From: Deltaproteobacteria bacterium
Lineage (GTDB): Bacteria; Desulfobacterota; Desulfobulbia; Desulfobulbales; Desulfurivibrionaceae
Length of the DNA stretch: 64,000 nucleotides
Reading direction: 5' to 3'
Assembly (NCBI GenBank): GCA_013349295.1
Contig: DUZW01000013.1
Span: forward strand, 1 to 64,000
Made by a program: the position numbers and the translations under genes. This document shows, piece after piece, positions 1 to 64,000 of the stretch; within the stretch, counting starts at the first letter, position 1, and every line of letters begins with the position of its first letter. A model generated the notes under the pieces. That model made no database searches. It was not told where the DNA came from and saw only the letters and a program-made list of their open reading frames with translations.

Positions 1-453
1 GTCGATACTGTTGACGGTAAGACTGATGCCGTCAATGGCGATGGAGCCCTTTTCGATGATATACTTGCCAAAACCAGGGGGCACCTGAAAGCTGAAAAGC
101 ACAAAATCCCCAAGGGGCGTGCGGGTAAGCATGGGGGTCGTGGCGTCCACATGCCCGCTGACCATATGCCCACCAAGTCGGTCAGTGAGGCGCAAGGCGC
201 GCTCCAGATTGACCAAGCTCCCGACCGCCAGCTGGCCGAGATTGGTACGATTGAGGCTTTCCGGGGAAACATCGACCAGAAAGCGCCTGCCGCTTATCTC
301 CTTGGCCGTGAGACATACCCCGTTGACCGCGATGCTCTCGCCTTCCTCGGGGTCGGGCAGATCAAAATCGGCGCCGATGGCAAACAACATCCCGCCGCCG
401 ACCGGTCTTTTTTCCAGTATTCTGCCCTGCCCCAATATGATCCCGGTAAACAT
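1..453 (-). CDS. ribE: Riboflavin synthase alpha chain, 3' end beyond window
   Basis: Riboflavin synthase dismutates two 6,7-dimethyl-8-ribityllumazine molecules into riboflavin in the cytosol. The N-terminus MFTGII with the downstream ISLTVNSID motif is typical of the family, which consists of two lumazine-binding barrel repeats. Only 151 codons are inside the window, so the first repeat and the start of the second are visible and the C-terminus is missing. The ATG at 453 gives the canonical MFTG start. It follows ribD by about 130 bp on the same strand, consistent with a partial rib operon. Confidence 0.93.
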   Translation of the reverse strand, partial: MFTGIILGQGRILEKRPVGGGMLFAIGADFDLPDPEEGESIAVNGVCLTAKEISGRRFLVDVSPESLNRTNLGQLAVGSLVNLERALRLTDRLGGHMVSGHVDATTPMLTRTPLGDFVLFSFQVPPGFGKYIIEKGSIAIDGISLTVNSID

Positions 454-582
454 TCCCTATTCCTGTAACTGTTCAGCTGCACCGCATCTGGGTTGTCATC
501 GGCCTGCTCATGTGCAACAGCTCACATCGCATACCTCTTACCAGTGTCTGCGGCATTGCGGAACAGTTCCCCTCTGACTTTA

Positions 583-1686
583 TCATTGTCTCTCGATCAG
601 CCCTTCGATCAGCACATCGTTGCCTAGCCGCCGCACCTTGGTGGTGCTAAAGCGGGGAGCGTCCGCAACCTTTTGCAGACCCAAGGTGTCCAGAAGCGGC
701 ACCCCATTGCCGCCGATGAAGAGCGGGGCAACAAAGATATTCACCTCGTCCACCAGATCGGCCCGCAGAAAAGCACCATGCACCCGGCTGCCCCCTTCAA
801 CCAGAACGCTGGTGATCTGCGCCCTGCCAAGCTCACAAAGAACCGCACCCAGATCAAGCTGCCCGGCTTCATCCAGCCTGACCTGCTTGATAACCCCGCC
901 TGAAGCAATCAGGGCCTCGGCCCGTTTCACATCCGCATCCGGGCCGCAGAAAATCCAGGTTTCGGCGGAAGATGGCTGCTGCAGCATTCTGGCAGTAGCA
1001 GGCAGCCTGAGCGCCGTATCCAGAATCACCCGCAACGGGTCTCTGCCTTGACGGCCAGGCAATCTGGTAGTGAGCGCGGGGTCATCAAGCAAGGCAGTGC
1101 CACTGCCGATGAGGATGGCATCCACCCTATCCCGCAGACGATGCACCTGGCGCCGGGATTGCTCGTTGGTGATCCAGCCGCTCTGGCCGGAGCCGAGGGC
1201 CAAACGCCCATCCAAACTCATCCCGGCCTTCATGATCACCCAGGGCAACCCGGTGGTGACATGCTTAATAAAGGGCCGGTTCAAGCTCCGACATTCCTCG
1301 GCCAGCACCCCCTGCATGACTGCAACCCCCTGCGCTTCAAGGGTCTTGCACCCTCCACCCGCCACGAGCGGATTGGGGTCGAGCATCCCGACCACCACCC
1401 GTTTGATGCCGCCGGCCAAAATGGCCTGGGTGCAGGGAGGGGTCCGGCCCGTATGATTGCAGGGCTCCAGGGTCACATAGATTGTGGCGCCCTTGGCCCT
1501 TGCCCCCGCAGCCCGAAGGGCATGCACCTCTGCATGGGGGGTTCCGGCCTTTTGGTGAAACCCCGTGGCAATGAGCTTGTTATTTTTGACAACCACCGCG
1601 CCGACGCAAGGGTTGGGCGAGGTCCGCCCCAGCCCTTTTCTCGCTTCCCTGATGGCCAACTGCATCCAGGCGTGGTCGTCTTTCAT
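583..1686 (-). CDS. ribD: Bifunctional riboflavin deaminase/reductase RibD
   Basis: RibD carries out the second and third steps of riboflavin synthesis: deamination of the pyrimidine ring, then NADPH-dependent reduction of the ribosyl side chain. The 367 residues fit the full two-domain family. The deaminase zinc site is visible as HAE (about residues 51-53) and a PC...PPC pair (Cys76 and Cys85). The reductase domain begins near residue 147 with [13 protein letters not shown] and contains VEGGS. Its ATG overlaps the nrdR stop by 4 bp (ATGA), indicating translational coupling. Confidence 0.96.
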
Positions 1687-2153
1687 TCTTTTATTTCTTC
1701 CGGGCCGCCCAGCATATCCTTCAACTCGGCCATGAACTCGCTCAAATCCTTAAACTGCCGGTACACCGAGGCAAAACGGACATAAGCCACGCCGTCGAGC
1801 TTGCGCAGGCCGTCCATGACCCGTTCCCCGACAAGCTTCACCGGAATCTCCCGTTCGCCCATATCCTGCAGCTCCCGTTCCAGGGAATCGACAAACTCAT
1901 CGATCTGCTCCATGCTGACCGGCCGCTTCTCGCAGGCCTTCTGCAGACCCTCCACCACCTTATGCCGATCCCAGGCCTCGCGGCGCCCATCCTTCTTGAT
2001 CAGCATGGGCATGGTAACTTCAAGACGCTCGTAGGTGGTAAACCTGCGGCTGCAGGCATCGCACATCCGCCGACGACGGGTGATGGTGAAATCCTTATTC
2101 AGGCGGGAGTCAACAACCCGATTTTCCAGATGACCGCAATACGGACATTTCAT
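1683..2153 (-). CDS. nrdR: Transcriptional repressor NrdR
   Basis: NrdR represses ribonucleotide reductase genes by sensing ATP/dATP through its ATP-cone. The N-terminal zinc ribbon shows MKCPYCG and CDAC (Cys3, 6, 31, 34). The ATP-cone spans roughly residues 49-139. The 156-residue length is normal. Its likely target, the class II RNR gene nrdJ, lies in the same window and has candidate NrdR boxes upstream (57556-57602). It is placed between dCMP deaminase and ribD. Confidence 0.96.
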
Positions 2154-2205
2154 AACTTCGCCTTACCAAGAGTTACGCCGGGGCAGGAACTGCACCAGTT
2201 ACAAC

Positions 2206-2655
2206 TTACCCCAACTGAACCACAGGGACTTGGGCTTCGGCCAACAGCAGAGAGGAAAGACTGTCGGCATACCCCTCTTTATAATAAATTTTTTCAATCC
2301 GCGCATTGATCAGCATCTTGCTGCAGATGGCGCAGGGCATATTGGTGCAGTACAGCGTAGAGCCCTCAACACTGAAGCCATGCAGGGCTGCCTGGATAAT
2401 GGAGTTCTGCTCGGCGTGGAGGCCACGGCACAGTTCATGCCGCTCGCCGGAAGGAATTCCCTGCTGCTCCCGCAGACAACCGATATCAAGGCAATGACTG
2501 ACCTTGGCAGGGGCTCCGTTATAGCCCGTGGCGATGATACGCTTGTCCCGCACCAGAATAGCACCCACCTTACGACGAAGGCAGGTTGAGCGCTGGGCCA
2601 CCATCTCGGTGATGGACATGAAATATTCGTCCCAGGATGGGCGGGTATCTGTCAT
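2206..2655 (-). CDS. dCMP deaminase (ComEB family)
   Basis: This cytidine/deoxycytidylate deaminase converts dCMP to dUMP, feeding dTMP synthesis. The zinc site is clear: HAE at about residues 80-82 and PCAIC near 107-111, with the extra His/Cys-rich insertion typical of ComEB/dCMP deaminases. At 149 aa it is full length. It starts 6 bp after the glyA stop and precedes nrdR, so three nucleotide/one-carbon functions (GlyA, dCMP deaminase, NrdR) are joined in one transcript. Confidence 0.92.
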
Positions 2656-2661
2656 GATCGG

Positions 2662-3933
2662 TTACTCGTTGTTCCGTTCCATATCCGGATAGAGAGGAAA
2701 GGCATCGCACAACGCCCGAACTTCAAGGCGGATGGTGTTCAGAGCTTCCTTGTTCTGGCGATTCTCTATGGCCCGGTTGATCCAGTCGGCCACCTTGGCC
2801 ATCTCCGGTTCCTTGAGACCACGGGTGGTCACGGCCGGAGTGCCGATGCGCACACCGCTGGTGACAAAACGACTCTGCTGATCAAAGGGGATGGCATTTT
2901 TGTTGACGGTGAGACCGGCTTCTTCCAAGGCCTCTTCCGACTCCTTGCCGGTTGCCCCTTTATTGCTCAGATCAACCAACAGCAGATGATTGTCGGTGCC
3001 GCCGGAAACAAGGCGGAAACCGTAACGGACCAGCCCTTCCCCCAAGGCTTGGGCATTTTTGACAACCTGCGCCTGATCCTTCTTGAATTTCACGCCCATG
3101 GCCTCCTTGAAGGCCACAGCCTTGGCTGCGATAACATGGACCAGCGGCCCACCTTGGATGCCGGGAAAGATCTTGCTGTCTAATTTTTTACCGAACTCAG
3201 CCTTGGCGAGAATCAGACCACCCCGCGGTCCGCGGAGGGTCTTGTGGGTGGTGGTAGTGACAAAATCGGCATACGGCACCGGTGAGGGATGGACCCCGGC
3301 CGCAACCAGCCCGGCGATATGGGCCATATCTACCATGAACAAGGCGCCGATCTTGTCGGCTATGGCCCGGAACCCGGCAAAATCGATAACCCTGGGGTAG
3401 GCGCTCGCACCGGCCACGATCATCTTCGGCTTGTGCTCAAGAGCGACACGCTCCACCTCATCCATGTCGATACGCTCGGTTTCCCGGTTCACCCCGTAAG
3501 AAACAAATTTATACAACTGTCCGGAAAAATTCACCCCTGCTCCATGGGTAAGATGGCCGCCGTGGGCCAGATCCATGCCCAGCACCGTATCACCAGGCTG
3601 CAGCGAAGAGAAATAGACCGCCATATTGGCCTGACTGCCGGAATGGGGCTGGACATTGGCGTATTCGGCACCGAAGATCTTCAGAGCCCTTTCAATGGCC
3701 AGGGATTCGATCTGGTCGGCATATTCACACCCGCCGTAGTAGCGCTTACCGGGATATCCCTCGGCGTACTTGTTGGTGAAAATGGAACCCTGAGCCTCAA
3801 GCACCGCCTCGCTGACAATGTTTTCGGAAGCAATCAGTTCGAGTTGATTGCTCTGCCTTGCCAACTCATGGCGAATGGAACGGTACACATCCGGATCACT
3901 CTCTTTCAAATACGACACTGCAGTATCCTTCAT
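2662..3933 (-). CDS. glyA: Serine hydroxymethyltransferase
   Basis: PLP enzyme interconverting serine plus tetrahydrofolate with glycine plus methylene-THF, the main entry to one-carbon metabolism. The PLP-lysine motif [11 protein letters not shown] is intact and the 423-residue length is standard. The ATG at 3933 (MKDTAV) was chosen because it gives a family-like N-terminus; an in-frame TTG at 3966 adds 11 residues, and neither has a strong ribosome binding site. A gap of about 135 bp separates it from rpiB and contains a GC-rich imperfect hairpin near 3986-4020 without a U-tract. Confidence 0.96.
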
Positions 3934-4068
3934 GGTTATTTGTGGGTTAAAAAACCGCGCCAACAATATTTCGACAAAATAATCACGGCCGAAAAATTAC
4001 TCCAGGTAATTCCGGCCGCGCAATAATCAAGCGTGCTTTGGAGTCCACCGCTGGGCAGACTCGTTTTC

Positions 4069-4491
4069 CTAGAACATATCAATCCGCCGCTGATGCCGGC
4101 CCCCGGCAAAATCGGTGCTGACCCAAGCCCGGGCAATCTCCAGCGCCAGACCGGGGCCGACGACCCTGGCCCCCATACAGAGCACATTGGCGTCGTTATG
4201 CTCCCGGCTCATCCGGGCGGTGAAAAGCTCGTTACAAAGAGCGGCGCGGATCCCCTCAAAACGGTTGGCCACCATGGACATCCCGACCCCGGTTCCGCAG
4301 ATCAGAATCCCGCGCTCGCATTCGCCTTTCTGCACCTGGGCGCACACAACCTTGGCAAAATCCGGGTAATCAACAGACTCGGTGGCAAAACAGCCTTTGT
4401 CATCCACCACATGCCCCAACTCCTGAAGCAGGGGAACGATTTCCGCTTTCAGGCTGATGCCGCCGTGATCGCAGCCGATGGATATCTTCAC
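4069..4491 (-). CDS. rpiB: Ribose-5-phosphate isomerase B
   Basis: RpiB interconverts ribose 5-phosphate and ribulose 5-phosphate (LacAB_rpiB family). The N-terminal ISIGCDHGG and the catalytic-cysteine segment ICGTGVGMS are typical. A GTG start at 4491 gives the expected KISIGCDHGG N-terminus and a 140-aa protein. Longer upstream reading would lie inside fabF. The GTG overlaps the fabF TGA (GTGA), so translation is probably coupled. Confidence 0.93.
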   Translation of the reverse strand: MKISIGCDHGGISLKAEIVPLLQELGHVVDDKGCFATESVDYPDFAKVVCAQVQKGECERGILICGTGVGMSMVANRFEGIRAALCNELFTARMSREHNDANVLCMGARVVGPGLALEIARAWVSTDFAGGRHQRRIDMF

Positions 4492-5735
4492 GGCTTTGCC
4501 TCGTACTGTTTCATGATCAAAACCGCATTGGTTCCGCCAAAGCCAAAGGAATTGGACATGGCAGCCCTGATTTTCATCTTTCGGGCCTGATTGGGGACAT
4601 AATCCAGATCGCACTCAGGACTGGGGTTTTCCAGATTCATGGTTGGCGGAGCAATCTGGTCCTTGATGGCCAGCGCGGTGAAGACCGCTTCGATGCCCCC
4701 TGCCCCGCCCAACATATGGCCGGTCATGGACTTTGTCGAACTGATGGCCAGCTTATACGCCTGGTCGCCGAAGGCGGTTTTAATGGCTCGGGTCTCAACC
4801 ACATCGTTCAGCGGGGTCGAAGTGCCATGGGCATTGACATAGTCAACATCCTCAGGCTTCATGCCCGCATCCTTCAAGGCCATCTGCATGCAGCGCACCG
4901 CACCGTTGCCATCCTCGGGAGGAGCGGCCATGTGATATCCGTCGCCGCTCAGGCCGTAGCCGGCAACCTCGGCGTAGATCTTGGCGCCGCGGGCTTTAGC
5001 ATGCTCCAACTCCTCGAGAATCAACACGCCGGCCCCTTCGGAAATAATAAAACCGTCCCGATCCCGGTCAAAGGGACGCGAGGCTTTTTGAGGCTCGTCA
5101 TTGCGGGTGGAGAGCGCCTTCATCGCGTGAAAACCACCGACCGCCAGAGGACAGATCACCGATTCGCTGCCGCCGGTAATGGCCACATCGCATTCATCGT
5201 TGGCAATGGAACGAAATGCTTCCCCCACCGCATGGGTGCCTGCGGCACAAGCGGTGGTGAGACAAAGATTCGGGCCCCTGGTGCCGTAAATAATGGAAAT
5301 CTGTCCGGCGCCCATATTGGGGATAACCATGGGGATGAAAAAGGGGGTGATCCGCTTGGTTCCCTTTTCCAGGGCCACCTGATGGTATTTTTCAATGGTG
5401 GGCAGACCACCGAGTCCGCACCCCATGATACTGCCGACCCGGGGGGCATTTTCCTCGGTAATTTTGAAATCGGCATTACGCAAGGCTTCCCCGGCGGCGG
5501 CAACAGCGTATTGCACAAAGAGGTCCAGATGCTTGGCGACCTTCTTGTCGATATGCTCTTCGACCTGAAAATCCTTGACCTCGGCGGCGATGTTGACCCC
5601 GACTTCACTGGCGTCGAACCGGGTTATCGGGCCGATGCCGCTGATGCCTGCGCACAGTGCGCTCCAAGTTTTCTCCACACCTGTTCCCAGGGGAGTAACC
5701 AGTCCAACTCCTGTGACCACTACTCGTCTGCCCAC
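4488..5735 (-). CDS. fabF: 3-oxoacyl-ACP synthase II
   Basis: KAS II elongating condensing enzyme of type II fatty-acid synthesis. The catalytic triad is visible: Cys in TTACAAGTH, His in NAHGTST and His in MTGHMLGG. The GTG at 5735 gives MGRRVVVTGVG and is preceded by GAGG six bases upstream. An earlier GTG at 5747 adds four residues but has no good Shine-Dalgarno. It follows acpP by about 115 bp on the same strand and overlaps rpiB. Confidence 0.95.
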   Translation of the reverse strand: MGRRVVVTGVGLVTPLGTGVEKTWSALCAGISGIGPITRFDASEVGVNIAAEVKDFQVEEHIDKKVAKHLDLFVQYAVAAAGEALRNADFKITEENAPRVGSIMGCGLGGLPTIEKYHQVALEKGTKRITPFFIPMVIPNMGAGQISIIYGTRGPNLCLTTACAAGTHAVGEAFRSIANDECDVAITGGSESVICPLAVGGFHAMKALSTRNDEPQKASRPFDRDRDGFIISEGAGVLILEELEHAKARGAKIYAEVAGYGLSGDGYHMAAPPEDGNGAVRCMQMALKDAGMKPEDVDYVNAHGTSTPLNDVVETRAIKTAFGDQAYKLAISSTKSMTGHMLGGAGGIEAVFTALAIKDQIAPPTMNLENPSPECDLDYVPNQARKMKIRAAMSNSFGFGGTNAVLIMKQYEAKP

Positions 5736-5851
5736 GTTGATCCTCACAATCTATTTGCAGAGAAAGAACAGCCTTGGCAGGTCAAAATCCCACCAAGATC
5801 AGCCCTCAGATGTTCCCGCAATTTAACTGCTGACGACAAAAACTACCTGGA

Positions 5852-6085
5852 TCAACCGGCAACCTTGTTGACATGATCGATGGCGTGCTGCACGGTGGTG
5901 ATCTTTTCAGCAACATCATCGGCAATCTCAATATCAAATGCCTCTTCCATGGCCATGATAAGCTCAACCAGATCGAGGGAGTCAGCGCCCAAATCATCAA
6001 TGAAAGAGGCACCCGGTACGACCTTTTCTTTATCAACACTCAGCTGCTCGGCAATGATATCAATGAGTTTTTCCTGTACAGACAT
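5852..6085 (-). CDS. acpP: Acyl carrier protein
   Basis: Small acidic carrier that holds acyl chains on 4'-phosphopantetheine during fatty-acid synthesis. It has 77 residues with the invariant attachment serine in [10 protein letters not shown] strong AAGGAG site precedes the ATG. It lies between fabG and fabF, the usual order. The 164-bp gap upstream, after fabG, holds a small hairpin and a weak -35/-10 pair (TTGCGA/TAAGAT), which may raise acpP expression above its neighbours. Confidence 0.97.
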
Positions 6086-6249
6086 TTTTTTCTCCTTCCT
6101 AGTTTACGGTAACATCTTACCAAGATTAGTTGAAATCGCAAAAAGGCACGATTACAACTGTGGTCATCTTGTAACTCTTTATTTTTGGCACGAACCTTGG
6201 ACCATCGGTCCCTTTTTACGAGACCGACAAAATTTGCTTTTACAATATA

Positions 6250-6993
6250 TCACATGAACATGCCACCATTGACATGGATAAATTGCCCTGTCACATAGCG
6301 CGCATCGTCAGAGGCCAGATAGGCAACAGCCCCGGCAATGTCCTCTGCCTCACCCAAGACCCCCATGGGGATCTCATTCTTGATCGTATTGGTTACTTCT
6401 TCGGAAAGATCCCGGGTCATGTCGGTGACAATATAGCCGGGAGCTACTCCGTTTACCGTGATTCCGCGGGAGGCAAGCTCCTTGGCCACGGATTTGGTGA
6501 AACCGACAATCCCTGCCTTGGCGGCAGCATAATTGGCCTGCCCGGCGTTTCCAGCAAAACCTATCACCGAGGTAATGTTGATAATCCGGCCCCAGCGCTG
6601 TTTCATCATCGTCCGGCTCACCGCCTTGGTGCAGAGAAAAACGCCCTTGAGATTGGTATTAAGCACCTCGTCCCACTGCTCATCCTTCATCTTCATGAGC
6701 AGACCGTCACGGGTGATACCGGCATTATTGACCAGGATATCCACCCGGCCATGCGTCTCGATAATATTCTTGAAAGCAGCTTCAATCTCCGCGGCAACCG
6801 CAACATTGAACTGGACCGGTTCGGCCTTGCCACCAGCACTCCGAATACTCTGCACCGTCTCTTCCGCAGCCGCGGGATTACTCACATAATTGACTATGAC
6901 CGTGGCGCCCAATGCCGACAAGCGTTGACAGATAGCCCGACCAATACCTCGGCTTCCCCCGGTAACTACGGCAATTTTTCCGCTCAGAGTCAT
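6250..6993 (-). CDS. fabG: 3-oxoacyl-ACP reductase
   Basis: NADPH-dependent short-chain dehydrogenase that reduces 3-oxoacyl-ACP. It shows the Rossmann motif TGGSRGIG near residues 12-19, the NNAG motif and the YAAAK catalytic Tyr/Lys pair. The C-terminal VNGG is typical of FabG. Length is 247 aa. The ATG overlaps the etfA stop by 4 bp, which ties the Etf module into the fatty-acid operon. Confidence 0.95.
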   Translation of the reverse strand: MTLSGKIAVVTGGSRGIGRAICQRLSALGATVIVNYVSNPAAAEETVQSIRSAGGKAEPVQFNVAVAAEIEAAFKNIIETHGRVDILVNNAGITRDGLLMKMKDEQWDEVLNTNLKGVFLCTKAVSRTMMKQRWGRIINITSVIGFAGNAGQANYAAAKAGIVGFTKSVAKELASRGITVNGVAPGYIVTDMTRDLSEEVTNTIKNEIPMGVLGEAEDIAGAVAYLASDDARYVTGQFIHVNGGMFM

Positions 6994-8183
6994 GAGCTTT
7001 TCCTTTCCTTGAATTTCTCAATAAGCTTGGGCACGATTTCAAAGACATCACCGACAATGCCATAAGTGGCCACGTCAAAGATCGGAGCATCGGCGTCACG
7101 ATTAATGGCGATAATGGTATCGGCAGACTGCATCCCTACCAGATGCTGGATAGCTCCGGAAATCCCACAGGCGATATAAATTTTGGGAGCCACGGTTTTA
7201 CCGGTCTGCCCTACCTGATGCGGATAGGGAATCCAACCGCTGTCCACCGCCGCCCGGGAAGCGGCAACCGCCCCGCCCAAGACATCGGCCAGTTCCCGGA
7301 TCATGGCGAACCCCTTCTCGTTTTCCAAACCCCGACCACCGGCGACGACAATATCGGCCTCGCTGAGGTTCACCCGGTCAAGGTCTTCAACCACCGAATC
7401 AAGCACCTTGACGCGGGGCTTGAGCATGGCAGTATCCAGATTTACGACGACAATTTCCCCCTTGCGCCCAGCATCCCTGGCAAGGGGCTTCATCACCAGC
7501 GGCCGCACCGTGGATATCTGTGGGCGGGTATGGGGGCAGACAATGGTGGCCATGATGTTGCCGCCAAAGGCCGGACGGGTCTGGAGCAGTGCGCCGTCTT
7601 CATCGCGAATCGACAGATCAGTACAATCGGCGGTGAGGCCTGTGGCCAGTGTGGTGGCAACCCGAGGGATAAAAGATCTGCCGATGGCCGTAGCACCGGC
7701 AAGAATAATTTCCGGCTTGTGCTTCTTTGCCAGCGCACTCAAAGCATTGCCATAGGCGTCATCGGTAAAAGAGGCCAGAGCCGGATCATCGACAACAAAA
7801 ACCTTGTCGGCACCGTAAGCAACAAGATCTTCGGCCATACCCTCAAGTTTCGAGCCAAGTAGAACAGCGGAAAGGGAAACCCCTCTTTTTTCAGCCAGCT
7901 TACGCCCTGCCCCAAGCAATTCCAGGGCTACGGGAGCGATCCGGCCGTGCCGGCATTCCGCGTAAACCCAAACGCCGGACCAGTCGGACAGGTTGCCCTT
8001 GATTGCCTTTTCCTCTCTATCAATGGAAAGAGCACCGACCTCGCAGACATCCACGCAACTGCCGCACAGGGTACAGGTATCGCCGACCACGGCCTGTCCG
8101 CCTTCAACCTTGATTGCCCCGAAGGTACAGGTACTTTCACAGATACCACAACCAATACAGGCTTCTATATCAATGCGTAACAT
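6990..8183 (-). CDS. etfA: Electron transfer flavoprotein alpha subunit with N-terminal 2x[4Fe-4S] ferredoxin domain
   Basis: This EtfA has an additional ferredoxin domain at residues 1-55 with two CxxCxxCxxxC-type motifs ([11 protein letters not shown] and [11 protein letters not shown]). The ETF alpha domains follow, ending in the FAD-binding segment with [16 protein letters not shown] and ACGISGA. Ferredoxin-fused EtfA is known from CarE of caffeyl-CoA reductase and LctC of lactate dehydrogenase, both flavin-bifurcating systems. Here it follows acyl-CoA dehydrogenase and etfB in the carC-D-E order and overlaps fabG. Bifurcation is an inference. Confidence 0.94.
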
Positions 8184-8310
8184 AGGGAATTCCGTTCGTC
8201 TGAGCCGTTGTTTAATATAATCGAAAGATCAAAAAAATCTTATCCCGGCACAAAGTGCCTTAACAAAATGACCAAAAAACAAATAGATATTTCGTAACGG
8301 CGACTAACAC

Positions 8311-9090
8311 CTACAAGAGAGGCGACATTTTTTCATACAGCTGGGCAACCTGCTCAGTGGCAGTCCCGCCAAGCATGGCCCGCGCCCCTTTCAGTTCCGG
8401 AGAGAATACCTTGACCACCTGGGTGGTGGAACCTTTGAGCCCCAACTGCTCCGGATCTGCCTCGATATCCACCGCAGTCAGTTTGGTGATATCGATCTTT
8501 TTCGCCTTCATCTTCCCCTTGAGGGAAGGAATCCTTGGCTCATTGATCTCTTTGACCACGGTGAATAAAGCGGGCAACGGGATCTCAAGCAAGTCGTAAC
8601 CGTCATCCATGAGACGTTCTGCCCGGATGGTATTAGCGGTACAGTCGTTGATCTTCCGCACATAAGCGACAAAAGGAATATCAAGACGCTCTGCCAGACC
8701 GGGGCCCACCTGAGCAGTATCCCCATCGATGGCCTGCTTGCCGCAGAGGATAAGATCAAAATCGTCGATCTTCTTAATGGCCATGGCAAGGGTATAGGTT
8801 GTCGCCCAGGTATCAGCTCCGGCAAAAGCACGATCCGAGACAAGAACCGCCTCATCCGCCCCGCAGGAGACAGCCTCGCGCAACATCTCCTCTGCCTGGG
8901 GAGGTCCCATACTGAGAACCGTCACTGTACCGCCGTGCTTTTCCTTCAGGCGAACCGCTTCCTCAAGGGCATGACGATCATACGGGTTCATAATGGATTG
9001 CACGCCTTCCCGGGCAAGGGTGTTGGTTTTGGGATCCAAGCGAACATCCTTGGCGTCGGGAACCTGTTTTACGCAAACGATGATCTTCAT
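8311..9090 (-). CDS. etfB: Electron transfer flavoprotein beta subunit
   Basis: EtfB partners EtfA in moving electrons to or from an acyl-CoA dehydrogenase. Conserved ETF-beta segments are seen: IVCVKQVPD, DRAFAGADTWAT, CGKQAIDGDTAQVGP and the C-terminal GLKGSTTQV. These resemble EtfB of bifurcating Bcd/Etf systems more than mitochondrial EtfB, as judged from memory. The protein has 259 aa. Its ATG overlaps the stop of the acyl-CoA dehydrogenase by one base (TAATG). A 127-bp gap without recognisable elements separates it from etfA. Confidence 0.94.
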   Translation of the reverse strand: MKIIVCVKQVPDAKDVRLDPKTNTLAREGVQSIMNPYDRHALEEAVRLKEKHGGTVTVLSMGPPQAEEMLREAVSCGADEAVLVSDRAFAGADTWATTYTLAMAIKKIDDFDLILCGKQAIDGDTAQVGPGLAERLDIPFVAYVRKINDCTANTIRAERLMDDGYDLLEIPLPALFTVVKEINEPRIPSLKGKMKAKKIDITKLTAVDIEADPEQLGLKGSTTQVVKVFSPELKGARAMLGGTATEQVAQLYEKMSPLL

Positions 9091-10244
9091 TAGGACCTCA
9101 TATACTCCTTGTTGAGTTCCTGACCAATAACATTACGCTGGATCTGATTGGTGCCCTCATAGATCTGAAGAATCTTGGCATCACGCATCATCTTTTCCAC
9201 CGGGTAATCGCGCATATATCCATAGCCGGCCAGAACCTGTACCGCATCGGTGGCAACCTTCATCGCCATGTCGGTGGCAAATACCTTGCACATGGAAGAT
9301 GCTTTGGACATATCATTTTTATGGGCGTCGATATGCTTGGCCGCAGAGTATACCAGAGCACGTCCTGCCTCGACCTGGATGGCCATATCAGCCAGAATAT
9401 GCTGCACCGCCTGAAAGGAAATAATTGGCTTGCCGAACTGAACACGCTGCTTGGCATAGGTCACCGCCTCATCCAGGGCGCCCTGCCCCAGACCTACACC
9501 GAGGATCGCAATACCCGGACGGGACTGATCCAGGGTCTTCATCACAGTGATAAAGCCCATACCGACCCGGCCAATGACCCTGTCCTTGGGGATACGACAA
9601 TCCTTGAAGATCAGTTCCCGGGTGGAAGAACAGCGGATGCCCAGCTTCTTCTCCTTAACCCCGTATGTAAAACCAGGGTCGGTATCCTCGACCACGAACA
9701 TGGTGGCGCCACGGGGGCCCTTACTTTTGTCGGTGATGGCAATCACCGTATAGATCTGGGCCTCACCGGCATTGGTAATCCACTGCTTGGTGCCGTTCAG
9801 TACCCATTCATCTCCATCGAGCACGGCGGTGGTCTGGATGCCGGAGGCATCGCTGCCGGCATTGGCCTCGGTAAGAGCAAAGGCCGCCAGCTTTTCGCCG
9901 CTGGCAATGAGAGGCATATATTTTTGTTTCAGCTCATCGCTGCCGGAAATAAGAATCGGGTAGGCGCCCAATGCACTGGCGGCAAAGGCGGTAGCCACTC
10001 CGGTACAGCCGCGGGCAAACTGCTCAAGGGCCAGAGCCATCTCAAAACACCCACCGCCCAATCCGCCATATTCTTCGGGGATATACAGACCATACAAATC
10101 GGCCTTGGCAATAGAGGTCAAGATATCACGTGGATATTCTTCGGTTTCATCCAATTCCGACCTTTGCGGAATAATCATTTCATCGGTAATCTGCCGAGCA
10201 ACATCGACAATCATCTGCTGCTCTTCGCTCAAGAAATAATCCAC
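9090..10244 (-). CDS. Acyl-CoA dehydrogenase family protein
   Basis: FAD-dependent acyl-CoA dehydrogenase or enoyl-CoA reductase of 384 aa. It shows ALTEANAGSDASG, the W-TNA FAD motif (KQWITNAGEA) and the C-terminal catalytic-base region YEGTNQIQRNVIG. It uses GTG at 10244 behind an AAGGGGG ribosome binding site. With downstream etfB and ferredoxin-type etfA it reproduces the CarC-CarD-CarE arrangement. Its place between fabH and fabG suggests it may work reductively in lipid synthesis rather than in beta-oxidation, but substrate and direction cannot be read from sequence. Confidence 0.92.
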   Translation of the reverse strand: MDYFLSEEQQMIVDVARQITDEMIIPQRSELDETEEYPRDILTSIAKADLYGLYIPEEYGGLGGGCFEMALALEQFARGCTGVATAFAASALGAYPILISGSDELKQKYMPLIASGEKLAAFALTEANAGSDASGIQTTAVLDGDEWVLNGTKQWITNAGEAQIYTVIAITDKSKGPRGATMFVVEDTDPGFTYGVKEKKLGIRCSSTRELIFKDCRIPKDRVIGRVGMGFITVMKTLDQSRPGIAILGVGLGQGALDEAVTYAKQRVQFGKPIISFQAVQHILADMAIQVEAGRALVYSAAKHIDAHKNDMSKASSMCKVFATDMAMKVATDAVQVLAGYGYMRDYPVEKMMRDAKILQIYEGTNQIQRNVIGQELNKEYMRS

Positions 10245-10305
10245 TATGCCCCCTTGTAGCTCAATTACTTTGATATGCGGTTAAGTAACGGCGCACCAAG
10301 CGTGC

Positions 10306-11283
10306 TTACCACCTGACCAGCGCTGCACCCCAGGTAAAACCACCGCCAAAAGTGCAAATAAGAAGGAGATCTCCCTTCTGCAATCGGCCTTCCCGGTTCG
10401 CTTCGTCCATGGCAATCGGCACGGTCGCCGCCGATGTATTACCATATTTGTGCACATTAATATAGATTTTTTCAAGAGGAACACCGAGGAGATCCGCCAG
10501 GCTTTTCAGGATACGGATATTGGCCTGATGGGGCACTACCAGAGAGATGTCAGCGATACCAAGACCTTCTTTTTCAAGAACGGCGGTAATGGCCTCCGCC
10601 ATGGCCCGAACCGCGTAACGAAAAACATCCTTCCCCACCATTTTGATGAAGGGGCCGTCACTGTGCTGGGGCGAGAGGGCCGGGTTCAGGCTGGGAGCAT
10701 TATCCATATGGAGCAATTCCCACAACCGACCATCCGCATAAAGCTTACTCGCCAAGATGCCTCGACCCTGATCGTTGCCGGTCACCAGACAGGCCCCGGC
10801 ACCATCACCGAAAAGCACACAGGTATTTCGATCCTGCCAGTTGGTCCGTGAAGAAAGGTTTTCCGCACCGATCACCAATATTTTCATCTCCGGGTTGTGG
10901 CGGATATATTTATCCGCAATATCAAGCCCATAGAGAAAGCCGGAACAAGCGGCGTTGACATCAAAGGCAAAAGCGTTGACCGCCCCCAGCTCCTTCTGCA
11001 CAAGACAGGCGCAGGACGGCATGGCCTTTTCACAGGAGATCGTCCCGAGGACGATCATATCAACCTCGGCCGGAGTCACACCAGCCATGTCCAGGGCACG
11101 ACGGGACGCCACGCTGGCCAAATTGGAAGTTTCCTCACCGGCTCCGGCAATATGTCGGGTCTTGATGCCGGTCCTCGTGGTGATCCACTCATCGGAGGTA
11201 TCAACCATCTTTGCCAAGTCCTCATTGGTGAGGATCCTTTCCGGCAAACAGGAACCCGTACCGATGATAACCGCCCCGCTCAT
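10306..11283 (-). CDS. fabH: 3-oxoacyl-ACP synthase III
   Basis: KAS III starts fatty-acid synthesis by condensing acetyl-CoA (or another short acyl-CoA) with malonyl-ACP. The catalytic triad is present: Cys in NAACSGF, His in PHQANIRI and Asn in NTSAATV. Length is 325 aa. The ATG overlaps the plsX stop by 4 bp. The acyl-CoA dehydrogenase follows after about 60 bp. Confidence 0.96.
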   Translation of the reverse strand: MSGAVIIGTGSCLPERILTNEDLAKMVDTSDEWITTRTGIKTRHIAGAGEETSNLASVASRRALDMAGVTPAEVDMIVLGTISCEKAMPSCACLVQKELGAVNAFAFDVNAACSGFLYGLDIADKYIRHNPEMKILVIGAENLSSRTNWQDRNTCVLFGDGAGACLVTGNDQGRGILASKLYADGRLWELLHMDNAPSLNPALSPQHSDGPFIKMVGKDVFRYAVRAMAEAITAVLEKEGLGIADISLVVPHQANIRILKSLADLLGVPLEKIYINVHKYGNTSAATVPIAMDEANREGRLQKGDLLLICTFGGGFTWGAALVRW

Positions 11284-12338
11284 GGAGCTACTCCGGCAAC
11301 TGCGGCTTCAGCCGCGAGGGAATCATCCTGTTGGACAAGGATATGATCAAGGGACAAAAGTTCGAGAATTCGGTCATTGACCTTGTTGCGGGCCATTTCA
11401 GAGGCAACCCGAATGGCATTTTTGATCGCCACGGCACTTGATCGCCCATGACAAATAATGGCGTTGCCGCGTATTCCCAGCAATGGTGCACCGCCATACT
11501 CGGCATAATCAACCCGTTTTTTGAAGGAAACAAAAGCATCCTTGGCAAGCAAATAGCCGAGCTTTGCCTTGAAACTTTTCGAAATCTCCTCACCCAGCAT
11601 CCCCATGACCGCCTCGGCCAACCCTTCGCTGAGTTTCAGGCAAACATTGCCGACAAACCCATCGCAAACCATGACGTCAACATCTCCCTGAAAGGTATCG
11701 CGGCCTTCAACATTCCCGATGTAATTCAAGGAGCTTTGCTGAAAAAGTTCGTGGGATTTTTTCACCAAGGCATTGCCCTTCCCCCCCTCTTCCCCGATGC
11801 TGAGCAAACCGACACGGGGTCGATCCAGACCGAAGAGCACCTGAGAAAAAGCAGCGGCCATCACTCCGAACTGAAAGAGATGCAGGGAGCGGCAATCAAC
11901 ATTTGCCCCGACATCCATCATTACCACCGGACCTTTCAAGGTGGGAAAAATCCCGGCAATTCCAGGACGAGCAACATTTTCAAGCCGGCCAAGCGACTTG
12001 ATGGCTGCAGCCAGTGTCGCCCCGGAATTTCCGGCGCTGACAACAGCCTCAACCAGGCCCTCCTTGTGAAGGGCAAAGGCCTTCATGATTGAGGAATCTT
12101 TTTTCCTGCGGATGGCGTCAAAGGGGGATTCATCCATGCCAACAACCTGGGAGGCATGCACCAGATGAATTCGAGATGAAGGATGCCCGTGGGTTGCCAG
12201 GATACTCCCGAGCCGGACCTGATCACCAACCAGGCTGATCTCAAGGTCATATTCTCGCACCGCCATAACAGCCCCGGAGACCAGTTCTTCAGGACCCTTG
12301 TCCCCGCCCATGGCATCCAAGGCAATATGTAACGCCAT
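11280..12338 (-). CDS. plsX: Phosphate acyltransferase PlsX
   Basis: PlsX makes acyl-phosphate from acyl-ACP for PlsY-dependent phospholipid synthesis. The N-terminal ALDAMGGDKGP, the SAGNSGA segment and VGANVDC are characteristic, and 352 aa is normal. The rpmF-plsX-fabH order is widely conserved in bacteria and supports the assignment. It starts 12 bp after the rpmF stop. Confidence 0.96.
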   Translation of the reverse strand: MALHIALDAMGGDKGPEELVSGAVMAVREYDLEISLVGDQVRLGSILATHGHPSSRIHLVHASQVVGMDESPFDAIRRKKDSSIMKAFALHKEGLVEAVVSAGNSGATLAAAIKSLGRLENVARPGIAGIFPTLKGPVVMMDVGANVDCRSLHLFQFGVMAAAFSQVLFGLDRPRVGLLSIGEEGGKGNALVKKSHELFQQSSLNYIGNVEGRDTFQGDVDVMVCDGFVGNVCLKLSEGLAEAVMGMLGEEISKSFKAKLGYLLAKDAFVSFKKRVDYAEYGGAPLLGIRGNAIICHGRSSAVAIKNAIRVASEMARNKVNDRILELLSLDHILVQQDDSLAAEAAVAGVAP

Positions 12339-12350
12339 GGCGTAACTCTA

Positions 12351-12533
12351 TTACTCTGCGGTCAACTTAACAACAGTACGGCCCTTATACGACCCGCAAC
12401 CAGGACAAAGACGATGCGGCAGCTTCGGCTCGCCACATTCAGAACAAGTGGAAACGGTTACGCCACACAGAGCATCGTGGGAACGACGTATTCTGGTACG
12501 TGCATGGGAATGTCTTCTTTTCGGTAATGCCAT
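12351..12533 (-). CDS. rpmF: 50S ribosomal protein L32
   Basis: Small basic ribosomal protein of 60 aa with the N-terminus MALPKRRHSHART and a zinc ribbon of two Cys pairs (CSEC and CPGC), so it is the zinc-binding form of L32. A strong GGAGGAAAAG site precedes the ATG. It sits between the DUF177 gene and plsX as in many bacteria. Confidence 0.97.
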   Translation of the reverse strand: MALPKRRHSHARTRIRRSHDALCGVTVSTCSECGEPKLPHRLCPGCGSYKGRTVVKLTAE

Positions 12534-12561
12534 TACTTTTCCTCCAATTGGAAAGATCTCG

Positions 12562-12583
12562 GTTACAGCTTCTTGTCTGTAAC
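12562..12583 (-). other. Short hairpin in the rpmF leader
   Basis: A perfect 7-bp inverted repeat (GTTACAG / CTGTAAC, 8-nt loop) lies about 30 bp upstream of the rpmF start inside a 204-bp untranslated stretch. There is no U-tract, so it is not a classic terminator. A role as ribosomal-protein leader structure or mRNA stabiliser is possible but unproven. Confidence 0.35.
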
Positions 12584-12737
12584 GGGTTTCTCAAAAAAAC
12601 TCAACAGGCTCAAAACAAACAACACAGTTTGTGCTCAAAAGCACTTAACAAAAAAGCATGTTCAACTTGCTGACAAAAAATCGCTTGGCAATGTCCGACG
12701 CATCTCAGCGAAGATCATTCCGGGGGGGATTCAAGAT

Positions 12738-13256
12738 CTAATGCACCTTCAATTTTGCCAAAACATTGAAAGGGGATGCACCTGAACCTCTGGCGCAATT
12801 ACACGAAAAACGATTCAGGTTCGCCCCGCACTCCGGACACAGCCCCAAACAGTTATCGCAACATAATTTTTTATCAGGCAAAGCAAGATATAACTGCTGC
12901 GCCAGTACAGAGAAGATGTCAACAACCGGCTCAGCAAGAAACTCAACATCCAACTCACTGCCTTTGCAAAAGTGGTCAGAGGCGACACTCGCCTCTTCCT
13001 CTTTGGCAAGCAGCTCAAAAACAACCTCAAACTCTTCATCCACGATATATGTAAAAGAATCAAGGCACCGATCGCACTCTAGAACTATGGTAAGATGCAA
13101 GGTGCCCGCAAGCAGAATCCTTCCCCCATCTTTTCCCAGGGAAACCGTAGCCTGCACCGGGCCTTGGCAGACGAAATCGTTGGCAGAAACCCAAGAATCA
13201 TCGTCAACCCTAAAAAAAAGGCCACTCGCTGGTATTTCATCTAACTTGATCCGCAC
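12738..13256 (-). CDS. DUF177 (YceD-like) protein
   Basis: The 172-aa protein matches the DUF177/YceD family, usually encoded immediately upstream of rpmF and linked to 23S rRNA/ribosome accumulation in plants and bacteria. A Cys-rich C-terminal part is visible (CCDNC, CPECG, CNC), with the LVLECDRCLDSF-type central motif. GTG at 13256 follows an AGGTGA site. Biochemical function is not established. Confidence 0.85.
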   Translation of the reverse strand: MRIKLDEIPASGLFFRVDDDSWVSANDFVCQGPVQATVSLGKDGGRILLAGTLHLTIVLECDRCLDSFTYIVDEEFEVVFELLAKEEEASVASDHFCKGSELDVEFLAEPVVDIFSVLAQQLYLALPDKKLCCDNCLGLCPECGANLNRFSCNCARGSGASPFNVLAKLKVH

Positions 13257-13419
13257 ACTTCACCTGTTCACAATGCAAAAAATGGAACAGATCAATATAG
13301 ATAAACGCAGCCAGTTGTCAAGCAAAATCACCGCTGGGCATTCCTATCATTGATGCCCATGCACAACCGATTCATCGGCAAGCATAAACTCAAACCATGA
13401 AAAAAGGAATTACGAGAGG

Positions 13420-13893
13420 TTACAACAGCCCGGAGAGACGTTCGCTCGCCTTGCAAAGACGGTGACCAAGAACATGAATAATGCGCCGGAAAAGTTTCAG
13501 CCCAAGGGCAGGTGACTGCCTCAGCATCAGCTCCATGTTTGCTTGAGAGAGGATCAAAAGATGACTTTTTTCCATGGCAATAACAGTGGCATGACGACGC
13601 CACCCTTCAACAACGGAAATCTCACCGACAAGACTTCCACGCTCAAGCATGGCAACAAGGATATATTTACCGGGGAATATCGTCTCCATCTTGACGGCAA
13701 GCCTCCCCTCGACCAGAAACCCCATAAAATCTCCGGGGTCACCGTTTTTCATCAAAATTTCCGAAGGTTGCCAAACTCGCAACTCAAGATAGGCAAATAA
13801 CTCGCCCATCTCTTCCGCGGATAAAAAAGAAAATATATCATGCAACTCTTCAGGACTGTATCTCCCAAAAAGTACATCTTTGGCATTATCCAT
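13420..13893 (-). CDS. Lone cyclic-nucleotide-binding domain protein
   Basis: A 157-aa protein consisting of a single cNMP-binding fold: PSEILMKNGDPGDFMGFLVEGRL, then the phosphate-binding-cassette-like GSLVGEISVVEG, then a C-terminal helix. No DNA-binding HTH is present, so it is not a CRP/FNR regulator. It starts 6 bp after the mlaC stop and looks like the last gene of the mla group. It could sense a nucleotide or act as a partner subunit. Whether it binds cAMP is unknown, and the usual Arg of the cassette is not evident. Confidence 0.8.
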   Translation of the reverse strand: MDNAKDVLFGRYSPEELHDIFSFLSAEEMGELFAYLELRVWQPSEILMKNGDPGDFMGFLVEGRLAVKMETIFPGKYILVAMLERGSLVGEISVVEGWRRHATVIAMEKSHLLILSQANMELMLRQSPALGLKLFRRIIHVLGHRLCKASERLSGLL

Positions 13894-13899
13894 TTACGT

Positions 13900-14532
13900 T
13901 TATTCCGCAGCCCCCTTATGGACCTTCTCTTCCAGCTTGGCAATAAGTCCGGCAAAATCCTCCTTACTCATAATACTGGCAAACTGGGTCCGATAATTAT
14001 TCACCAGGCTCACACCCTCTACCTCGACATCATAAACCACCCAACGGTCATCATTGCTCTTGAGCTTATAATTAACCGGGGTTTCCACATTCTTCCGGAT
14101 CAAGTCACTATAAACGATGGCCTTATTCCCCTGTACGGCAGTTTTCTTAAAGACAACTTTTTCACCGGAATAGGTTTCAATCTTCGCTATGTATGTGTTT
14201 TCCAACAGCCTCTTAAACAAAGAAACAAATCGGTCCTGTTCTTGAGGAGTCCTATCCTTCCAATGACTAGCCAATGCCCGCATGGACATTTCTCGAAAAT
14301 CAAATTTCTTCTCGACAATAGTCACCACGCGATTCTTCCTCTCCGCCCTGCGAGCCGGAACAGCAAGCTTTTCATCCTGAAGAATCGAAATAATTTCGTC
14401 AACGGCATCCTTTATGAAAACAGCAGGATCAGTTGCCGCTGCACAGGCCCCCCCTTGATACAAAACAGAAATAGCGATCGTCAGCACAATTACCGAAAAA
14501 AAACCAAGATACCAGTTATTACTTTTTTTCAT
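13900..14532 (-). CDS. mlaC: Phospholipid-binding protein MlaC (Ttg2D family)
   Basis: Periplasmic carrier that shuttles phospholipid between the MlaA outer-membrane complex and the MlaFEDB inner-membrane transporter. The ATG at 14532 has an AGAGG site and gives a signal peptide (MKKSNNWYLGFFSVIVL..., cleavage near ACAA). The mature part shows the family pattern ending in MSKEDFAGLIAKLEEK. Length is 210 aa. It starts 35 bp after the mlaA stop. Confidence 0.92.
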   Translation of the reverse strand: MKKSNNWYLGFFSVIVLTIAISVLYQGGACAAATDPAVFIKDAVDEIISILQDEKLAVPARRAERKNRVVTIVEKKFDFREMSMRALASHWKDRTPQEQDRFVSLFKRLLENTYIAKIETYSGEKVVFKKTAVQGNKAIVYSDLIRKNVETPVNYKLKSNDDRWVVYDVEVEGVSLVNNYRTQFASIMSKEDFAGLIAKLEEKVHKGAAE

Positions 14533-14567
14533 TTTTTCCTCTACAATCAATCCATAACGCAACAAGA

Positions 14568-15665
14568 TTACTGAACAACCCTGGCTTCGCTGAATCCAGC
14601 GGCGTAAAGTTTTTGCTCTTCCTGCTTGGCCAGATCAAACTTATTCCCGGCAGGCACAAGCAAAGCGTAATAGTTATACCCTCCCCGGTCATACACTCTA
14701 ACAACCGCTTCAGTATTCATGGCAAGCAAGGTTTGCCGCATATCCAAAACCCGTTCGGAATCAACAGAGGTGCCGACCTGGACAAAATAATCGTCACCAG
14801 AAACCGGGGCGGTGTCCAATTCCGAAGAAGCCGGCCCAGGCATTTCCTGAGCATATGTTTTTTCAACCGTGTCGGCTGAAGAAATGTACACAGAATCACC
14901 GCCCACGGCAACATCACGTATTTTCTTTTGACGATACTGACGGTATGCATCGCGCAAGGCAATATACGGATCAATTGCGGAGTCCTTGAAATCTTCGTAA
15001 TCACCCAAGGTAAGCGAGGTGTTATTCACCTCCCTGCCTGCTTCAACAGCCACCCCAGCCCCAGTATCCGACATAGCAAGATAGGATACAGGGCTCAAGA
15101 AAAAATCACCGGCGAGACCAATTGTATCACGCACATTCGAAGGGCCAAAGAAAGGCCAGCAGATATAGACCCCTTCTCCAAATCCGTACACCCCAAAGGT
15201 TTGCCCCAGATCTTCATCCTTGGCAGAGAGTCCGAACTCGTTTTTGGCAGGATCAGCCAGACCAGCAATACCGAGGGTGGAATTGATAACAAAACGTGCG
15301 GCTTCAACCCCACTGTTCGCAACTTTTCCCTGCAGGAGATTGTTGACAATCCGAACCGGAGCAAGGAGATTTTTCAAAAAACTCCGCACACACATACGCA
15401 CGTCTTCAGCGATTACATAAGAATATCCCTGGGCTACCGGCTTAACCACCCAAAAATAAAGCTTGTCATTAAAATGAAAGAAAACCCGATTGACCGGTTC
15501 CAAAGGGTCCGATGCAATACCGATGTCCCGCTCCTCTCCAAAAGACGGCTCATCATCAGCAACAACGCCCTGCCCCATGGCGAAGGTTATTGACCCTAAC
15601 CAGATTGCCAGACAACAGAAACATATCCTCCAGAGTTTAAGGGGAAAACTGTCATGATTTTTCAT
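14568..15665 (-). CDS. mlaA: MlaA/VacJ outer-membrane protein with C-terminal SPOR-like tail
   Basis: The MlaA core (about residues 45-255) shows DPLEPVNRVFFHFN, INSTLGIAGLADPA and the conserved FGVYGFGEGVYICWPFFGPS region. MlaA removes mislocalised phospholipid from the outer leaflet. Two features are unusual. The signal peptide (FCCLAIWLGSITFAMGQ) has no clear lipobox, whereas enterobacterial MlaA is a lipoprotein. Residues 290-365 form an extra domain (YFVQVGTSVDSERV ... YYALLVPAG) resembling SPOR peptidoglycan-binding domains. A 190-bp gap upstream contains a TATACT -10-like element at 15769-15774, so a separate promoter is possible. Confidence 0.9.
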   Translation of the reverse strand: MKNHDSFPLKLWRICFCCLAIWLGSITFAMGQGVVADDEPSFGEERDIGIASDPLEPVNRVFFHFNDKLYFWVVKPVAQGYSYVIAEDVRMCVRSFLKNLLAPVRIVNNLLQGKVANSGVEAARFVINSTLGIAGLADPAKNEFGLSAKDEDLGQTFGVYGFGEGVYICWPFFGPSNVRDTIGLAGDFFLSPVSYLAMSDTGAGVAVEAGREVNNTSLTLGDYEDFKDSAIDPYIALRDAYRQYRQKKIRDVAVGGDSVYISSADTVEKTYAQEMPGPASSELDTAPVSGDDYFVQVGTSVDSERVLDMRQTLLAMNTEAVVRVYDRGGYNYYALLVPAGNKFDLAKQEEQKLYAAGFSEARVVQ

Positions 15666-15856
15666 GGTTGGTCCTCTGTAACCAAATTTGGAAAAGGCTG
15701 GCCGAAGAGCTTATGTCGCTATACCGAACGGAACAGGACACACAAACAGATGATGCTATACATAACACAGTATACATTAATATATCTGACAGACACTCCG
15801 GTATTTTTCAAAGAAATTAAAAAGAAAAACCGTTGCCGAACCGAGAGATGGTGACT

Positions 15857-16303
15857 TCAGACCTTACCGAAAATATATTTGCTTACCAGCTCCTCTAAAT
15901 CAACAGCAGACTCTGTTTCACTAATAACCCCGCCATCAACCAGCAATTCTTCCGAGCCACCCTGGCTAATTTTGATATATTTATCACCGATAATTCCCTG
16001 GGTTTTAATTGAAGCGATGGCATCATCGGTAATCTTAACCCCGTTATTAATCTGAAGCTGCACCTGGGCCTGATCATTTTCCCCCAATGAAATACTGCTT
16101 ACCTTACCCACATTAACCCCGGCCATCTCAACAAGGGCTCCGCGTTTAAGACCTGAAACATTGGAAAACTTCGCCTGCACAGAATAAGTCTTTTCCATGG
16201 AAAACACGGAAAACTCTCCTAATTGCATAGAGAGATAAGCAAAAGAGAGAAAACCTGCCAAAACAAAAAGACCGACAATCGCATCAAAATTTTTCTTCTT
16301 CAT
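15857..16303 (-). CDS. mlaD: MlaD-type MCE domain protein
   Basis: Inner-membrane-anchored periplasmic subunit of the Mla ABC transporter that forms the hexameric MCE ring. Residues 7-27 are one membrane helix (IVGLFVLAGFLSFAYLSMQLG) and residues 40-120 form the MCE domain with KRGALVEMAGVNVGKV and GIIGDKYI. Length is 148 aa, typical for MlaD. It begins 6 bp after the mlaF stop. Confidence 0.94.
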   Translation of the reverse strand: MKKKNFDAIVGLFVLAGFLSFAYLSMQLGEFSVFSMEKTYSVQAKFSNVSGLKRGALVEMAGVNVGKVSSISLGENDQAQVQLQINNGVKITDDAIASIKTQGIIGDKYIKISQGGSEELLVDGGVISETESAVDLEELVSKYIFGKV

Positions 16304-16309
16304 AAGCCG

Positions 16310-17077
16310 TTATTCCATCTCCCTGCTTAAATAAATATTCCCCATGGTGTTCTGCACAAAGGCCTGAATCTCAGGAAGGTCACTCTGTTGAATATCTTCA
16401 GGGCTGGCGAAGGTGGTGAACTTGCCCTTATTGACCAAAATAACCTGATCAGCCAAATTAAAGATTTTAGGGATATCGTGACTTACGATAATTGACGTAT
16501 ATCCGAACTTTTTCTGCGTCTCCAGAAAAAGATGGTAAATCTCCAGGGATTTTTCAGGATCAAGACCCGTAGTCGGCTCATCAAACAGCATGATTTCAGG
16601 ATGAAGCATTAAAGCCCTGGCGAGTCCCACCCTTTTTCTCATGCCACCGCTCAACTGAGCCGGATATTTATCCTCATGCCCGGTGAGGCCAAGTTGCGCC
16701 AAAATGGCAAGCACCTGCTCCCTGATCTCCTCGCCAACTAATCTTGTCCGCTCTTCAAGAGGCAAGGCCACATTCTCAAAAACACTCAAGGAATCGAGCA
16801 GCGCCGATCCTTGAAAAAGCACCCCGAATTTTGTCCGAATCCCGTTCAGTGCCTTGGAACGCATCCTGGAAATATCTTGCCCCCCCACCAGAATCTGCCC
16901 GGAATCTGGCCGCAAAAGCCCAAGAATGAGCTTCATGGTCACGCTTTTCCCCTGACCACTGGGGCCGGCGATAACCGTAGTTTTCCCGGCATTGATCGTC
17001 AGATTCACCCTGTCAAGAATGGTCTGCTGACCAAAGGATTTTACGACATCCTTGAACTCTATGACAGCCTGACTCAT
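16310..17077 (-). CDS. mlaF: Mla ABC transporter ATP-binding protein
   Basis: ATPase subunit of the phospholipid transporter. Walker A (GPSGQGKS), signature (LSGGMRKRVGLARAL) and Walker B with Glu (ILFDEPTTGLDP) are all intact. The LSGGMRKR signature is characteristic of MlaF/Mkl-type proteins. Length is 255 aa. The ATG overlaps the mlaE stop by 4 bp. Confidence 0.96.
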   Translation of the reverse strand: MSQAVIEFKDVVKSFGQQTILDRVNLTINAGKTTVIAGPSGQGKSVTMKLILGLLRPDSGQILVGGQDISRMRSKALNGIRTKFGVLFQGSALLDSLSVFENVALPLEERTRLVGEEIREQVLAILAQLGLTGHEDKYPAQLSGGMRKRVGLARALMLHPEIMLFDEPTTGLDPEKSLEIYHLFLETQKKFGYTSIIVSHDIPKIFNLADQVILVNKGKFTTFASPEDIQQSDLPEIQAFVQNTMGNIYLSREME

Positions 17078-17862
17078 AGCAGTATCGCCGTGAGCAAATA
17101 ATCCCAGACAAGGATCGCAATGGACGAAAGGACAACAGCCTGCGTTGTGACCTTGCTCACCCCTTCAGCGCCAAAACCGGCTCCACGGATAATGTGCACA
17201 AAATACCCACGCCCCGCACATACCCAGACGATCAGCAGGGCAAAGACAAACGACTTTATAATGCCCATGTTTATATCCTGATTCACGACACTTTGCTCCA
17301 TGCCAGACCAGTACGCCCCGGGATTGACCCCCAACAAGCCGCATCCTGCCAGAAAACCGCCGAAGATCCCAATGACATTAAAAAAAAGTGTTAGAATCGG
17401 AACCGAGATAATCGTGGCAAGAAACTTTGGCGTAATGAGATAACGAAAAGGGTCGATGGCCATACATTCCAGGGCGTCAAGCTGTTCGCTATTGCGCATG
17501 ATACCGATTTCAGCACACATCGCCGAACCGGCCCTCCCGGTAACCATCAAGGCGGTCAAAACCGGACCAAGCTCACGGATCAAAGTCAGGGAAACCGCTG
17601 ATCCCAACGCGCCTTCCGAGCCAAATTTACGCAAGGTATAATATCCCTGTAAGCCAAGAACCATGCCGGTAAACCCTGCTATAAAAAATATGACCCAAAA
17701 TGAATTGGCACCGATCAAGCGGATCTGTCGTACCATGGCAGAAAATCGAAACGGTCTTTTGAAAACTCCGCCAAGACCAAAAACGAGAAAAGAGCCCATG
17801 CGGCCTAAATCTTCCAGAAACCACAGGGTATTACTTCCTATTCTTTCCAGGTAACGGGTCAT
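17074..17862 (-). CDS. mlaE: Mla ABC transporter permease
   Basis: Integral membrane permease of the MlaE/YrbE family. It has about five hydrophobic segments and the conserved cytoplasmic region GRAGSAMCAEIGIMRNSEQLDALECM. The ATG at 17862 (MTRYLERIG) was preferred because AGAGGAG lies directly upstream. ATGs at 17877 and 17892 have no such site. Length is 262 aa. A sigma70-like promoter lies about 110 bp upstream. It is first of the mlaE-mlaF-mlaD group. Confidence 0.94.
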   Translation of the reverse strand: MTRYLERIGSNTLWFLEDLGRMGSFLVFGLGGVFKRPFRFSAMVRQIRLIGANSFWVIFFIAGFTGMVLGLQGYYTLRKFGSEGALGSAVSLTLIRELGPVLTALMVTGRAGSAMCAEIGIMRNSEQLDALECMAIDPFRYLITPKFLATIISVPILTLFFNVIGIFGGFLAGCGLLGVNPGAYWSGMEQSVVNQDINMGIIKSFVFALLIVWVCAGRGYFVHIIRGAGFGAEGVSKVTTQAVVLSSIAILVWDYLLTAILL

Positions 17863-17969
17863 ATACTCCTCTTGCATGTGTTTGTGCAGCAAAACGCTTC
17901 ACCGCAACTGCTTGCCAGCACTCCATGCTTTAGCCAAATCTTCAGCTTACACCATACCATAAAATTTTT

Positions 17970-17999
17970 ATGTTACCCACGGGACACAGACGGTGTCAA
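17970..17999 (-). promoter_or_regulatory. Candidate promoter of the mla operon
   Basis: On the minus strand TTGACA (17994-17999) is followed after 18 bp by TAACAT (17970-17975). This is the first strong -35 after the tRNA terminator and before mlaE, so it is the likely start of mlaEFD transcription. Confidence 0.55.
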
Positions 18000-18040
18000 G
18001 CACTAGCTCCAAGGAAAACCGAATATCTAACCCTGCAGAT

Positions 18041-18078
18041 AAAAAAAAAAGGGATTAGCTGTAATGGCTAATCCCTTT
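18041..18078 (-). terminator. Intrinsic terminator after tRNA-Asp
   Basis: On the minus strand a 12-bp stem (AAAGGGATTAGC / GCTAATCCCTTT, loop CATTACA) is followed by a run of ten T. It begins 11 bp after the CCA end of tRNA-Asp and ends the tRNA transcript. Confidence 0.92.
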
Positions 18079-18088
18079 AATTTTTTTT

Positions 18089-18165
18089 TGGCGGAGTGGA
18101 CGGGGCTCGAACCCGCGACCCCCGGCGTGACAGGCCGGTATTCTAACCAACTGAACTACCACTCC
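18089..18165 (-). tRNA. tRNA-Asp (GTC)
   Basis: 77-nt cloverleaf on the minus strand with a 7-bp acceptor (GGAGTGG / CCACTCC), D arm AGTTCAGTTGGTTAGA, anticodon GTC in CTGTCAC (plus-strand 18129-18131), T arm GGGTTCGAGCCC, discriminator G and encoded CCA. It lies 5 bp after tRNA-Val. Confidence 0.97.
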
Positions 18166-18170
18166 TCTTG

Positions 18171-18246
18171 TGGTGGGCGAAACAGGGATCGAACCTGTGA
18201 CCCTCGGCTTGTAAGGCCGATGCTCTCCCAGCTGAGCTATTCGCCC
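18171..18246 (-). tRNA. tRNA-Val (TAC)
   Basis: 76-nt cloverleaf with acceptor GGGCGAA / TTCGCCC, D arm AGCTCAGCTGGGAGAGC, anticodon TAC in CTTACAA, T arm AGGTTCGATCCCT, discriminator A and encoded CCA. It is transcribed ahead of tRNA-Asp from a shared promoter. Confidence 0.97.
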
Positions 18247-18263
18247 CACATGAAGTCTGGCAA

Positions 18264-18292
18264 CATATACCCTTGCGCCCATAATACGTCAA
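18264..18292 (-). promoter_or_regulatory. Promoter of the tRNA-Val/tRNA-Asp unit
   Basis: TTGACG (18287-18292) and TATATG (18264-18269) on the minus strand are separated by exactly 17 bp and placed about 18 bp before the mature tRNA-Val 5' end. Confidence 0.7.
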
Positions 18293-18356
18293 GAAAAAAA
18301 CTTACCAAAAGCCAAAAATAAAAGAAGCGCGGAAGGCTGGCTCGTTCAACACTCGG

Positions 18357-20777
18357 CTAATGAGCCACATTGTTTGACGGAAGCACACCTTCCACTCCAA
18401 AACCACCAAAAGGAATCTCCTTAAAAAGAGTACTCCCATCTTGAAGCACCAAGGCCTTGGCCAGGACTTCATCCACATGTTCAACCAGCTCCACGGTAAG
18501 CCCCTTGAGTATCTTCGCCGGTATCTCGTTAAGATCCGCTTCATTCTCCCGTGGAATCAAAACATGTTTGATATTTCCCCGTCGTGCGGCAAGGAGTTTT
18601 TCGGTAAGCCCCCCAATGGGCAACACTCTGCCACGCAGGGTAATCTCACCGGTCATGGCGATATCCCGACGCACTGGTACCCTGAGCAAGGCGGAGACCA
18701 TTGAGGTCGCCATGGTAATCCCGGCAGAAGGTCCATCCTTGGGGATGGCCCCTTCCGGTACGTGGATATGAATATCAAGCTTCTGATAAAAATCCGGCAA
18801 CAGGCCAAGCTGCAAGGCCCGGGTTCGCACATAGCTCAAGGCTGCCTGGGCTGATTCCTGCATAACATCGCCAAGCTTTCCGGTCACAGTCAGCTTCCCT
18901 TTTCCTGGCATCAGGGCCGTTTCGATCTGCAGCAACTCCCCTCCCACCTCGGTCCAAGCCAAACCGGTGGTGAGACCAATTTTATCTCTTTCCTCGGCCA
19001 GTCCGAAACGATACCTCACACCGCCCAAATATTTGGCAATAGCTGTATCATTAAGCCGATATCGCTTCTCCGTCTTTTTCTTTTGCCGATCCCTGGCCAC
19101 CTTGCGACAAACAGAGGCAATGCTGCGCTCGAGATTCCGTACCCCCGCCTCGCGGGTATATCTCCGAATAATCTCTAGAATCGCGCCGTCATTGAAGGTA
19201 ATATCCTCCCGCCCGAAACCGTTGGCCTCCAGTTGTTTCGGCACCAGAAAACCCTGGGCGATATTCAGCTTATCCTCTTCGGTATAGCCGTTGAGCTTGA
19301 TAACCTCCATCCTGTCTTGAAGCGGGGCAGGGATTGCGTGAAGATTATTGGCGGTGGTCACGAAAAAAACCCCGGACAGGTCATAATCGAGATCAAGATA
19401 ATGATCGTTAAAAGCGACATTTTGCTCCGGGTCAAGGACCTCAAGCAGAGCGGAAGAAGGATCCCCCCTGAAGTCCATACTCATCTTGTCCACCTCATCA
19501 AGGCAGATAACCGGGTTCACCACCTTGGCCTTCTGCATGGACTGAATAATCTTCCCCGGCAAGGCCCCGATATAAGTCCGCCGGTGCCCCCTGATTTCGG
19601 CTTCGTCACGGACACCACCAAGGGAAAGTCGGACAAACTTGCGACCCATGGCACGGGCCAGAGACTTGCACAGCGATGTTTTCCCGACTCCGGGCGGACC
19701 AACCAGACAGAGAATCGGCCCCTTGATTTTCTCAACCTGGGCCTGCACGGCAAGGTATTCAAGAATCCGCTCCTTGGGTTTCAACAGACCATGGTGATCC
19801 TGCGCGAGGATTTCCTCCGCCTCACGGATATCGATCTTCTCTTCGGTTTTTTCGCGCCAGGGAAGGCTGAGTATGCAGTCGATATAATTCCGTACCACCG
19901 TGGCCTCGGCAGACATGGCCGGCATCATCTTCAACTTTTTGAATTCCTGCTCCAGTTTGGCTCGAGCCGCCTCGGGCAGGTTCTTCTCCAGTATCGCCTT
20001 ATCGAGAGCTTCCACCTCGGAAGAGGCGTCCTCGGAGCTGCCCATCTCTTTCTGAATGGCGCGAAGTTGCTCGGCAAGGAAATAGTCCTTCTGCGTCTTA
20101 TCCATTTTTTTCTTCACCCGGGCTCGAATAACCTCTTCAAGCTCGGCGATCTCAATTTCCTTATGGATAAGGGCCAACACCTGCTCAAGCCGCCCAACAA
20201 CAGAAAAATTATCAAGAATTCCCTGTTTTTCCTGGACATTCAGAGGCAGATGCGCGGCAAGAACATCCACAAATTTTGCGGGCCTTTCAATGCGGGCCAA
20301 TGATTTGATAACCTCGGCCGGCACTTTTTTGTTGTATTTGACATACTCCTTGAAACTTGCCTGAATCTCCCTCACATAGGCGATTGCTTCAAGACCACCT
20401 TCGTCCTCGGCCTCTTCGCTTTCAAGCTGCACAACAAAATAGTCGGGATTTGGCAAGTGCTTTATAATCCGGCCACGTCTTTTGCCTTCGACTAGGGCCT
20501 TGATCGTGCCATCCGGCAGACGGAGCAACTGCATGACCGTGGCAACGGTTCCCACCACATGCACGCTCTCCTCGGTCGGATCATCTTCGGACGCGTCTTT
20601 CTGCGTTGCCAGAAAAATCTCGGAACGTTTGGCCATCGCATCTTCAAGGGCCTTTATGGAGCGCTCCCGGCCAACCACCAACGGCGCCACCATATGAGGA
20701 AAGATCACGATGTCCCGCAAAGGCATCATCGGATATGCAACTTCCTGTTCAGGATCAAACTCAGGCATAATATTCAA
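18357..20777 (-). CDS. lon: ATP-dependent protease La (LonA)
   Basis: Cytosolic AAA+ serine protease that degrades misfolded and regulatory proteins. The N-terminal LON substrate domain (from [16 protein letters not shown]) is followed by coiled coil, AAA+ module with Walker [10 protein letters not shown], and the protease domain with catalytic Ser in [10 protein letters not shown] and the downstream Lys in [10 protein letters not shown]. Length of 806 aa is standard LonA. It follows clpX by about 110 bp, in the common tig-clpP-clpX-lon order. Confidence 0.97.
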
Positions 20778-20886
20778 TATAACCTTGAAGGGTTAACCGT
20801 TTTAAGCAAACATAATGCCGGGTAAACGGCAAAAACGACACTCAGACCGCAACGAAGCAGCGCCGCGGGCGTTACTGCTCGCCTGT

Positions 20887-22152
20887 TCAGGCACTTTTCT
20901 TTGATTCGGCTTCGTTATCGTACAAGATCACAGGATAATCACCGTTGAGCACAACCTGCTCACTGATGACGCATTCCCGCACGTTTTCCTTGGAAGGCAA
21001 TTCGTACATGATATCGAGCATGGCATGCTCCATGACCGTTCTCAAGCCACGGGCTCCGGATTTTCTTTTGATCGCCTGCTGGGCAATGGCCTTGAGCGCC
21101 CCCTCGGTAAAACGCAGCCGAATATTGTCAAAGGCAAAAAGCCGCTCATACTGTTTGGTCAGCGCGTTCTTTGGCACACGCAGAACACGGACCAAATCCT
21201 CTTCATCCAGCTCCTCCATGGTCGCCACCACCGGCAAACGGCCAACCAGTTCAGGAATCAGGCCAAAACGCAGCAGATCTTCCGCCTGGACCTGAGCAAG
21301 AATATCACCCACCGTCTTCTTCGGCTTGCCGACAACCTTAGCCCCAAACCCCATGGACTTGGTCCCGGTTCGCTGTTTGATCACCCCATCAAGCCCGACA
21401 AAGGCCCCGCCGCAGATAAAGAGGATATTGGTGGTATCAATCTTTATATATTCCTGCTGCGGGTGCTTGCGTCCACCCTTGGGGGGAATGCTGGCTATAG
21501 TGCCTTCAATGATCTTCAATAATGCCTGCTGCACCCCTTCACCGGAGACATCGCGGGTGATGGAAGCACTGTCTGACTTGCGAGCGATCTTATCGATTTC
21601 ATCGATATAGATGATACCGCGACTGGCCCGCTGAATATCATGGTCAGCGGCCTGAAGAAGATTGACCAGGATATTTTCGACATCTTCCCCGACATAACCC
21701 GCCTCGGTCAAGGTGGTGGCATCGGCCATGGCAAAGGGAACATTAAGGATTTTTGCCAAGGTCTGGGCCAGCAGGGTCTTTCCACTGCCGGTGGGGCCCA
21801 CCAGCAGAATATTGCTTTTCTGCAACTCGACCTCACTGCCGTCTTTGCTTCCGTGGGCCTCTATCCGCTTGTAATGATTATGCACCGCAACGGCAAGGAC
21901 CTTCTTGGCCTGTTCCTGGCCGATAACATACTCATCAAGGTGAGCCTTAATATCCTGGGGCTTAAGAGTCGCAACCTCAAACTGCGATTCCAGCGCCTGC
22001 TGGCGATCCTCACTGACGATCTCATTGCACAGGTCGATGCACTCGTTGCAGATATACACCGTCGGCCCGGCAATCAGCTTTTTGACCTCATCCTGGCTTT
22101 TGCCGCAAAAGGAACAGGTTACTTCCACTTCACCATTATGATCTTTTGCCAT
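20887..22152 (-). CDS. clpX: ATP-dependent Clp protease ATP-binding subunit ClpX
   Basis: AAA+ unfoldase that feeds substrates to ClpP. The N-terminal zinc-binding domain has CSFC and CNEC pairs, Walker A is GPTGSGKT and the ClpP-contact loop region reads KSMGFGAKV, with M where the consensus has I. The ATG at 22152 (MAKDHNG) was chosen because the GAGGAG site lies between it and an upstream ATG at 22167. Length is 421 aa. It overlaps the clpP 3' end by 17 bp. Confidence 0.96.
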
Positions 22153-22756
22153 GCCCACTCTCCTCATCAGGATTTGCCCGCTTCACCAAGACCTTGTCAA
22201 TTATGCCATAGGCCTTGGCTTCCTCGGCTCCCATGAAAAAATCCCGGTCGGTATCAACCTGAATCTTCTTAAGCTTTTGCTTGGTATGGTGCGCCAGAAT
22301 GGAATTCAAGGCCTGCCGCATCCGGAGAATCTCCTTGGCATGGATATCAATATCGGAGGCCTGCCCTTGAAACCCACCCATGGGTTGGTGCAGCATGATC
22401 CGGGAATTCGGCAGCGCATAACGTTTTCCCTCCGTGCCTGCGGCGAGAAGCACCGCGCCCATGCTGGCCGCCTGACCCATGCACAGGGTAGCGATATCAC
22501 ATTTCACATAATGCATCGTATCGTAGATTGCCATACCAGCCGTCACGACTCCCCCGGGGGAATTGATATAAAAGGTAATGTCCTTATCCGGATCATCGGC
22601 TTCCAAAAAAAGAATCTGAGCGATAATTATATTGGCTATATCGTCATTTATGGCCGTACCCAAAAAGATAATCCGCTCTTTCAGCAGCCGGGAATAGATA
22701 TCATAGGCCCGCTCTCCGCGAGGACTCTGCTCAACAACCATGGGAACGAGGTTCAT
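22136..22756 (-). CDS. clpP: ATP-dependent Clp protease proteolytic subunit
   Basis: Tetradecameric serine protease partner of ClpX. The active-site Ser lies in GQAASMGAV and the His in IMLHQPMGG. The ATG at 22756 ([10 protein letters not shown]) has GGAG seven bases upstream; an ATG two codons earlier is too close to that site. Length is 206 aa. It follows tig by about 135 bp. Confidence 0.96.
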
Positions 22757-22890
22757 AAACATACTCCTTCAAAAATTTAGGAGCGGCACCGAAACAATGG
22801 TTTTCCGACCAATTCGCTACCGCACCTTACACCGTTATCACTGCTGCCGTTTCTCTATCATCCGGTGACGATTTATTTTACTGCAACGGC

Positions 22891-24207
22891 TTACTGGGGC
22901 TGATTCTCACCTTGGGCAGCAGCAGGCACGATTTTAATCTTGGCTGCATCAAGCAGAAAACTCAGTATTTTTTCGTTCAACAACTCCGCCATAAAGGGCA
23001 GCAGATCATCCCTGCTGGAAAAATATTTTTTCACTTCGCTGACCGGCATGTTGTACTGTTCAGAAATACGCTTAAACCCTTGGTCGATATCTTCATTTTC
23101 CAGCTTAAGCCCTTCCTTTTCCGCCACCTTCTTCAAAAGAAAATCACCCTTGACCCGTGACTGAGCCGCAAGCTTATACTGTTCGACCAAGGCATCCCTA
23201 TTGAACCCGGCAGCCTCCAGAGTCATCCCCTGCCGCTCCAGATTATTTTCAAGCTCTTTGATCATTGCCTCGATTTCATACGCTACCAGCCGAGGCGGAA
23301 TCTCAAAATCATGGGTTTCGATCAGTGCCCTCATCAACTTATCGGTGAGATCACCCCGTTGGGCATCCTTTTTGACCTTCAGCTTTTTTTCGCGGATATG
23401 GGTTTTAAGCGATTCCAGGTCGGCAAATTCCTCGCCTACTTCCTTGGCGAATTCGTCATCAAGCGCAGGCAATACCCGCTCCTTGACATCCTTAACATTG
23501 ATCTTGAATTCCACCTTCTTGCCCGCCAGGATCGGATTGGCGAAATTTTCAGGGAAATCTATCTCCAGAGAAGCCTCCTCAGATTTTTTCAAGCCGATAA
23601 GTTTTTCTTCAAACTCTTTTCCATACTGGCCGGTCCCGACATCAACCGAATAATTTTGTCCAACCACCTGCTTGATGGGGTTGCCATTATGATATCCCTG
23701 AAAATCCACCACTGTCAGGTGCCCCTTCTCAATGGCGCGGTCCTCAAGACTCTGCAGGGGGGCCATCTGCTTGCGCAGCACCTCAAGCTCCTGGGAAATC
23801 TCCTCGTCCGTCACCTCAAGTGCGGTCTGTTCGATTTCAATTCCCTTGTACTCAGCCAGCTCAAACTGGGGCCGAACGTCCACCTCGGCGGTGTAAACAA
23901 AGGTACCGTTCTCGGCAAATTTCTGTTCACGGATATCCGGGTGCACAACCGCATCGATCTTGCTTTTCTCAAGCGCGTCAAAATAGGTGTCCTGAATCAA
24001 TTTCTCCGCCAAATCGTACTCAACCTTCGGCCGATAATTTTTTTCCAACACCTGACGGGGCACCTTGCCCTTCCGAAATCCCTTCAGTGAAACTTCCGAG
24101 TTCAGTTTCTTATAAGCAGACTCAAGCTCTTGGGCAACCAGCGCTTCCGGCAGAGTTATGGTCATTTTTTTGGTAAGTGAACTTACATCTTCAACATTGA
24201 TCTGCAT
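22891..24207 (-). CDS. tig: Trigger factor
   Basis: Ribosome-bound chaperone and peptidyl-prolyl isomerase. The ribosome-docking signature FRKGKVPRQVLE is at about residues 44-55, followed by the FKBP-type PPIase domain (about 155-240) and the helical C-terminal domain. The ATG at 24207 (MQINVEDVSS) is preceded by GGAAGG and gives 438 aa. It is the first protein gene of the tig-clpP-clpX-lon set. Confidence 0.95.
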   Translation of the reverse strand: MQINVEDVSSLTKKMTITLPEALVAQELESAYKKLNSEVSLKGFRKGKVPRQVLEKNYRPKVEYDLAEKLIQDTYFDALEKSKIDAVVHPDIREQKFAENGTFVYTAEVDVRPQFELAEYKGIEIEQTALEVTDEEISQELEVLRKQMAPLQSLEDRAIEKGHLTVVDFQGYHNGNPIKQVVGQNYSVDVGTGQYGKEFEEKLIGLKKSEEASLEIDFPENFANPILAGKKVEFKINVKDVKERVLPALDDEFAKEVGEEFADLESLKTHIREKKLKVKKDAQRGDLTDKLMRALIETHDFEIPPRLVAYEIEAMIKELENNLERQGMTLEAAGFNRDALVEQYKLAAQSRVKGDFLLKKVAEKEGLKLENEDIDQGFKRISEQYNMPVSEVKKYFSSRDDLLPFMAELLNEKILSFLLDAAKIKIVPAAAQGENQPQ

Positions 24208-24342
24208 GCAACACCTTCCTTGTTTCAAACATTTTCAACAACACAATCATACAGTGAAGGAACGTCTTCGAGGTTCTCTCCTCACGGTATGGATAAGATA
24301 TCTCTCTGCTCCCCGGCAATCGAGACGGGGCTGTCTTCCAGT

Positions 24343-24426
24343 TGGTGCGAGAGGGGGGAGTCGAACCCCCATACCAAAGGCGCTGGTTCCTAAGACCAGT
24401 GCGTCTACCAATTCCGCCACTCTCGC
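24343..24426 (-). tRNA. tRNA-Leu (TAG)
   Basis: 84-nt class II tRNA on the minus strand: acceptor GCGAGAG / CTCTCGC, anticodon TAG in the CTTAGGA loop, a long variable arm and encoded CCA. It lies about 135 bp upstream of tig on the same strand, so the two may be co-transcribed. Confidence 0.96.
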
Positions 24427-24437
24427 TTTAACCTGGA

Positions 24438-24466
24438 AAAATAACCAACTTTCGGATCACAGTCAA
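24438..24466 (-). promoter_or_regulatory. Candidate tRNA-Leu promoter
   Basis: TTGACT (24461-24466) and TATTTT (24438-24443) on the minus strand, 17 bp apart, lie just upstream of the tRNA-Leu 5' end at 24426. Confidence 0.55.
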
Positions 24467-24623
24467 GGACGGCTTGCGATTTTAAGCCGATTTATAGGCA
24501 ATTGACCTTAAACACAAATGGAGAAAAGTACGCTTTGCCCCCATGGGGCCTACGGCACAATCCCTTTCATCGACGATGACGGAGCACCACTTTTTTACCC
24601 CTGATAATTCTGCACAGCCCCAC

Positions 24624-24653
24624 TTGACAAGGCAGGGAAAAAAATGGTTTATT
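24624..24653 (+). promoter_or_regulatory. Promoter of the riboswitch/cbp operon
   Basis: A perfect TTGACA (24624-24629) is followed after 18 bp by TTTATT (24648-24653). Transcription would begin near 24660, just before the cobalamin riboswitch. The rest of the 24427-24623 gap between the divergent tRNA-Leu and this promoter shows no gene or further element. Confidence 0.65.
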
Positions 24654-24675
24654 CATTAAAAAGACAAACACTTCA

Positions 24676-24883
24676 TCATCCCGGAACACGGTGTAATTCC
24701 GTGGCGGTCCCGCCGCTGTAATCGGGGATGCTGGTAAGCACAGGGAATTCCCAGGTCACTCCCGGAACTAAATATTGGGGGGAAGACCGCAGACCAGCAG
24801 ACGATCCGAAAGCCAGAAGACCTGATGATTCTGTTTCTACAGTGCGTACTGCTGTTCGTCTGGGGATTCTTATGGAAACAGAA
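24676..24883 (+). promoter_or_regulatory. Cobalamin (AdoCbl-type) riboswitch
   Basis: The conserved aptamer core is clear: GGTGTAATTCC and GCGGTCCCGCCGCTGTAA (24704-24721), followed by the B12-box segment GATCCGAAAGCCAGAAGACC (24803-24822). After the box a perfect 9-bp stem (TTCTGTTTC 24829-24837 / GAAACAGAA 24875-24883) may be the regulatory hairpin that kisses the aptamer. It ends against an intrinsic terminator, so cobalamin probably controls transcription read-through into the peptide and radical SAM genes. Sign of regulation (usually OFF with ligand) is inferred. Confidence 0.93.
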
Positions 24884-24920
24884 CCCGGAGTGGCTCCAAT
24901 GGGGTTGCTCCGGGTTTTTT
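24882..24920 (+). terminator. Riboswitch expression-platform terminator
   Basis: Stem AACCCGGAG / CTCCGGGTT (core 24884-24890 with 24908-24914) followed by six T (24915-24920), about 35 bp before the cbpA start codon. It is the only terminator between aptamer and coding region and so the likely output of the riboswitch. Confidence 0.85.
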
Positions 24921-24955
24921 CATGCACGCAGTTCAACAATAAAAAGGAGAACACC

Positions 24956-25084
24956 ATGAAAGCACAGAAAGAGATCATTTCGTACCGTCGGCGTTGCAAC
25001 CTGATAGGCCAGGGCACCGGTCTTTCTCATTATATCCTGCTCGCCCCCAGCGCCAAGACAACACAAGAGGACGGCAGCAAGTAA
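24956..25084 (+). CDS. cbpA: 42-aa modified-peptide precursor, CbpA type
   Basis: Short peptide with a strong AAGGAG ribosome binding site five to six bases before the ATG. The N-terminal half is basic (ISYRRRCN, residues 8-15) with a single Cys14. The C-terminal half is Gly/Ser/His/Tyr-containing (GQGTGLSHYILLAPSA, residues 18-33). The stop overlaps the radical SAM gene start (TAATG), so the two are translationally coupled. Size, coupling and the upstream cobalamin riboswitch fit what I recall of the CbpA precursor family paired with CbpB. The modification, cleavage site and activity of the product are unknown. The family name is from memory. Confidence 0.85.
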   Translation: MKAQKEIISYRRRCNLIGQGTGLSHYILLAPSAKTTQEDGSK

Positions 25085-26475
25085 TGGAACAAAAACACAA
25101 ACAGACAGCAGCGACCATTTTCGCCAACACCGGCCATGGCCCAAATTTTTCCGTGCTGGAGATAGGCGATCCCGACCGGGTTGCGGTTGTCGAGGCGGAT
25201 ACGGCTTACTGGGCCCTGGTTGACCGGGATGACCTGCCCCATGCCTTGGCCGGCTCCATGACCCAAGATTTCATAGTCCGCGAGTCGGAATTTCACACGG
25301 AAATGGAACACCTGCGCTCAGGATTGAAGCTCTCCGCCGCGTATGTGAACCCCACCGAACGGTGCAACCTGAACTGCAGCTACTGCTACCTCCCGGAAGA
25401 GATGCGCAAAAACGGCATCGACATGGGAGAGGAAAAGCTGATGCTCGCTCTTGAGCGATTACTGCAGCATTTTCGAAAGGTTTTGCCCGAGGGAGTAAAA
25501 CCGCAGCTCATTTTTCACGGCAGCGAGCCCATGGTTGCAAGAGATGCCGTGTTTGCTGCAATTGCAAAATATAAAGATGAGTTCCATTTCGGCATCCAGA
25601 CCAATGCCACTTTGCTTGATGACAGCGCAATCAGCTTTTTAAGAGCGCACGGGGTCGGCATTGGCCTTTCCCTGGATGCCCCCACGTCGGAAATTGCCAA
25701 CAGCACCAGAAAAAACTGGCAGGGGAACGGATACTTCGACACCGTTGTTTCGGTGATCAAAAAACTCGTCGATTATCCGGCCCTCAATGTCATAACCACT
25801 GTTACGCAAGCAAACGTGCATACCCTGACCGAAATGGTGGACTTCTACCACGGGCTGGGGGTACGGGTGGTCATGTTCAATCCGGTGCGTTGCACCCGCC
25901 AAGGCGGCATGGACCTGAAACCGGACAACCGTGTCCTGGCAGAGGCTTTCTTCAAGGCACTGGACCGCTCCTTTGAGCTTTTTGAACAAACCGGCAAAAA
26001 ACTTGTCATCGCCAACTTCGCCAATGTTCTGGCGGGAGTTATCGGTCCGACCGGCCGCAGACTGATGTGCGACATCTCTCCCTGCGGAGGCGGTCGTTGC
26101 TTCTTTGCCGTTTCCGCTGACGGCGAGGTGGTGCCGTGCAGCGAATTCATCGGCATGAACGAGTTTTCCGGAGGGAATATCTTCCGTGATGATCCTGCCG
26201 ACATTCTCGCCAGCAAGCCCTTCCAAGAGGTGACCAACAGGAAGGTGGAAAAAATCCTACCCTGTGCAGGATGCGCCATTCGGCATTTCTGCGGGGCGCC
26301 ATGCCCTGCCGAAATCTACAAGGTGTCCGGCGACATCAATGCGCCGAGCCCTTACTGCAGTTTCTTTGAAGAACAAGTGCGCCATGCCTTCCGAATAATC
26401 GCCCAACAGCGGGAGGATGCTTATCTTTGGGACAGCTGGCGGACCGAAACTGAAATGTCCTACTGCTGGAAGTAG
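25084..26475 (+). CDS. cbpB: Peptide-modifying radical SAM/SPASM enzyme, CbpB type
   Basis: 463-aa maturase. Residues 1-85 form an N-terminal region that could bind the precursor. The radical SAM cluster motif is CNLNCSYC (Cys94, 98, 101). A C-terminal SPASM region carries Cys329, 334, 339, 352, 394, 397, 403, 407 and 425, enough for two auxiliary [4Fe-4S] clusters, with the CGAPCP and CSFFEE segments typical of peptide maturases. The ATG at 25084 overlaps the cbpA stop and is far better placed than an in-frame ATG at 24994 inside cbpA. An intrinsic terminator follows. Chemistry (thioether, C-C or other crosslink) cannot be decided from sequence. Confidence 0.9.
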   Translation: MEQKHKQTAATIFANTGHGPNFSVLEIGDPDRVAVVEADTAYWALVDRDDLPHALAGSMTQDFIVRESEFHTEMEHLRSGLKLSAAYVNPTERCNLNCSYCYLPEEMRKNGIDMGEEKLMLALERLLQHFRKVLPEGVKPQLIFHGSEPMVARDAVFAAIAKYKDEFHFGIQTNATLLDDSAISFLRAHGVGIGLSLDAPTSEIANSTRKNWQGNGYFDTVVSVIKKLVDYPALNVITTVTQANVHTLTEMVDFYHGLGVRVVMFNPVRCTRQGGMDLKPDNRVLAEAFFKALDRSFELFEQTGKKLVIANFANVLAGVIGPTGRRLMCDISPCGGGRCFFAVSADGEVVPCSEFIGMNEFSGGNIFRDDPADILASKPFQEVTNRKVEKILPCAGCAIRHFCGAPCPAEIYKVSGDINAPSPYCSFFEEQVRHAFRIIAQQREDAYLWDSWRTETEMSYCWK

Positions 26476-26487
26476 TTTTTCCCATAA

Positions 26488-26523
26488 AACCCAGTCGGGG
26501 ATTCCCTCGGCTGGGTTTTTTTT
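26488..26523 (+). terminator. Intrinsic terminator of the cbp operon
   Basis: Stem AACCCAG (26488-26494) / CTGGGTT (26511-26517), with inner pairing around GGGGATTCCC, followed by eight or more T. It begins 12 bp after the cbpB stop. Confidence 0.9.
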
Positions 26524-26554
26524 CGAAATCCTTCCCGGTTTTTCCATTCTCGAT

Positions 26555-26582
26555 TACAATATCATGACACCACAATCATGAT
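26555..26582 (+). promoter_or_regulatory. -10-like element and perfect palindrome upstream of the flavoprotein gene
   Basis: A TACAAT element (26555-26560) is followed immediately by a perfect 7-8-7 inverted repeat ATCATGA (26561-26567) / TCATGAT (26576-26582). The palindrome would cover the transcription start, a classic position for a repressor operator. The -35 (TTCCCG) is poor, so recruitment by a regulator is also possible. Confidence 0.45.
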
Positions 26583-26637
26583 CACCGCAAAATACCCCCG
26601 GACCTCGCGGAGAAAAACAGATGACGAAGGAGATGCC

Positions 26638-27216
26638 ATGAAAGTCGTCGCTTTTAACGGAAGCGCCCGCAAAGGCGGAAATACCGCAAAGTTGTTGAAT
26701 ACCACCCTGGAAGAGCTTTCCCTTCAAGGGATTGAGACGGAACTGGTGGAATTATCCGGCCAACCGATCTCCGGCTGCATTGCCTGCTATCAATGTTTCA
26801 AAAACAAGGACAATCGTTGCGCCGTGGAAAAAGACATCATCAACGATTGTCTTGCCAAAATGATCGCGGCGGATGGCATTCTTCTGGGCTCCCCCACCTA
26901 CTTCGCCGATGTCTCCGCTGGAATGAAGGCCCTGATCGAGCGGTGCGGCATGGTTTCCCGGGCCAACGGCGACCTGTTCAAACGCAAAGCCGGCGCCGGG
27001 GTGGTTGCGGTCCGGCGAGCCGGCGCCTATCAAGTGTTCAACTCCCTCAATGCCTTTTTCCTGATCGGCCAGATGATCGTGGTGGGCTCCTCTTACTGGA
27101 ACATCGGTATCGGCAGAGAACCAGGCGAGGTGGCAAACGACGAGGAAGGCATGAAAACCATGCGTGACCTGGGACGAAACATGGCCTGGCTCCTCCGGAA
27201 AATCAAGGCGGAATAA
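26638..27216 (+). CDS. Iron-sulfur flavoprotein / NADPH-dependent FMN reductase family
   Basis: 192-aa flavodoxin-fold protein. The FMN phosphate loop is FNGSARKGGNT (about residues 6-16), then a cysteine motif CIACYQCFKNKDNRC (C-x2-C-x2-C-x7-C), matching the [4Fe-4S] motif of archaeal/anaerobe Isf proteins, then GSPTYFADVSAGMKALIER. Such proteins transfer electrons or reduce oxygen species. The ATG at 26638 follows GAAGGAG; the upstream ATG at 26578 lies inside the palindrome. It is separated from cbpB by a terminator and 162 bp, so co-function with the peptide system is only a suggestion. Confidence 0.88.
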   Translation: MKVVAFNGSARKGGNTAKLLNTTLEELSLQGIETELVELSGQPISGCIACYQCFKNKDNRCAVEKDIINDCLAKMIAADGILLGSPTYFADVSAGMKALIERCGMVSRANGDLFKRKAGAGVVAVRRAGAYQVFNSLNAFFLIGQMIVVGSSYWNIGIGREPGEVANDEEGMKTMRDLGRNMAWLLRKIKAE

Positions 27217-27323
27217 ACTGCCCAGCCCAAGGGGAAAGAGCTTCAGACAACCCAGAACCGTTAGTATTGAGAACATGAACTGACCGATGACAAAGCAGGG
27301 TGGTGTTGCTCTGAACAGTTACT
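27216..27323 (-). repeat. Dispersed repeat copy 1 (diverged), after recO
   Basis: About 108 bp between the stop codons of the flavoprotein gene and recO. It shares a 15-bp block CCGATGACAAAGCAG with copy 2 (38808-38917) and the end ACAGTTACT plus internal GTGGTG with copy 3 (63357-63462). Read on the minus strand, AGTAACTG begins within the recO stop codon. The left half is strongly diverged. Confidence 0.65.
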
Positions 27324-28072
27324 CAGCCTAGGAAACTCCAGGATTGCACCTCCCTCTGAAGCAGATGATGGTCGTACCGTTTCAGCAAGGCAATAGCCTC
27401 CCGCGTGGCTGTTAAGGAAAAATGGAGCCGGTCCAGCTTGCTTTGATCCATCTCCTGAACCCTGCGCAGCAATTGAATGGTCTGTATGGAAAGTGGCTGG
27501 GCGCTTACCGTGGCGTTTGGCTCGCATCGGCTGCAAAGCAACCCGTTGCGTAAGGGGCTGAAACGGTACAAAACCCCAGACGCACCAAGGACATGACAAT
27601 CCAGGCAGCCTGTCAAATCAGGACGATACCCGACGATATCCAGCATCTTGACATGAAAGAAAATAATCGTGCGGTTGACAGCCGCCCCCGCCAGGCACAG
27701 CCTTTCCAGTGCCCAGACAAGCACCCGAAAAAGCTCTTCATCACTGTCATGCTCCTTGGTCCAATGCAGAACCAGTTCACAGAGAAGTGAGGCTGCGACG
27801 TACAGCTCATAATTTTCCCGCAACACGGGGAAAGGGTTAAGCAACTCGGCCTGATCCAGACGCATCAACGAACTGTGACGGCTTGTGGCAAAATGGATGG
27901 CAAGCAGGGAAAATAATTCAAGCTTGTTAACAAAACGCTTCTTGCTGCGTTTGGCGCCCTTGGCGATGAGCACGATTTTACCATGCTCCAAGGTGTACAC
28001 AGTGACAATCTTGTCAGAATCACCGTGATCTTTAACCTGGAGCACGATGGCCAGGCTTTGCTGCAAGTGCAT
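27323..28072 (-). CDS. recO: DNA repair protein RecO
   Basis: RecO assists RecF-pathway recombinational repair by annealing DNA and loading RecA with RecR. The 249-aa protein has the N-terminal OB-fold (AIVLQVKDHGDSDKIVTVYT) and a C-terminal zinc site (CLDC and CSRC). It is the last gene of the minus-strand run that follows the RodZ-like gene, with a 16-bp gap. Its ribosome binding site is weak. Confidence 0.92.
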   Translation of the reverse strand: MHLQQSLAIVLQVKDHGDSDKIVTVYTLEHGKIVLIAKGAKRSKKRFVNKLELFSLLAIHFATSRHSSLMRLDQAELLNPFPVLRENYELYVAASLLCELVLHWTKEHDSDEELFRVLVWALERLCLAGAAVNRTIIFFHVKMLDIVGYRPDLTGCLDCHVLGASGVLYRFSPLRNGLLCSRCEPNATVSAQPLSIQTIQLLRRVQEMDQSKLDRLHFSLTATREAIALLKRYDHHLLQREVQSWSFLG

Positions 28073-28088
28073 CTCTTATCGCTGAGCC

Positions 28089-29219
28089 TTATTCAGCCGG
28101 AAAAGAAACCCGGGCGCTTTCCATGGACTTGCCGATGGACGGGACCGGCTTGCCGTTTAGGCTAAAGACGACGCCTCCGGCATTCCCGATAAAAAGGGAA
28201 ATCTTTTTTTCCGCCTGCCAGACCGCATAATCCCCGGGCTGGTAAACGGCCGACTTTTTCTTTTCCTTGTCTACCTGCACGGAGAGCCAGGTCGTTGCGG
28301 TGAACTTCGCCTCCAGGACATAATTCTTCCCAGGGGCTTTTACCGTTGAAGACACGGATGAAACAGCCGGAGCAGAAGTCGGCTTGGCCACGTCCGGATG
28401 CTCCTGGTTCTGTCCCGGCTTCTCCTTGGTGGCCTGCGGAACAATTACGGGCTTTGCATCATCTGCTTTTTTTTTAACCCCGGCCCCTGGCCCCCCATCA
28501 ACTTTCAAGGGGTCCACTGCCTGGCCGGTCTTTTCCGGCAAGATCAGGGCCTTCTTTTCGTCTTGCCCAGTTTTTTCAGGACCGGACCCAGGCAGGGAAA
28601 GAGCCGGATCCTCTGCCCCCCCCTGCATCGCGGGCAATGCCTGCTCCGCGCCGGATTCTTCCGTCCCCGGCTCGCCAATCACTGGTGGGAGCGGCGGATT
28701 TTGTTGCTCAACCACGGCTTGAGGAGTCTCTATTTTTGTAGAAATATCGGCTGGCGGGGCAGACGAATTCAAAAAATCAAGAACGAGATATCCGGCAAGA
28801 AAAAGTAGGCCGGCAACAATAAAAAAAACAATGAAACGGCCCATCGGAAAAGTCCGGACCTCGGCCAAATCCTCGCCGGCAAGAACCTCATGGACATTGA
28901 TTTTTTCCGTTGGCCTGACCTCACCATTATTCTGCTCAATATACCAAGCCAAGGCTTCATTGGGATTAAGCCCAAGATACTGCGCATAATTTTTTATAAA
29001 ACCTCGGGTAAACACCTCCGCCGGCAGGGCCTTGGGATTATCTTCCTCAATGGCACGAAGAGTGGAAGCATGAATACGCGTCTTCTCCGCAATTTCCTCA
29101 AGGTTTTTCCCCTGACTTTGTCGATGTCTTTTCAGAAAGCTGCCAAGGGTTTCATCGGATCGTGAATAAACTGCAGATTGGCCGGTTGCTTCATCAACAG
29201 ATGTTGAATCATTGGTCAT
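28089..29219 (-). CDS. RodZ-like HTH/DUF4115 membrane protein
   Basis: 376-aa protein with an N-terminal cytoplasmic HTH (about residues 22-90, LGSFLKRHRQSQGKNLEEIAEKT), a single membrane helix near 128-148, a long Pro/Glu-rich periplasmic linker and a C-terminal DUF4115 beta domain. This is the layout of RodZ, which links MreB to the cell wall; helix-turn-helix proteins of this type without proven cell-shape function are also common. ATG at 29219 chosen for its AAGGG site. Confidence 0.85.
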   Translation of the reverse strand: MTNDSTSVDEATGQSAVYSRSDETLGSFLKRHRQSQGKNLEEIAEKTRIHASTLRAIEEDNPKALPAEVFTRGFIKNYAQYLGLNPNEALAWYIEQNNGEVRPTEKINVHEVLAGEDLAEVRTFPMGRFIVFFIVAGLLFLAGYLVLDFLNSSAPPADISTKIETPQAVVEQQNPPLPPVIGEPGTEESGAEQALPAMQGGAEDPALSLPGSGPEKTGQDEKKALILPEKTGQAVDPLKVDGGPGAGVKKKADDAKPVIVPQATKEKPGQNQEHPDVAKPTSAPAVSSVSSTVKAPGKNYVLEAKFTATTWLSVQVDKEKKKSAVYQPGDYAVWQAEKKISLFIGNAGGVVFSLNGKPVPSIGKSMESARVSFPAE

Positions 29220-29364
29220 AAGAGACATCCCTTAGCCAGAGGTTGTTGGTCAAACAAGAATAAGCCATTACCATTGCAATAAAAAACTGTACTGACTAAA
29301 AGGCTAAAACGTCACCGGCACCGCTGACGCTGCCGTGCCAGGCGATAGTGTTCCGTAACTGACC

Positions 29365-30354
29365 CTAAAGTATTTTTTTAATGTACGCCTGATCACGAAG
29401 CTCTTTTACCCATTTTTGGAACTGGCTGTTCAATGCCTCCTCATACAAACGCTGCCGGATCTGCTCTTTCACTGACTCGTACGAAGCCTGAAGATTCACG
29501 TCGCCACAATTGGAAAGGAGCTTGAAGAACTGATACCCGACAGGTGTCTCCTGAACGGCGCTGATCTGTCCCACCTGCAGACCGAGAATACTTGTTTTCA
29601 TGTAGTCGGCCATTTCCTCTTTTTTGAAGACTCCGATATCTCCTCCATCCTTGGCCGAAGGCAGATCGGAAGATTTACCTGCCAGGGTCCGAAAATCCTG
29701 GCCGGCAAGTGCTTGCTTTCGAGCCTCTTCAGCCCGCAGCCTGGCATCATCCTTTGCCGCCTGAGTATTTTCTTTCCAGGTAAAACCCATCTGCAAAACA
29801 TGATAGGCCTCTTCCTTCATTTTCTGAGCATAATTTTTTTCATAAAATTCACGAATTCGCTCCTCATTCACCACAACCCGTGAACGAATTTCATAGTCGA
29901 TCAGCCTGTCCTGCAACATCTGGCTTCTGATACGTTCACGATAGTCCTGTTCGCTCGAACCCATGAGTGCAAGCTGCTGCCAGAACTTTTCAGGAGTAGT
30001 CTTATTACGCTCGATGATTTTACTGATGGCGGCATCCAACTCGGTATTGCCCACAGAAATCCCCATCTTCTTTGCTCGCTGTTCCACAATGAGCTTATCG
30101 ATGAGACTGGAAAGCATTTCTTCCCTGGCTTTCAAAAGGGTGGCCTCAACCTTGTCCGGCGGAGCCTCCTGGGTAATCCGGCGAAACAACGCAGCCCCTT
30201 CTCGATTGAGATCGGAGAAGGTAATGACATCATCATTGACAATGGCAATGATGCGGTCCACCATCTCAGCCCGGGCAACGGGCAGCTGAAAAAAAACGAG
30301 AAGAGACAAAATTGCAAATAAAATGCGTAAGGAAAATTTCACTGATTCTCTCAT
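29365..30354 (-). CDS. SurA-like periplasmic peptidyl-prolyl isomerase
   Basis: 329-aa chaperone for outer-membrane proteins. It has a signal peptide (residues 1-29, cleavage near ARA), a SurA N-terminal domain beginning MVDRIIAIVNDDVITFSDL, and one parvulin PpiC domain at about residues 185-285 (VLQMGF ... KDGGDIGVFKKEEM ... VGYQFFKL). Only one parvulin domain is present, against two in E. coli SurA. It lies downstream of bamA and mfd, consistent with an outer-membrane biogenesis role. Confidence 0.88.
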   Translation of the reverse strand: MRESVKFSLRILFAILSLLVFFQLPVARAEMVDRIIAIVNDDVITFSDLNREGAALFRRITQEAPPDKVEATLLKAREEMLSSLIDKLIVEQRAKKMGISVGNTELDAAISKIIERNKTTPEKFWQQLALMGSSEQDYRERIRSQMLQDRLIDYEIRSRVVVNEERIREFYEKNYAQKMKEEAYHVLQMGFTWKENTQAAKDDARLRAEEARKQALAGQDFRTLAGKSSDLPSAKDGGDIGVFKKEEMADYMKTSILGLQVGQISAVQETPVGYQFFKLLSNCGDVNLQASYESVKEQIRQRLYEEALNSQFQKWVKELRDQAYIKKIL

Positions 30355-30420
30355 AACCGTTTGAAAATATTTTTTAATCTTAAAAAACTTTATAGGCGAT
30401 AAATCCTACCACAGTCATTT

Positions 30421-33400
30421 TTAAATGTCATCTTCCGCGAGCAAAGCAAGAATTTTTTGCGCACTTTCAAGTGTTTTCTCCGCCAGGACACCAGATTCGA
30501 CCATAACGATCAATCGACCCTCGGGGGTGAAGCGCGCCTTATTTTTGTATTTTTCAAGCAGGAGCATAATCTTCTCCGGAGTTACCGGGGTTTTTTCATG
30601 AAAGGAAAAAACAAGATTTGCCGGCCCCTGTTCCAGCTTGCTGATCCACAGACGCCTGAGCAAGGTTTTCAGAGCCATAACCTCAAACAGGTTGATCGCC
30701 TCCAGGGGAAGTCGGCCGTACCGGTCGGCAAATTCATCCTTAAGATCCATCAACTCTTCCACCTGCTCCGCGTTGCTCAGACGGCGGTAGGCGATATAGC
30801 GCTGCTCTGTCGCTGGGATATACCGTTCCGGGAGAAAAGCCGAAATCTTGAGATTGATCTCAGGCTCTATCTGCTCGGAGGCATGATCCGCAACAGAGCC
30901 TTTTCGCTTCAAGTCAAGAACAGTCTGTTGCAGCAGCTCAAGATACAGATCATATCCCACCGCGGCAATATTTCCGCTTTGCGAAATCCCCAGGATATTG
31001 CCTCCCCCCCGGATCTGCAGGTCACTCATCGCCAGCTTGAAGCCCCCGCCAAGCTCATTGTAATCCATGAGCGCACGCAGACGCTGCTGGGCATCCTTGG
31101 ACAACCCGTCCAGAGAGGGAACCAACAGATAGGCGTAAGCCTGCTCACGGCCCCGCCCAACCCTGCCCCGCAGCTGATAGATTTCCGCCAGACCGAGCCG
31201 GTCAGCCCTGGTGATGACAATGGTATTGGCATTGGGAATATCAAGACCTGACTCAATAATAGTGGTGCAGACCAGCACATCGATCTCCCGCTTGACAAAG
31301 CGGACCATGATCTCCTCAAGGGCCTTCCCCGGCATCTGGCCATGGGCCACGGCCAGCCGGGCCTCAGGGACAAGCTTCTGCACCCTGGCCGCCATTTCCT
31401 GGATGGAGTGGACCCGGTTATGGACGAGAAAAACCTGTCCGCCCCGTTGCAGCTCCCTGACCACGGCCTCCTTGATCACCAGTTCGTCGTCGCGGGCCAC
31501 AAAGGTTTTCACCGGTCGCCGAAACTCCGGCGGCGAGCTGATCACGGAAAGATCCCGGATACTGAGCAAGGAGAGTTGCAGGGTACGGGGAATCGGGGTG
31601 GCGGTCAGGGTAAGGACATCGACCTGGCTCTTGAGCTTCTTGAGTTTTTCCTTATGGGAAACGCCGAAACGGTGCTCTTCATCTATAATCAGGAGCCCGA
31701 GACGCTTGAAGACCACATCCTGGGACAACAGCCGGTGGGTGCCGACAACAATATCAACCCTCCCCTCGCGCACCTCCTGAACAATCTGCTTCTGCTCCCC
31801 AGGGCTGCGGAAACGGGTAAGGCTTTCCACCCGCACCGGAAAACCCTGCAACCGTTCACGGAAGGTGGCGGCATGCTGCTCGGCCAGAACCGTGGTCGGC
31901 ACCAAAATGGCAACCTGGAAATTGTCGGCAACCACCTTGAAGGCTGCCCGGATGGCAACCTCAGTCTTGCCGTAGCCCACATCCCCGCAGACCAAGCGGT
32001 CCATGGGCCGGGCCGCGGTCAGATCGTCGAGAACCTCGTTGATCGCCTTGAGCTGCCCGGTGGTCTCGTCATAGGGAAAGGACTCCTCCATTTCATGGAA
32101 CAACTCGTCCGGCGGCGAAAAGGCATGCCCCTCCACCATGGCCCGCCTGGCGTACAAGCCCAACAGATCCTGGGCCACCTTCCAGACCTCCTCCTTCACC
32201 TTCTCCCGTCGGGCCTGCCAGACCTTACCACCCAGCTTGTCAAGTTTCGGTTCGCTGTCGGTCAGCCCCTGATACTTGCTGATCACCTTGAGCTGATCCA
32301 CCGGCACGTAAAGCTTGTCCTCGTCGCGGTAAACCAGCTGAAAAAAATCGTTGGCTATGCCGCCCAGGACAATATTAACCAACCCTTCGTACCTGCCAAG
32401 GCCATGAGCCGTGTGGACCACGATATCGCCGACCTTCAACTCTTCAAAGCTCACCGCCGGCCTGTTTCGCTGCCCGACTTTCTTTTTACCTGCTCCCAGA
32501 CGAAGGTCACCGAAAAGTTCGCCCTCCGAAACCCAATGCAGCTTTGCGGCAGGTAAATCAAAGCCTGCCGCAAGAGGCGAGTCCACGAGAATAATTTGAC
32601 GTTTGGATGAAACGGCATCCAACACCGGGGCTTCGGCAATGCCAACCGGCAGATCGTATTGCCGAAGCAATTCGGCCATATGCTCCGCATGCCGTCTGGT
32701 TCGACAGGCAAGAAAGACAGCATCCCCGGCTTCAAGCCAGACACGCAGTTGCCTGGCCAACTCGGGCATCATCCCCTGATTTTTGCGCTGCAGCTCAAGT
32801 TGTTGCCGGAGAAGAACATGGTTGCCACAGGGAATCTCCAGGATTTCACCCTCTTCCATATCCGGATGCGCAAAATCATAGAATCGCCCACGCTGAAAAC
32901 GGGTCAACCGGTCAAGCCATTCACCTTCCGGTAAAAATATCCGTTCAGGCGGCAAGACCGGCAGGCAGGCAGCGGTGGCCGCGGCGAAATTAGCGTCAAT
33001 CCTTTCCCGGCAGAGGGCAAGACTTTCCTCTATCGCGGGGGGCGAGGAGAAAAAGACGATGGTATCGTCCGGCAAGTAGTCAAGTACTGTCGACGGAGTT
33101 TCGTAGAACAACGGCAGCAAAAATTCTATCCCGGGAAAACGCAGGCGATTCTGGAGACAATCCTCCATAACCCTGACCCGCTCACCGTCCCAGGAAAAAT
33201 CCCCGGCAAAGGCCCTAAATCGATCGACCAGTTTACGCAACTCCTGCTCATCGGCAGGATAGAGAACATCACTTACCGGCAGGAGAATGATCTCCTCCAG
33301 CTCTTCGACCGAGCGTTGGCTGATGGGATCAAACTTGCGGATGGACTCAACAGTGTCACCACAAAAATCGAGACGGACGGGCATCTCAAAGCCGGTGGGG

Positions 33401-33912
33401 AAAATATCCAGAATGCCGCCGCGCAGGCTGAACTCGCCGACTGATTGCACCAAAGCAGCACCATCGTACCCACAGGCGGTAAGGGAGGCAACCAACCCTT
33501 CCAGATCGGTATCCTCTCCCCGCATGACCAATTCGGCCAGATTTGCAAGGGAAGCACGGGGAAGAACCCTTCTCAGCAGGGCCTCGATGGACATGACCAG
33601 GATAAATGGCTTATCGGCGCTGTGGATCTGAAACAGGGCGGCAAGGCGCTCGGCCACGGTTCGGCTGTCCGGCGACAACGGGGTATAGGGAGGGATTTCA
33701 TGTCCGGGGAAATACAGGACGGGTATGTCGACAAAAAGAGCAAGATCCTGAACAAGATGCTGGGCTGCGGTCTCACTTGGCGCAAGACAGAGAATGGGCC
33801 GCTGCCCGAGCCGGGCGGTACGGCCAAGATGAAAGGCTGGGGCGCTTCCCCGCAGGCCGATGATATTAACGGAACGGCCCTCGATGAAGAGGGCCGCCAG
33901 CCTATTGTCCAT
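30421..33912 (-). CDS. mfd: Transcription-repair coupling factor Mfd
   Basis: 1163-aa SF2 translocase that removes stalled RNA polymerase and recruits UvrA. It has the N-terminal UvrB-like module, the RNAP-interaction domain (VGDIVVHTAHGLGRYEGL), the RecG-like motor with Walker A GDVGYGKTEVA, DEEH box IDEEHRFGV and the TATPIPRTL motif, and the TRCF C-terminal domain. All expected parts are present. It starts 64 bp after the bamA stop. Confidence 0.97.
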   Translation of the reverse strand: MDNRLAALFIEGRSVNIIGLRGSAPAFHLGRTARLGQRPILCLAPSETAAQHLVQDLALFVDIPVLYFPGHEIPPYTPLSPDSRTVAERLAALFQIHSADKPFILVMSIEALLRRVLPRASLANLAELVMRGEDTDLEGLVASLTACGYDGAALVQSVGEFSLRGGILDIFPTGFEMPVRLDFCGDTVESIRKFDPISQRSVEELEEIILLPVSDVLYPADEQELRKLVDRFRAFAGDFSWDGERVRVMEDCLQNRLRFPGIEFLLPLFYETPSTVLDYLPDDTIVFFSSPPAIEESLALCRERIDANFAAATAACLPVLPPERIFLPEGEWLDRLTRFQRGRFYDFAHPDMEEGEILEIPCGNHVLLRQQLELQRKNQGMMPELARQLRVWLEAGDAVFLACRTRRHAEHMAELLRQYDLPVGIAEAPVLDAVSSKRQIILVDSPLAAGFDLPAAKLHWVSEGELFGDLRLGAGKKKVGQRNRPAVSFEELKVGDIVVHTAHGLGRYEGLVNIVLGGIANDFFQLVYRDEDKLYVPVDQLKVISKYQGLTDSEPKLDKLGGKVWQARREKVKEEVWKVAQDLLGLYARRAMVEGHAFSPPDELFHEMEESFPYDETTGQLKAINEVLDDLTAARPMDRLVCGDVGYGKTEVAIRAAFKVVADNFQVAILVPTTVLAEQHAATFRERLQGFPVRVESLTRFRSPGEQKQIVQEVREGRVDIVVGTHRLLSQDVVFKRLGLLIIDEEHRFGVSHKEKLKKLKSQVDVLTLTATPIPRTLQLSLLSIRDLSVISSPPEFRRPVKTFVARDDELVIKEAVVRELQRGGQVFLVHNRVHSIQEMAARVQKLVPEARLAVAHGQMPGKALEEIMVRFVKREIDVLVCTTIIESGLDIPNANTIVITRADRLGLAEIYQLRGRVGRGREQAYAYLLVPSLDGLSKDAQQRLRALMDYNELGGGFKLAMSDLQIRGGGNILGISQSGNIAAVGYDLYLELLQQTVLDLKRKGSVADHASEQIEPEINLKISAFLPERYIPATEQRYIAYRRLSNAEQVEELMDLKDEFADRYGRLPLEAINLFEVMALKTLLRRLWISKLEQGPANLVFSFHEKTPVTPEKIMLLLEKYKNKARFTPEGRLIVMVESGVLAEKTLESAQKILALLAEDDI

Positions 33913-33976
33913 TTCTTGTCTGAGGGAAGAAGGACCCGCCTAAATAAGGCGGCACGATACGAGGTGCCGGCATCTC

Positions 33977-36697
33977 CTAAAAAGCCCCACCAATGCTGAA
34001 ATCCCAAACCCCCTGTTTTTCCCCTTCTTTCGGATCGAGGTTATAACCCCATTCAAGACGCAGGGGACCCATGGGCGACAGCCAACGGAAGCCAAGGCCG
34101 GTACTGTAGCGAAGGTCAGCAACATCCCAGGTTTGCGAATCGGTGTAGACGTTACCCAGATCGAAGAACACCAAACCTTTCAGGCCGATCTCCTTGACAA
34201 TGGGAAAGATCCATTCCACGTTGCCATACCACATTTTTTCTCCACCGATCCTGGAATAAGTGCCATCGGCATTTGACTCCAGAGGACTGACCTTACCGCT
34301 GTCAAAACCTCGGATGGTATTGAGTCCACCCAGATAGAACTTTTCATAAACCGGCAGCTTTTTCTCTTCATTTTCAACAACATAGCCGATCGAACCCTTA
34401 AGATGGAAGGTTGTTTCCCACCACAAGGGATAATACCAACCGGAGGTGGCCTCGTACTTGGTAAAGGCGCTATCCCCGCCCAAGGGTCCGCCCGCCTGCT
34501 TGATGGAATAGGTGGTTAGCCAGCCCTTGGAAGCATCGGCGAGCTTATTCCTGGTGTCCTTGGAAAGACCGACCCGAACAAAGCTTGTGGTCTCAATGTG
34601 CATGGAATCAAGGATAATCTGTGAGGCATAGGGGGAAACATCGCTGAGGGTTGTATCATCATAGCCATACCCCCAACCGAGAGTCCACTTGTTCCAGACC
34701 GGGTAGGCAAAACGCAGGGCCGCGCCGGTGGATTCTTTAGTATAATCGTCGTATTTTCTGGACCAGTTGTAGATATCGTAGCCGAACAACAGCTTGGTAT
34801 CGTTGAGATGGGGCTCGGTAAAGCTGAAATTGTAGCGATTGCTCCGGGAGCTCAGGTTGGCTTGCAGGGAGAGGCGCTGTCCTTTGCCGAGGAAGTTATT
34901 TTCACTGATCTCGCCCATGAACATGAGATTGTCCACCGAGCTGTAGCCCGCCCCGATACTGAAGGTGCCGGTGGCCTTTTCCTTTACATCGACCACGACA
35001 TCCATCAAGTCTTCCTGTACGGTCGGTTGAGGGGTTACGTTTACCTCTTCAAAAAAATCAAGCCGTTGCAACCGTTCGCTGCTCTTTCTGACCGCACTTG
35101 CATCAAGCAGCCCGCCCTCCTTGACCTGCATTTCCCGCCGAATGACCTTATCCCTGGTTCTGGAGTTCCCCTTGATGTTGATCCGGTTGATATGCACCAA
35201 AGTTCCCTGGGCAATCTTGAGGGACAAATCCATGCGTTTGTCTTCTTCATTCTTGCTGAGCTTCGGTTCCACCTCGGCAAAGGCATAGCCGCTTTCCGCG
35301 TAACGGTCCGTAAGGCGCAATACATCATCCCGCAAAATCTTGCGGCTGAAAAACTTTTCTTTACTCAACTCGATCAGACTGAAAAGCTCGTTTTTATCGC
35401 CGACGATGTCCCCTTCGATTTCAATGGTACCGACCCGGTAACGATCGCCCTCCTGAATATCAAAGGTGACATACAGCCAGTCGCCTTCATCGGTTATTTC
35501 CGGTTCGCTGATCCTGGCCTCGATGTAACCGCTGTTGTGATACAAGGAGCCGAGCCGGGAGCGATCCTGTTCCAAAAGATCGCGTTTCAACTTGCCGGAA
35601 TCGGTAAACCAGGAGAGCAATCCTTTTTCAGAGGTGGTCATCTCCTTGCGCAATTCCTTCGCGGTAAAAGCTTTGTTGCCGACAAAACGAATGTCCTTGA
35701 TATACATCTTGACACCTTCTTCGATGTCAAAGGTAACATTCACCTTATCCGGCGTGGGATAGTTGAGTTTGGCTGCGACGTTGGTCCGGTAAAACCCCTT
35801 ATCCTTGTAAAGTTTACGGATATTTTCAACAGAGGCCTGCACCTCCTTGGTGTTGATGATGCTATTGGCCGCAACGCTCACCACTTCCTTCACATCTTTT
35901 TCGTCAAGTTCCTTCTCTCCGTTAATAAGAACCTGGCCGATTACTGCCTTTTCCGTAACCTGAAAGATGACTTCCTTGCCTTTTTCCGTATCGCTCACAA
36001 GAATCTGCACATCATCAAAATACCCCATCTGAAAGATGTTTTTCAGATCCGCCCGCAAAAGTTCCGGGGCATAGCGCTCCCCTGCCTGACTTTTTATCTG
36101 ACGCATGATCGCCCCGGAATCTATGCGGGCATTGCCGGCAACACCAATGGACTGAACAAGAAAATACTGACCCGTATGGGAGAGAATATCGTTGACCATC
36201 TGGGTCATGGATTTGTGCAGCTCGGTCTCGTTATTGCTGACCTGATAATAAAATTTGGGGGGATTATTGCCGAAAATGTCATAAAGGACAAAATCCAGAC
36301 TGAGCTGCTCCCCAAGCTTGGTAATACTGCCGACCGCGACATAGTTGATCGCCGGAGAGGTGATCAAAGGCTTCAGGGCCTCTGCCTTGGGGGGCCACTG
36401 GGCATAACCGATCTTCTGTTGTACTTCTTCCCTGGGCAGCATAACCAACCCCTTGCTCTGCGCAACCTCAAGCAACGTTTTGTCGCTCAAGGCGAGAAGC
36501 TGATCAACCCCTGACGGGGCATTGATCAGGGGCGGGACAATGACGGTATTCGGCTCGTAGCCGGCGCCAAAGACCTCACCTGCCAACGGCAGAAAGCCCT
36601 GCATCATAACAAGGACAAGGGCGGTAAAGATCATTTTTATGGATCCAGAAAAAACGCCGGAGCGCAATAGGTGCCGGACTGACTTGTCTTGTTTCAT
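33977..36697 (-). CDS. bamA: Outer membrane assembly factor BamA with extra N-terminal domain
   Basis: Omp85 insertase for outer-membrane beta-barrels. After a signal peptide come about 120 residues (VIVPPLINAPSGVDQ ... DILSHTGQY) that are not POTRA and look like a TolB-N/FlgO-type alpha/beta domain. Five POTRA repeats follow, then the 16-strand barrel with the IRGF motif (TIRGFDSG) and a terminal Phe (SIGGAF). ATG at 36697 gives a sensible signal peptide (906 aa). Longer starts at 36793 (ATG) and 36808 (TTG) are possible, but a promoter-like sequence covers them. Confidence 0.93.
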   Translation of the reverse strand: MKQDKSVRHLLRSGVFSGSIKMIFTALVLVMMQGFLPLAGEVFGAGYEPNTVIVPPLINAPSGVDQLLALSDKTLLEVAQSKGLVMLPREEVQQKIGYAQWPPKAEALKPLITSPAINYVAVGSITKLGEQLSLDFVLYDIFGNNPPKFYYQVSNNETELHKSMTQMVNDILSHTGQYFLVQSIGVAGNARIDSGAIMRQIKSQAGERYAPELLRADLKNIFQMGYFDDVQILVSDTEKGKEVIFQVTEKAVIGQVLINGEKELDEKDVKEVVSVAANSIINTKEVQASVENIRKLYKDKGFYRTNVAAKLNYPTPDKVNVTFDIEEGVKMYIKDIRFVGNKAFTAKELRKEMTTSEKGLLSWFTDSGKLKRDLLEQDRSRLGSLYHNSGYIEARISEPEITDEGDWLYVTFDIQEGDRYRVGTIEIEGDIVGDKNELFSLIELSKEKFFSRKILRDDVLRLTDRYAESGYAFAEVEPKLSKNEEDKRMDLSLKIAQGTLVHINRINIKGNSRTRDKVIRREMQVKEGGLLDASAVRKSSERLQRLDFFEEVNVTPQPTVQEDLMDVVVDVKEKATGTFSIGAGYSSVDNLMFMGEISENNFLGKGQRLSLQANLSSRSNRYNFSFTEPHLNDTKLLFGYDIYNWSRKYDDYTKESTGAALRFAYPVWNKWTLGWGYGYDDTTLSDVSPYASQIILDSMHIETTSFVRVGLSKDTRNKLADASKGWLTTYSIKQAGGPLGGDSAFTKYEATSGWYYPLWWETTFHLKGSIGYVVENEEKKLPVYEKFYLGGLNTIRGFDSGKVSPLESNADGTYSRIGGEKMWYGNVEWIFPIVKEIGLKGLVFFDLGNVYTDSQTWDVADLRYSTGLGFRWLSPMGPLRLEWGYNLDPKEGEKQGVWDFSIGGAF

Positions 36698-36779
36698 ACT
36701 CTCGATTTCGCTGTGAAGGGACTTGAGTGACCGCCCCAAAATAAGGGGGCGGGCGGGCGATCTGCTAGTTAGTTTATCA

Positions 36780-36808
36780 GAATTATCAGGCATTGGCCCT
36801 ACTGTCAA
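36780..36808 (-). promoter_or_regulatory. Candidate bamA promoter inside the lolD 3' end
   Basis: On the minus strand TTGACA (36803-36808) overlaps the lolD stop codon and is followed 17 bp later by TAATTC. It would allow bamA expression independent of the lol genes. The -10 match is modest. Confidence 0.4.
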
Positions 36809-37521
36809 GAATCTTTGCTTTCATCCCGGGTTTCGTGCAAGCCCCCGTCCCGCAAGGTGAGACAACGGCTCATCCGCCGTGACAGATCAAGGTTATGGGT
36901 CACCATGACCGTTGCCAGGGACAGGGTTTCGCTCAACTCCCGGATAAGTTCAAAAACCTTGAGCCCGGTTTTAGGATCAAGGTTCCCGGTTGGTTCATCC
37001 GCCAGAAGAACCGCAGGCTTCATGATCAAAGCCCGGGCCAGGGCAACCCGCTGCTGTTCGCCGCCGGACAGCTCGCCCACCTTGTGGGTGGAGCGATTCA
37101 ATACCCCGACCCGCTCCAAAAGATATTCCGCATATCCGGCGAGTTCCGAACGTTTTTTTCCGGCAATAAGTCCGGGCAGCAAGACGTTTTCCAGGGCATT
37201 GAACTCCGGGAGCAGGTGGTGAAACTGAAAAACAAAACCAACAGCCTGATTGCGAAACACGGCCAACTGGTCAGCATTTTTCTCAAAAACATTTTCGCCA
37301 CGGTAAAAAAGCTGACCCCGGCTGGGCTGATCAAGGGCGCCCAGGATATGCAACAGGGTTGTTTTCCCGGTGCCGGAAGCGCCGACCACGGCGACCATCT
37401 CCCCGGCGACAAGCCGCAGGTTTACCCCGGCAAGCACCTGCAGACTGCCGTGGGTACTGTATTCCTTGTAAATATCCCGCGCTTCAAAAAAGAAGGGTTG
37501 TTCTGGTGCGCCATTGAGCAT
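36805..37521 (-). CDS. lolD: Lipoprotein-releasing ABC transporter ATPase LolD
   Basis: ATPase of the LolCDE machine that extracts lipoproteins from the inner membrane. Walker A GASGTGKTT, signature LSGGEQQRVALARAL and Walker B LLADEPTGNLDP are intact. ATG at 37521 gives 238 aa, with a GAGGAG site somewhat far upstream. It lies 16 bp after the lolC stop and before bamA. Confidence 0.94.
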   Translation of the reverse strand: MLNGAPEQPFFFEARDIYKEYSTHGSLQVLAGVNLRLVAGEMVAVVGASGTGKTTLLHILGALDQPSRGQLFYRGENVFEKNADQLAVFRNQAVGFVFQFHHLLPEFNALENVLLPGLIAGKKRSELAGYAEYLLERVGVLNRSTHKVGELSGGEQQRVALARALIMKPAVLLADEPTGNLDPKTGLKVFELIRELSETLSLATVMVTHNLDLSRRMSRCLTLRDGGLHETRDESKDS

Positions 37522-37537
37522 GATTGGACAAACTCCT

Positions 37538-38770
37538 CTATTCGTATCGCAGGGCCACGGCCGGATCGACCTTGGCTGCCTGCCAGGAAGGATACAGGGT
37601 GGCGACCAGGGTAATAACCGTTGCCGACAGGGCAATGAGGATGACATCCGAAGGCAGGACCAGCACCGGCAGAGTGGAAATCGGATACACGTCAGGCAGT
37701 TTGATGAACTGATAGCGACTCAGGATCGCGCAGAGGCCCAGCCCCCCAAGCACCCCAAGCAAGGTGCCGACAAGACCGATAACCAACCCCTCATAGATGA
37801 AAATCCGCATGATACTGCCGGAAGTGGCTCCCATGGATTTCAGGATGGCGATATCCTTATTCTTCTCCATGACCACCATGATCAGGGTACTGACGATATT
37901 GAAGGCTGCGACCATCACCACCAGGGCCATGATCACCGAGAGAGCCGTTTTTTCCAGGGCGAGGGCGGAAAAGATATTCCGGTTCATCCGCATCCAATCC
38001 TTGGCGAAGAAATTCGGACCCAGAGCCTGCTCAATCCGCCTGGCTATCTGATCCGCCTGATTGAGATCGGTGGTTTTCACCTCCAAGCCATGCACCGCGC
38101 CGGGCAGATCGAAGAATCGCTGTGCCGTTTCCAGGGAAACATAAGCCAGGGCGGAATCATACTCGTACATGCCGGTTTCAAAAATCCCTACGACCTGACA
38201 GGTAGAGACCTTGGGAATCACGCCCATGGGCGTAAGAGGTCCCGCAGCCGAGATCAACCGCACCCGGTCATGCAGGGCGACATGCAACTGGACGGCAAGC
38301 TCCTTGCCCAGGATGATACCCGGCGGTTTGCCCGCGCCAGGCTGGCCGAACGAGAGATCGGCGATTTTTCCATTGCGCAGATGCTTTTCCAGACTGAGTA
38401 CGCCGGGGGCGGTGGCCGGATCAAGACCGCGCAACACGGCGCCGGTTCCGCCTTCGCCACTGGTAATCATGGCCTGGCTGTACAGATAGGGCGTGACCCC
38501 GCTTACCCCTGCAACCGTACGGACCTTAGCCGCGACCTCCTCGTATCCTGTTATATTCCCGGTAAAATCCTGAACCACGACATGGGAGTTGATCCCCAGG
38601 ATCTTATCTCGAAATTCGGAGGTAAAGCCGGTCATCACGGCAAGAACCACGATAAGGGCCATAACCCCGACCATGACTCCGGCAATGGAAATCAACGAAA
38701 TAAGCGAAATGAAGCCGTGTTTGCGCTTGGCCTTGAGATATCGCAGACAGACAAACCATTCAAATTGCAC
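37538..38770 (-). CDS. lolC: Lipoprotein-releasing system permease LolC/LolE
   Basis: 410-aa MacB/FtsX-fold permease: one N-terminal helix (residues 20-50, ISIAGVMVGVMALIVVLAVMTGF), a large periplasmic domain and three C-terminal helices. Only one lolC/E-type gene is present next to lolD, so the complex may be a homodimer as in many non-enteric bacteria. GTG start at 38770 has GAGAGG six bases upstream. A dispersed repeat separates it from lysS. Confidence 0.92.
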   Translation of the reverse strand: MQFEWFVCLRYLKAKRKHGFISLISLISIAGVMVGVMALIVVLAVMTGFTSEFRDKILGINSHVVVQDFTGNITGYEEVAAKVRTVAGVSGVTPYLYSQAMITSGEGGTGAVLRGLDPATAPGVLSLEKHLRNGKIADLSFGQPGAGKPPGIILGKELAVQLHVALHDRVRLISAAGPLTPMGVIPKVSTCQVVGIFETGMYEYDSALAYVSLETAQRFFDLPGAVHGLEVKTTDLNQADQIARRIEQALGPNFFAKDWMRMNRNIFSALALEKTALSVIMALVVMVAAFNIVSTLIMVVMEKNKDIAILKSMGATSGSIMRIFIYEGLVIGLVGTLLGVLGGLGLCAILSRYQFIKLPDVYPISTLPVLVLPSDVILIALSATVITLVATLYPSWQAAKVDPAVALRYE

Positions 38771-38807
38771 AATTTACCTCTCTTACTTATACGGCACCCA
38801 GACAATT

Positions 38808-38917
38808 GTAACCGTTCAGGAGCGCCGCAGAGGCGCGGAAGAGGCCTGCGAAGTGTGCTATTGCACTCGAGCAGGCCGATGACAAAGCAGATGCCGTGCT
38901 CCTGGACGGACGGTTAC
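38808..38917 (-). repeat. Dispersed repeat copy 2, after lysS
   Basis: 110-bp element between lysS and lolC. Ends are a perfect 8-bp inverted repeat (GTAACCGT 38808-38815 / ACGGTTAC 38910-38917) extended by TTCAGGAGC / GCTCCTGGA. It shares the 16-bp block CAGAGGCGCGGAAGAG with copy 3 and CCGATGACAAAGCAG with copy 1. Its right end lies 5 bp from the lysS stop codon. Confidence 0.8.
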
Positions 38918-38922
38918 GCGGC

Positions 38923-40398
38923 TTACTTGCTCTCCGGGCGCAGATGCGGGAAAAGGATAACATCACGGATCGAGGCGGAGTCGGTAAGCAGCATAACCAA
39001 ACGGTCGATACCGATTCCCTCACCTGCAGCGGGTGGCATCCCATATTCCAAGGCCCGGACAAAGTCCTCATCCATCTCGGGAAAGATTTCCTCGTCATTG
39101 CCCCGTTCGTCAATCTGTTTTTCCAACCGCTGTTTCTGGTCGATGGGATCATTGAGTTCGCTGAAGGCATTGGCTATTTCCCGACCGGTCACGAACAGTT
39201 CAAACCGATCAGTGACCTCGGGATTCTTCTCGTTACGGCGGGCCAGCGGCGAAACCTCGGTGGGATACTGAGTCACGAAGGTGGGATTGATCAATTTTTC
39301 TTCCACCAGCAGCTCAAACAGTTCGGTCTTGGCCTTGCCATGCCCTGCCAGCGGCTCAAGGGCGATACCCTTTTCCATGGCAAACCGACGGGTAAGAGCC
39401 GGGTCGGCGAGCACCGCCATATCAACCCCGCCCACCTCCATGAGCGCCTCATCCATGGTATAGCGCTTCCAGGGCGGGGAAAGATCGACCTCCTGGCCCT
39501 GGTAGCTCACGACCATGGAACCGGTGACCTCAGCGGCCACGTAGGAAACCATCTCCTCGGTGAGATCCATGAGATCCTCGTAGGTGGCAAAAGCCTGATA
39601 GAACTCAAGCATGGTGAATTCGGGATTATGCCGGGTGGAAAGCCCTTCGTTCCTGAAATTACGATTGATCTCGAAGACCTTTTCAAACCCTCCCACCAGC
39701 AACCGTTTCAGATAAAGCTCCGGGGCAATGCGCAGGTAGAGATCCATGCCCAAAGCATTATGATGGGTCTTGAAGGGCTTGGCCGTGGCCCCACCGGCAA
39801 TGGGTTGCATCATGGGGGTTTCAACCTCCATGAAGCCTCGGTTTACCAGAAAATCACGGATCAGACGGATGATCTCAACACGTTTACGAAAGGTGTCGCG
39901 CACCTCCGGGTTCATGATTAGATCGACATAGCGCTGGCGATACCTGGTTTCCACATCGGTGAGGCCGTGGAACTTCTCCGGCAGGGGGCGCAGGGATTTG
40001 GTGACAGGCTTCAAGGTTGCCGCGTCTATGGTGAGCTCTCCGGTCTGGGTACGGAACAGAGTCCCGCCAAAACCGACGATATCCCCGAGATCAAGTTTCT
40101 TGAAGATCTGGTAGGTCTCCACCCCAACCTCATCGCGCTTGACATACACCTGAATCCGGCCGGTTTCATCCTGGATCTGGACAAAGGCAGCCTTGCCGAA
40201 CTTGCGCAAGGCCATGATCCGGCCGGCAACTGATTTGATCCCCTCTTCCAGGGGGGCGTCCGGATTGTCGTTTTTTGCCAGGATATCGTTGATCCGGTGG
40301 GCGGGCTTGAAATCGTTGGCATAGAGGTTAACGCCCAGATCCGCGAGTTCCTGGGCCTTTTGACGGCGTTGCTTTAAAACCTGATTCAGTTCTTCCAT
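38923..40398 (-). CDS. lysS: Lysyl-tRNA synthetase (class II)
   Basis: 491-aa class II aminoacyl-tRNA synthetase. An N-terminal OB-fold for anticodon binding (residues 55-150) is followed by the catalytic core with motif 2 (FRNEGLSTRHNPEFTMLEFYQA in part) and motif 3 (GIGIDRLVML). The C-terminal DVILFPHLRPE is typical of LysS. Confidence 0.97.
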   Translation of the reverse strand: MEELNQVLKQRRQKAQELADLGVNLYANDFKPAHRINDILAKNDNPDAPLEEGIKSVAGRIMALRKFGKAAFVQIQDETGRIQVYVKRDEVGVETYQIFKKLDLGDIVGFGGTLFRTQTGELTIDAATLKPVTKSLRPLPEKFHGLTDVETRYRQRYVDLIMNPEVRDTFRKRVEIIRLIRDFLVNRGFMEVETPMMQPIAGGATAKPFKTHHNALGMDLYLRIAPELYLKRLLVGGFEKVFEINRNFRNEGLSTRHNPEFTMLEFYQAFATYEDLMDLTEEMVSYVAAEVTGSMVVSYQGQEVDLSPPWKRYTMDEALMEVGGVDMAVLADPALTRRFAMEKGIALEPLAGHGKAKTELFELLVEEKLINPTFVTQYPTEVSPLARRNEKNPEVTDRFELFVTGREIANAFSELNDPIDQKQRLEKQIDERGNDEEIFPEMDEDFVRALEYGMPPAAGEGIGIDRLVMLLTDSASIRDVILFPHLRPESK

Positions 40399-40455
40399 TG
40401 CTCAATACTCAATTTTTATAGTGGTTGGATAAAGGAGTTGCCTGCGGCGTTTGCG

Positions 40456-41547
40456 CTACAGATATTTATCACGCAACAGCTTGGAAAGATCCCTGGTCAG
40501 GGCCAGCACCTTTTTGGCGTGGGGCAAAGACAGGGAGCCGGTTCCGCAGCTTGGGGTTATCAAGGTCCGGCGAAGCAGTCTCTGGTAATCCCAAGAGCCG
40601 TTCCCGCCGCCGACAAGCTGAGCGGCCTGCGTCTCCCAACGGGCCAGAAGGGACTCCGCTGTTTCCTGTTCAATATATTCCTTTTCCGAGGTGGGCACGA
40701 TCCCCCAGGCAATAATACCGCCCCGGTTCAGGAAGGTGTACAGCGCATCCTTGCAAGCGACAAGCTTGTCGAAAAAACCGTAGGCGTCAAAACTGACGAT
40801 ATCAAGGGAGGTGGACAAAAGAAATTCCCAGTCCGTGTTGGCGCAAACATGGATGCCCACCAACCCGCCCGCTGCCTGCGCCGCGCCGATAATCTCATTG
40901 AGATCCCGGCCAAGCTCATCCAGGGAAACACTGAGAAAAGCCGAGGAACCAAGACCGGCCAAGGCCGGCTCGTCGATAAAAAGAATAACCGGGGCCTGCG
41001 ATACCGCGAGAAGCCGCACCTGCCAGGCAGCCTTAAGGGAAAGTCCCTTCACCACCATTTCCCGGATGGTAGGCTCATAATAAGCGGCTCTCCCTTCCCG
41101 GTCGTGGAGCCCGGTAAGCAGGGTAAACGGGCCGGTCATCTGCCCCTTGACCGCGGCCACGGTTTTTCCGGCAACTGCCTCCTCCAGGGCGAATAGGCCT
41201 TGGGCCCGGTCCCGACTCACGGCAAAAGGCGAATCCGGTAAAAGGGTCGGGTCGTCGAGGGCGGCGAGATAGTGCTCGAAATATGCGAGCATCTCATCGG
41301 CAAAGGTCTCGGTCCGGATATCAAAACAGGTGCGATCAGCCTCTTCGATAATACCGGGCATCCCTTCGCTGAACTGACTGAGCATTCCCTCCTTGGGGTT
41401 GCTCGGCAATTGCGGCCACAACGGAATATCGGGGGTATGCTCAAAAATAAGGGAAAACGCCTCCCGATGGTCTGCAACCGGCAGACTGCCAATGAGGGTC
41501 GCCAGGCCATTTGCCTGAAATCGAGAGGAGGGGTTGTCTTGGCTCAT
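40456..41547 (-). CDS. Core-MetE-like methionine synthase / UROD-MetE family protein
   Basis: 363-aa TIM-barrel protein resembling only the C-terminal catalytic half of cobalamin-independent methionine synthase. Probable zinc ligands are seen: His and Cys in GIHVCANTDW and a Cys in PSCGTGSL. The N-terminal folate-binding half of MetE (full length about 750 aa) is absent. Short core-MetE enzymes are known that use methyl-corrinoid donors instead of methyl-folate. ATG at 41547 chosen (MSQDNPSS); its ribosome site is weak. Substrate is not provable from sequence. Confidence 0.75.
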   Translation of the reverse strand: MSQDNPSSRFQANGLATLIGSLPVADHREAFSLIFEHTPDIPLWPQLPSNPKEGMLSQFSEGMPGIIEEADRTCFDIRTETFADEMLAYFEHYLAALDDPTLLPDSPFAVSRDRAQGLFALEEAVAGKTVAAVKGQMTGPFTLLTGLHDREGRAAYYEPTIREMVVKGLSLKAAWQVRLLAVSQAPVILFIDEPALAGLGSSAFLSVSLDELGRDLNEIIGAAQAAGGLVGIHVCANTDWEFLLSTSLDIVSFDAYGFFDKLVACKDALYTFLNRGGIIAWGIVPTSEKEYIEQETAESLLARWETQAAQLVGGGNGSWDYQRLLRRTLITPSCGTGSLSLPHAKKVLALTRDLSKLLRDKYL

Positions 41548-41599
41548 AGCTTTTACCAGTATCGGGGAATGGCGCTGCGGTATGCGCCCGATTGCAAAA

Positions 41600-41641
41600 C
41601 AGGATGATAAGAAAGCGAAACCCGGCTTTTTTATCATCCTG
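41600..41641. repeat. Long near-perfect inverted repeat upstream of the core-MetE-like gene
   Basis: 17-bp arms (CAGGATGATAAGAAAGC 41600-41616 and GCTTTTTTATCATCCTG 41625-41641) pair with one mismatch around an 8-nt loop. It lies 52 bp upstream of the core-MetE-like start and about 170 bp after glgP. No T-run follows on either strand. The rest of the 266-bp gap shows no gene. Confidence 0.6.
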
Positions 41642-41813
41642 CTAGCTATCAACAATAGGGCGAAAAGTCAATGGATTTTGGGGACAGCGCCGTCTTGCCC
41701 GAGACCGGAAACCCCTTGATCGCTGTAAAACGGACGACCACAAACCCCACGAAAGAACACGAAAAAAGCTTACGAGCCAAGAAACCTTTCCTGATTTTCG
41801 TAGCGCCTAAAAA

Positions 41814-44288
41814 TCAATCCAACGGGATTCCCCAGATCTCACGGGCATATTCCCGAATGGTCCGGTCGCTGGAAAATTTTCCCATCCGGGCCACGTTGAG
41901 GATGGATTTACGAATCCATTTCGGTTGATCGCGATACAGCTCGCCCACTTCCTTCTGGCAGCGGAGATAATCCTCCAGATCAAGGAGGAGCAGGTAGGGG
42001 TCGTTGAGGTTGAGCAACCCCTCGACGATGGGGGCAAAGAGAGTGGTGTCGCCCCTGCTGAAATAGCCGCTGCGGATGCTATCCAGGGTGCGCTTCACCT
42101 CCGGGTTGTCACGATATACATCAAAGGCGTTACGGAGCGGATTTCGCTTGGCCGCCTCAACCTCTTCCGTGGTCATGCCGAAGATGAACATATTCTCGGC
42201 CCCGACCTCATCACGAATCTCGATATTGGCGCCGTCAAGGGTCCCTATGGTAAGAGCGCCATTTAAAGAAAATTTCATGTTGCCGGTGCCGGATGCCTCG
42301 GTACCCGCAGTGGAAATCTGTTCGGAAAGGTCGGAGGCCGGAAAAATCTTTTCGGCGACAGAGACGCCATAGTTGGGGATAAAGACCACCTTGAGCCTAT
42401 CTCCCACCCGTGAATCCTGGTTGACCACCTCGGCCACCGAATTGATCAGCTTGATGATCAGTTTTGCCTTGAAATACGAAGGCGCGGCCTTGCCCCCGAA
42501 AATGACGGTGCGCGCGGGAGAATCCGTGTCCTCCCCGTTGGCGATCCGATGGTACAGCGTGATGACATGCAGGATATTGAGCAGCTGGCGCTTATACTCG
42601 TGGAGCCGTTTCACCTGAACATCGAACATGGTGTGGGGGTTTACCACCACCCCGCATTCCTCCTTGATGATCGCGGCCAACCGTTTTTTGTTTTCCGTTT
42701 TCACCTTGGCCCATTTTTTTTGAAACTTCGGCTGATCGGCATAGGGTTCCAAATTCCGCAGATGGTCGAGATTGGTGACCCATTCCCCGCCGATGGTGCT
42801 GGTGATCAGGCCGGCCATGCCGGGATTGCATTTGAGCAGCCAGCGCCGTTGAGTTATGCCGTTGGTTTTACAATTAAAGCGACCGGGATAAAACTCGTGG
42901 AAATCCTTAAAAAGCCTGGTCTTCAGCAAATGGGTGTGGAGTACGGCCACCCCATTGACCGAATGACTGCCCACGATGGCCAGATACGCCATGCGCACCC
43001 TTTTCACCGGCACCTCTTCGATAATGGACATGTCGCGCAATTTATCGTCCCTGCCCGGATAGCGGGCCGCAACCTCTTCGAGGAATCGACGATTGATCTC
43101 GTAAATGATCTCAAGGTGCCGGGGCAACACCTTGCCCAGCAGCTCCACGGGCCAGCTCTCCAGGGCCTCAGGCATCAGGGTGTGATTGGTGTAGCCGAAG
43201 GTGCCGACGCAGATCTGCCAGGCCTTTTCCCAGGGAACCGACTCCTCGTCCACCAGAAGCCGCATGAATTCAGGAATGGCGATGGACGGATGGGTATCGT
43301 TGAGCTGCACCGCGATCTCTTCGGTGAACGAATCGAAATCACTGTGCTTTTTTTTGTGCCGCCGGAGGATATCCTGAAAGGTGGCGGCCACGAAAAAGTA
43401 TTGCTGCTTCAGACGCAGCTCCTGACCCTGCCGAATATCATCCGAGGGATAGAGAACCTTGGAAATCGTTTCCGACTGCACCTTGTCCTGCACGGCCGAG
43501 ATGTAATCGCCCCGGTTGAACGAGCTAAGGTCAAGCTCACGGGAAGCCTTGGCCGTCCAGAGACGCATATTAATGACATTGTCATTGTTAAAGCCAGGCA
43601 CCAGAACATCACAGGCCATGGCCATGATCTCTTCGGTCTCGATCCACTCGGTACGCAGCTCGCCCTTGTTGTTCCGGTAGCGCTGCACCCGGCCGTAATA
43701 TTTCACCGGATAGAGATTCTGGGGCCTTTCAAACTCCCAAGGGGTGCCGTAGCGCAGCCAGTTATCAGGATACTCCACCTGGAAGCCGTCAATGATGCGC
43801 TGATAAAACAAGCCATACTCGTAGCGGATCCCATAGCCGTAGGATGGAACGCCCAAGGTTGCCAGGGAATCAAGAAAACAGGCGGCCAACCGACCAAGGC
43901 CGCCGTTGCCGAGCGCGGCATCCTCCTCTTCCTCCCTGATTTCTTCGAGATCGTAGCCCATCTCCTGCATAACCCCGGCCATCTCATCATAAAAGCCGAG
44001 ATTGATAAGGCTGTTACCCAACGATCTCCCGATAAGAAACTCCAAGGACAGGTAGTAGACCCGCTTCTTGTTTTTCGCGTAATACCCCTTTTGCGTTGCA
44101 ACCCAACGCTCGATCAAAAAGTCACGGATGGTGTACGCCAGAGCCTTATATACATCCCTGTTTCCGCCCCGTTGCGGATCACGACCAAGAAAACTCAGCA
44201 TGTGGTGATTGATCGTTGTCAGGAAATCCTTTTCATTAAGCGATTTAATAAGGGTACAGTATGGGGCTTGCGGGGTTTTCTCGTTCAT
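41814..44288 (-). CDS. glgP: Glycogen/starch/alpha-glucan phosphorylase
   Basis: 824-aa PLP-dependent phosphorylase releasing glucose 1-phosphate from glycogen. The PLP-site region EASGTGNMKFSLNGAL and TLDGANIE are intact, as are the N-terminal GNGGLGRLAACFLDS and NDTHPSIAIPE motifs. Length is typical of the large-type family. No other glycogen genes are next to it. The 210-bp upstream gap shows no clear promoter. Confidence 0.96.
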   Translation of the reverse strand: MNEKTPQAPYCTLIKSLNEKDFLTTINHHMLSFLGRDPQRGGNRDVYKALAYTIRDFLIERWVATQKGYYAKNKKRVYYLSLEFLIGRSLGNSLINLGFYDEMAGVMQEMGYDLEEIREEEEDAALGNGGLGRLAACFLDSLATLGVPSYGYGIRYEYGLFYQRIIDGFQVEYPDNWLRYGTPWEFERPQNLYPVKYYGRVQRYRNNKGELRTEWIETEEIMAMACDVLVPGFNNDNVINMRLWTAKASRELDLSSFNRGDYISAVQDKVQSETISKVLYPSDDIRQGQELRLKQQYFFVAATFQDILRRHKKKHSDFDSFTEEIAVQLNDTHPSIAIPEFMRLLVDEESVPWEKAWQICVGTFGYTNHTLMPEALESWPVELLGKVLPRHLEIIYEINRRFLEEVAARYPGRDDKLRDMSIIEEVPVKRVRMAYLAIVGSHSVNGVAVLHTHLLKTRLFKDFHEFYPGRFNCKTNGITQRRWLLKCNPGMAGLITSTIGGEWVTNLDHLRNLEPYADQPKFQKKWAKVKTENKKRLAAIIKEECGVVVNPHTMFDVQVKRLHEYKRQLLNILHVITLYHRIANGEDTDSPARTVIFGGKAAPSYFKAKLIIKLINSVAEVVNQDSRVGDRLKVVFIPNYGVSVAEKIFPASDLSEQISTAGTEASGTGNMKFSLNGALTIGTLDGANIEIRDEVGAENMFIFGMTTEEVEAAKRNPLRNAFDVYRDNPEVKRTLDSIRSGYFSRGDTTLFAPIVEGLLNLNDPYLLLLDLEDYLRCQKEVGELYRDQPKWIRKSILNVARMGKFSSDRTIREYAREIWGIPLD

Positions 44289-44498
44289 GGGTTACTGCCT
44301 GCATCCTTGAGGTTGATCTGCTTAAAAAACGCCCCCGGTCTCTGCGACAACACCTGCTCGATTCACGGTACAACGGGGCTGAATAAACAGCTAAACTTAT
44401 TTAAGAGCCATGACGGAATAATCTTTCCCTTCCTAATGAGTTCCTAACGCTTCTGCCCATTATGCCGTTTTCCCCGTCCAATTGGCAATATCGTTTTG

Positions 44499-45974
44499 CT
44501 ATGACGACGTTGTTGATGCCCCGGCCTCAAGAAATATCTTCACCCAGGCCAGGGCCTGTTCCCGGTTCGCCACCACCCCCTCCACCTGCGCCGTCACCAC
44601 CCCTTCGAGGATCTCCTTGAAGACCGGGCCGGGTTCAAGAGCAAAGATCCCGATAAGATCATGCCCCGTGACCAGCGGCGGGCCGGCGAATACCGGCTGA
44701 ATATATTCCTCATATACCCCATGCACCTCAAACAAGAGCGCGGCCAGATTTGCCTCCATGCCCTCGGGTTTTCCCACCCCCTGCCCGGCAAGGCTGTCCG
44801 CCATGGCCAGCAGGAAGAGGCCGGCCAACTCATCGCCAACCGCCTTGACCAGACGCAGACAGGCCTTGCGAGTGATCCCGGTACGCAACCGGGCATTGCT
44901 GAGATGAAACGGCCACATATGCAGGGCAATAAGCCGGGCCACCCGATTGCGATCATCCTTGGGCCAGTGCAGCCTTTCGGCGATCCTTTCAAAAATCGCG
45001 GCCCCAGCCTGATCGTGATTATAAAAGGTTATCTTTTCTTCAAGCAGTCGGTGCGTCTCCGGTTTACCCAGATCATGGAACAGGGCTGCCCATTTCAGCA
45101 AGAAGGCCCGTTTTCCTTTGACCGCTTCCAGGAACAGGCCACCCTGCCCAGGAAAATACGCCTCCGGCTCAAGCAGGATTTTTTCCAGCCAATGCAAGGC
45201 CTCCAGACTGTGCTCAAACACATCGAGATGATGACTGGCAGGCTGAACCAGACCACGGCCCGAAACAAGTTCGGGAAAGACAACCCAGAGAAGACCGGTT
45301 TGCGCCATGCGGCTGATCGTCCGCCAGGCACGAGGCGAAGCGATGATCAGACCAAGCTCATAGGCCACCCGCTCCATGGCCGGTTTGCTCAGCAGCTCGG
45401 CATGGGCGGCAATAGCCGCCTCGGTCCGCGCTTCGATGGCAAAATCCAGGCCGGCCGAAAAGCGGTAAGCCCGCAGCAGCCGCAAGGGGTCGGCCAGCAG
45501 ATTGGCCAAAGCCGGGGTACGGATGAGCTTGCGCTCCAGGTCGGCCACACCCCCGAAAGGATCAATAACCGTGAGCGCGGCAAGGGCGCCGCCGCTTCCA
45601 GGGGCAAGGGCAACGGCCATGGCGTTGATGGTAAAATCCCGCTGGCCAAGGTCTTCTTCAATGGTGGTGGTCTGGTTTCTGAAACCGGAAAAATCAAGGG
45701 TAAAGCCCTGCCAGACAACCCTGGCCACGTCTTCCGACTCATCGAGCAGAACAAAGGTTCCTCCCAGCAGAGTGCAGACCTCGCGGGCGCAGAGCACGGC
45801 GCCAACCGGCACGGTGAGATCAAGATCCTTGGCCGCCACCCCCAGCAGCCAATCCCGCACCGGCCCGCCCGCCACGTACATGGGCTGCCCGCTGCGGTTC
45901 GCGACCCGGCCCAGGGCCCGGCGCAGCTCCTCGGGATACGTTTGCAGCCAATCCTGGGTTAATACCGTTGCCAT
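44499..45974 (-). CDS. CCA tRNA nucleotidyltransferase / poly(A) polymerase family with HD domain
   Basis: 491-aa nucleotidyltransferase. The catalytic motif is YVAGGPVRDWLLG...DLDLTV (residues 33-55), then the RNA-binding region RDFTINAMA, then an HD phosphohydrolase domain (FHDLGKPETH ... YNHDQAGA). It probably adds or repairs tRNA 3' CCA; some bacteria split C- and A-adding activities and that is not resolvable here. An AAGGA site precedes the ATG. It starts 8 bp after folE2. Confidence 0.88.
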   Translation of the reverse strand: MATVLTQDWLQTYPEELRRALGRVANRSGQPMYVAGGPVRDWLLGVAAKDLDLTVPVGAVLCAREVCTLLGGTFVLLDESEDVARVVWQGFTLDFSGFRNQTTTIEEDLGQRDFTINAMAVALAPGSGGALAALTVIDPFGGVADLERKLIRTPALANLLADPLRLLRAYRFSAGLDFAIEARTEAAIAAHAELLSKPAMERVAYELGLIIASPRAWRTISRMAQTGLLWVVFPELVSGRGLVQPASHHLDVFEHSLEALHWLEKILLEPEAYFPGQGGLFLEAVKGKRAFLLKWAALFHDLGKPETHRLLEEKITFYNHDQAGAAIFERIAERLHWPKDDRNRVARLIALHMWPFHLSNARLRTGITRKACLRLVKAVGDELAGLFLLAMADSLAGQGVGKPEGMEANLAALLFEVHGVYEEYIQPVFAGPPLVTGHDLIGIFALEPGPVFKEILEGVVTAQVEGVVANREQALAWVKIFLEAGASTTSS

Positions 45975-45982
45975 GCCGATCC

Positions 45983-46876
45983 TTACAAATGATTGACGAT
46001 TTCCGCCAGGGTGGTTTCCAGTCGACAGCAGACATCGTGAATATGGATGCTCTCCAGGCTCAACGAGTCGATCGCCACCAGGGTTTCCGGCGGCAATACC
46101 CTGCCGAACCGCTCCCCTGCCCGTCGGGCCACCTCCCGCACCGCGTCCTCGGCAAACTGCGGCAGACTGTGCGAGGTGTAGACCAGTTGGGCCTCATCGG
46201 TTCTTTTCAGCAGATCCTGGGTCACATGCAGGGCCTCTTCCATGCAGGCCAAAAGCTCGGCAATGGATGGGGAAAACCCGGACGACTGCACGGAAAGGGT
46301 GGTCTGGGAGCGTTGCGAATGGGTGGGCAGGGGGCAATCATCGCTCTCTTTGCGAAACAGCGTCTGGTTGTACGCCTGGGTGCAGGGGCAGGCGGTGATG
46401 TGCGCCACGCCGACTCCGAGCATGGCCACGCTCTCCAGATTCTCCCCCGCTCCGACCAGCTTGAGATCAAGGCTGACCGCGATGGAATCCACCGATTGCC
46501 TGCCGCTGACCACGGCTGTCCTGATGAGCGGCAACTGCCCGGTCAGCCGCACCCTGCCGACACTTGCTCCCTGACGCGCCATCATCTCCCTTCCAAGCTG
46601 CAGCCCGTAGTCGCGGAGATCGGCAAACTCCTGCTCATAAAGGGCGGCGATCACCTCTTCCATGCGGGACATATGGATGCCCCGGACCTGCGCGGCGAGA
46701 TTCACCTCAAGCCTGGCCGAAAAAGGAATCCGTCCCTCGGGCAGCCTGACCCATACGGTTTTCCCGCAGATGCCGACCTCCGGCAGGGGCAGGGCAAAAG
46801 AAGGCTGCTGCTGGGGGATATCAAGCCCTTCCGCCAACACCCGTGCATGGTCCTGGGGGGATATGGATGTTTTCAA
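45983..46876 (-). CDS. folE2: GTP cyclohydrolase FolE2 (type IB)
   Basis: Makes 7,8-dihydroneopterin triphosphate from GTP for folate and queuosine synthesis, using a metal other than obligatory zinc. The active-site CPCTQAY motif and the HSQRS His are visible. The likely start is TTG at 46876 (MKTSISPQD), preceded by a strong AGGAGG; it overlaps the glycosyltransferase stop (TTGA). Upstream in-frame codons lie within that gene. Length is 297 aa. Confidence 0.92.
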   Translation of the reverse strand: MKTSISPQDHARVLAEGLDIPQQQPSFALPLPEVGICGKTVWVRLPEGRIPFSARLEVNLAAQVRGIHMSRMEEVIAALYEQEFADLRDYGLQLGREMMARQGASVGRVRLTGQLPLIRTAVVSGRQSVDSIAVSLDLKLVGAGENLESVAMLGVGVAHITACPCTQAYNQTLFRKESDDCPLPTHSQRSQTTLSVQSSGFSPSIAELLACMEEALHVTQDLLKRTDEAQLVYTSHSLPQFAEDAVREVARRAGERFGRVLPPETLVAIDSLSLESIHIHDVCCRLETTLAEIVNHL

Positions 46877-47673
46877 ACAAGCGCCTCCTCTTTCAGGCAA
46901 ATATACCACTGCTGAATACTCTGCCAATCCCCCTGTCGCCGGGTCCAGTCGGCCAGCGCCTGAAAACGGCTTACGTCCTCGGGCAAGGCCCCGGACTCCG
47001 CCAGGGCAAGCCCCACCGAGACCAGCAGGCTCTCAAGCCGCTCGCCCCCGACACAATTGCACAGGCTCCCCCCATGGAGATGACGCAGGGTGATAGGCTC
47101 ATCCCCGCAAAAGCCAAAGGAGAATCGCTGGGCAAGCCGGATGAAAAAAGACCAATCCTCGCCCAGCTCCCCGCCCCCGAAACCGCCCGCCGCGACAAAG
47201 GCCTCTTTCTCCACGGCCATTGCCGAGGGCACCAGAAAACACCAGCGGGCCAGCGCGGCAAGGCATTGCCCTTCCACGGCCATCCCCGGCTCGGGAATAA
47301 AAAACTCTCCGCCGCCGATCCTGTCGATGTTTCTGGTCAACCCGTAGGCCACTGGATAGCCACGGGCCAAGGTCCGCACCAGGCCGGCAACATGGCCCTC
47401 CAACCAGACATCGTCGGAATCAAGAAACATGATTACCTGGCCGCTGGCGGCAGCAACCCCGGCATTTCTGGCCAGACCCGGACCAAGACCGGAACATTTC
47501 AACAATCGCACCTCGGGAAAGCGGGCGGCAACAAGGGCAACCGTGTTGTCCGTCGAACCATCGTCCACCACAATGATTTCGCTCACCGGCGTATCCTGAG
47601 CGACCACGCCGGCAATGGCCCGACAGGTCATCTCCGGCCGGTTTCTGGTGGGGATTACGCAGCTGATCCGCAT
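46873..47673 (-). CDS. Family 2 glycosyltransferase
   Basis: 266-aa GT-A fold enzyme. It begins MRISCVIPTRNRPEM, with nucleotide-sugar contacts VVDDGSTDNT and metal motif FLDSDD, then an acceptor region GEDWSFFIRLAQ. No membrane helix is seen. Acceptor and sugar are unknown; coupling to folE2 by a 4-bp overlap looks incidental. The ATG at 47673 is the first that leaves a normal GT2 N-terminus; a longer reading lies in low-complexity upstream DNA. Confidence 0.85.
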   Translation of the reverse strand: MRISCVIPTRNRPEMTCRAIAGVVAQDTPVSEIIVVDDGSTDNTVALVAARFPEVRLLKCSGLGPGLARNAGVAAASGQVIMFLDSDDVWLEGHVAGLVRTLARGYPVAYGLTRNIDRIGGGEFFIPEPGMAVEGQCLAALARWCFLVPSAMAVEKEAFVAAGGFGGGELGEDWSFFIRLAQRFSFGFCGDEPITLRHLHGGSLCNCVGGERLESLLVSVGLALAESGALPEDVSRFQALADWTRRQGDWQSIQQWYICLKEEALV

Positions 47674-47933
47674 GGTCTCTGGTGGCTCCTCATGCTCTGC
47701 CTCGTGATTACGCCTGTGCCGGGCAGTAAAGCACCGTGCCCAGCCTCCAGCATAACACACACAAAGGGACTCCTCCAAGGATGAAGGGGCAAGGATTTCA
47801 AAAGGAATCATCCACGGAGACCACCCTCTGCCATGCCACAGAATACGGGCAGGAACTCGACCGATTTTATCCTTGCCTTTCCATGCCCTGGCACCTAGAA
47901 TCACTAGGTGTTGAAAGCAACGAATAACTGAGA

Positions 47934-48161
47934 ATGGTCAACGATGACTTGCTGATGACGGTAAACGGGATGCTCGCAGGAATAGACGACCGGCGTCTTT
48001 TCCTCTCAAAAGAAGATGACGACCTTGATTTTCTAAGCGAAAAAACACGGACCGGGCGACCTTGTGGCAGCGAGACCTTTTACGAAAAAGCACAACGCCT
48101 GACCGGCAGGATTTTACACCAAGGAAAACCAGGACGGAACCCTGCGGAAGGCAAACAATAA
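47934..48161 (+). pseudogene. Remnant of a REP-associated tyrosine transposase (RAYT)
   Basis: The 75-residue reading frame resembles only the C-terminal tail of Y1/RAYT transposases: a wxxFLSxED-like segment (RRLFLSKEDDDLDFL), then TRTGRPCGSETFYEKAQRLTGR and KPGRNP. An in-frame TAA lies two codons upstream, and the catalytic HUH and Tyr regions are absent. It is therefore a decayed fragment. A perfect 7-bp hairpin (CACCTAG / CTAGGTG, 47892-47910) lies just upstream. The rest of the 47674-47933 gap shows nothing recognisable. Confidence 0.7.
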
Positions 48162-48224
48162 TCAGGTATTACGACCCCGTAATTCCTGCAATCCCCTGGT
48201 GGCCACGGAAGGAGAAAAACAATC

Positions 48225-48713
48225 ATGCGTTTTGCGGTGGAAAGCGACCTTCCGGCGATCGTTGCCATCTACAACTCGACGGTGCCGACTCGGCAATCTA
48301 CCGCCGACACCGACATGGTTTCGGTCGATTCCCGAGAAGAATGGTTCAGCCGACATATTCCCAACAAACGCCCACTCCTGGTCCATGAACACGATGGCCG
48401 GATTCTTGCGTGGGTCAGTTTTCAATCCTTTTACGGAAGACCCGCCTACGACCACACCGCGGAAATCAGCATCTATATCGCACCGGAGCATCGGGGCAAG
48501 GGGCTCGGTCGCATGCTTCTTGCCGAAGCCTTGGCGATGACCCAGTCGCTGAACATCAAGACAGTGATCGGCTTCGTGTTTTCGCACAACGAACCGAGCA
48601 TTCGCCTTCTGAGCTCTTTCGGTTTCGAAACATGGGGAAAACTCCCTGACGTAGCCGAAATGGATGGGAGGGAATACAGTCTCTCCATCTTGGGGAAACG
48701 AGTGAATGAGTAG
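48225..48713 (+). CDS. GNAT acetyltransferase, phosphinothricin/methionine-sulfone type
   Basis: 162-aa N-acetyltransferase. It matches the PAT/MddA type: ESDLPAIVAIYN, SFQSFYGRPAYDHTAE, acetyl-CoA loop HRGKGLGRML, and GFVFSHNEPSIRLLSSFGF. Family members acetylate phosphinothricin, methionine sulfoximine or methionine sulfone. A GGAAGGAG site lies 11 bases upstream. It is a monocistronic plus-strand gene in the accessory patch. Confidence 0.9.
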   Translation: MRFAVESDLPAIVAIYNSTVPTRQSTADTDMVSVDSREEWFSRHIPNKRPLLVHEHDGRILAWVSFQSFYGRPAYDHTAEISIYIAPEHRGKGLGRMLLAEALAMTQSLNIKTVIGFVFSHNEPSIRLLSSFGFETWGKLPDVAEMDGREYSLSILGKRVNE

Positions 48714-48800
48714 GAACACTCAAGGGGATGAGGTTATTTTGCTGATCTCCGGCCGCACGGGACATCTGCTCCAAAACAAAAACATCATGAATAGCTGAAG

Positions 48801-49175
48801 ATGATCTACCGCATAGCCGCCGACTGCATCCTCCTGTTGCATCTTGCCTTCACGCTTTTTGCCGTGCTGGGGGGATTGCTGGTGCTGCGACGCCCCGGCC
48901 TTGTCCGGCTGCATCTTGCCGCCGTGTTCTGGGGGGTGGTGATCGAATGGGCGGACTGGATCTGTCCGCTTACGCCGTTGGAGATTTTTTTGCGGCAAAG
49001 GGGCGGCGAGGCTGGCTATACGGGAGGATTCATCGAGCATTACGTGGCCATGATTCTCTACCCCGAGAACCTCACCATTGAGCTGCGTTACCTGCTCGGC
49101 CTGGGCCTTGTCGCAGCTAACCTGATCATCTATGGCTATGTTTTTTTGATACGCCGCCGGAAACATCTCCCATAA
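48801..49175 (+). CDS. DUF2784 membrane protein
   Basis: 124-aa protein with three or four hydrophobic helices and the DUF2784 signature: LLHLAFTLFAVLGGLLVL, CPLTPLE, GGFIEHYV and ILYP. The family occurs widely in proteobacteria and has no known function. It lies 87 bp after the GNAT gene on the same strand and is convergent with the PP-loop gene. Confidence 0.85.
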   Translation: MIYRIAADCILLLHLAFTLFAVLGGLLVLRRPGLVRLHLAAVFWGVVIEWADWICPLTPLEIFLRQRGGEAGYTGGFIEHYVAMILYPENLTIELRYLLGLGLVAANLIIYGYVFLIRRRKHLP

Positions 49176-49203
49176 CCCCTTGGCACTCTTTCCCGCCGGG
49201 GTG

Positions 49204-49953
49204 CTATATCCTCCGGTTACCGGGGGGAAAACACAAAGCCGCCTCCCGAACCTGCCCAGCCAGCCGGTGCTCAATATACTCCCCGACCCGTGGCAGCATA
49301 TCATCGAGGTACTGCCCGATTTCACGCTCCGTGGCCGTGGTCAAGGTCTGACAGAACAGGCATTTCCTCTCGCCCCCGCCCGTGGAAGGCAGGCCGAAAT
49401 CCTCCAGCACATGCCGGGTGATCATCTGGTCGTCAAAATCCTCGTACACCGGAAAGGTGGTGCTGATCCCGAACCGGGCCGACAACTCGCCGATCTTTTC
49501 CATGAAGACCGGGGTCTGCTCGGGATAATGGTCCTGTTTTTTGGTGTATCCGGCCACGAAATGGGGGACAAAATGCTCGTGGCAATAGATGATGGCCCGC
49601 GCATGCATGCCAAGCTTGCAGGCCACGCAGACAAGATTTTTTCCGTTGTAGCGGGGCATGTATTCTTCATACGAGTCGAGCCACAGACCCTGGAACAGCC
49701 TGCCCATGTCGAGCTCCACCATCTCCGCCTCCGGTATTTTCGCGGGGTCGGAAGCATTGGCCAACAGAATCTTTTTCGCGACCAGGAAACGGTTTCTGGG
49801 AAAATCGACAAAACGCCCCATGCCGTTGAGCATATGGAGCAGATGGATGCGCACCGGCCTGGCCAGGCCTGGATGATGCCCCGCACTGGCCAAGGCATAA
49901 AGCGCGAGGGAATCAGTCCCTCCGGAATACAAGATCGCCAGTTCCTGCTGCAT
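49204..49953 (-). CDS. PP-loop ATPase (adenylating, ExsB/QueC-like superfamily)
   Basis: 249-aa protein with the PP-loop SGGTDSLALYAL (residues 9-20). Two cysteine motifs are also visible, CVACK in the middle and CLFC near the C-terminus, which may bind a metal or cluster or act in sulfur transfer. Other segments do not match QueC, TtcA or ThiI closely enough to name it. A GGGGGAG site precedes the ATG at 49953. It starts 2 bp after a RibD_C-family reductase, so the pair probably forms one pathway on an unknown nucleotide-like substrate. Confidence 0.75.
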   Translation of the reverse strand: MQQELAILYSGGTDSLALYALASAGHHPGLARPVRIHLLHMLNGMGRFVDFPRNRFLVAKKILLANASDPAKIPEAEMVELDMGRLFQGLWLDSYEEYMPRYNGKNLVCVACKLGMHARAIIYCHEHFVPHFVAGYTKKQDHYPEQTPVFMEKIGELSARFGISTTFPVYEDFDDQMITRHVLEDFGLPSTGGGERKCLFCQTLTTATEREIGQYLDDMLPRVGEYIEHRLAGQVREAALCFPPGNRRI

Positions 49954-49955
49954 GG

Positions 49956-50600
49956 TTACTCCCCCTTGCTTACCCGGTATTTCACGAATAGTTCCCCGGT
50001 TTCCGCAGCCTCGCATGAAACCAGGATCAATGGCAGAAATGGATCGCCCAGCGGACCAGGGCCGCCGCACAACGAGGCCGCTTGCTGGTCTCCGGATATT
50101 TTCGGCGTCAGGGTAAGAAGAATCTCATCGACAACCCCTTGCCGCAAACAGGCGTAGTTCAACCCGCCGCCACCCTCGACCAGCACCGAGGCCGCGCCGA
50201 GTTTTGCCAGATGGGCAAGGGCCGCGGCCAGGGAAAGCCCGCCGGTGGACGCAGGCGGCAGCGATACAACCTGGGCCAGAGCGCCCAGCCGGTGGTGTAA
50301 TCCCGGCACCTGCGCTTCGCCGGTAAAAATAAGCGGCGGTGGGCCGTATTGGAAGATCTTTTTCCCGGCCACCGGGATGTCGCCGGACTGGGTAATGAAT
50401 CCCCGGATTCGCTTGGGCAAGAGACGCCCTTCCGGCCCCCGCATCTCAGGATCGCCCTGGCGCAGGGTTTCCGCCCCCAGCAGGCTGGCATCGGTCGCCG
50501 CCCGCATTTTTTCGAGAAACGAGCGATCAACCGGGCTGCCGGTGAGACCGGGACCGATGCGTCCGCAGATGGTGCCGGCCGCAATGATGGTTACTTTCAT
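49956..50600 (-). CDS. RibD C-terminal-domain / dihydrofolate-reductase-like reductase
   Basis: 214-aa stand-alone reductase domain of the RibD/DHFR fold, with GRIGPG near the N-terminus and the NADPH-binding VEGGGGLN. No deaminase domain is present and a full ribD is found elsewhere (583-1686), so this is a paralogue with another substrate, as with ArfC or archaeal RED-type reductases. ATG at 50600 has GAGAGGGG upstream. It is coupled to the PP-loop ATPase. Confidence 0.8.
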   Translation of the reverse strand: MKVTIIAAGTICGRIGPGLTGSPVDRSFLEKMRAATDASLLGAETLRQGDPEMRGPEGRLLPKRIRGFITQSGDIPVAGKKIFQYGPPPLIFTGEAQVPGLHHRLGALAQVVSLPPASTGGLSLAAALAHLAKLGAASVLVEGGGGLNYACLRQGVVDEILLTLTPKISGDQQAASLCGGPGPLGDPFLPLILVSCEAAETGELFVKYRVSKGE

Positions 50601-50712
50601 GCCGCCCCTCTCTAAAAATCCCGACAGGTTTTCATTGACAAGATTGGCCTTTTTTCCCATAGAGCCAAGTACGATTACCTTGTAAAAAGAGAACATCGTC
50701 CCCGGACAAATG

Positions 50713-50779
50713 CTTCGCCAGGCTCAGCACGAACTTCAATGAGGATTAGTGCGCCACCGCTGGCCCTGAACCCGTCGAA
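50713..50779. repeat. REP-like imperfect palindrome
   Basis: CTTCGCCAGGCTCAG (50713-50727) and CTGAACCCGTCGAAG (50765-50779) form a 15-bp inverted repeat with three mismatches around 37 bp. The sequence resembles the widespread class of bacterial extragenic palindromes with a TTCG...GGCTCAG core. A RAYT remnant lies 2.6 kb away. The remaining part of the 50601-50837 gap shows no gene. Confidence 0.5.
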
Positions 50780-50837
50780 GGGCACTTCTAACGAGTGCAC
50801 AAGCGACCCTGAAAACAAAAAAATCCGTCAGCTGCCC

Positions 50838-51803
50838 ATGAGAATGCCAATGCCGCCCGCTTACCGCTCAAGCCTCGTCAACCTGCACCACATCAATTTT
50901 CAGGATTTCAGCAACAGCCTAACTCCGGAAGAAGCGCGGGAGCCAAGCGCGGAACTGCTGGAATCCGTGGCCCGAACCGGGATTCTCCATCCCCCTATCC
51001 TCAGGGAACAGGGCCGTACCACCATGGAGATCGTCACCGGCCGCAGGCGCCTGATGGCAGCCCAGCAGACCCATCACAACATCTCGGCCATCTGCCTGGT
51101 GCTGCCGGCGGAAACCTTGCCGGCGGAAACCCTGGCCATCAATCTGGAAGATACCATGCTCCGTGGCGACATCACCGTGGTCGAGCAGGCAATTTTTTTC
51201 CAGAAAATCCTCGTCCATCTGGATGAGAATGAAGCGGCCAGGAGGTTTCTCCCCGCTCTGGGGCTGGAACCGCACCGCCATCAGCTGCACAACCTGTTGC
51301 AGCTTCTTGGGCTTGAGGAACACCTGCTCACCGCACTCCATGAAGGACGGCTGCACGAAGGGGTCGCCAAGGAACTGCTGACCCTGAATTTCACCGACCG
51401 CCTCTCCCTCTACGAGGTCATGGAAATGCTCAACCTCAGCGTCGGCAACCAGAAGAAACTCTCCGCCACCTGCCGGGAGCTGGCAGCCAGACACAACACC
51501 TCGGTCATGGCCCTGCTCTGCCTACCCGAGGTGCGGGAAATCCTCGATCCCCAGGAGACCAACATCCCGCAGAAAACTGCCCGGCTCATGCAGTGGCTCA
51601 CCGATCAGCGCTTCCCGAGGCTCGCCGAGGCGGAACAAGAATTCCGCGCCTTCGCGACCGCACTCAAGCTGCCGAAAGATGTGGTCCTCAGCCACTCTCC
51701 CTCCTTTGAGCAGGATCAGGTCCACCTCTCCATCCCCTTTGCCGACAAGGATGAACTGAGCAGACTCTGGCCGCTCATCGCCGAGGCCCTGAAGTCAAAA
51801 TAA
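50838..51803 (+). CDS. Orphan ParB/RepB-like protein
   Basis: About 321 aa. The N-terminal ParB-N-like region shows LLESVARTGILHPPIL followed by IVTGRRRLMAAQQ, equivalent to the GERR nucleotide-binding box. A helical middle region contains a possible HTH. No parA gene is near, so it is not an ordinary partition pair. A 15-bp tandem duplication (51104-51133) gives the repeated residues LPAETLPAETL. Start is uncertain: ATGs at 50838, 50844 and 50850 all lack a good ribosome site, and an ATG at 50739 lies in the REP-like sequence. Confidence 0.65.
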   Translation: MRMPMPPAYRSSLVNLHHINFQDFSNSLTPEEAREPSAELLESVARTGILHPPILREQGRTTMEIVTGRRRLMAAQQTHHNISAICLVLPAETLPAETLAINLEDTMLRGDITVVEQAIFFQKILVHLDENEAARRFLPALGLEPHRHQLHNLLQLLGLEEHLLTALHEGRLHEGVAKELLTLNFTDRLSLYEVMEMLNLSVGNQKKLSATCRELAARHNTSVMALLCLPEVREILDPQETNIPQKTARLMQWLTDQRFPRLAEAEQEFRAFATALKLPKDVVLSHSPSFEQDQVHLSIPFADKDELSRLWPLIAEALKSK

Positions 51804-51806
51804 CCG

Positions 51807-53363
51807 CTACCCGTCCAGGCTGGTTCTGATGGCCAGGATCGTGTCGATATTTTCAAAAAAGAGATCCACCAGAACCGGGTCGAAATGCGCGCCCCGTTCC
51901 TTGCGGATAAGATCAAGAATGGCCGCCATCTCCCAGGCCTGGCGGTAGGAACGGTCACTGCCCAGGGCATCAAACACATCGGCAAGGGCTGTGATTCGCG
52001 CGCTGATGTGGATATCCTCCCCCTTCAAGCCTTTGGGATAGCCGGTTCCGTCAAACTTTTCGTGGTGCTGCACGGCAATGATAATAGCGCTCTTGATGAG
52101 CTCCCGGTCGGATAGCCCCAACATCTCCTGGGCCCGGATGGTATGGGTCTTCATAATCTCAAACTCGGCGGCGCTCAGTGGCCCGGTTTTATTGAGAATG
52201 GCGTCGGGAATGGCAATCTTGCCCACGTCATGCATGGAGGAAGCCAGACGGATCTCCTCCACCTCCCGCGGGCTCAAGCCATGCTTCTCCGCCAGTAGCC
52301 GACTGTATTCCGCCACCCGCCGAACATGGTTGCCGGTTTCGACGGAACGCATCTCGGCAAGCTCGCCCAGGGTATAGATGATCTCCTTCTGGGTTCCTTC
52401 AATTTCCTGATTCAAGAGCACGTTTTCGTAGGCCACCTGCACGTTGCCGCAAAAAACCTCGATCATCCTGCAGTCAAGTTCACTGAGATCACGCCAGCCC
52501 TCAAGATAGATAACCGTTTCTTCCCCACGCTCACCGCGAAAATAACCGACATAGCGGTTGTCCTGGCAAATGGATTGCCTGAGCGTGGTTGCCCGCTGGA
52601 TATAACCAAGAACCTCGGCCGGCAAATCTCCCTTGCCCACGGCATCGATATACGGCTCGTAAGCCCCGGTTGCGGCCAGCATCTTAAAACTGCCTTGGAC
52701 ATTGCTCACCGCGATACCCGAGGTCTGGCAACACAGAGCGTTTTCACCGAGATGGAGGATGGAAACCAGCTGGATCAAGACCCCGCTGGCCAACTGCTGG
52801 ATTGAGCGGAGACGGCAGATATAGGTGGCTGCATCGATAATTTTTTCCAGCCCCTTGCGGTTGGCCTCGATGGTGAGAATGTCCCGGTAGGAGCGCAGCG
52901 AGGCCACCATGGTGGTGAAAAGTTTTTGGGCGGTGAGTTCGGTTTTCTCCTTGTAATCGTTGATATCATACTCAATGATTACCTTCTCCGCGGGCGCCTG
53001 GCCGGGCTGGCCGGTGCGCAGGATAATTCGGACAAAGGAGTTTTTCAGCTCATCCCGGATGTGGCGGACCACTTCGAGCCCGGCATTGTTTTTTTCCATG
53101 ACCACGTCAAGAAAAACAATGGCGGTGTCCGGGTGCTGGGCAATAAGTTCCTTGGCTTCTCTGCCGGAATAGGCATGGAGAAAATGCAGCCCTTTATTCT
53201 CGTAAGAAAAATCTGCAAGAACCAACTTGGTGACGGCATGGACCTCTTCCTCATCGTCAACCACCAGCACCTTCCAGACGCCGTCTTCCCCGGTCCGTTG
53301 TCGGGAAAACAAAGCCCCATCCAGCTCATCCGCAAAAAAAACCACCTCATTTGCTTCATCCAT
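51807..53363 (-). CDS. Response regulator with DUF3369 and HD-GYP domains
   Basis: 518-aa output protein. The N-terminal receiver domain (residues 30-155) has VLVVDDEEEV, phospho-acceptor FLDVV and a Lys in YKEKTELT. A DUF3369 domain lies between about 170 and 330, followed by HD-GYP with HDVGKIAIPD and HHEKFDGTGYPKG. HD-GYP proteins hydrolyse cyclic di-GMP. It overlaps the histidine kinase by 8 bp, giving a two-component pair. The Met at 53363 (MDEANEV) is the likely start. Confidence 0.9.
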   Translation of the reverse strand: MDEANEVVFFADELDGALFSRQRTGEDGVWKVLVVDDEEEVHAVTKLVLADFSYENKGLHFLHAYSGREAKELIAQHPDTAIVFLDVVMEKNNAGLEVVRHIRDELKNSFVRIILRTGQPGQAPAEKVIIEYDINDYKEKTELTAQKLFTTMVASLRSYRDILTIEANRKGLEKIIDAATYICRLRSIQQLASGVLIQLVSILHLGENALCCQTSGIAVSNVQGSFKMLAATGAYEPYIDAVGKGDLPAEVLGYIQRATTLRQSICQDNRYVGYFRGERGEETVIYLEGWRDLSELDCRMIEVFCGNVQVAYENVLLNQEIEGTQKEIIYTLGELAEMRSVETGNHVRRVAEYSRLLAEKHGLSPREVEEIRLASSMHDVGKIAIPDAILNKTGPLSAAEFEIMKTHTIRAQEMLGLSDRELIKSAIIIAVQHHEKFDGTGYPKGLKGEDIHISARITALADVFDALGSDRSYRQAWEMAAILDLIRKERGAHFDPVLVDLFFENIDTILAIRTSLDG

Positions 53364-55308
53364 GCGACGGCACCCCAGATATAATAGCCGGGAAAAGGAG
53401 AGCAAAGGATGTTCCCTTCCCCGGCTTGCTTTCACAAGTGATTGTCCCCATCAATTTCTGGGTCACAAGATTATATACGATATGCAGCCCCAAACCGCTC
53501 CCCCCTTTTTCCCGGTTTGTCGTAAAAAAAGGATCAAAGGCATGGTTGAGCTGATCCTCGCTCATCCCCTTGCCATCGTCGGAGTAGCGGAACAGGACAT
53601 TGCCCCCCTGCAAGCTGATATCAAAAAGCAGAGAGCCGGCCTCATCCCCGTCGTAGGCATGGGCCAGGGAGTTGGTGATGAAATTAGTGACGATCTGGGA
53701 AAAAACCCCGGGGTAACTGTTCAACTCAAGATCCTCGGGACAGGAGATCTCCAGACGATGGCCGGTGTTCTTCAGAACCGGCCTGAGACTCAGGCAGACC
53801 TCGGCCAGATACTCCTTGACCCGAAAGGTCCTGCGCCCCTCCCCGGACTGATCCACCGCAACCTGCTTGAAGCTGCGAATGAGCTCCGCCGCCCGGATGA
53901 GGTTGGCAAGAATGAGCTTCGCGGCCTCCTGACTGAGCGCAAGATAGCGATCAAGATCGCCGCGCTTCATGCGCCCCTCCCCATAGAGCGCCGCGATTTC
54001 CCGGGTTTCGTTTTCCAGATGCGAAGCTGCGGTAAGGCCCACGCCGACCGGGGTGTTGATCTCATGGGCAACCCCTGCCACCAGATCTCCCAAGGCGGCC
54101 ATCTTCCCGGATTGCACCAGCTGGGCCTGGGTCTGCTCCAGCTGGCCCAGGGTTTCCCGCAATTCCTGGTTGGCGGCATCCATTCGGGCGGTGCGCTCCA
54201 TGACCCGCCGCTCCAAAGTATCGGTCAGGCCAAGCAATTCGTGTTCGGTCTGCTTGCGGGCGGTGATGTCTTCAAACACCACAACCGTACCCATGATTCT
54301 TTCCCCTTCCATGAGGGGGGTGCAGACAAACTCCACCGGAAAAACCGCGCCGTCCTTTCTGCCGAAATAGCTTTGCCCTCCCTGGTTTTTCCTACCCCCG
54401 GCATAGGCCGAGCACACCGGACAATCCTCCCGGCCATAGGGTTCGCCATCAAAGCGCACATGATGCCGAAAATCATGCAGATGGCGGCCGATCAATTCCG
54501 CTTCATCATAGCCAAGGATCTGCAAGCCCGCCGAATTGACAAAGGTTACGCAACCCTCGGTGTCCAAGCCATAGATGCCCTCGCCGGCTGAGTTCAGAAT
54601 CAGCTCGTATTCCCGATGCAACCTGGCGAACTGCTCTTCCGCGGCATGACGCTCGGCGACCTCCTTCTGCAAGAGAAGATTGGCATCCTCCAGATCAACG
54701 GTTCGCGCCCGGACCCTCTCCTCAAGCTGATGCCGGGATGCGGCCAGTTTCCGCTCCGTTTCCAGACGCAGGCCGATTTCTTTTTCCAGGGGGGCGAGGG
54801 CGATACGCCTCAGGGTGAACCACAGGACAATTCCGGCAAGAGCCGTAAGGAGAAACGAGGCGAGCCCCAGCTGCCAGTGGAGTTTGCGCAGAAGAGCATC
54901 CACCTCGCCGAAAGAAGAGACCATCTGTAAAAACGGCAACTGGACCCCCTGATCGAGGAGTTTCTCTTCGACCAGAAAGGTTCTCTCCCCATCTTTGGGG
55001 CGGTTGAAGGCAAAGAGCTCACGCCCGTCTGAGCCGACGACGGCCAGATGCACTACCTCGGGATGTTCCTTTCCCCAGCGCAGGACGAAGCCCTTGATCC
55101 TGTCGTAGTCGCCTTGGAGGAGTGGCTCAAGGAAGTTGGCCGCCATCAGTTGCAGATCGCGGCGGGCCTGATTTTCCGCCCGGGAAAACAAAAAGTTTCG
55201 CTGATGGTGGGCAATGATAATATCGGCCACCACCATAAAAAACAACAAGACGGCCATGAAAGCCATGACCGCCTTGTTGTATCTGCCTTGCCGGGGGCCG
55301 GATTGCAT
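53356..55308 (-). CDS. Membrane sensor histidine kinase with PAS domain
   Basis: 650 aa. Helix 1 at about residues 14-34, periplasmic sensor domain, helix 2 at about 147-168, then coiled coil and a PAS/PAC domain with a Cys pair (CPVC). The kinase core has H-box GVAHEINTPVG, N-box NFITNSLAHAY and G-boxes DDGKGMS and GSGLGLHIV. A GAGGGAG site precedes the ATG at 55308. The response regulator downstream overlaps it by 8 bp, so it probably phosphorylates that HD-GYP protein. Stimulus unknown. Confidence 0.92.
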   Translation of the reverse strand: MQSGPRQGRYNKAVMAFMAVLLFFMVVADIIIAHHQRNFLFSRAENQARRDLQLMAANFLEPLLQGDYDRIKGFVLRWGKEHPEVVHLAVVGSDGRELFAFNRPKDGERTFLVEEKLLDQGVQLPFLQMVSSFGEVDALLRKLHWQLGLASFLLTALAGIVLWFTLRRIALAPLEKEIGLRLETERKLAASRHQLEERVRARTVDLEDANLLLQKEVAERHAAEEQFARLHREYELILNSAGEGIYGLDTEGCVTFVNSAGLQILGYDEAELIGRHLHDFRHHVRFDGEPYGREDCPVCSAYAGGRKNQGGQSYFGRKDGAVFPVEFVCTPLMEGERIMGTVVVFEDITARKQTEHELLGLTDTLERRVMERTARMDAANQELRETLGQLEQTQAQLVQSGKMAALGDLVAGVAHEINTPVGVGLTAASHLENETREIAALYGEGRMKRGDLDRYLALSQEAAKLILANLIRAAELIRSFKQVAVDQSGEGRRTFRVKEYLAEVCLSLRPVLKNTGHRLEISCPEDLELNSYPGVFSQIVTNFITNSLAHAYDGDEAGSLLFDISLQGGNVLFRYSDDGKGMSEDQLNHAFDPFFTTNREKGGSGLGLHIVYNLVTQKLMGTITCESKPGKGTSFALLFPAIISGVPSHG

Positions 55309-55328
55309 GCAAACTCCCTCTTGCCCGA

Positions 55329-57512
55329 TCAGCAGGAAGAGTAGCCGCAACTCACACATTGGTTACACCCGCCGCTGCGCCGCAGGCTCAGCTTGCCGCA
55401 AGCAGGACAGGAAGCATAGGAAGACGGCCCGACATACGGATCCGGATCCTCCTTCAACTCGTCTTCCGCGTTCTTATCAAGAACCTTGGCCAAGGCTGCG
55501 GGTATGGAATAGCACCGGCCGAGCGAGGCGCTGATCCAGGCCCCGTCGGAGGAGATATCCTCCAGGGTCCGGGCGATCTTGCCCACCAGCCGGTAATCGT
55601 GCTGGAGCGCCACGGAAATGACCCGTCCCAAGGCCTCGCTCATCCCGTGCAGGGTCGAGCCGGACTTGGTGGTATTAAGAAAAATCTCGCGCACATGCCC
55701 CTGCCCGCCCTTATTGGCCGTGATATACAACGGAGCGGGCCCCCTGAACTTGTAAGTGCTGCCGCTGCGCACGTCCATGTCGCAGAATTCGCCGGTCGCC
55801 TCCAGCTTGGAGCCATGATCGCTCAACACCCCTTCCATGGAAGAATCACGGAACATGGTGATGCCCTTGAGATTGCTTTTCCGGGCGTACTGGAGGATCT
55901 TCTTGATCTCGGCCACCGTGGTGTCGGCCGGCAGGTTGATGGTCTTGGAAACCGCGGTATGATTAAAGGCCTGGCACGCCTCAAGAATACGGATCTGCTG
56001 GTACGGCTCGATCTTGTGGGCGGTCTGGTCTGCAACCCACTCCAGTTTCTCCTCCTCGTACTGGTAAAATTCCAACGGCACGAGGACAAACTCCTTCCAG
56101 GTGTCATCCACGTCCTTAACCTTGCGGCGCTGGATCATGGAAAAATAGGGCTCCACCCCGGTGCAGGCCACCCGCATCAACTGGGAGATGGAACCGGTGG
56201 GGGCCTGGGAGGTGGTCACCGAGTTGTACAACCCCCCGAGCTTGCGCAGGGTGGTGAAGATATCGGTGGTCCGCTTGCGCCACTGCGCCTTGTTGGGCAT
56301 ATCGGAGGCGATGAAGGCCAAGGCCTCGCTGTCGATCTTATCGACATAGGTCATGTTCCATTCCTGAGGAGTGAGCTTTTTCTGCTTGCCCTCCTTCTTA
56401 ATGAACTCGGCGTAATCAAGACTGCCCTGCATGGACCCCAGCATCAAAGCCAGCTGGGTAGCCTTGGCAAAAAGCGGGGCCTCGTGCTCGTCGGCATAGG
56501 AGACGCCAAAATAGTTCATGGCATAATGCAGGCCGGTAAAGCCTATGCCGATGGGGCGGAACTTGAGGGTATTGATCTTGATCCTCTCAATGGGCGGAAA
56601 GCCGCCCAGGTCGAGAATCTCGTTGCCGGCGATTGCCGCAAGCCTCGCCGCCTCGAAAACCCCGTCAAAAAATTTATCCTTATCCTCGTGGAGGCACTTT
56701 GGCAGGCAGACCGTCAGCAGGTTGCACGCCGTATCCTTGGTGGAGAGGTATTCGCCGCAGGGGTTGGAATAGACCGGATTGTACTTGGCGGGCACCGGGG
56801 TATTGGCCATGCTTTTCTGGGTAAAGAGCAAACCCGGATCGCCGGATTTCCAAATGTATTCGGCCACCAGGGTGGTGAGCTCCTCGTTTTCCCAAAATTT
56901 CTCGTCGGTCACGTTGAGGGAAATGTTGCAGCCGGTGTACTGTCCGGGATTATCCCCCTTGAAGGTGATGAACTCCTTGACGTCCTTGATATCCCAGTCT
57001 CCCTGAATCATCAGGGCGCCCCGCCGCTTGCCGCCTTGACTGATGCGCTCCGAGAGATGGGAAAATCCCTTGGCAAAGGAAACCGGTCCGGAAGCGAGCC
57101 CCTGGCCGTTGTCCACAATGGTGCCCTTGGGCCTGATCTTGCTCACGTCGATGCCGCCGCCGCCGGCATGCTGGAAGATGCTGACCAGATCCCGCTCCAT
57201 GTCAAAAATCGCATCGGTGGAGTCTTCCACGTCGCCCAGGGGATAGCAGGAATAATAGCCGGCCCGGCGGGTATAGGGGTTTCCGCCGTTCATCAAAAAG
57301 GGCGTAGCCGTAATGATGGTGCCGTGAATCAGGGCCTTGGACACCGCCGGGTGCTTGAACTGCTTGCTGATGCGCAACAACACCTGGGTCATGTCTTTTT
57401 CCATGGGCACCCCGGTTTTATTGTTGCGGATAGCATACCTGGCCTGCACCAGATACTCTTCAAAACGCTCCCATTCCTTCAGCGCTTCATCAAAACTGAT
57501 CGGTAAATCCAT
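55329..57512 (-). CDS. nrdJ: Adenosylcobalamin-dependent (class II) ribonucleotide reductase
   Basis: 727-aa RNR that makes deoxynucleotides with a B12 radical. It shows GGGGIDVSKIRP, the active-site NPCGE, the TGSISQ loop and the C-terminal NrdJ tail with a zinc-ribbon-like pattern (CPACG ... CNQCVSCGYSSC) that also carries the redox thiols. GAGGGG lies before the ATG. The 286-bp upstream gap holds candidate tandem NrdR boxes and no cobalamin riboswitch. It follows a PAS histidine kinase on the same strand. Confidence 0.95.
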   Translation of the reverse strand: MDLPISFDEALKEWERFEEYLVQARYAIRNNKTGVPMEKDMTQVLLRISKQFKHPAVSKALIHGTIITATPFLMNGGNPYTRRAGYYSCYPLGDVEDSTDAIFDMERDLVSIFQHAGGGGIDVSKIRPKGTIVDNGQGLASGPVSFAKGFSHLSERISQGGKRRGALMIQGDWDIKDVKEFITFKGDNPGQYTGCNISLNVTDEKFWENEELTTLVAEYIWKSGDPGLLFTQKSMANTPVPAKYNPVYSNPCGEYLSTKDTACNLLTVCLPKCLHEDKDKFFDGVFEAARLAAIAGNEILDLGGFPPIERIKINTLKFRPIGIGFTGLHYAMNYFGVSYADEHEAPLFAKATQLALMLGSMQGSLDYAEFIKKEGKQKKLTPQEWNMTYVDKIDSEALAFIASDMPNKAQWRKRTTDIFTTLRKLGGLYNSVTTSQAPTGSISQLMRVACTGVEPYFSMIQRRKVKDVDDTWKEFVLVPLEFYQYEEEKLEWVADQTAHKIEPYQQIRILEACQAFNHTAVSKTINLPADTTVAEIKKILQYARKSNLKGITMFRDSSMEGVLSDHGSKLEATGEFCDMDVRSGSTYKFRGPAPLYITANKGGQGHVREIFLNTTKSGSTLHGMSEALGRVISVALQHDYRLVGKIARTLEDISSDGAWISASLGRCYSIPAALAKVLDKNAEDELKEDPDPYVGPSSYASCPACGKLSLRRSGGCNQCVSCGYSSC

Positions 57513-57555
57513 CGGGCACCCCTCGGGTAAATGTCTTGATTTTCACGGAGATAAA

Positions 57556-57602
57556 ACACGATATGGCGCACCAACCGCATGCGCCACCACAATATGTGGT
57601 AC
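57556..57602 (-). promoter_or_regulatory. Candidate tandem NrdR boxes upstream of nrdJ
   Basis: Two 16-bp sites, CCACAATATGTGGTAC (57587-57602) and ACACGATATGGCGCAC (57556-57571), are 31 bp apart. Against the known NrdR consensus ACACWATATATWGTGT they match at 12 and 9 positions. The spacing equals the usual three helical turns between paired NrdR boxes. The stronger site contains a perfect ACCACA/TGTGGT dyad. nrdR itself is at 1683-2153. Confidence 0.5.
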
Positions 57603-57798
57603 ATATATACCCAAAGAGGGGCACAGAAGAAAGCACTTTTTCAGATAAAAAACGAAAGAAAAAAGGACGGACTGCTTCTTTTTGGTTGGGGCCTTGCCCC
57701 CCAAGGGTTGTCAACCTTTCCCGATTGCAAGTCAGGTGAAAGCCCGAATGGGGTCCCTGGTTTCCTTGGACGACGCGGACTGAAAAAAACGTTCCGAA

Positions 57799-59853
57799 CT
57801 AGCGCTTGCGCTGGTCAACGGGCAAATGAATAATAAAAACCGAACCCTCGCCGGGCCTGCTTTTGGCGGTGATCTTCCCGCCGTGCCGGGCGACTATTTT
57901 TTCACAGGTTGCCAGGCCGATCCCGGTCCCCTCATATTCATGCCGTCCATGCAGACGGACAAAGGGCTGGAAAATCCGCTCCACATGCTTTTCCTCAAAG
58001 CCGATGCCATTGTCCTGCACGGTAATTTCATAAATTTTGCCCGGCAGCTTTCTGCCCTTCACCTCAACCAGGGGAGGAAGATTTTCCTGTCGGTATTTCA
58101 AGGCGTTGGCAATAAGGTTTTGGAAGAGCTGGCGAAACTGAGTTCTGTCTCCCTCGATGGCCGCCAAAGAGCCCACCCCAACATTGCCCTGCGCCTGACT
58201 GATCCTCTCTTCAAAATCGGCCATCACCTCCCGCAGGAGATCATCCAGCGCAACCATCTCGAAGGGCCGATCGCAACTGCGCACCTTGGACAGCTGCAAA
58301 ATGTCATCCACCAACTCCTGCAACTGCCGGCCGGCCTTGAGAATACGTTCGAGATATTCACCCGCCTTGCCCTCGAATTTTTCAGGAAACTTGCCCAATA
58401 AACGCTCGGCAAAGGCGACGATCAGCAGCAGCGGCTCTTTCATGTCGTGGGAGGCCACATGGGCGAACTGTTCCAGTTCGGCGTTGGACCGTCTCAGGCT
58501 GGTCGCCAGCCGCTCAAGTTCCTGCTGCGCCTGCTGACGCTCGGCCACCTCCAGCAGCAACTGCGTATTGATGCACTTTACCTCCGCGGCCCTTTCATCA
58601 ACCAGATCCTCGAGCCAATCTCGATATTCCTGGAGTTCCGCTTCCATTTTTTGAATCTTGGTGATATCGGCAAAGACCCCGTTGGCATAATCGCCGCTAG
58701 CCATGGCCCGATCGTGAACCCATAACCATTTGCCATTTTTATGACGCAACCGGTAACGGAGGGAAAGCTCCTTGCCCTTGGTAAAAAGCAGCCCATATCG
58801 CTTCCGGAGTTCATCAACATCCTCGGGATGCACGCGACTGAACCTGCTCTGGCCAAGGAGTTCACCCGGCTCATAGCCAACGATCCTGCGGATATTCGGA
58901 CTGACGTAGGCCAGAGTCCCCTCTGCATCAGCCCGCCAGGTGACATCCGGCACATTTTCCACCAGGCTGCGAAACTGCTCTTCGCTTTCCCGCAGGGCCA
59001 AGGCTATGCGTCTTTGCGTGGTGATATCCTGCAAGATGACAATGCCGCCGGGCACGCCGCGAACCTGACCCAAGGAAGCACCGCTTATCAAAACCGTCCG
59101 ATTTTCACCGGCAACCGTGATGTCAACCTCGACATTGGCAAAAGAACCAAATTCAGCCAGATTTTTTTCAAGCAAACAGGCGTTGCAGGCCTCCGCCCCA
59201 AACACTAAAGCACACGGTCGGCCAAGCAGCATCTCGCCCCGTACCTGGAAAAAATCCGCAAAGGCATCATTGACATCGAGCAAACATCCACGCTGATCAA
59301 GAATACAGGCAGGCTCGGCCATCCGCTGAAAAATGGCGGCATAGCGCCTCTTTTCGTTGAGAATAAAATGCTTCGCTTCGCGAAGCCTGTGCTGGGCGGA
59401 GCTGGCCTCCTTCTTAAGCCACTGAGCGGCGGCAGCGGTTTCCAGGCAGTCAAAAAATGAGGCGCAGTTTGGCTGTACTTTGGCAGGCAGGCGCGGATCG
59501 TTGAGCACGGTCCGGCGGAGACATTTCAAAAGAGAAAAAAAGACAGCAAAAGGCAAATCATCCTGGCGGAAGATCTTGACGGCTTCATGGCCAAGCGCGC
59601 CGGGGATATCGGGGAAAAGATGAGCAGAGAAGGCAGGGCTGTTCACCCCTGGAATTTCGCGGTCATTATGTGCGTTGAGAAAATCGGCAAGACCTGTCGT
59701 CAAGCGGGAGACAAAAAGACGCCAGGCATCTTCCTGCAAGAGAAGGTGCTGGGCATATCCGGCCTGTTCGACCGCAAGGATAAAGGCATCACCCAGCCCC
59801 TGACCAGTGGAACCCAACACCCCAAGATTATTGCCCGGCAAGCCTTTAGCCAT
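57799..59853 (-). CDS. Cytosolic PAS-domain sensor histidine kinase
   Basis: 684 aa with no membrane helix. An N-terminal helical region of about 150 residues is followed by two PAS domains (FQRMAEPACILDQRG... and FRSLVENVPDVTWRA..., the latter of PAS-fold 3 type with PAC), coiled coil, and a HisKA domain with ASHDMKEPL. The ATPase has NLIANALKYR, DNGIGFE and GTGIGLA. Such bacteriophytochrome-like kinases often sense redox or cofactors. The ATG at 59853 overlaps der by 8 bp. No cognate regulator is adjacent. Confidence 0.88.
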   Translation of the reverse strand: MAKGLPGNNLGVLGSTGQGLGDAFILAVEQAGYAQHLLLQEDAWRLFVSRLTTGLADFLNAHNDREIPGVNSPAFSAHLFPDIPGALGHEAVKIFRQDDLPFAVFFSLLKCLRRTVLNDPRLPAKVQPNCASFFDCLETAAAAQWLKKEASSAQHRLREAKHFILNEKRRYAAIFQRMAEPACILDQRGCLLDVNDAFADFFQVRGEMLLGRPCALVFGAEACNACLLEKNLAEFGSFANVEVDITVAGENRTVLISGASLGQVRGVPGGIVILQDITTQRRIALALRESEEQFRSLVENVPDVTWRADAEGTLAYVSPNIRRIVGYEPGELLGQSRFSRVHPEDVDELRKRYGLLFTKGKELSLRYRLRHKNGKWLWVHDRAMASGDYANGVFADITKIQKMEAELQEYRDWLEDLVDERAAEVKCINTQLLLEVAERQQAQQELERLATSLRRSNAELEQFAHVASHDMKEPLLLIVAFAERLLGKFPEKFEGKAGEYLERILKAGRQLQELVDDILQLSKVRSCDRPFEMVALDDLLREVMADFEERISQAQGNVGVGSLAAIEGDRTQFRQLFQNLIANALKYRQENLPPLVEVKGRKLPGKIYEITVQDNGIGFEEKHVERIFQPFVRLHGRHEYEGTGIGLATCEKIVARHGGKITAKSRPGEGSVFIIHLPVDQRKR

Positions 59854-61186
59854 ATTCTTTTCGTTGTCGTTCCTTGAGGATGATCTTGATGGGGATGGAG
59901 TCCAGCTTGAGCCCGGCCCGAAATTGATTCTGAAGGTAACGGAGGTAGGAGAAATGAACCCCCTTTGGATAATTGGTAAAGATGATAAAGGTGGGAGGCT
60001 TGGAGGAAATCTGGGTCGCATAGTAGAACTTGAGCCTGCGCCCCTGGTGCATGGTCGGATTATGGCTCTCCAGCGCTGCCTGCAAAATCCGGTTGATCTT
60101 GCCGGTTGAAAAGGAACCGCAATACTGCTTGTAGATCTTCGCCACCGTGGGAAGCAACTGCTTCACCCCGGCGCCGGTAAGGGCGGAAATCTTAAGCACC
60201 GGGGCATACTCGACAAAACTCGTTGCCCGGGTAATCTCCTCCATCAGCTGTTTCTGCCGTTTCGCATCCCCATGGAGCAGATCCCATTTGTTCACCAAAA
60301 TCATACAGGCCCGACCCCGTTCAAAGGCATACCCCAGCACCTTGGTGTCCTGCTCGGTGATCCCCTCCCCGGCGTCGATGAGAATCAGCACCACATCGCA
60401 ACGCTCCAGAGCGCCCAAGGCCTGAAGCACACTAAACTTCTCCAATTTTTCCTGCACCTTGCCCTTGCGTCTGATCCCCGCCGTGTCGATAAGCAGATAC
60501 GGCTGCTTGCCAACGGTGAGCAGGGTGTCCACCGAATCCCTGGTGGTGCCAGGGACATTCGAGACCACCATCCGCTCTTCACCCAGCAGCCGGTTAACCA
60601 GGGAAGACTTGCCCACATTGGGCCGCCCAAGACAAGCCAGGCTTATGGTCTCAGGCGGAATATCTTCGGATTCGGGGAAAACCGGCAGGGTTTCAAGCAA
60701 TGCCTCAAAAAAAGGTTTGACCCCATAGCCGTGCGCTGCGGAAACGGGCCAGAGCGTATCCACCCCCAGTTCATAAAATGGAGGGATCAGCCGTTGCTCC
60801 AGCTCCGGGCTGTCCACCTTGTTGACCAAAAAATGAACCGGTTTCTCCGTCCGCCGCAGGTAATCGGCAACCTCAAAATCTTCCGGCAGCACCCCTTCCT
60901 TGCCGTCCAGCAAAAAAAGAATCACATCCGCTTCCCGCATGGCCTGCATGGTCTGCTCGCGGATCAAGCCTGCCATCATTTCCCGCCCGTCACCCTCAAT
61001 ACCCCCGGTATCAACCAGAATAAACGTCCGCTCCTCCATGGTCACCTGTTCATAATGACGGTCGCGGGTTACACCGGGAGTGGGGTCGACAATGGCCTTA
61101 CGATGTTTGGCAAATCTGTTGAAAAGGCTTGATTTGCCGACATTGGGTCGGCCGACCAAGGCAACTATGGGGTATCGGGTCTGCAT
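59846..61186 (-). CDS. der: GTPase Der (EngA)
   Basis: Essential 50S-assembly GTPase with two tandem G domains: G1 motifs GRPNVGKSSLFNRF and GRPNVGKSSLVNRLL, G3 DTGG and DTAG, G4 NKVD and NKWD. The C-terminal KH-like domain ends in SIPIKIILKERQRKEYG. Length is 446 aa. It lies upstream of and overlaps a sensor kinase. Confidence 0.97.
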   Translation of the reverse strand: MQTRYPIVALVGRPNVGKSSLFNRFAKHRKAIVDPTPGVTRDRHYEQVTMEERTFILVDTGGIEGDGREMMAGLIREQTMQAMREADVILFLLDGKEGVLPEDFEVADYLRRTEKPVHFLVNKVDSPELEQRLIPPFYELGVDTLWPVSAAHGYGVKPFFEALLETLPVFPESEDIPPETISLACLGRPNVGKSSLVNRLLGEERMVVSNVPGTTRDSVDTLLTVGKQPYLLIDTAGIRRKGKVQEKLEKFSVLQALGALERCDVVLILIDAGEGITEQDTKVLGYAFERGRACMILVNKWDLLHGDAKRQKQLMEEITRATSFVEYAPVLKISALTGAGVKQLLPTVAKIYKQYCGSFSTGKINRILQAALESHNPTMHQGRRLKFYYATQISSKPPTFIIFTNYPKGVHFSYLRYLQNQFRAGLKLDSIPIKIILKERQRKEYG

Positions 61187-61233
61187 AGAATTATAATGTT
61201 CCGTATTGGTTTGAGGAGCTGTTACACACTCAC

Positions 61234-61259
61234 CATCGCCGCTTGCGATGATTTTTTTT
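61234..61259 (+). terminator. Orphan terminator-like hairpin on the plus strand
   Basis: CATCGC (61234-61239) / GCGATG (61245-61250) with a CGCTT loop and a following run of eight T. It lies in the 178-bp gap between der and the amgK-like gene, both of which are on the minus strand, so no annotated transcript would use it. Nothing else is recognisable in this gap. Confidence 0.45.
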
Positions 61260-61364
61260 CCAAACGACTGCTTCCAGGAAGCCGGTATCGCGAAATAAGC
61301 ATGCCATTCTGGTGATAAAACGACATAAAGAGCCGTAACGAAATGGACTGAAACATACTACTTA

Positions 61365-62399
61365 TTACGTAACGGCGCCCAAATCTCCTAGCTGTTCCAC
61401 CACAGCGCGAAGAGAAGGAAAGTCTCGCCCCTGCGGCGCGGCCAGGTGTTCGTGGAGGGTCCCGGCAGCAGGCTTGATGAACTGCCGAAAAAATTGTTTC
61501 CCCCTGCTTTTCGAAAGAAAGGCAAAAGCTCCAAGAATCTGCAGGTTACGCTGCAGGGCCATATAATAATATCCCTCAATGAATCGTCCCCGGTCAAGGG
61601 GAATGTGAGAGGCGAGCGCATCCAGATAGCACTCAAGGAGGATCTGCTGCCTGTTCGGGGACAAACCGGCATAGGGATCGATGAGCAGGGAGGCCGGATC
61701 ATACCCCAACGGACCCAATCTGGCACCCTGAAAATCGATAATCATGACTTTGCCCTTGTGCACCATGAGGTTGCGCGACTGAAAATCCCGATGCAGGATG
61801 AAATCAGCCGGTTCCTCCATGGCCCGCTCCGCCAGAAAAACAAATTCCGCGCCAAGCCCTTGGGGCAAGTTGGTCATGCCCAGGAAATCCTCGCACAGGG
61901 CCTTCCGGAAATAACCGGACTCCCTGGCCAGCATGAGGGCGCGGTCATAACGGGGGGTATCCCAACACCACTCCGGCTGAAAACCTTGGCGCGTCTCGGT
62001 CTGCAAATGGGCCAAGACAACCAGGGCCTGACGGTAGTATGCCTCAACCTCCGGAGCTTGTACGCCATGCTGGAGAACCAGATCATGAAGCTTGGTATCC
62101 CCCAAATCCTCGAAAAGAAGCAACCCGCACTCCTCGGCAAATCCGTAGATTTCCGGAACCGCCGCCCCATGCTTGAAAAAATGACACCCGATGGCATACG
62201 CGGATCGAGCCTCGGGCATGCCCAGGGGTTGACCGGCGCTCGGCAACACCGCAAGCAGGGAAAGGTCGCCAACGGCTAAACGATAAAATTCTCGATCCGA
62301 GCCGTCCCCCGCCATTCTCTGGCCCACCTGAACATCCGGTGGCAGACCCTTCGCGGCAAGCAATCTGCTCAGGGCCTGTGTTTGCTGATCCGTAAACAC
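61365..62399 (-). CDS. AmgK-like sugar kinase (aminoglycoside phosphotransferase fold)
   Basis: 344 aa. The APH/choline-kinase catalytic motifs are HRDFQSRNLMV and IDFQGARLGPLGYDPASLL. Next to a MurU-like nucleotidyltransferase this fits AmgK, the anomeric kinase that phosphorylates MurNAc/GlcNAc in peptidoglycan recycling. GTG at 62399 begins 1 bp after the murU stop. Assignment rests on the gene pair and could be a related sugar kinase. Confidence 0.8.
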   Translation of the reverse strand: MFTDQQTQALSRLLAAKGLPPDVQVGQRMAGDGSDREFYRLAVGDLSLLAVLPSAGQPLGMPEARSAYAIGCHFFKHGAAVPEIYGFAEECGLLLFEDLGDTKLHDLVLQHGVQAPEVEAYYRQALVVLAHLQTETRQGFQPEWCWDTPRYDRALMLARESGYFRKALCEDFLGMTNLPQGLGAEFVFLAERAMEEPADFILHRDFQSRNLMVHKGKVMIIDFQGARLGPLGYDPASLLIDPYAGLSPNRQQILLECYLDALASHIPLDRGRFIEGYYYMALQRNLQILGAFAFLSKSRGKQFFRQFIKPAAGTLHEHLAAPQGRDFPSLRAVVEQLGDLGAVT

Positions 62400-62400
62400 C

Positions 62401-63300
62401 TTAATCCCCCCCCATAATAATAGTGTCCGTTACGATACTGCCCGGGGCAACCCTGGCGCCATCCCAAACCACAACCCGCGAAAGACTCGCTCCCTCGCCG
62501 ATGGTTGCCCCATGACCGATGGCGACCCAGTCCTGCAAGGAGACACCGCCCCCGAGCACTGCATCTTTTGCGAGATAAAAAGGGTTCCCCCCATCTTCTG
62601 CAAAAAATCCAGGCAATCTCCCTTTCAGCAAAAGATCTTCGTGGAGCCGCAGATAATCAGCCGGAGTCCCCATGTCGGTCCAGAAATGATCCGAAACAAC
62701 CAACGACTGGATATTCCCCCCGCTTTTAAGCAAGGAGACATAGCAGTCAATGATGTTATAAAAAACGCCCTCGGGAATAAGAGAGAGAACGGTCGGATTA
62801 ATAACCTGCACTCCGGTGAAGGCAAGAAGACGCTCACCCGCCCCTGCCGCCCCGGAAAAGCCCATGATTCGCCCCTCGTTATTCACCCGCACATTATTGA
62901 AACGCGGACAGTCGTGCAGAACCATGGTCACATCGGCAGCGGTAACGCAATGGGCTGAATAGGCAGCAACCAGATCAAGATCATGGACAATATCGCCATT
63001 GACCGCCAGAAAGGGGGCCTCAGCAAAATGGTTTTGCGCGAGACGCAGTCCGCCCCCGGTACCCAGCTCAATGTCCTCCATCTGGACATAAACATCCCCT
63101 TGCCCTTGGAGCATGCCCCCAATCTGCTCCCGCAGATGATGGGCATTGACCACTATCCCCTCAACCCCGCTCTGCCGGAGCTGGGAAATGGTATGCGTCA
63201 AAAGAGGGGTGTCAAGCACGGGAAACAAAGGTTTGGGGCGTTTCAGGGAATAAGGATGCAGGCGTGTTCCGAGGCCTGCGGCCAGAACCATGGCTTTCAT
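62401..63300 (-). CDS. MurU-like sugar-1-phosphate nucleotidyltransferase
   Basis: 299-aa nucleotidyltransferase with the signature LAAGLGTRLHPYSLKRPKPLFPV and VNGDIVHDLD for metal. Unlike the roughly 225-aa Pseudomonas MurU, it has a C-terminal left-handed beta-helix segment (AVLGGGVSLQDWVAIGHGATIGEG). Together with the downstream kinase it would make UDP-MurNAc from salvaged MurNAc. A GGAAGAG site precedes the ATG. Confidence 0.8.
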   Translation of the reverse strand: MKAMVLAAGLGTRLHPYSLKRPKPLFPVLDTPLLTHTISQLRQSGVEGIVVNAHHLREQIGGMLQGQGDVYVQMEDIELGTGGGLRLAQNHFAEAPFLAVNGDIVHDLDLVAAYSAHCVTAADVTMVLHDCPRFNNVRVNNEGRIMGFSGAAGAGERLLAFTGVQVINPTVLSLIPEGVFYNIIDCYVSLLKSGGNIQSLVVSDHFWTDMGTPADYLRLHEDLLLKGRLPGFFAEDGGNPFYLAKDAVLGGGVSLQDWVAIGHGATIGEGASLSRVVVWDGARVAPGSIVTDTIIMGGD

Positions 63301-63356
63301 GAAATGTCTCTTCCAGATGGTTGATTATCGGTAACGAAAAACATAGGCCTACAACA

Positions 63357-63462
63357 AGTAACTGTCCGGCAATGCCACAGAGGCGCGGAAGAGCCCCGCG
63401 AAGGGTGCAAGCACATGAGCAGAACGAGGACAAAACAGAGGTGGTGGGGCTGGACAGTTACT
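63357..63462 (-). repeat. Dispersed repeat copy 3, after lpxI
   Basis: 106-bp element bounded by a perfect 11-bp inverted repeat (AGTAACTGTCC 63357-63367 / GGACAGTTACT 63452-63462). It shares CAGAGGCGCGGAAGAG with copy 2 and ACAGTTACT and GTGGTG with copy 1. Its right end overlaps the lpxI stop codon by 2 bp. Confidence 0.8.
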
Positions 63463-64000
63463 ACAATGACAGGGTTCCGTCCGCCAGCTCCTCCACCCCG
63501 ACCACGACAATCCCGGCCCGGTTGGCCATTTCGATTACGGCCTCCCGGTCAAAGAGCAGAGACTGGCCGGTTTCCACCGCCAGGACAGCGGCCTTGACCG
63601 AAGACATGGTCTCAATGGTTTTTCCGCCGATGGCCGGCAGATCGAAACGAAAATCCTGCTTCGGTTTTTTCACCTTGATGACCACGGTCTTCTCTCTGCC
63701 CAAGGCGCCGCCCCGAGCAATGGCGGCATCCGTTCCCTCTATGGCCTCAACCGCCAGCACGGTGCGGTCCCGGACCACAACGCACTGCCCGATGTCAAGG
63801 GCTCCGATAGCCCTGGCAGCCTGCCAACCGAAACGGATATCCTCCAGCTGTTCGGCGGAGGGCTTTTTCTTGGTAAGAACTCCTTTGGGAAAAAGCAGAT
63901 CCTTGAGGTAGAGGGTGGATTCGAGGACATGAATACCTTCTTTTTCCAGGGCCTCGGCCACAGCCCGCAAGATCGCGTCATCCTGCCGGGCGTCTATTTT
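63461..64000 (-). CDS. lpxI: UDP-2,3-diacylglucosamine pyrophosphatase LpxI, C-terminal part
   Basis: LpxI hydrolyses UDP-2,3-diacylglucosamine to lipid X in lipid A synthesis and replaces LpxH in many alpha- and delta-proteobacteria. The 179 visible codons contain the DUF1009 core: WQAARAIGALDIGQ, FRFDLPAIGGKT, VEAIEGTDAAI and AGIVVVGV. The frame is open to the window edge, so the N-terminus lies outside. Its stop codon overlaps a dispersed repeat. Confidence 0.92.
   Translation of the reverse strand, partial: KIDARQDDAILRAVAEALEKEGIHVLESTLYLKDLLFPKGVLTKKKPSAEQLEDIRFGWQAARAIGALDIGQCVVVRDRTVLAVEAIEGTDAAIARGGALGREKTVVIKVKKPKQDFRFDLPAIGGKTIETMSSVKAAVLAVETGQSLLFDREAVIEMANRAGIVVVGVEELADGTLSL

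Follow-up and report, generated by a model that had tools for sequence, protein, structure and literature searches.

The cbpAB gene pair behind a cobalamin riboswitch: a small peptide and its radical SAM enzyme, with a possible role in corrinoid handling

Why would a bacterium place a 42-codon gene and a gene for a radical SAM enzyme behind a cobalamin riboswitch? The question is raised by a locus on the forward strand of the window, by which we mean the whole stretch of 64,000 nucleotides of DNA that was analysed.

Layout of the locus in the window

The aptamer core of the riboswitch (24683–24821, + strand) aligns with positions 47–167 of RF00174 and scores 67.4 bits (E = 1.8e-14), above the gathering score of 31.5. 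Our own riboswitch model, R1, gives 123.9 bits at 24684–24825, the window sequence being one of the 23 from which R1 was built. Downstream, a computed fold places a 15-pair hairpin (24883–24915) and a run of Ts, together a predicted intrinsic terminator (24883–24919, + strand) that would serve as the off switch; the stretch 24822–24925 folds at −41.4 kcal/mol (z = −4.24), and none of 200 shuffles did as well. Then comes cbpA (24956–25084, + strand, from an ATG at 24956 to TAA), with a ribosome binding site that we recognised by eye (AAGGAG, 24944–24949, + strand). It encodes a 42-residue precursor peptide, called on a profile match and on codon selection. In the sequence TAATG it overlaps by one base with cbpB (25084–26475, + strand), which encodes a 463-residue radical SAM/SPASM enzyme (TIGR04163; Pfam Radical_SAM and SPASM). 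A second predicted intrinsic terminator (26486–26523, + strand) lies 3' of cbpB, where the stretch 26476–26530 folds at −26.3 kcal/mol (z = −5.29, again with no shuffle of 200 as good).

An initial annotation, made without database searches, had claimed each of these elements–the aptamer, the terminator between it and the peptide gene, the 42-codon gene with its ribosome binding site, the TAATG coupling to the 463-residue enzyme, and the terminator after the enzyme gene–and all of them held. It had also claimed a promoter, which we could not confirm: a scan of 24430–26640 reports nothing sigma-70-like on the + strand 5' of the riboswitch, and the TTGACA that can be seen by eye at 24624 has no scored −10 box. 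Judged from the DNA itself, the order riboswitch, terminator, cbpA, cbpB is established. An open frame of 118 amino acids (24728–25084, + strand) crosses the riboswitch in frame with cbpA, so automatic gene callers could give CbpA a falsely long N-terminus.

CbpA and CbpB as a pair

CbpB matches TIGR04163 over profile positions 2–428 of 428 with 668.3 bits (E = 4.1e-201; cut-off 375), and it matches both Radical_SAM and SPASM in Pfam, the latter with 35 bits against a threshold of 21.5. Among the best 25 of the 70 NCBIfam models compared, every other model gives at most 137 bits, to the nearest bit, and stays below its own cut-off; the next-best scores are those of DynA (137.4 bits), PapB (133 bits) and the quinohemoprotein amine dehydrogenase maturase (125 bits). 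The radical SAM motif and the nine-cysteine SPASM region that the initial annotation described could both be located: the CxxxCxxC motif is CNLNCSYC (C94, C98 and C101), and the SPASM-region cysteines are residues 329, 334, 339, 352, 394, 397, 403, 407 and 425, with the patterns C-x12-G-x4-C from C334 and C-x2-C-x5-C-x3-C from C394. In SPASM enzymes generally, this cysteine pattern holds two further iron-sulfur clusters. An identity as an anaerobic sulfatase maturase, which had been named as a grouping that would count against the annotation, is ruled out by the profile scores (119.4 bits on TIGR03942, cut-off 349.45).

The window CbpA has the core R11-C14-x7-G22-L23-S24-H25-Y26 and scores 25.9 bits (E = 5e-6) on TIGR04164, below the curated cut-off of 35, so the earlier assignment to the CbpA/CbpB family is borne out above cut-off for the enzyme and only below it for the peptide. 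This low score is probably due in part to the spacer of 7 between Cys and GLSH, which makes the peptide a long-spacer type: on the same model, peptides with a spacer of 5 score 36.6–59.4 bits and those with a spacer of 6 or 7 score 20.2–36.1 bits. When ten CbpA peptides were scanned singly, 7 reached at least 35 bits (one of them exactly 35), and all 29 members of our CbpA set A4 match it with E values no higher than 0.01.

We collected 108 CbpB loci, of which 102 are distinct by a 600-nt stretch of cbpB. The core R-x-x-C-x(2-7)-GL-[SAT]-H-[YF] is present 5' of cbpB in 104 of them. Three of the four exceptions (L071, L087 and L123) are truncated where the contig ends, and in the fourth (L070) cbpA is unlinked, elsewhere in the same genome, G418. 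That unlinked copy is at 9110–9205 of L190 (contig 22), with another radical SAM-like gene, seen by eye, 5' of it at 7791–8984. The letters of the motif are partly built in, because it was widened from a first version, GLSH[YF], which was found in 98 of the 108 loci; five of the six misses inspected had Ala or Thr in place of Ser. Among 73 distinct cores, Ser occurs in 68, Tyr in 70 and Phe in three, and Arg, Cys, Gly-Leu and His are invariant, as they are in the 29 sequences of A4. Since the hydroxyls of Ser and Tyr both appear dispensable, the residues of CbpA most likely to matter chemically are Cys and His. Pairwise comparison of the 11 loci from the genus gives 488 synonymous and 103 non-synonymous differing codons over cbpA codons 1–33, and 73 and 210, respectively, over the tail (codons 34–42). 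By these counts codons 1–33 are under strong protein-level selection within the genus, and the tail is not. The annotation had asked whether the peptide frame is conserved among relatives, and both the core and the synonymous excess indicate that it is. A search of the PDB with the CbpA profile gave one match, at E = 1.3, which we attribute to chance.

CbpB scores above cut-off in 36 of 395 genomes of the phylum and in 11 of 17 of the genus, and in none of 10 genomes from other genera of the family. A distribution this patchy indicates that cbpAB is dispensable for B12 use, which counts against a role in corrinoid handling. Named genomes yielded 66 relatives of CbpB (L064–L129) among the best 80 of 398 confirmed stretches; by record title these come from many phyla, including Omnitrophota, Verrucomicrobia, Planctomycetota and Chloroflexi, and from Actinomycetes, Magnetococcales, and Alpha- and Betaproteobacteria. 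We found no relatives in viral contigs and one on a plasmid, pHY1 of Methylovirgula sp. HY1 (E = 1e-30), where the genes are annotated as cbpA-cbpB and have the same order as in the window.

The CbpA profile matches the same 36 phylum genomes as CbpB (E = 1.3e-9 or better), and only two weak matches occur among the 359 genomes that lack CbpB (G030 contig 69, E = 2.8e-4, and G082 contig 3, E = 5.2e-4; probably both by chance). In 40 further genomes or records it matches all 34 carriers and none of the six negatives from the genus. Second, weak matches are seen in G166, a phylum genome, and in G437 and G438. The two proteins also share a history. A quick tree was built from 73 of the 75 CbpB sequences of the thinned set, two short or interrupted ones being omitted. 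On it, peptides with a spacer of 6 or 7 are confined to one clade of 24 rows (SH-aLRT 99), within which every linked peptide is of this type and to which the window CbpB belongs. Spacer length changes four times on the tree, and riboswitch presence nine times. Because spacer type tracks the enzyme clade, peptide and enzyme evolve together. We regard the pairing of CbpA with CbpB as established by these co-occurrences. Sequence evidence supports the view that CbpB, as a radical SAM/SPASM enzyme, is dedicated to CbpA, and it very probably modifies the 42-residue peptide.

Riboswitch, neighbouring genes and the corrin ring

The annotation had suggested comparing neighbourhoods for co-occurrence with the riboswitch, and the co-occurrence is there. 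Using a model built from 23 aptamers on the 700 nt upstream, we found a riboswitch 5' of cbpAB in 87 of the 108 loci, and in 58 of the 75 that are left when the set is thinned at 85% identity, the model-building loci matching by construction. As an independent check, RF00174 was found in 18 of the 20 loci scanned (not in L038 or L039). A hairpin with a T run lies between riboswitch and cbpA in 75 of the 87 riboswitch-bearing loci, compared with 1–5 of 87 in each of five controls shuffled by mononucleotide; the 12 without one, by title mostly Actinomycetes and Alphaproteobacteria, may use translational control. This layout of riboswitch and predicted terminator fits the earlier proposal that the peptide is expressed at low B12, and makes it very likely that cbpAB is controlled by corrinoid. 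Under stricter filters, which lose weak matches, at least one cobalamin riboswitch is present genome-wide in 66 of 68 carriers or records. With these filters none was found in genome G418, which has cbpB and the unlinked cbpA, or on the Methylovirgula plasmid, and these two pairs count against repression by corrinoid. In L036, the space between a distant cbpA and the cbpB gene holds an Acido-Lenti-1 RNA match (1237–1281, − strand, 46.2 bits against 37).

The genes around cbpAB point in the same direction as the riboswitch. Of 87 thinned loci, 22 have a corrinoid or cobalt gene at most 6 kb away, compared with none of 60 control regions from carrier genomes (40 from genus, phylum and G432 genomes and 20 from genomes of the named records). 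Among loci with full flanks the count is 12 of 55 (p = 7e-5), or 5 of 48 (p = 0.015) after removal of the seven loci from which the query proteins were taken. These counts fit the role in corrinoid or metal use that the annotation had proposed; nothing in our comparisons points to its further suggestion that the product replaces a corrinoid. Within the thinned set such a gene is near 12 of 18 loci without a riboswitch (7 of 13 without the query-source loci) and 10 of 69 loci with one, so cbpAB tends to have either its own riboswitch or a corrinoid gene group nearby. The small share of riboswitch-bearing loci with such a gene nearby counts against a role in corrinoid handling. Six loci showed neither in the sequence examined (L034, L070, L095, L099, L102 and L123, the last cut by a contig end).

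Some of these neighbours concern cobalt, and they bring in the alternative that survives best, which we nevertheless consider unlikely: that modified CbpA is a cobalt chaperone, binding Co(II) and delivering it to a chelatase at low B12. In riboswitch-less loci a cobalt transporter gene follows cbpB–CbiM directly in L086 and after a 494-nt gap in L147, and a NiCoT transporter next to cbpB in L088–and in L148 the order is CobA-type adenosyltransferase, CobB/CbiA, CbiC, cbpA, cbpB, a CbiX/CfbA-like protein (its best models below cut-off) and CbiM. The invariant Cys and His of CbpA would suit such a role. Against it, these cobalt neighbours have further corrinoid genes around them and may be no more than markers of B12. 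BluB is next to cbpB in L103. The gene group of cbpAB in L088 also includes a match to the model of CbiR, a cobamide-remodelling phosphodiesterase (3739–4551, 261.5 bits against 105). In L073, L080, L098 and L124, cbpB is near genes for a Dph6-like ATP pyrophosphatase and an asparagine-synthase-like protein (named in L080, assigned by cluster in the other three), and with BtuFCD-like genes, recognised by eye, this forms a recurrent corrinoid gene group.

The corrin-ring genes bear more directly on the choice between cobalt and corrinoid. The window genome has two other cobalamin riboswitches and has CbiC, CbiD, CbiL and CobS, and so looks able to make the ring. On its contig 6 a CbiK-like gene (L184, 8582–9559), which to the eye seems to encode a signal peptide, lies beside two same-strand cobalamin riboswitches, with cbi genes further on. 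Across 80 phylum and genus genomes (completeness at least 90%, except G035 at 85%), 34 of the 38 carriers have CbiC, as do 22 of the 42 non-carriers (p = 0.0005 by Fisher's test, with relatedness ignored), an excess that a cobalt chaperone would lead one to expect. However, the genus carriers G012, G022 and G023 (95, 91 and 99% complete) keep riboswitch and cbpAB, and profile searches found in them no CbiC, no CbiD and no CbiL above cut-off; CobS turned up in two of them (G012, G023) but not in G022. Each of the three has a TonB-receptor-like gene, recognised by eye, beside a riboswitch. Dechloromonas hankyongensis (G437) likewise carries cbpAB, with no CbiC, CbiD or above-cut-off CbiL found; its congener D. 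hortensis (G435) has CbiC and CbiD, and a strong CbiM copy that G437 is missing. The same three genes were not found in G421, G428, G434, G436 and G438, genomes whose completeness is not given, and G019, G338 and G423 have CbiD and lack CbiC, perhaps through assembly gaps. A strict link between cbpAB and ring synthesis is thus ruled out by G012, G022, G023 and G437. The non-carriers G017 and G024 also lack CbiC and CbiD, so within the genus cbpAB is not tied to ring synthesis either way. The persistence of cbpAB where ring synthesis is missing speaks against a role confined to cobalt insertion and favours the capture, holding or assembly of corrinoid, though it may still be compatible with a use of cobalt elsewhere. 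CbiM was uninformative in separating the two, because CbiM-type genes occur in 16 of the 17 genus genomes, carriers or not.

Other neighbours are less regular. We find it quite unlikely that the pair makes a redox or enzyme cofactor, similar to PQQ, at low B12 for a B12-independent route. A single conserved core across many phyla does suggest one product with a housekeeping use, and on pHY1 cbpAB is near pqqA, pqqD and pqqE, but no partner enzyme recurs in a constant position among the clusters examined, and the riboswitch-less copies are mostly near corrinoid or cobalt genes. An FMN-reductase-like flavoprotein gene (26638–27216, + strand; PF03358, 108.8 bits) follows cbpB in the window and is found in nine loci of close relatives (L064, L065 and L177–L183, two of them from the same genome). 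It is present in none of the 98 other loci, so we rejected it as a partner and attribute it to synteny within the genus. The annotation had stated that no exporter or protease is nearby. With part of the neighbours named by profile, we recognised neither family at a fixed place near cbpAB, and to that extent the statement stands; a broad cluster that includes ABC-type ATPases, its members not individually named, does turn up in 15 of 75 loci, in no constant position. That CbpA is a signal, a regulator or a secreted peptide acting on other proteins, RNA or cells is improbable: it is small, basic and strongly conserved, and 51 of 87 loci have no same-strand gene called within 200 nt 3' of cbpB, but no transporter or protease has a fixed place among the partly named neighbours, no signal sequence is seen in CbpA by eye, and its core is conserved beyond what is usual for secreted antibiotics.

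A possible corrinoid-handling peptide and its known relatives

We propose, with a probability of roughly 0.45, that cbpAB is a corrinoid-repressed two-gene system whose modified peptide handles scarce corrinoid. The proposal draws on the pairing and co-evolution of the two proteins, the riboswitch with its terminator, the corrinoid and cobalt neighbours, the retention of the pair without ring genes, and the likeness of CbpB to CteB. The riboswitch, with corrinoid bound, and the terminator would together stop transcription, so that cbpA and cbpB would be made when corrinoid is scarce. CbpB would recognise CbpA by the residues that lead up to the Cys, near [VI]-I-x-x-R, and act on the part of the core that runs from this invariant residue to Gly-Leu-x-His. 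The modification is likely to centre on the Cys, and its form would most likely be a thioether, with the Cys sulfur attached to a carbon. More speculatively, the small basic product would remain in the cytoplasm, where the invariant His, and perhaps the Cys, could bind corrinoid or its cobalt, and scarce corrinoid could be captured, held or passed on to adenosylation and nucleotide-loop assembly. Of the roles considered, corrinoid handling has the best support, and our confidence in it is moderate. Its most specific form, in which modified CbpA is a RiPP corrinoid-binding peptide, an intracellular B12 chaperone or trap that is produced during B12 scarcity alone, with His and Cys as cobalt ligands, is a tentative one that we think possible and somewhat doubtful.

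Structure models give hints that the stretch before the Cys is recognised. The annotation had suggested modelling the peptide together with the N-terminal region of the enzyme, and we folded a read-through of cbpA and cbpB from L066, in a full and a shorter version. The enzyme is predicted well (mean pLDDT 86.3, pTM 0.88), and for the first ten residues of the peptide the mean pLDDT is 77 (full version) or 62 (shorter version), with a short strand at residues 9–11 (Arg-Arg-Cys) and 5–9, respectively. The co-modelling did not place the core (pLDDT below 50 at residues 14–46 of the full version), which counts against the proposal. Many radical SAM/SPASM peptide maturases, though not all, carry a RiPP recognition element near the N-terminus. 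A search by fold revealed none in CbpB: its N-terminal domain model has no Foldseek match at E = 0.001, and the N-terminus has no Pfam match in the window or L066 protein.

Within the limited literature and terms searched, we found no paper that names the CbpA or CbpB models; they define a named but uncharacterised family, of which the window pair is a further member. If CbpA does bind corrinoid or cobalt, the means by which bacteria of many phyla manage B12 would come to include a ribosomal peptide. The function of cbpAB becomes testable through mutants of the invariant core, through the two spacer subtypes with the enzyme clade that matches them, and through strains that carry the pair without ring genes. 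With that family (TIGR04164/TIGR04163) the window pair shares the CbpB score of 668 bits, the CbpA profile match and the gene order of pHY1, and it differs in the sub-cut-off score of its peptide and the spacer of 7.

The closest solved structure to CbpB is CteB (PDB 5wgg), both in a sequence-profile search (E = 2.4e-31) and in a fold comparison (E = 7.8e-20), and the full-length CbpB model aligns to it over 470 columns. We take CteB, whose entry title concerns thioether formation, to be a SCIFF-type maturase. As in the cbpAB pair, a short Cys peptide is next to the enzyme. SCIFF peptides have six Cys, whereas CbpA has one invariant core Cys, and CbpB gives 104.6 bits on TIGR03974, below the cut-off of 425. 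By fold, the order after CteB is sulfatase maturase, ChlB, TigE, SkfB and SuiB. The anaerobic sulfatase maturase (PDB 4k37, E = 5.3e-18) has the radical SAM and SPASM fold in common with CbpB, which goes with a dedicated small peptide and not with a sulfatase; sulfatase maturase is not known to make a cross-link, so as the next structural match it leaves the thioether likely without singling it out. After its own model, CbpB scores highest on that of the dynobactin maturase DynA (NF041298), with a cut-off of 450 that it does not reach. Dynobactin has a Tyr-His C-N cross-link, according to PMC11002830. CbpA has an adjacent His-Tyr, but here the Tyr can be replaced by Phe, and it is the Cys that is invariant.
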